A DNA stretch of 15,184 nucleotides from Dehalococcoidia bacterium (GTDB lineage Bacteria; Chloroflexota; Dehalococcoidia; JACVQG01): assembly GCA_015661045.1 (NCBI GenBank), contig JACVQG010000004.1, positions 1-15,184 on the forward strand, read 5' to 3'. Position numbers and translations under genes: made by a program. Below the pieces are notes generated by a model. It was not told where the DNA came from. It saw only the letters and a program-made list of their open reading frames with translations, and ran no database searches. Shown in pieces: positions 1-15,184 of the stretch; position 1 is the first letter of the stretch; the number at the start of each line of letters is the position of its first letter.

Positions 1-17
1 AAAGGAGAACTTGTCCA

Positions 18-860
18 ATGATGATAATCGATGCCAGGAACCGTCCACCCACGCCAGAATCTATGGGGATGTTCGAATCGGGGTGGTACAAAAAGGTTAT
101 CGCCGGCCGTGTGGCCCGCTGGGAGCAGCCCAAATCTATGGTCACCCATGACCTGAACATGTGGTGGAAGGAGTTCGAAGAAGCTGGCCTGAGCAAGGCT
201 GTTGTCTGCCATCGCAATACGCCGGGCGTCCCGGGGGCACAGGTGCCAAACGACCATATTGCAGCGCTGTGTTCCAAATACCCCGATAAGCTGATAGGTG
301 TGGGCGGCATTGACCCGACGAACACAATTCACAAGGCGCTCCCTGAAATAGACCGATGCGTCAAGGTTCTGGGGTTAAAGGGAATATGCATGGAACCGGG
401 GGTGGTCCGTCCGCCTATGCAGTTTAACGACCCTAAACTCTATCCTATGTATGATAAATGCCAGGAATTACGGGTACCTGTTTTCCTGCTGAATACACCT
501 TTCATTGGAGAAGGCTTCGAGTGGGGTCATCCCCGGACGATCGAGCAGGTGGCCAAAGATTTTAAAAAGCTAAACATCGCTGTTGTGCATGGGGGCTATC
601 CCTGGGTAATGGAGACTATAGCCCTGGGCTTCCGCTACAACAATGTTTTTATCATGCCCGATATATATATTTTCCTGCCCGGTGGCAATCTGTGGCTGGA
701 AGCAGCCAATAACGCGCTGGAGGATTCCTTACTATATGCCTCGGCTTACCCCGTGCACTCCATGAAAGCCATGTTAGACGCTTTTATGCAAGCCCCGATG
801 CGGGATGAGGCCAGGGAAAAAGTTTTCTATAAGAATACACTGCGCCTGTTCGGGATGTAG
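18..860 (+). CDS. Amidohydrolase-2-like TIM-barrel protein with degenerate metal site
   Basis: The 280-residue product has the length and layout of the amidohydrolase 2 family (PF04909), predicted cytoplasmic TIM-barrel hydrolases or decarboxylases. The usual N-terminal IDxHxH reads IDARNRPP, so both metal-binding histidines are arginine (R6, R8). The mid-barrel histidine after the PVF strand appears as N159 (VFLLNTP). H191 (VVHGGYPW) is kept. The late GSDYP aspartate is missing: ASAYP, A242. Fold assignment is good, but ordinary metal-dependent hydrolysis looks unlikely. A related clade with RxRPP N-termini exists as far as I recall, so this may be a divergent subfamily rather than a dead gene; the frame is intact. 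AGGAG at 4-8 lies 9 bases before the ATG at 18, which favours it over the ATG at 21. No operon partner is visible downstream. Substrate unknown. Confidence 0.85.
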   Translation: MMIIDARNRPPTPESMGMFESGWYKKVIAGRVARWEQPKSMVTHDLNMWWKEFEEAGLSKAVVCHRNTPGVPGAQVPNDHIAALCSKYPDKLIGVGGIDPTNTIHKALPEIDRCVKVLGLKGICMEPGVVRPPMQFNDPKLYPMYDKCQELRVPVFLLNTPFIGEGFEWGHPRTIEQVAKDFKKLNIAVVHGGYPWVMETIALGFRYNNVFIMPDIYIFLPGGNLWLEAANNALEDSLLYASAYPVHSMKAMLDAFMQAPMRDEAREKVFYKNTLRLFGM

Positions 861-1008
861 ATTTCCCTGCTTGGAGCGGATGATTTGTGATTGAAGGATT
901 TATACCGTAGCCGGTAGCTGTAACCTTGTGCTCTTGGCACAGGTAATTCTTCTCATCAAAAAACCAATCGTAACATAGGCACATCGGCGAGCGATTTCAA
1001 TGGCGCTA

Positions 1009-1037
1009 TTGATTTTTGCCTGGCAGCCTTGTATACT
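1009..1037 (+). promoter_or_regulatory. Candidate sigma-70-type promoter for the zinc-ribbon gene
   Basis: A -35 box TTGATT (1009-1014) and a -10 box TATACT (1032-1037) are separated by 17 bases. Transcription would start near 1044, leaving an untranslated leader of about 165 bases before the TTG start at 1209. Assigned by pattern only. Confidence 0.5.
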
Positions 1038-1116
1038 AAGTCAGGTTGAGCCGATTTCGATGGCAGAACATACATTCCAGAGGAGATCAGGGCAAACTTT
1101 TTGCTTAGTCCGCGGA

Positions 1117-1198
1117 ACCTCCAACATCTGATGTTAAGGAAATTGAGCCTCGGGGACTGCACTGAAACAAGCCCACACCAATATTTACGAAAGGAGGT
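1117..1198 (+). promoter_or_regulatory. Leader with possible Shine-Dalgarno sequestration
   Basis: ACCTCC at 1117-1122 is the exact complement of GGAGGT at 1193-1198, the core of the ribosome binding site of the following gene. Just after the first element is a perfect dyad, AACATC-T-GATGTT (1123-1135). The leader could fold so that the ribosome site is masked, a layout seen in thermosensor- or protein-controlled leaders. A six-base match can occur by chance, so this is a candidate only. Confidence 0.25.
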
Positions 1199-1208
1199 GC
1201 AGTAACCC

Positions 1209-1496
1209 TTGGCTGACAAAAATTTAACCTGTCGCGATTGCGGCAAAACTTTTGCGTTCACCGCTGGGGAGCAGGAGTTCTATCAGAGCCATGGCCTCGT
1301 GAATGAGCCCCGTCGCTGCCCGGAATGCCGTGGTGCAAAGAGACAAGAGCGTTCTAGAGGGTACGAAGGCAGCCGTGAAATGTTCACGGTAACGTGTGCT
1401 TCGTGTGGCAAGGAAACTCAGGTTCCCTTCCAACCCCGACAGGAACGGCCTGTCTATTGTAGCGATTGCTACAGCACAATGAAACCCCGGCGATAA
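1209..1496 (+). CDS. Small double zinc-ribbon protein (CxxC-x17-CxxC)
   Basis: The 95-residue basic protein has two four-cysteine sites. The first, C8/C11 and C37/C40, resembles the probable zinc-ribbon domain zf_Tbcl (PF13451), with an aromatic FYQSHGL stretch between the pairs. The second, C63/C66 and C84/C87, has exactly 17 residues between pairs and fits the CxxC-x17-CxxC family. Such proteins are common in Chloroflexota and Firmicutes and are suspected nucleic-acid or ribosome binders; the role is not established. The TTG start at 1209 is supported by an excellent ribosome binding site, AAAGGAGGTG (1190-1199), nine bases upstream. There is no ATG in a better position. A long leader and a structured downstream region suggest post-transcriptional control. 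Confidence 0.9.
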   Translation: MADKNLTCRDCGKTFAFTAGEQEFYQSHGLVNEPRRCPECRGAKRQERSRGYEGSREMFTVTCASCGKETQVPFQPRQERPVYCSDCYSTMKPRR

Positions 1497-1508
1497 TCAA
1501 GCCCAAAA

Positions 1509-1544
1509 AGCGGTAAAGGTTAAAACCGCATCGCTTACCGGCTT
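1509..1544 (+). repeat. Hairpin after the zinc-ribbon gene
   Basis: AAGCGGTAA (1509-1517) pairs with TTACCGGCTT (1535-1544) with a single bulged base. It begins 12 bases after the stop codon of the zinc-ribbon gene and has no T run, so it is more likely an RNA-stabilising structure than a terminator. Confidence 0.35.
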
Positions 1545-1548
1545 GAAA

Positions 1549-1565
1549 CAACAAGGAAATTGTTG
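1549..1565 (+). repeat. Small perfect hairpin
   Basis: CAACAA (1549-1554) and TTGTTG (1560-1565) form a 6-bp stem around the loop GGAAA. It is the middle one of three successive hairpins between the zinc-ribbon and DUF503 genes. Confidence 0.3.
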
Positions 1566-1569
1566 GTCA

Positions 1570-1619
1570 ACAGAGACTGCTGAGAATGTCTGAGGATTTT
1601 TTTGGCAGTCTCTGTCTTT
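1570..1619 (+). terminator. Terminator-like hairpin before the DUF503 gene
   Basis: A perfect 11-bp inverted repeat, ACAGAGACTGC (1570-1580) and GCAGTCTCTGT (1605-1615), encloses a 24-base loop containing a run of seven T. It is followed by CTTT only. The long stem suits a terminator or attenuator, but the weak T tract and large loop are atypical. The hairpin ends 9 bases before the ATG of the next gene, so it could also influence that gene's translation. Confidence 0.4.
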
Positions 1620-1624
1620 AAGTC

Positions 1625-1915
1625 ATGTATATAGGTATACTAAAAGTAAAACTCCGCCTGCCTGAGAATCAAACCCTGAAAGGGAAACGGCAGGCCATAA
1701 AGTCCATAATAGCCAGGGTGCAGAACAGGTTCAACGTTTCTATCGCCGAAGTCGAGGACCTGGACCTGTGGCAAATTGCTACTCTGGGGATTACCTGCGT
1801 ATCTAATAGTACGCCTTTTTGCAATGAAACCCTATCTAAAGTAGTAGATTTCATAGCTCAAAGCCCCCACGAGACAGAACTCCTGGACTATGAGATAGAA
1901 TTATTGACAGTTTAA
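1625..1915 (+). CDS. DUF503 (YlxP-like) family protein
   Basis: The 96-residue product matches the DUF503 family (PF04456) over its full length. Visible family features are an N-terminal strand (IGILKVKLRLP), the SLK/TLKGKR-type helix with basic residues, the RFNVSIAEVEDLDLWQIATLGI core, and the ELLDYEIELL C-terminal strand. Members are small cytoplasmic ferredoxin-like-fold proteins, often near infB-rbfA; their function is unclear. Here it stands outside that context. No Shine-Dalgarno sequence precedes the ATG; instead the arm of an 11-bp hairpin ends 9 bases upstream, so translation may be weak, leaderless or structure-dependent. The helicase gene starts 25 bases after its stop, so the two are probably cotranscribed. 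Confidence 0.9.
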   Translation: MYIGILKVKLRLPENQTLKGKRQAIKSIIARVQNRFNVSIAEVEDLDLWQIATLGITCVSNSTPFCNETLSKVVDFIAQSPHETELLDYEIELLTV

Positions 1916-1940
1916 GCAACACGTAACAAATAGAAACCTT

Positions 1941-4274
1941 TTGATAGATACCACCGCCTTTATTAACCACTTAAAATCTGATACTTCCTACCGTGAACAA
2001 ATAGCCCATATCGAGGCTATTCCACTGCGGCCGGCTCACTATGGCAATCTGGAGCAACCCCTCTCCAAATCCCTGGAGGAAACCCTGTTAACGTCCAGGG
2101 TCTTGCCTTTGTTTAGCCACCAGGCGAATGCAGTAAACGCCATTCGCCGGGGTGAAAATGTAGTAGTAGCCACCGCCAGCGCCTCCGGGAAGACACTGTG
2201 CTACAACATCCCCGTTCTGGAAGCCATGCTGGCCGATAAATGGAACCGGGCTATGTACCTTTTCCCGACCAAGGCCCTGGCCCAGGACCAGGAACGGGCG
2301 CTTAGGGAACTGGCTTCCCCGGGGATTTTGAAAGGGATTGAAATAGCCACCTTCGATGGCGATACGCCGACACAGTTGCGGGCAACTATAAAGAAGCAAA
2401 CAAAAATACTGCTGACAAATCCCGATATGCTGCACCTGGGCATCCTGCCGAATCACGGCTCATGGGCGCGATTTATACGTCACCTTCGCTACGTTATAGT
2501 GGACGAAGCGCATGCCTATCGCGGGGTATTCGGCTCTCACGTAGCCCATATACTCCGGCGGTTGCGCCGCCTCTGTGCACTATATGGTTCATCTCCCCAG
2601 TTCATTCTGGCTTCGGCCACCCTTGCCAATCCGGGAGAACATGCTCAGAAACTGGTAGGGTTGCCTTTCAGCGTAGTATCCGACGACGGCTCGCCATATG
2701 GAGGCAAAGACTTTATCTTCTGGAATCCACCCCTGGTTGACCCGGCTAAATCGGTGCGCCACAGCTCCAATAGCGAGGCTACCTTCCTGTTCACCGAATT
2801 GCTGAAAAAGCAGGTCCGCAGCCTGGCCTTTGCCCGTAGCCGGAAGCTAACCGAATTGATTTACATCTATTCCCGCGATGAGTTGTCCAGGACAGCGCCC
2901 GCCCTGGCAGACAAGATAATGCCATATAGGGCCGGCTATCTTCCGGAGGAACGAAGACAGATTGAACAGGGTCTTTTTTCTGGCCGGCTGATGGGGGTGG
3001 TCGCTACTAATGCCCTGGAGTTGGGTGTGGATATCGGCGACCTGGATGCCACAATCCTGACCGGCTACCCCGGCAGCATTGCCAGCACCTGGCAGCAGGC
3101 CGGTAGAAGCGGCCGGCGGCGGGAGAAATCGCTGAGTTTCCTTATAGCCCTGGATAACCCCCTCGACCAGTACTTTATGCGCCACCCTGAAGCCCTCTTT
3201 GGCCGGTCATCGGAATTTGCTTTAATAAATACGGGTAATCCATACATCCTGAAGCCCCATCTCCTGTGCGCTGCATGGGAACTGCCGCTCAAAGCCGATG
3301 ACGTATCCCTCTTTGGCGACAGCTTTTCAGGTGCAATCGCCGAATTGATTGAGCAGGGGTATCTCCGTAATAAAAATGACCGCTGGTATCTTTTGCCCTC
3401 GATTACCTATCCGGCCCAGAAGACAAATATCCGCTCGACATCCGAGAGAAATTACTCCATCTGGGATACGTCCAAGGATAGCTTATTAGAGGTTGTAGAG
3501 GGGGCGACTGCTTTCTTCCAGGTGTATCCCGGCGCTATATACTTACACCAGGGCCAGCCTTATCTCATTACGTCACTGGATGTGGAGGGCCATAAGGCTT
3601 ATGCCGAGCCTACGGAAGTCAATTACTATACTCAGACCAGGGATATCACCAGTCTAAAGGTGTTAAAGGTGTTACAGGAGAAAGTAGCCGGTAATGTTAA
3701 AGCCTATCTAGGGGAAGTAGAGGTTACCGCTCAAGTAGTGGGATATAGGAAGAAGATGCAGTTCACCGAAGAGGTTATCGGTGAGGAGCCATTGGACTTA
3801 CCCTCCCACGTATTCCCGACTCAATCGTTGTGGTTCGATCTGCCACCTGACGCTGAGGAAAGATTAGCCGATGCAGGTCTGGATTTTGCCGGAGGCTTGC
3901 ATGCCCTGGAACATGCCGCCATCGGGCTTTTACCGCTGTACGCTCTGTGTGACCGCAATGATATCGGGGGTCTATCCACGACCTTTCACGCTGATACCGG
4001 CCGGGCGCAGATTTTTATCCATGATGCTCATCCCGGGGGTATCGGTATCGCTGAAAAGGGCTATGAGCTTATTAAGGAGCTGTGGGACGCAACGTCTAAA
4101 GCTATCGGGGAATGCCCCTGCCAGGACGGCTGCCCGAGCTGCATCCAATCGCCCAAATGCGGAAATAACAATGAGCCGCTGGATAAAGAGGGGGCCAAGC
4201 GTTTATTGGACTGGTTGGTTGAAAAGCCGGTATCTGGTAATATCCCTGTTTCTCAGGATGGTGGTGTTAAGTAA
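1941..4274 (+). CDS. mrfA: MrfA/YprA-like DEAH-box DNA repair helicase with DUF1998 domain
   Basis: The 777-residue protein is an SF2 helicase of the YprA/MrfA type. Helicase motifs appear in order: motif I ATASASGKT (77-85), DEAH (188-191), SAT (225-227) and motif VI QQAGRSGRR (385-393). The C-terminal DUF1998 part ends in a tetracysteine site C725-x-C727-x3-C731-x2-C734, the same spacing as the zinc site of Bacillus subtilis MrfA (about 749 residues). There, MrfA is a 3'-5' helicase for mitomycin-type DNA damage acting with the nuclease MrfB. No mrfB homologue is adjacent here. The TTG at 1941 is the only plausible start near the N-terminus, as the next in-frame ATG lies inside the helicase core; its ribosome binding site is poor. 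Probably cotranscribed with the upstream DUF503 gene. Confidence 0.9.
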   Translation: MIDTTAFINHLKSDTSYREQIAHIEAIPLRPAHYGNLEQPLSKSLEETLLTSRVLPLFSHQANAVNAIRRGENVVVATASASGKTLCYNIPVLEAMLADKWNRAMYLFPTKALAQDQERALRELASPGILKGIEIATFDGDTPTQLRATIKKQTKILLTNPDMLHLGILPNHGSWARFIRHLRYVIVDEAHAYRGVFGSHVAHILRRLRRLCALYGSSPQFILASATLANPGEHAQKLVGLPFSVVSDDGSPYGGKDFIFWNPPLVDPAKSVRHSSNSEATFLFTELLKKQVRSLAFARSRKLTELIYIYSRDELSRTAPALADKIMPYRAGYLPEERRQIEQGLFSGRLMGVVATNALELGVDIGDLDATILTGYPGSIASTWQQAGRSGRRREKSLSFLIALDNPLDQYFMRHPEALFGRSSEFALINTGNPYILKPHLLCAAWELPLKADDVSLFGDSFSGAIAELIEQGYLRNKNDRWYLLPSITYPAQKTNIRSTSERNYSIWDTSKDSLLEVVEGATAFFQVYPGAIYLHQGQPYLITSLDVEGHKAYAEPTEVNYYTQTRDITSLKVLKVLQEKVAGNVKAYLGEVEVTAQVVGYRKKMQFTEEVIGEEPLDLPSHVFPTQSLWFDLPPDAEERLADAGLDFAGGLHALEHAAIGLLPLYALCDRNDIGGLSTTFHADTGRAQIFIHDAHPGGIGIAEKGYELIKELWDATSKAIGECPCQDGCPSCIQSPKCGNNNEPLDKEGAKRLLDWLVEKPVSGNIPVSQDGGVK

Positions 4275-4327
4275 TAAGAGTCTAACGTGAGAGGCAATTT
4301 AGAACAAACCGGGGAAACTGGTACTCC

Positions 4328-4395
4328 GTCACTCCCGCGCAGGCGGGAGTCCAGTAAACCCGCCCCACATGGATTCCCGTTTTCACGGGAATGAC
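4328..4395. repeat. Palindromic intergenic repeat (GTCAYTCCCGC type)
   Basis: GTCACTCCCG at 4328 and CGGGAATGAC ending at 4395 form near-matching inverted ends. Inside lie two hairpins: ACTCCCGC/GCGGGAGT (4331-4350) and ATTCCCGT/ACGGGAAT (4373-4392). This is the familiar dispersed repeat built of GTCATTCCCGC...GCGGGAATCCAG units found between genes in many bacteria. It lies between the stop of the helicase and the promoter of the flavoprotein, and could end transcription of the former. Confidence 0.75.
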
Positions 4396-4428
4396 AGTAG
4401 TCCACCTATGAATGTTCAACGCCGTCAT

Positions 4429-4457
4429 TTGCTCCAAAATCAGTAAACCTTTATAAT
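4429..4457 (+). promoter_or_regulatory. Candidate promoter of the flavoprotein gene
   Basis: TTGCTC (4429-4434) and a consensus TATAAT (4452-4457) are 17 bases apart. The start site would be near 4464, giving a leader of about 20 bases before the ATG at 4485. Confidence 0.55.
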
Positions 4458-4484
4458 CTTTAAATTAGTAGGTGTATTAAAGTA

Positions 4485-5714
4485 ATGTTCGATGTGGTGA
4501 TTATCGGCGCCGGGCCTGCGGGCAGCCATACCGCCAGACGGCTGGGTGAACTCGGCTACCGGGTGGTGGTGGTGGAGGAGCATAAACAGATCGGTGAGCC
4601 GGCCTGCTGCACGGGCATCCTGGGTAAAGACTGCCTGGATGAGTTCCCTATCCCGCCTGAGCTGATCTGGCTACAAACTGGCACAGCCCGGTTCTATACC
4701 CCTTCAGGTTCATCTTTTACCCTATCTAAGGAGCCTGCTCAGGCTTACATTTTAGACCGGGTGGGACTGGATAGAGCATTAGCTGCCCGGGCTGAAAAAG
4801 CTGGCGTCGAATACCTGTTGCACAACAAGGCCCATGAGATAACCTGGAAGAATACCGGGGTCGAGGTAACCATTAAAAATGGCGGGCCACCGTCTAAGCT
4901 TGAAGCTAAAGCCGCTGTGCTGGCCTGTGGCCCTTCCAATCTCCTGGCGCGGGGTTTGGGTTGGGGAGACATTGGGGATTGGGTATTAGGCGCACAGGCA
5001 GAAGTGGAACTGAGGAGTGCGCCTGAGGTAGAGGTCTATATGGGGCAGAACATCGCTCCCGGTTTTTTTGCCTGGCTTGTGCCCACAACTCCGGGTATGG
5101 CCTTAGCTGGCCTCCTCTGCCGTCAAAACCCTGCTGGCAGGATAAAAACGTTTTTAGATAAGCTTTGCAAAGACGGGAAAATACTTTCATCTCAAGTTAA
5201 AATCAGCTATGGGCGAGTGCCATTGCAACCCCGCCAGAAAACATATGGGGAACGTGTGTTAGCAGTGGGTGATGTCGCTGGCCAGGTAAAACCGACGACT
5301 GCCGGAGGTATCTATTACGGTTTTCTCGGCGCTGAGATTGCTGCACAGGTACTTCACCATGCCTTGCAGCGTAACGATTTCTCTGCCCAATTCCTCTCCC
5401 GTTACCAGAGGGAGTGGAAGAAAAGGCTGGGTAAGGAAATCCGGGTTGGATACTGGGCAAGACGTTACTACGAAACACTCAATGATAAACAAATCGAAGA
5501 TGTGGTCAACCACCTGAGAAATTCGGGCTTTTTACAATCCGTCTATCAGTCACAGGAATTTTCGTTTGACTGGCATTCCATCGCCATTATTAAGACACTT
5601 GGTGCGAAAGCGCTGCCGCATCTCCTCAAAACCCTGGCAGGTTCGTTGTTGCCGGGGAACAGACGGAGGAAGAATGGCGGGGATGAAGAAGAGACAGAGG
5701 AAGGATTAGGGTAG
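4485..5714 (+). CDS. Geranylgeranyl-reductase-family FAD-dependent oxidoreductase
   Basis: The 409-residue product has an N-terminal Rossmann FAD site, GAGPAG (8-13), with a following acidic residue at the end of strand 2. It also has the cysteine-bearing GEPACCTG segment (37-44) typical of geranylgeranyl reductases, a DRVGLDRAL motif (91-99), and the second FAD motif GDVAGQVKPTTAGGI (262-276). This family reduces isoprenoid double bonds (lipids, quinone or chlorophyll side chains) using FAD and a reduced donor; the exact substrate cannot be read here. The C-terminus is basic, then acidic (EEETEEGLG). No membrane segment is evident. It stands alone with its own promoter, and the ribosome binding site is weak (TAGGTG at about 4470). 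Confidence 0.88.
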   Translation: MFDVVIIGAGPAGSHTARRLGELGYRVVVVEEHKQIGEPACCTGILGKDCLDEFPIPPELIWLQTGTARFYTPSGSSFTLSKEPAQAYILDRVGLDRALAARAEKAGVEYLLHNKAHEITWKNTGVEVTIKNGGPPSKLEAKAAVLACGPSNLLARGLGWGDIGDWVLGAQAEVELRSAPEVEVYMGQNIAPGFFAWLVPTTPGMALAGLLCRQNPAGRIKTFLDKLCKDGKILSSQVKISYGRVPLQPRQKTYGERVLAVGDVAGQVKPTTAGGIYYGFLGAEIAAQVLHHALQRNDFSAQFLSRYQREWKKRLGKEIRVGYWARRYYETLNDKQIEDVVNHLRNSGFLQSVYQSQEFSFDWHSIAIIKTLGAKALPHLLKTLAGSLLPGNRRRKNGGDEEETEEGLG

Positions 5715-5735
5715 CTTTCTCAGTGTGTGACAGCT

Positions 5736-5785
5736 AGCCCGTAGGGTGGGTGTAGTTCCAACTTCATAGAGATGAACCCCATCCT
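5736..5785 (+). repeat. Dispersed GTAGGGTGGGT repeat, copy 1
   Basis: The first 21 bases (5736-5756, core CCGTAGGGTGGGTGTAG) are identical to 8697-8717 in the same orientation. The rest is a diverged match: CTTCATAGAGATGAACCCC here, against TTTCATCGCTACGAAACCC in the other copy. GGTGGG near the left end and CCCATCC near the right end make it weakly palindromic. It lies between the flavoprotein gene and the 3' end of the helicase-nuclease gene. Confidence 0.75.
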
Positions 5786-5897
5786 GCTCTTTGAGTTGTA
5801 AGAAATACTACTGTAAGAACGGTGCGAAAAGTTACCGTCGGCATACGACTACGGATGTTCGCGAATACTGATGTGGTCCCAATGCGTGCATTCCAGA

Positions 5898-8507
5898 CTA
5901 CAATTTCCATTCTTTGAGGACCACTTTTGTTGTAAGGATTCGAAGGTCGGAATCCAAGGCTCTCAATAGCCACCCACTAGGAGGCAACTTTGGGCGAATT
6001 GGGATGAAAGCCCTCCGGCGGGTATTAATGTCATCAAGAGACCAAGACGCACGATACTCGGATAGTAATTGTTTAACGCATTTCCATAATTCTTGGACCG
6101 CCTGTTTCTGAATTACGCGGATTTCGCCAGCCGACGACTCCGCGTCAGGCATAAGTTCTCCCAGATGCGTTACGATGGAACCGCGTATAACATACCCCAG
6201 ATTTTCATATTCTTTTTTCGCGCGGGCGATTTGATTATGGGCTTGGCCTATATCACTAGCTGTCACTTTAGCCGAAGGATTATCTTCTATCTTGGCTTCA
6301 TAGGTAAAGACCTCTTTCAAATTACCAAAAATGCCTCTCCATTGGCAGTCGGTGGCAGAATTATTTTTGGGTGAGGAGCTATCGTATCCAAGCAGTTCTC
6401 CAAATATCTTTAGACCGCAAACATACTCTTTGTGTCGTTTTGAGTCCAAATCTACGGTAAGTTTGTTACACCAGTTTTCAAATCTGTTGCCTCGTGTACC
6501 TAGTTCTTCGAGTTTTTTGTCAAAAGCTCTTACGATTGACTGCAAATATTCCTCGACATCGACAGCCACTGACGTTATGGCTTGTCCTCTCGCCCTGTTC
6601 AATGAGGCCCTCATTCTGTTGAACCAAGACGAAATTCCTCCCCGAGCTATCGCCTGTTCAAAGATTTGAAAAGCCTGTTCCTTGGCTGCAGTATCCCCCA
6701 GGAGTGACTTCAAGTACAGTGCTTTAGCCCAACACCATCCATAGTACGCCCCGAGTTCAACAAGTCCAGCACCACGTGCCCATTCCCAGCAAGCTTTAAA
6801 CTTCTCCGCAGCCACGCCGTAGTTCTGCGAGGAGAACATTGCTGCCCACGCGACTACCTCGTCCTCTGCAACGTCGGGGAAGTCGGGTGTGTTCGCGGTA
6901 ACAGGCACACTCGCAAGCATCTGCTTAACTGACTGGTCGTGTTCAGAGAAGCTGCCACTTAAAAAGTCTTCAACTTTCCGTTCCAAGTCGCTCACATCTA
7001 TCTCAGCCATTTCCTCTGCCATGTCGATTTCCGCCACAACATTCCTTGAAATACCCTCCCTGTTGGATTCGCGTCCGAAATGTGTAGCGAATCTTCGATC
7101 TGCCAAGATATACACCGCGTAGTCGTCCGGTGCCCGATTACAACGACCCAGCGCCTGGACAATACGTTGGTTTAGTCGGCGCCGCATGAAACCCGAGTCG
7201 CGCAAATACTCGCACAAGAATTCCTCTTGCGCGTTTATTGCCCTCGGCAGCGTTGCTATTACAACAAGCCTGCACTGGTCGCCCTGGAAGTCCATCCCAT
7301 CGAACCGTCCCCCAACAAAAAGGTGCCCGTTTTTAGCGACCTTGAACTGGTCAATCTCATCCCCCAGGTTGCTAAGCAGCCATGTTTGATCCCCGGTTAC
7401 CCCGTTTTTGCTCAGCCACTCAGAAACCATCGTTCTGAACTTCTCAGCTTGAACTCTGCTGGTGCACATCCATACGCTCTTGGGGCATTTCTTTAAGGCA
7501 GCAAGAATCGCGGCCTGCAGTCTGGTGGGAATATCGTCATCCTCGATACGATTCATAACTATCAGTCTTCTGCCAACAGTTGCTTGAGAGAATTCCTCCG
7601 GTACGGGAATCTTCTCAATTCGCTTGGTTCCAAGTCGGCGACACAGGTCGGATGGTTGCCCAATTGTGGCACTCATATAAAGTCGCTGTGAGGCCCCTGA
7701 ATAATGGTCATTGTTTAGCAGAGGGTAAACGTATGGTCGTATCCATATGGAGTCCAAACTCAAATAGATATTTGACTCATTCAATGAATTACGCATTCTG
7801 CTCCACCGGAACTTCAAATCCATGTTGGTCTTCAACAAAGATGAAGCGTCAATTATCTCCTTTAAACGGCTAGCGACATTTACTTGGTCTATGAATGACA
7901 AGAGTTCCGGAGCTGTAGTGGGTGGTGTTTCGTCACTAAGCGCATCTTGGAGAACGACGTACTCGGGAAATCGGTTAACCAACTCTGTGACAAGAGCCTT
8001 AAAGAGGTCTTTGTGCTCAAAGCGACTAATTTCGACGGACCAGAGTGAATGAAGACAATGCTCGGCCAAATGGGCGTCGTCCAGAACCAGCAAATCTGCT
8101 GGGTCGACCACTGGATTCTGATTAAAGTACACCCAGTAATTCATGACTGCGATCTTGCCGGCCCGCTGGTAATCTCTCTTGTCCTTTGAGGGAATTTGTT
8201 CCGCCTTTCCTTCCATGAGCACTGCGGGTATGCCAAGTTCCCGCGTTTCTGCAAGCATCTGGCGCGCGAGCGTTTTGTTGGCGCTTAGGATCGCAACCTT
8301 TTTCCCCGCGCTTCGCCATGTCTCAGCGATGAGTAAAGAGATTAGCGTCTTCCCCGCACCAGTCGGTAACTCAATGGCTACGTCTGGCTTATCCTTGAAT
8401 TCCTCGGAATATTTGCCAAGAACGTAGGCTTGAGGAGGCCACAATTCTTTGAATTTCTGCGAATTAAATCCTCGTAGAAATTCTGAGAAGTCTTGGCTTA
8501 CCTTCAT
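5898..8507 (-). CDS. XPD/DinG-like helicase fused to TPR-like region and PD-(D/E)XK nuclease
   Basis: The 869-residue product begins with an SF2 helicase: Walker A LPTGAGKT (47-54), motif II DDAH (143-146), SAT (279-281), the DinG/XPD-style motif V region GGRFDGMDFQGD (399-410) and motif VI QALGRCNR (451-458). About 130 helical residues between motifs II and III occupy the place of the XPD Arch domain. No iron-sulfur cysteines lie between motifs I and II. Residues about 548-638 look like TPR-type helix pairs. The end (about 695-760) shows a helix, D720, then YEAK (E737, K739) and a DIGQAHNQ helix (Q755), matching the D-ExK-Q pattern of PD-(D/E)XK nucleases. The ATG at 8507 has GGAGGAGG nine bases upstream; a 43-residue extension to 8636 would begin upstream of the promoter's -10 box and is rejected. 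A stand-alone ATP-driven nuclease, possibly anti-phage; helicase certain, nuclease probable, role inferred. Confidence 0.85.
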   Translation of the reverse strand: MKVSQDFSEFLRGFNSQKFKELWPPQAYVLGKYSEEFKDKPDVAIELPTGAGKTLISLLIAETWRSAGKKVAILSANKTLARQMLAETRELGIPAVLMEGKAEQIPSKDKRDYQRAGKIAVMNYWVYFNQNPVVDPADLLVLDDAHLAEHCLHSLWSVEISRFEHKDLFKALVTELVNRFPEYVVLQDALSDETPPTTAPELLSFIDQVNVASRLKEIIDASSLLKTNMDLKFRWSRMRNSLNESNIYLSLDSIWIRPYVYPLLNNDHYSGASQRLYMSATIGQPSDLCRRLGTKRIEKIPVPEEFSQATVGRRLIVMNRIEDDDIPTRLQAAILAALKKCPKSVWMCTSRVQAEKFRTMVSEWLSKNGVTGDQTWLLSNLGDEIDQFKVAKNGHLFVGGRFDGMDFQGDQCRLVVIATLPRAINAQEEFLCEYLRDSGFMRRRLNQRIVQALGRCNRAPDDYAVYILADRRFATHFGRESNREGISRNVVAEIDMAEEMAEIDVSDLERKVEDFLSGSFSEHDQSVKQMLASVPVTANTPDFPDVAEDEVVAWAAMFSSQNYGVAAEKFKACWEWARGAGLVELGAYYGWCWAKALYLKSLLGDTAAKEQAFQIFEQAIARGGISSWFNRMRASLNRARGQAITSVAVDVEEYLQSIVRAFDKKLEELGTRGNRFENWCNKLTVDLDSKRHKEYVCGLKIFGELLGYDSSSPKNNSATDCQWRGIFGNLKEVFTYEAKIEDNPSAKVTASDIGQAHNQIARAKKEYENLGYVIRGSIVTHLGELMPDAESSAGEIRVIQKQAVQELWKCVKQLLSEYRASWSLDDINTRRRAFIPIRPKLPPSGWLLRALDSDLRILTTKVVLKEWKL

Positions 8508-8623
8508 TTCTCGTCGCCTCCTCCGTAGAGTACGCATACATAGCTTTGGCCGGTCTGTTAGGCCTGTAAAAAGCGGGTACGCTAGTCGAAGATCTAAATG
8601 GCAAAGTAGCGACCTTGGCCTAT

Positions 8624-8652
8624 ATCTTATTCCCATTAGCCTTGCTTTTCAA
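8624..8652 (-). promoter_or_regulatory. Promoter of the helicase-nuclease gene
   Basis: Read on the minus strand, TTGAAA (8652-8647) and TAAGAT (8629-8624) are separated by exactly 17 bases. Transcription would start near 8617, giving a leader of about 110 bases to the ATG at 8507. The promoter lies inside the interval bounded by the two 21-bp repeats, so the module carries its own expression signal. Confidence 0.6.
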
Positions 8653-8696
8653 GCTACGGAGCCAGTGTGAAATCGCTAAAGCCGCCGAGGGTGCCA

Positions 8697-8752
8697 AGCC
8701 CGTAGGGTGGGTGTAGTCACGGTTTCATCGCTACGAAACCCACCATAACCTG
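8697..8752 (+). repeat. Dispersed GTAGGGTGGGT repeat, copy 2
   Basis: Bases 8697-8717 are identical to 5736-5756, and the remainder is similar but diverged. GGTGGGT (8706-8712) pairs with ACCCACC further right (about 8737-8743), so this copy can form a stem-loop. It lies upstream of the helicase-nuclease gene and abuts the decayed gene to its right. Confidence 0.75.
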
Positions 8753-8795
8753 GTCAACATTATATACCCAATCCCGGCGGCTAGCCTGTCGTGTA

Positions 8796-9167
8796 TCAGG
8801 CCATCACCTTGTCTTTGACTTCCGGTTTCGCGGGTCACCAGTTGAACGCCAGCCCGCTCAAGAACTGCTGCGAAAACCAGATGGACGAACTCCTCACAGT
8901 CTGCTTTTGTCTGTCAACTCGAGGAGATACCGTGGGTTACCTGGGAACATAGCCTTGACCAGACTCTCGACCCTGTCTTTAGCCTCCGGTGAAGGGTTGT
9001 TCTCCAGCGCCTCAAAGACCTCTTCGAGTGTTTTCCTGGTTGGCGGCCTTCGTCCGGTTCACCCTGCCCCTCTTGCCTTCTGCCAGAAGCCCTCTTGCCT
9101 CCCAGTATTGCCTCTCCTCTTCGAGAGTCGTGAACTCAGGAATTGCTTTGGTTTTTGTTATTTTCAT
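8796..9167 (-). pseudogene. Frameshifted remnant of a ~123-residue gene downstream of glgA
   Basis: Read on the minus strand from the ATG at 9167, only 11 bases after the glgA stop, the first frame gives 51 residues (KAIPEFTTLEEERQYWEARG) and stops at 9012. The next frame continues with protein-like sequence (KTLEEVFEALENNPSPEAKD) to 8894. A further +1 shift gives CEEFVHLVFAAVLERAGVQL. A third returns to the original frame and ends KPEVKDKVMA at 8796. The whole span is 124 codons, so three one-base shifts would restore one reading frame. The N-terminus vaguely resembles CopG-type antitoxin N-termini (PEF..EEE..YWE), from memory only. It could instead be a short intact gene of 51 residues. There is no clear ribosome site beyond translational linkage to glgA. 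Confidence 0.45.
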
Positions 9168-9178
9168 AGTTCCAAAGC

Positions 9179-10639
9179 CTAATCCGCCCTTGCCTTAACC
9201 TCATTTTTATGATGGTTGATAGCCCTCTCGTAAACCGCCTCGTACTTTTTAGCTGACGCCTCCCAGGAGAACTCAGTTTGCATAATACGGAGCAATACCT
9301 GTTGCCAGGCTTCTTTCCGGGGAAAGGCAGCTACTGCTCGCTTTATTGCCAGCACTAACGCATCGCCGTCATAAGATTCAAAAACAAATCCCCGGCCCAA
9401 TTTAAGATCGGGAGACAAATCGGGGACGGTCTCGTCCAGGCCTCCGGTGCGGCGGACAATGGGTATTGTTCCATAGCGCATAGCAATCATCTGCCCCAGG
9501 CCGCAGGGCTCAAAACGCGACGGCATCAGGAAATAGTCAGCGCCGGCATAGATGAGGTGAGCCAGAGGGTTGTCAAAGGCTATAATTACGGCCACCCGGT
9601 CGGGGTACTGGCCGGCCACCTTTTGCATGAGTTGATGGTAGATTTCCCGCCCTTTGCCCAGCACTACAAGCTGAGCATTTGTGTCCTTCAGTATGGAGTC
9701 CATTGCCTTTTCTAAGATGTCAAAGCCTTTCTGTTCATCCAACCTGGTAACCATGCCGATTAAGGGAATATGTTCATCCTGAGGCAGACCGGCCCGCTTC
9801 TGGAGGGCTAGTTTATTGACTGCTTTCCGCCATATCCGGGAACTATCATAGTTGGCAGCTATGAGAGGGTCTGTGGCCGGGTCAAACTCGCTATAGTCAA
9901 TCCCGTTGACTATGCCCTGAAGCTGGTCTTTTCGGAAACTGAGTAATGATTCCATACCGGCTCCATATTCCGGTGTCAGGATTTCCTGGGCATAGTTCTG
10001 GCTTACAGTGGTGATCATGTCGGAATGGAGAATGCCCAGGGCCATCATATTGAGAGACAGGGAGGGGAATAGTTTTTTACTTGATTCAAAGTCTTCCTGC
10101 AAACCTGAAGAAGCCAGGAATGAGTCGTCGAAAGCCCCCTGGTATGCCAGGTTGTGTACTGTAAAAACTGTAGCGGAGGGGGTTTTGAGTCTGTGAGCGT
10201 TCAGAACGGTCACCGCAGTGTGCCAGTCATGGCAGTGAATAACATCGGGCTGCCACCCTATTTTTTGCGGCAGGGCTATGGCGGCATTGGAAAAGAAAAT
10301 AAAACGCTCCAGGTCGTCAGCCTCTCCATAAACTGCCGGACGGGCAAAATAGGTCTTGTTGTTAATCAGGTATACAGGCAGGTTGCCGTTAAGGGCTGTG
10401 GACTGGATTGTAACCTGTTCAGGCTGTTTTTTGGTAGCTATTGTAAATGTCCTACCTACTGTAGTGGTTGGGTGGGTTTTCTCATCGATAAGGCTATAGT
10501 GGGGCATGGTAATTCGGACATCATGACCCAGTTTAGCCAGGGCTTTAGGTAGTGAGCCGACTACATCCGCCAGTCCTCCTACCTTGGCTAATGGTGATAC
10601 CTCGGCGGCACAGAATAAGATTTTTAATGGTTGAACCAT
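9179..10639 (-). CDS. glgA: Glycogen synthase (ADP-glucose type, GT5)
   Basis: The 486-residue protein transfers glucose from ADP-glucose to the non-reducing end of alpha-1,4-glucan in the cytoplasm. GT5 signatures are clear: the N-terminal KVGGLADVVG loop (19-28) that binds the donor, HCHDWH (135-140), VHNLAYQG (161-168), TRLDEQKG (298-305), and SRFEPCGLGQM (374-384) with the conserved E377, followed by RTGGLDETV (397-405). Length is typical for the family. The ATG at 10639 follows AAAGGAA on the minus strand at good spacing. The gene lies 26 bases downstream of glgC and is surely cotranscribed with it. No branching enzyme or phosphorylase gene is in the window. Confidence 0.97.
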   Translation of the reverse strand: MVQPLKILFCAAEVSPLAKVGGLADVVGSLPKALAKLGHDVRITMPHYSLIDEKTHPTTTVGRTFTIATKKQPEQVTIQSTALNGNLPVYLINNKTYFARPAVYGEADDLERFIFFSNAAIALPQKIGWQPDVIHCHDWHTAVTVLNAHRLKTPSATVFTVHNLAYQGAFDDSFLASSGLQEDFESSKKLFPSLSLNMMALGILHSDMITTVSQNYAQEILTPEYGAGMESLLSFRKDQLQGIVNGIDYSEFDPATDPLIAANYDSSRIWRKAVNKLALQKRAGLPQDEHIPLIGMVTRLDEQKGFDILEKAMDSILKDTNAQLVVLGKGREIYHQLMQKVAGQYPDRVAVIIAFDNPLAHLIYAGADYFLMPSRFEPCGLGQMIAMRYGTIPIVRRTGGLDETVPDLSPDLKLGRGFVFESYDGDALVLAIKRAVAAFPRKEAWQQVLLRIMQTEFSWEASAKKYEAVYERAINHHKNEVKARAD

Positions 10640-10665
10640 CTGGTAATATTCCTTTCATCATGCGT

Positions 10666-11946
10666 TTAAACATGGAATCGTCTGGGTGTCTTCTTCGTTA
10701 TACTGGCGCCGCTTGGTACGAAGTCCGACTTAAAATCCTCTGGCTCTACCCAGCAATCTATCTTGCAATTACGCCCGATTTTTGTCCCCTCCGGAACCCG
10801 TGCGCCCTTGCCTACCAGGGTTATTCCACAGTTGAGATGCTCCGGTTCCTCCTGGTTGGGGGTATAATCTCCACCATAGCCTATGTATGCCCCCGGACCT
10901 ACCCAGCACTGTTTGTCAATGATACTTTTTTCTACTACCGCCCCCCGTCCTATAACCGAATCAAAAAAGACGACGCTATCCTCCACGCGAGCGCCTTCTT
11001 CTACATACACACCGGGGGATAGAATCGAGTTTTTTACCTCGCCGTTGATAATACAACCATTACATAACAGGCTGCGGTTGATTTTGGCATAGGGGCCAAT
11101 TTTTACAGGCGGGCTGGTTTCAACCGCCGTCATGATAGTCAGTTCCGGGTCATAGAGGTTCAGAGGAGGCAGGTCAACAATGAGGTCCATACTGGCTTTC
11201 CAATAGGCTTCAATAGTGCCTACATCGCGCCAGTAGCTTTGCACTTTAACACCATAGACTTTATACTTGCCCACCATGCTGGGTATTATATCGCCCCCAA
11301 AATCCGAGAGGGTCTCTTTGCCGCCCATCCGCTCCATCACCTCGATGAGGGTTTCTTTATTGAAAATGTAGATACCCATCGAGGCCAGGTTGCTATCAGA
11401 CACTTTAGGTTTTTCCTTGAATTCCCTGACACGATTCATGTGGTCCAGCGTCACGATGCCAAAGCGGCTGGTTTCCTCGGGATCTACTTCCACTAAGCCA
11501 ATCGTAACATCGGCGTTCCTCTGGCGGTGAAAGTTAAGCATCACGTCGTAGCGCATAGTATAAATATGGTCACCCGCCAGTATGAGCACTTGATCCACCT
11601 TTTGTTCCGCAATAAAATAGAGATTCTGGAAAACGGCATCACCGGTATCCCGGTACCAGTCGCCTCCTTCACGGCCCCGGTAGGGTTGCAAGAGTCTGGC
11701 GCCGGCGTGGCTCCGGTCAAGGCCCCAGGGTCGGCCGACGCCTATGTGCTCCATCAGGGAACGGGGGTTGTACTGGGTGGCTACGCCAACATTATATATC
11801 CCGGAATTAACACAGTTAGACAGGACAAAATCTATTATGCGGTATTTGCCGGCAAACGGGACCGCTGGTTTAGCCCGCTCCTCGGAAAGGATACTGAGTC
11901 TATTTCCGGTACCCCCGGCTAAAATTATGGCTAATACGCTCTCCAT
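10666..11946 (-). CDS. glgC: Glucose-1-phosphate adenylyltransferase
   Basis: The 426-residue enzyme makes ADP-glucose from glucose-1-phosphate and ATP, the committed step of bacterial glycogen synthesis. Visible motifs are the nucleotide-binding AGGTGNRL (10-17), RAKPAVPFAGKYRIIDF (24-40), GDHIYTMRYD (125-134), EFKEKP (175-180), the DFGGDIIP segment (215-222), and SYWRDVGTIEAYW (237-249). The C-terminal part (about 290-400) has the repeating hexapeptide character of a left-handed beta-helix, the usual allosteric and oligomerisation domain. AAGGGGGTG lies just upstream of the ATG at 11946. It is the middle gene of the PHP-glgC-glgA unit. Confidence 0.97.
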   Translation of the reverse strand: MESVLAIILAGGTGNRLSILSEERAKPAVPFAGKYRIIDFVLSNCVNSGIYNVGVATQYNPRSLMEHIGVGRPWGLDRSHAGARLLQPYRGREGGDWYRDTGDAVFQNLYFIAEQKVDQVLILAGDHIYTMRYDVMLNFHRQRNADVTIGLVEVDPEETSRFGIVTLDHMNRVREFKEKPKVSDSNLASMGIYIFNKETLIEVMERMGGKETLSDFGGDIIPSMVGKYKVYGVKVQSYWRDVGTIEAYWKASMDLIVDLPPLNLYDPELTIMTAVETSPPVKIGPYAKINRSLLCNGCIINGEVKNSILSPGVYVEEGARVEDSVVFFDSVIGRGAVVEKSIIDKQCWVGPGAYIGYGGDYTPNQEEPEHLNCGITLVGKGARVPEGTKIGRNCKIDCWVEPEDFKSDFVPSGASITKKTPRRFHV

Positions 11947-11967
11947 AATGCACCCCCTTATTTCGTT

Positions 11968-12639
11968 TCAGGAGAACCAGTAATTAGGTGATTTCTGTTC
12001 CTGGGTGCGACAGTCCATACCTCGAAAGTGACCAAGCTTGATTTCAGCCACAAAATCCTGCTCATTGCGAATGTCATTTTCAAACACAGTGGCGCAACAC
12101 CCCACCTGCCGGGACATATGGGCATCGCTTCCACCTGTAGTATGCATACCCAGGCGTGAACAGAGATCGAAACAAAAGTCTACGTCTTCGGCTGCACTCC
12201 AACCATTGGCTGCTTCCACACCATCCACCAATTTGAAAAGTGGGCGGCCGCAGGCTTCTTCGATGGTCACCTTGGGTTTGGACTTCAAAGACAAAGCCCG
12301 GGTTATCTCTGATCTAAAGGGATGGGCGGCAATCATCACCCCGCCATGTTTTTCAACATATTGCCTCATATCTACAGCCCGGTACATGGTGCGGGGTACG
12401 TTATCCAGCCCGAAAATCAGGATGTCGCCTAATTCAGTCCCGGCTTCCATTCCCTCGATTACTAAGAATTCATATTCCCGGGCTAGTTTCTCCCCCAGGC
12501 CGGTTTTTTGCATTCCATGTTCGGTAAGGCATAAGCCATCTAATCCAGCCTGCTTTGCCAGCGCCACCAGCTCCCTGTAATCTATCATACTATCACCGGA
12601 ACCAATGTTAGTGTGTATATGGAGGTCTAATTTCATCAT
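11968..12639 (-). CDS. PHP-domain metal-dependent phosphoesterase
   Basis: The 223-residue product is a compact PHP domain with all expected metal ligands: HIH (H7, H9), TEH (E40, H41), the IEGME glutamate (E62), AAHP (H106) and GGSDAH (D172, H174). Single-domain PHP proteins of this size hydrolyse phosphate esters such as nucleotides or sugar phosphates with two or three bound metals; the substrate cannot be deduced. The stop lies 21 bases before the glgC start, so it is the first gene of the glycogen unit. This suggests, without proof, a role in sugar-phosphate housekeeping. Two ATG codons begin the gene (12639, 12636) and neither has a good ribosome binding site. Just upstream is a repeat-rich stretch and I see no convincing promoter. 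Confidence 0.88.
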   Translation of the reverse strand: MMKLDLHIHTNIGSGDSMIDYRELVALAKQAGLDGLCLTEHGMQKTGLGEKLAREYEFLVIEGMEAGTELGDILIFGLDNVPRTMYRAVDMRQYVEKHGGVMIAAHPFRSEITRALSLKSKPKVTIEEACGRPLFKLVDGVEAANGWSAAEDVDFCFDLCSRLGMHTTGGSDAHMSRQVGCCATVFENDIRNEQDFVAEIKLGHFRGMDCRTQEQKSPNYWFS

Positions 12640-12690
12640 CTAGTAATTCTTTTCTAGCCTGTTATTGGTGTATTCAAAATATTCCTTAAT

Positions 12691-12708
12691 GCCCCGATTC
12701 ATCGGGGC
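12691..12708. repeat. Perfect hairpin GCCCCGA-TTCA-TCGGGGC
   Basis: A 7-bp perfect stem with a 4-base loop. The core CCCGATTCATCGGG recurs in reverse orientation at 15033-15046, inside a different repeat. It lies upstream of the PHP gene. Confidence 0.6.
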
Positions 12709-12717
12709 GCCACGAAG

Positions 12718-12804
12718 GACGAAAATCCCCCATAGCCAGATAACCCTCTCGCCCCTATGAGGAGAGAGCTAGAGGGGGATTTTTGGTAAAAGTCTATTTT
12801 CGTC
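12718..12804. repeat. Nested inverted repeat (AAAATCCCCC...GGGGGATTTT)
   Basis: AAAATCCCCC (12722-12731) pairs with GGGGGATTTT (12774-12783), with a further TAGC/GCTA match inside and CTCTC/GAGAG near the middle. A competing outer pair, GACGAAAAT (12718-12726) with ATTTTCGTC (12796-12804), overlaps the first arm, so two alternative folds are possible. It belongs to the CCCTCTCC-type intergenic repeats and may end transcripts of the convergent-facing CoA-transferase gene. Confidence 0.55.
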
Positions 12805-12843
12805 ACCCTCACCGAAAGTCGGGACATCATCGGACACCTTAGT

Positions 12844-12897
12844 CCTCTCCCACTCTCCGCTTTGCGGAGTCCGATACCCGCTCGGACAAGGGAGAGG
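12844..12897. repeat. Three-way-junction palindromic repeat
   Basis: The outer stem CCTCTCCC (12844-12851) with GGGAGAGG (12890-12897) encloses two hairpins: CTCCGC-TTT-GCGGAG (12855-12869) and GTCCGA-TACCCGC-TCGGAC (12869-12887). It begins 11 bases after the stop of the CoA-transferase gene in that gene's direction of reading, and could act as its transcription terminator or 3' stabiliser. The second hairpin recurs at 15125-15149. Confidence 0.65.
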
Positions 12898-12907
12898 AAA
12901 TAAAAAG

Positions 12908-14230
12908 TTAGCTTGCCCAGAAGAGCCGTTGGGCTTCCCGTTGAAGTCCGTCTCTGAAATCCGGGTGAGCCACCGCTATAAGCTCCTGTGTTCTTTGTCG
13001 AAGGGTTTTCCCCTTGAGCCGGGCAATCCCGTATTCCGTTACAACATAATCAGCCATGTTCCGCTGAATAGTAACCACTGTTCCCACGGATAAAGTGGGC
13101 ACAATCCTGGAAACCTTGCCTCCTTGAGCCGTGGACGGTATCACTGTGATAGCTCTTCCGCCCCTGGAGAGCCAGGCGCCAAAGACAAAAGGTATCTGGC
13201 CTCCGGCCACACTAATTATTTGTAGCCCCAGGGTTTCCGCTGCAATCTGCCCTGTCAAGTCTATGGCCAGGGCCTGGTTGATGGCGACCATGTTATCATG
13301 GGCAGCGATAACCCGAATATCCTCCAGGTAGTCTACTTCGACTACATGAAACAGCGGATTATTATTAACCCACTCCATCTCCTCGCGAGTGCTACCTCCA
13401 ATGGCGGCCACCACTGCTTTACCCGGATTCAAAGTTTTTCGTTTCCCGTTGATAACCCCCTCTTTTATCAGGGATATAACACCCGGTGGCGTAGCCTCTG
13501 AATGATAGCCCAGGTCTTGTTTTCCGTCTAACATACCCATTTTGACCAGATGTTCGGTGGTGCGCCCAACGCCAATCTGGATCGTATCGCCGTTCCTGAT
13601 AAGCCCGGAAACGTTTTCGGCAATGGGCTTGATATGCAGTTCCGGTTTCTTCAAGGTGCGTCCTGCGAGAGATCCCTGACCGGGAGACCCCCCCGAAGAG
13701 ACGTGTTCCACAAAATAATCTATTTCCGAAATATGAATGAAATTTTCGCCGCAGGTGCGAATCAGATTCTTATTCACTTCACCAATCGCCAGCTTCGCCT
13801 CCCTAATCCGCCGTTTTTTATTCCACAGCGAAGCGCCGAAGCTGCAAAAACCCTTTTCGTCAGGTTCCGATACCTCCACAAAGACCACATCAGGCGGGCG
13901 GATTTCATCGCTTTCGTGAAAAGGGAACAGAGTACCGGTGTTGAAATCTATATGTTTCCCATCAACCGCATGTTGAGAAAGCACAGTAGCCTGCATGATC
14001 GTCACTTGAAAGGAATCCTGCCAACCCTGGTCGTACCAGCCGAAGTCGTAGTTGGGGACGGGGACTTGCACCTCGACGTTTTTTAGCTCGTCCTTTCTGG
14101 CTGCCAGCGCCATTCCCAGTGCATACGACTCCCTGCCTCCGGGGAAAACTACTCTGTCCCCCGATTTGACCATCCGGGCTGCTTCTTTAGTTGAGATTGA
14201 CTTGCGTTTATATTCTTCTTGCCAGTTCAT
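12908..14230 (-). CDS. Acetyl-CoA hydrolase / 4-hydroxybutyrate CoA-transferase family enzyme
   Basis: The 440-residue product has the two-domain layout and length of class I CoA-transferases of the 4-hydroxybutyrate/acetyl-CoA type. The N-terminal half has the KSGDRVVFPGG segment (22-32). The C-terminal half has LGYHSEATPPG with E245 in the position of the catalytic glutamate that forms a glutamyl-CoA thioester, then NPGKAVVAAIGGS, IDLTGQIAAETLG, SVAGGQIPFVFGA, SRIVPTLSVGTVVT and VVTEYGIARLKGK. The usual GIGAIP loop reads GVGRTT (220-225), so acyl specificity may differ. The ATG at 14230 matches the family N-terminus (MNWQEEYKRKSIS); a longer frame to 14335 would start within the -35 box. 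It would move CoA between short-chain acids in fermentation. Substrate unproven. Confidence 0.88.
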   Translation of the reverse strand: MNWQEEYKRKSISTKEAARMVKSGDRVVFPGGRESYALGMALAARKDELKNVEVQVPVPNYDFGWYDQGWQDSFQVTIMQATVLSQHAVDGKHIDFNTGTLFPFHESDEIRPPDVVFVEVSEPDEKGFCSFGASLWNKKRRIREAKLAIGEVNKNLIRTCGENFIHISEIDYFVEHVSSGGSPGQGSLAGRTLKKPELHIKPIAENVSGLIRNGDTIQIGVGRTTEHLVKMGMLDGKQDLGYHSEATPPGVISLIKEGVINGKRKTLNPGKAVVAAIGGSTREEMEWVNNNPLFHVVEVDYLEDIRVIAAHDNMVAINQALAIDLTGQIAAETLGLQIISVAGGQIPFVFGAWLSRGGRAITVIPSTAQGGKVSRIVPTLSVGTVVTIQRNMADYVVTEYGIARLKGKTLRQRTQELIAVAHPDFRDGLQREAQRLFWAS

Positions 14231-14306
14231 ACCAATTCCCACAGTAAAGTACTTAGAAATCATGGATAGTTTGCCAGAGAACCGAAAGCGCAGATAACTC
14301 CTTATA

Positions 14307-14335
14307 TTTTTATCATACTTAATGTAGGCAGTCAA
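14307..14335 (-). promoter_or_regulatory. Candidate promoter of the CoA-transferase gene
   Basis: On the minus strand TTGACT (14335-14330) and TAAAAA (14312-14307) are 17 bases apart, giving a leader of about 70 bases to the ATG at 14230. The -35 box is near consensus; the -10 box is imperfect. Confidence 0.45.
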
Positions 14336-14451
14336 ATAGAGTCATTGCAGGGCAGGTACCTTGCATTACCGGACCATGCGAAGTGAATATCCCTCAGAGA
14401 ATCCCAGATGTATCGTGACAAAGAATCTCAGGGTGTGGAATTGTGTTTTGG

Positions 14452-14862
14452 CTATTTTTTCCCCTGAGAGGAAGGATACAGGACAACGCTTTCCTGCTCG
14501 CGTGGATCGCTACGGGTTACCACAGCGACTGCCGTCTCCTTATCGTCCAGATTGAATGGCTGGTGGGGGACATTAGGCTCGATGAACAGGAAGTCGCCCG
14601 CCTCCGAGATTATCTCTTTCTCCAGTTGCTTCCCATATCGCGTCTTAACCCGGCCTTTTATCAGGTATATAGCGCTCTCGTGGTCCCGATGATAATGCGC
14701 CTCAGCGTGGCCGCCCGGAGGGATAACAATCAGGTTCAGGGAAATGCGCGCCGCACCCACGTTCTCGGCGCTGACACCGACATAATAGGGTAAGCCCTGC
14801 TTGGACATAGATTCCTCGGTAGCTCTCACCAGGGAAACACCCTCGCCTCGTTTAACTTTCAT
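14452..14862 (-). CDS. Small cupin-domain protein
   Basis: The 136-residue protein is a single cupin. Motif 1 reads GGHAEAHYHRDHESAIYLIKG (50-70) with metal-binding H56, H58 and E62. Motif 2 reads GDFLFIEPNVPHQPFN (89-104) with H100. The set of three histidines and a glutamate is complete, so a bound Fe, Mn or similar metal is expected. Such proteins include sugar isomerases, dioxygenases and small-molecule sensors, and the sequence does not decide between them. The start at 14862 has a strong ribosome binding site, GAGGAGGTGA, just upstream. The CoA-transferase gene begins about 220 bases downstream behind its own promoter, so a shared transcript is possible but not required. Confidence 0.88.
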   Translation of the reverse strand: MKVKRGEGVSLVRATEESMSKQGLPYYVGVSAENVGAARISLNLIVIPPGGHAEAHYHRDHESAIYLIKGRVKTRYGKQLEKEIISEAGDFLFIEPNVPHQPFNLDDKETAVAVVTRSDPREQESVVLYPSSQGKK

Positions 14863-14899
14863 GACTCACCTCCTCAACAATGTCATCTGTCCTTTATTT

Positions 14900-14908
14900 A
14901 TTCTACCA
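14900..14908 (-). promoter_or_regulatory. Possible extended -10 promoter of the cupin gene
   Basis: On the minus strand TGGTAGAAT (14908-14900) fits an extended -10 element (TGnTAnAAT). No good -35 box is present at the usual distance. The leader would be about 30 bases. Confidence 0.35.
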
Positions 14909-15010
14909 TACACCTCTTTACGACACTCCTGTTTACATAACATTTCCTTCTTGACTATTCCCCTGTAAAAAGTATAATAAACCAAATTCTCTCGAAAATA
15001 GACCTTCACT

Positions 15011-15157
15011 TGTCATTCTGAACGTAGTGAATCCCGATGAATCGGGACAATTCCTCGCTGATACGGGGCATGTCGCTGCGGCGAGAGATTCTTCGTCGCT
15101 TCGCTCACTCTCCGAGTGAAACATCGGAGTCCGATACTTCGTTCGGACAGCATGACA
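15011..15157. repeat. Composite palindromic repeat (TGTCATTCTGA family)
   Basis: TGTCAT (15011) and ATGACA (ending 15157) form the inverted ends of a 147-bp element. Inside are a hairpin TCCCGA-TGAA-TCGGGA (15032-15047), CTCGC/GCGAG (15054-15085), and GTCCGA...TCGGAC (about 15129-15148). The framework is the widespread TGTCATTCTGAACG...GTGAA...TTCGTCGCTTCGCTCACT repeat. The long minus-strand open frame crossing it is a by-product of the repeat. Apart from this repeat and the cupin promoter, 14863-15184 holds nothing I can recognise. Confidence 0.75.
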
Positions 15158-15184
15158 GATAGGAGTATTACTTTCATACTTCAT

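Follow-up and report, generated by a model that had tools for sequence, protein, structure and literature searches.

The closest described relative of the gene analysed here is Hna (helicase-nuclease abortive infection) of S. meliloti, a single-gene system in which the helicase domains HEL1 and HEL2 are followed by a C-terminal PD-(D/E)XK nuclease, with a reduced Arch and no Fe-S site (PMC13381803). Hna is a Mg2+/Mn2+-dependent 3'-5' single-stranded DNA exonuclease, with no apparent unwinding, that is restrained by ATP-bound dimerisation and freed by the SSB of phage 5A; the dimer is broken by a triple change of the loop residues T30, D31 and P34, exonuclease activity is abolished by K729A and it is markedly lowered by P712A/D713A/E727A (PMC13381803). 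The same paper names Hachiman, Nhi and AbpAB among the systems stimulated by phage SSB. In other work, hna by itself was enough to bring back resistance to phage and appears to undergo extensive horizontal transfer (PMC12445080), and Hna is listed among defence systems with SF1/SF2 helicases (PMC12278908). PDC-S28 systems are among those given another name by DefenseFinder, in a paper whose main text makes no mention of Hna (PMC11811056). Among the papers listed for Hna and PDC-S28, judged for the most part by title and opening of the abstract, none concerned the branch described below.

The window (the whole 15,184-nt stretch of Dehalococcoidia DNA that was analysed) carries on its minus strand, at 5898-8507, an open reading frame of 869 aa that runs from an ATG to a stop codon without internal stops. 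Its features, with the evidence for each, are the following.

5898-8507, minus strand: hna-like gene (Hna / PDC-S28 family), 869 aa (open reading frame, PADLOC profiles, fold match)
8517-8524, minus strand: Shine-Dalgarno-like GGAGGAGG ahead of the ATG at 8507 (read from sequence)
8346-8369, minus strand: Walker A, LPTGAGKT, residues 47-54 (sequence and conservation)
8070-8081, minus strand: motif II, DDAH, residues 143-146 (sequence and conservation)
7665-7673, minus strand: motif III, SAT, residues 279-281 (sequence and alignment)
7134-7157, minus strand: motif VI, QALGRCNR, residues 451-458 (sequence and conservation)
6501-7046, minus strand: helical middle, residues 488-669, TPR-like by eye, with a weak profile link to Hna (model and profile comparison)
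6045-6485, minus strand: PD-(D/E)XK nuclease domain, about residues 675-821 (conservation, model, profile and fold comparison)
6291-6350, minus strand: catalytic D720 ... E737-A-K739, equivalent to Hna D713, E727 and K729 (alignment)
5901-6029, minus strand: C-terminal tail of the window branch, residues 827-869, shorter or different in S. meliloti Hna (alignment and model)

A sequence-only reading had held that no nameable defence system matches this domain order. Profile and structure searches led to a different answer. Two PADLOC models of the candidate single-gene system PDC-S28 were matched (E 2.3e-86 at residues 16-823, E 5.1e-76 at 15-820), and these models, PDLC04986 and PDLC04987, both align with the window protein over almost its whole length (255 and 289 bits). 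Since S. meliloti Hna scores high against the same two models (1020 and 400 bits), PDC-S28 and Hna were taken as one family; the moderate bit scores obtained here make it probable that the window protein is at some distance from the sequences behind the models. The sole PDB sequence match below 1e-10 was Hna (10uj_A/9yhn/9ykj, 845 aa), encoded on S. meliloti pSymA (L002:5830-8367, 845 aa). Hna was also the best match of the fold search, over the whole length, superposing 743 residues of a protein with several domains at an rmsd of 8.6; a single-sequence AlphaFold model was poor (pLDDT 37.4) and was set aside. As in S. meliloti Hna (10UJ/9YHN/9YKJ), a single gene encodes a protein of about 840-870 aa with an N-terminal XPD/DinG-type SF2 HEL1-HEL2 module, a C-terminal PD-(D/E)XK domain with catalytic D, E and K, and no Fe-S site. 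The two proteins differ in length (869 versus 845 aa), in a threonine (T719) where Hna has P712, and in a tail of about 40 residues with conserved positions of its own, where Hna has other sequence or none; their identity is 18-21%, depending on the alignment. We are therefore confident in assigning the gene product, as a divergent member, to the single-gene helicase-nucleases of the anti-phage Hna (PDC-S28) family; it is ordinary in kind and useful in detail. The claim that the order was without counterpart has to be withdrawn, because Hna has it (PMC13381803) and both PADLOC and the fold search agree. The wider proposal of a stand-alone helicase-nuclease with its nuclease at the far C-terminus and a likely defence function is upheld. 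What had looked nameless now has a name, and the Hna family gains a divergent branch with members in Chloroflexota and other phyla. Helicase and nuclease are also combined against phages in Nhi, Hhe, Hachiman (HamAB) and AbpAB; of these, HamB matches the window protein weakly (E 0.0078), in the helicase.

Conservation was examined in the 120 matches listed for the window clade (window protein included), drawn from at least 911 matches among at least 7996 candidates. The XPD/DinG-like motifs noted by the sequence-only reading were all found, Pfam recognised ResIII/DEAD at 21-148 and Helicase_C_2 at 380-475, with no Pfam family beyond the latter in the 869-aa protein, and the motor residues are conserved among the matches listed: K53 in 119/120, with one gap, and D143, D144, S279, Q451, G454 and R455 in 120/120 each. 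There are zero cysteines between K53 and D143, so the XPD-type Fe-S site is absent, as had been stated. The structure model has a helical insert at about 145-241, a candidate for a reduced Arch, and this insert lies inside the range aligned to Hna. DinG, CasDinG and XPD have the SF2 motor in common with the window protein, but the latter lacks cysteines from K53 to D143 and carries a C-terminal nuclease, and in the fold comparison none of the listed DinG and XPD rows extends past residue 525. The helicase part also matches the typeIV_DinG profile (E 4e-31), which raises the possibility of a DinG from a type IV CRISPR locus; however, Hna too matches that profile (E 1.6e-12), csf genes number zero among the ten neighbours scanned in the 15-kb window, and the CasDinG rows end by residue 504. 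This identification has next to no likelihood and was set aside.

The C-terminal residues read as a PD-(D/E)XK site are kept among the window-clade matches listed (D720, E737 and K739 in 120/120 each, Q755 in 119/120), and the structure model shows the domain order of this fold, although block 711-720 is its weaker part (mean pLDDT 67). Fold and conservation, two of the points on which the sequence-only reading could have failed, left it standing. In an alignment of 367 proteins (120 + 120 + 118 + 9), D720, W723, E737 and K739 are identical throughout and correspond to Hna D713, W716, E727 and K729. Profile comparison by hhalign linked the helicase halves of the window and Hna clades directly (420 columns, E 5.1e-27). 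For the nuclease, a direct comparison of window-clade 640-869 with Hna-clade 625-845, two narrow clades with Neff 2-3, gave 21 columns, probability 8% and E 0.0043, and hence no direct link. An intermediate clade was obtained by a homologue search from a Paenibacillus plasmid protein; 118 of the 120 proteins listed were used, two shorter than 780 aa being dropped. In one comparison each, its nuclease matched that of the window clade (E 1e-24 over 177 columns) and that of the Hna clade (E 2.4e-14 over 209 columns). Crossed controls gave no link (E 0.49 and 0.59 in the intermediate-clade set, 0.64 and 0.29 in the direct set). Homology to Hna is therefore direct for the helicase and holds through the intermediate clade for the nuclease.

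The segment between motor and nuclease had been called TPR-like. Residues 488-669 do form a run of helices, but Pfam gave no TPR at E values up to 1, so that 'TPR-like' stands as a description of appearance only. Here, with one comparison each, the window clade matched the intermediate clade (E 2.5e-9) and the intermediate clade matched the Hna clade weakly (probability 46%, E 2.1e-4); directly, window against Hna gave probability 1% and E 0.05.

A midpoint-rooted tree of 74 proteins placed the window clade (24), the Hna clade (15) and the intermediate clade (26) each on one side of a branch, with support of 100, 100 and 95, respectively, and long stems; nine rows belong to none of these groups, and the tree-building program issued a warning about joined long branches. 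The clades were compared at the residues of the published switch. In the Hna clade, D31 and P34 are kept in 119/120, and T30 varies (H in 93, T in 3 of 120). In contrast, the position of D31 is K in 115 of the 120 window-clade matches listed and that of P34 is variable; the intermediate clade has D at the D31 position in 17/118 and mostly H (51), G (34) or Y (19) at the P34 position. Hna R36 corresponds to W23 in the window protein (W 71, R 45 and gap 4 of 120 in its clade) and to W in 118/118 of the intermediate clade. Q39 is kept as Q26 of the window protein and in 115/120 of its clade, the sole residue of the S. meliloti-type loop (T30/D31/P34) and ATP site (R36/Q39) to be so. These mechanism residues were not used to define the family, and the alignment of the short HEL1 loop is somewhat uncertain. 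The branches compared thus do not have in common the residues on which the published ATP-locked dimer depends. Because the window protein lacks D31 and P34, the way in which its off-state is held probably differs from that of S. meliloti Hna, and the same loop-made dimer appears unlikely.

These substitutions bear on a different route for an Hna-fold protein, in which the nuclease would be held off within one chain, for instance by the branch-specific C-terminal tail instead of an ATP-stabilised HEL1-loop dimer, and would answer to another trigger, such as DNA ends or another phage protein. Besides the loop, which the intermediate clade keeps in part, this route is favoured by the tail itself, which marks the branch, is conserved at R830, P842, W846 and W867 in at least 90% of the window-clade matches listed and has block means of 79-93 in the structure model, and by the long stem (2.04 changes per column) leading to the window clade and a Rhodococcus protein. 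On the other hand, fold, motifs and active site are kept, the same dimer could form through other contacts, the loop alignment is uncertain and T30 varies even within the Hna clade, and the long branches call for caution with the tree. On balance we consider this route plausible, at somewhat less than an even chance. More tentatively still, the window protein may belong to a deep Hna branch, present in contigs of several phyla, with the same nuclease and motor, in which the HEL1 loop for the ATP-bound dimer was lost or never acquired and the nuclease is held off in-chain, perhaps by the tail. If so, the published autoinhibition model would cover one branch of the Hna family only.

Taking the work on Hna as a guide, the window protein would operate as follows. 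The C-terminal nuclease would use Mg2+ to degrade single-stranded DNA from a 3' end, while the SF2 helicase module would serve mainly as an ATP-binding switch that keeps the nuclease off in the healthy cell. A phage factor (in Hna, a single-stranded-DNA-binding protein) would release it, and the resulting DNA damage would stop the infection while sacrificing the cell. By analogy, a role in phage defence is very likely, and we lean towards an ATP-restrained 3'-5' single-stranded DNA exonuclease; SSB as the trigger is a candidate rated just under even. With one extra protein, the generality of the Hna switch becomes directly testable.

The genome from which the window comes is a 2.14-Mb assembly, 67% complete. 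Matches were present in 5/60 genomes, its own included; of the other four, two (G057 and G047, at L006 and L007) are family-sized with the active-site residues kept, and two are short. The one same-genus genome, 93% complete, gave no match. In the phylum sample, 91/301 genomes (own included) matched the PDC-S28 model at a limit of E 1e-3. Used simply to screen genomes, the model is unspecific, ringing in 8/14 control genomes, and whole-length matches alone (more than 770 model positions) were counted. These number 5/301 (1.7%), near the figure of about 2% of bacterial genomes given for Hna (PMC13381803); the remaining matches listed are short, up to about 120 positions. A scan of one genome per species with two short peptide patterns gave at least 11 loci with relatives, in contigs titled Thorarchaeota, Chloroflexi, Phycisphaerae, Actinomycetota, Nocardia, Planctomycetota, Gammaproteobacteria, Enhygromyxa and Acidobacteria, several of which come from MAGs and may be mistitled. 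Among viral contigs, the two exact patterns, which distant relatives would escape, gave 44 matches and zero relatives. Hna matches phrog_16128, an 827-position phage protein family in PHROGs, over almost its whole length (59-810, E 1.3e-119), and the window protein matches it at 23-502 only; judging by the former match, relatives of Hna seem to occur in some phages or prophages. A further long frame of the window's genome, at G000:C163:2654-2977, also matches PDC-S28, though weakly (19 bits, E 2.1e-4), and is perhaps the genome's own DinG-type helicase.

Open reading frames were listed in 8 of the 11 relative loci, and 19 neighbour proteins from six of them (L010, L011, L013, L014, L015 and L019) were scanned. 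PADLOC matched 14/19 neighbours (E limits 1e-8 and 1e-6), with at least one in 5/6 loci, for neighbours picked by eye, a choice that favours matches, and counted without a random-locus control; some of these matches, such as a GajB-like protein and a type II enzyme, cover part of the protein only. L013 (2-16569) stands out: the homologue comes immediately after a BREX-type set, in the order PglX, SoFic, PglZ and BrxL, and McrBC-type genes follow it. Near the other homologues lie a type I specificity subunit (L010), SIR2-HerA (L014), a type III methylase and nuclease (L015) and GmrSD/HEC-05 (L019). The homologues are thus not confined to housekeeping operons; such confinement would have counted against the defence proposal. 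A chromosomal helicase-nuclease for DNA repair or processing (ExoDinG/XPD-like), kept for housekeeping, would fit the DinG/XPD resemblance of the helicase part and the metabolic genes that flank the hna-like gene in the window. Such a role is nevertheless very improbable and was set aside, given the patchy occurrence (one well-covered congener without a match, few whole-length copies in the phylum, relatives in contigs titled as several phyla), the BREX, SIR2-HerA and type I and III restriction genes beside homologues, and a best fold that is Hna and not DinG. As a separate observation, the homologue at L019:10001-15145 (Enhygromyxa salina) is apparently interrupted by two insertions, a reverse transcriptase of group II intron type (RVT_1 and GIIM) and an additional 325-aa open reading frame.

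In the window, the hna-like gene sits between a geranylgeranyl-reductase-like gene (named by eye; Pfam gave FAD-binding families) and glgA. A same-order genome (G002) has two open reading frames in this interval, ABC transporter-like by eye. In same-genus G001, the gene after the reductase encodes a HicB-type antitoxin and is preceded by a small open reading frame that looks like HicA by eye and has no Pfam match (L033:613-1384); the contig ends at this point, which leaves its glgA side unconnected. The site between reductase-like gene and glgA thus looks variable. The suggestion that the gene forms its own promoter-bearing cassette was not supported: 5600-9300 contains 2 promoter-like matches against 2.7 expected by chance, one of them upstream of the gene at 8652-8624, promoter and terminator scans around the gene were not above chance level, and Rfam gave nothing at gathering score. 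No convincing gene lies in the region 8508-9167, between the hna-like gene and glgA; three frames of the minus strand hold pieces that resemble a broken small gene, the first of which (51 aa) is CopG-type antitoxin-like by eye, with no Pfam match. One of the 10 neighbours scanned in the window matches PADLOC, an MrfA-like helicase (BrxHI best at 7.1e-41, with 30 more models), which we read as a shared helicase motor. This DEAD helicase, at 1941-4274, carries an MrfA Zn-binding domain and adjoins genes for a DUF503 protein and a treble-clef zinc finger, an order that is kept in G001 (L033).
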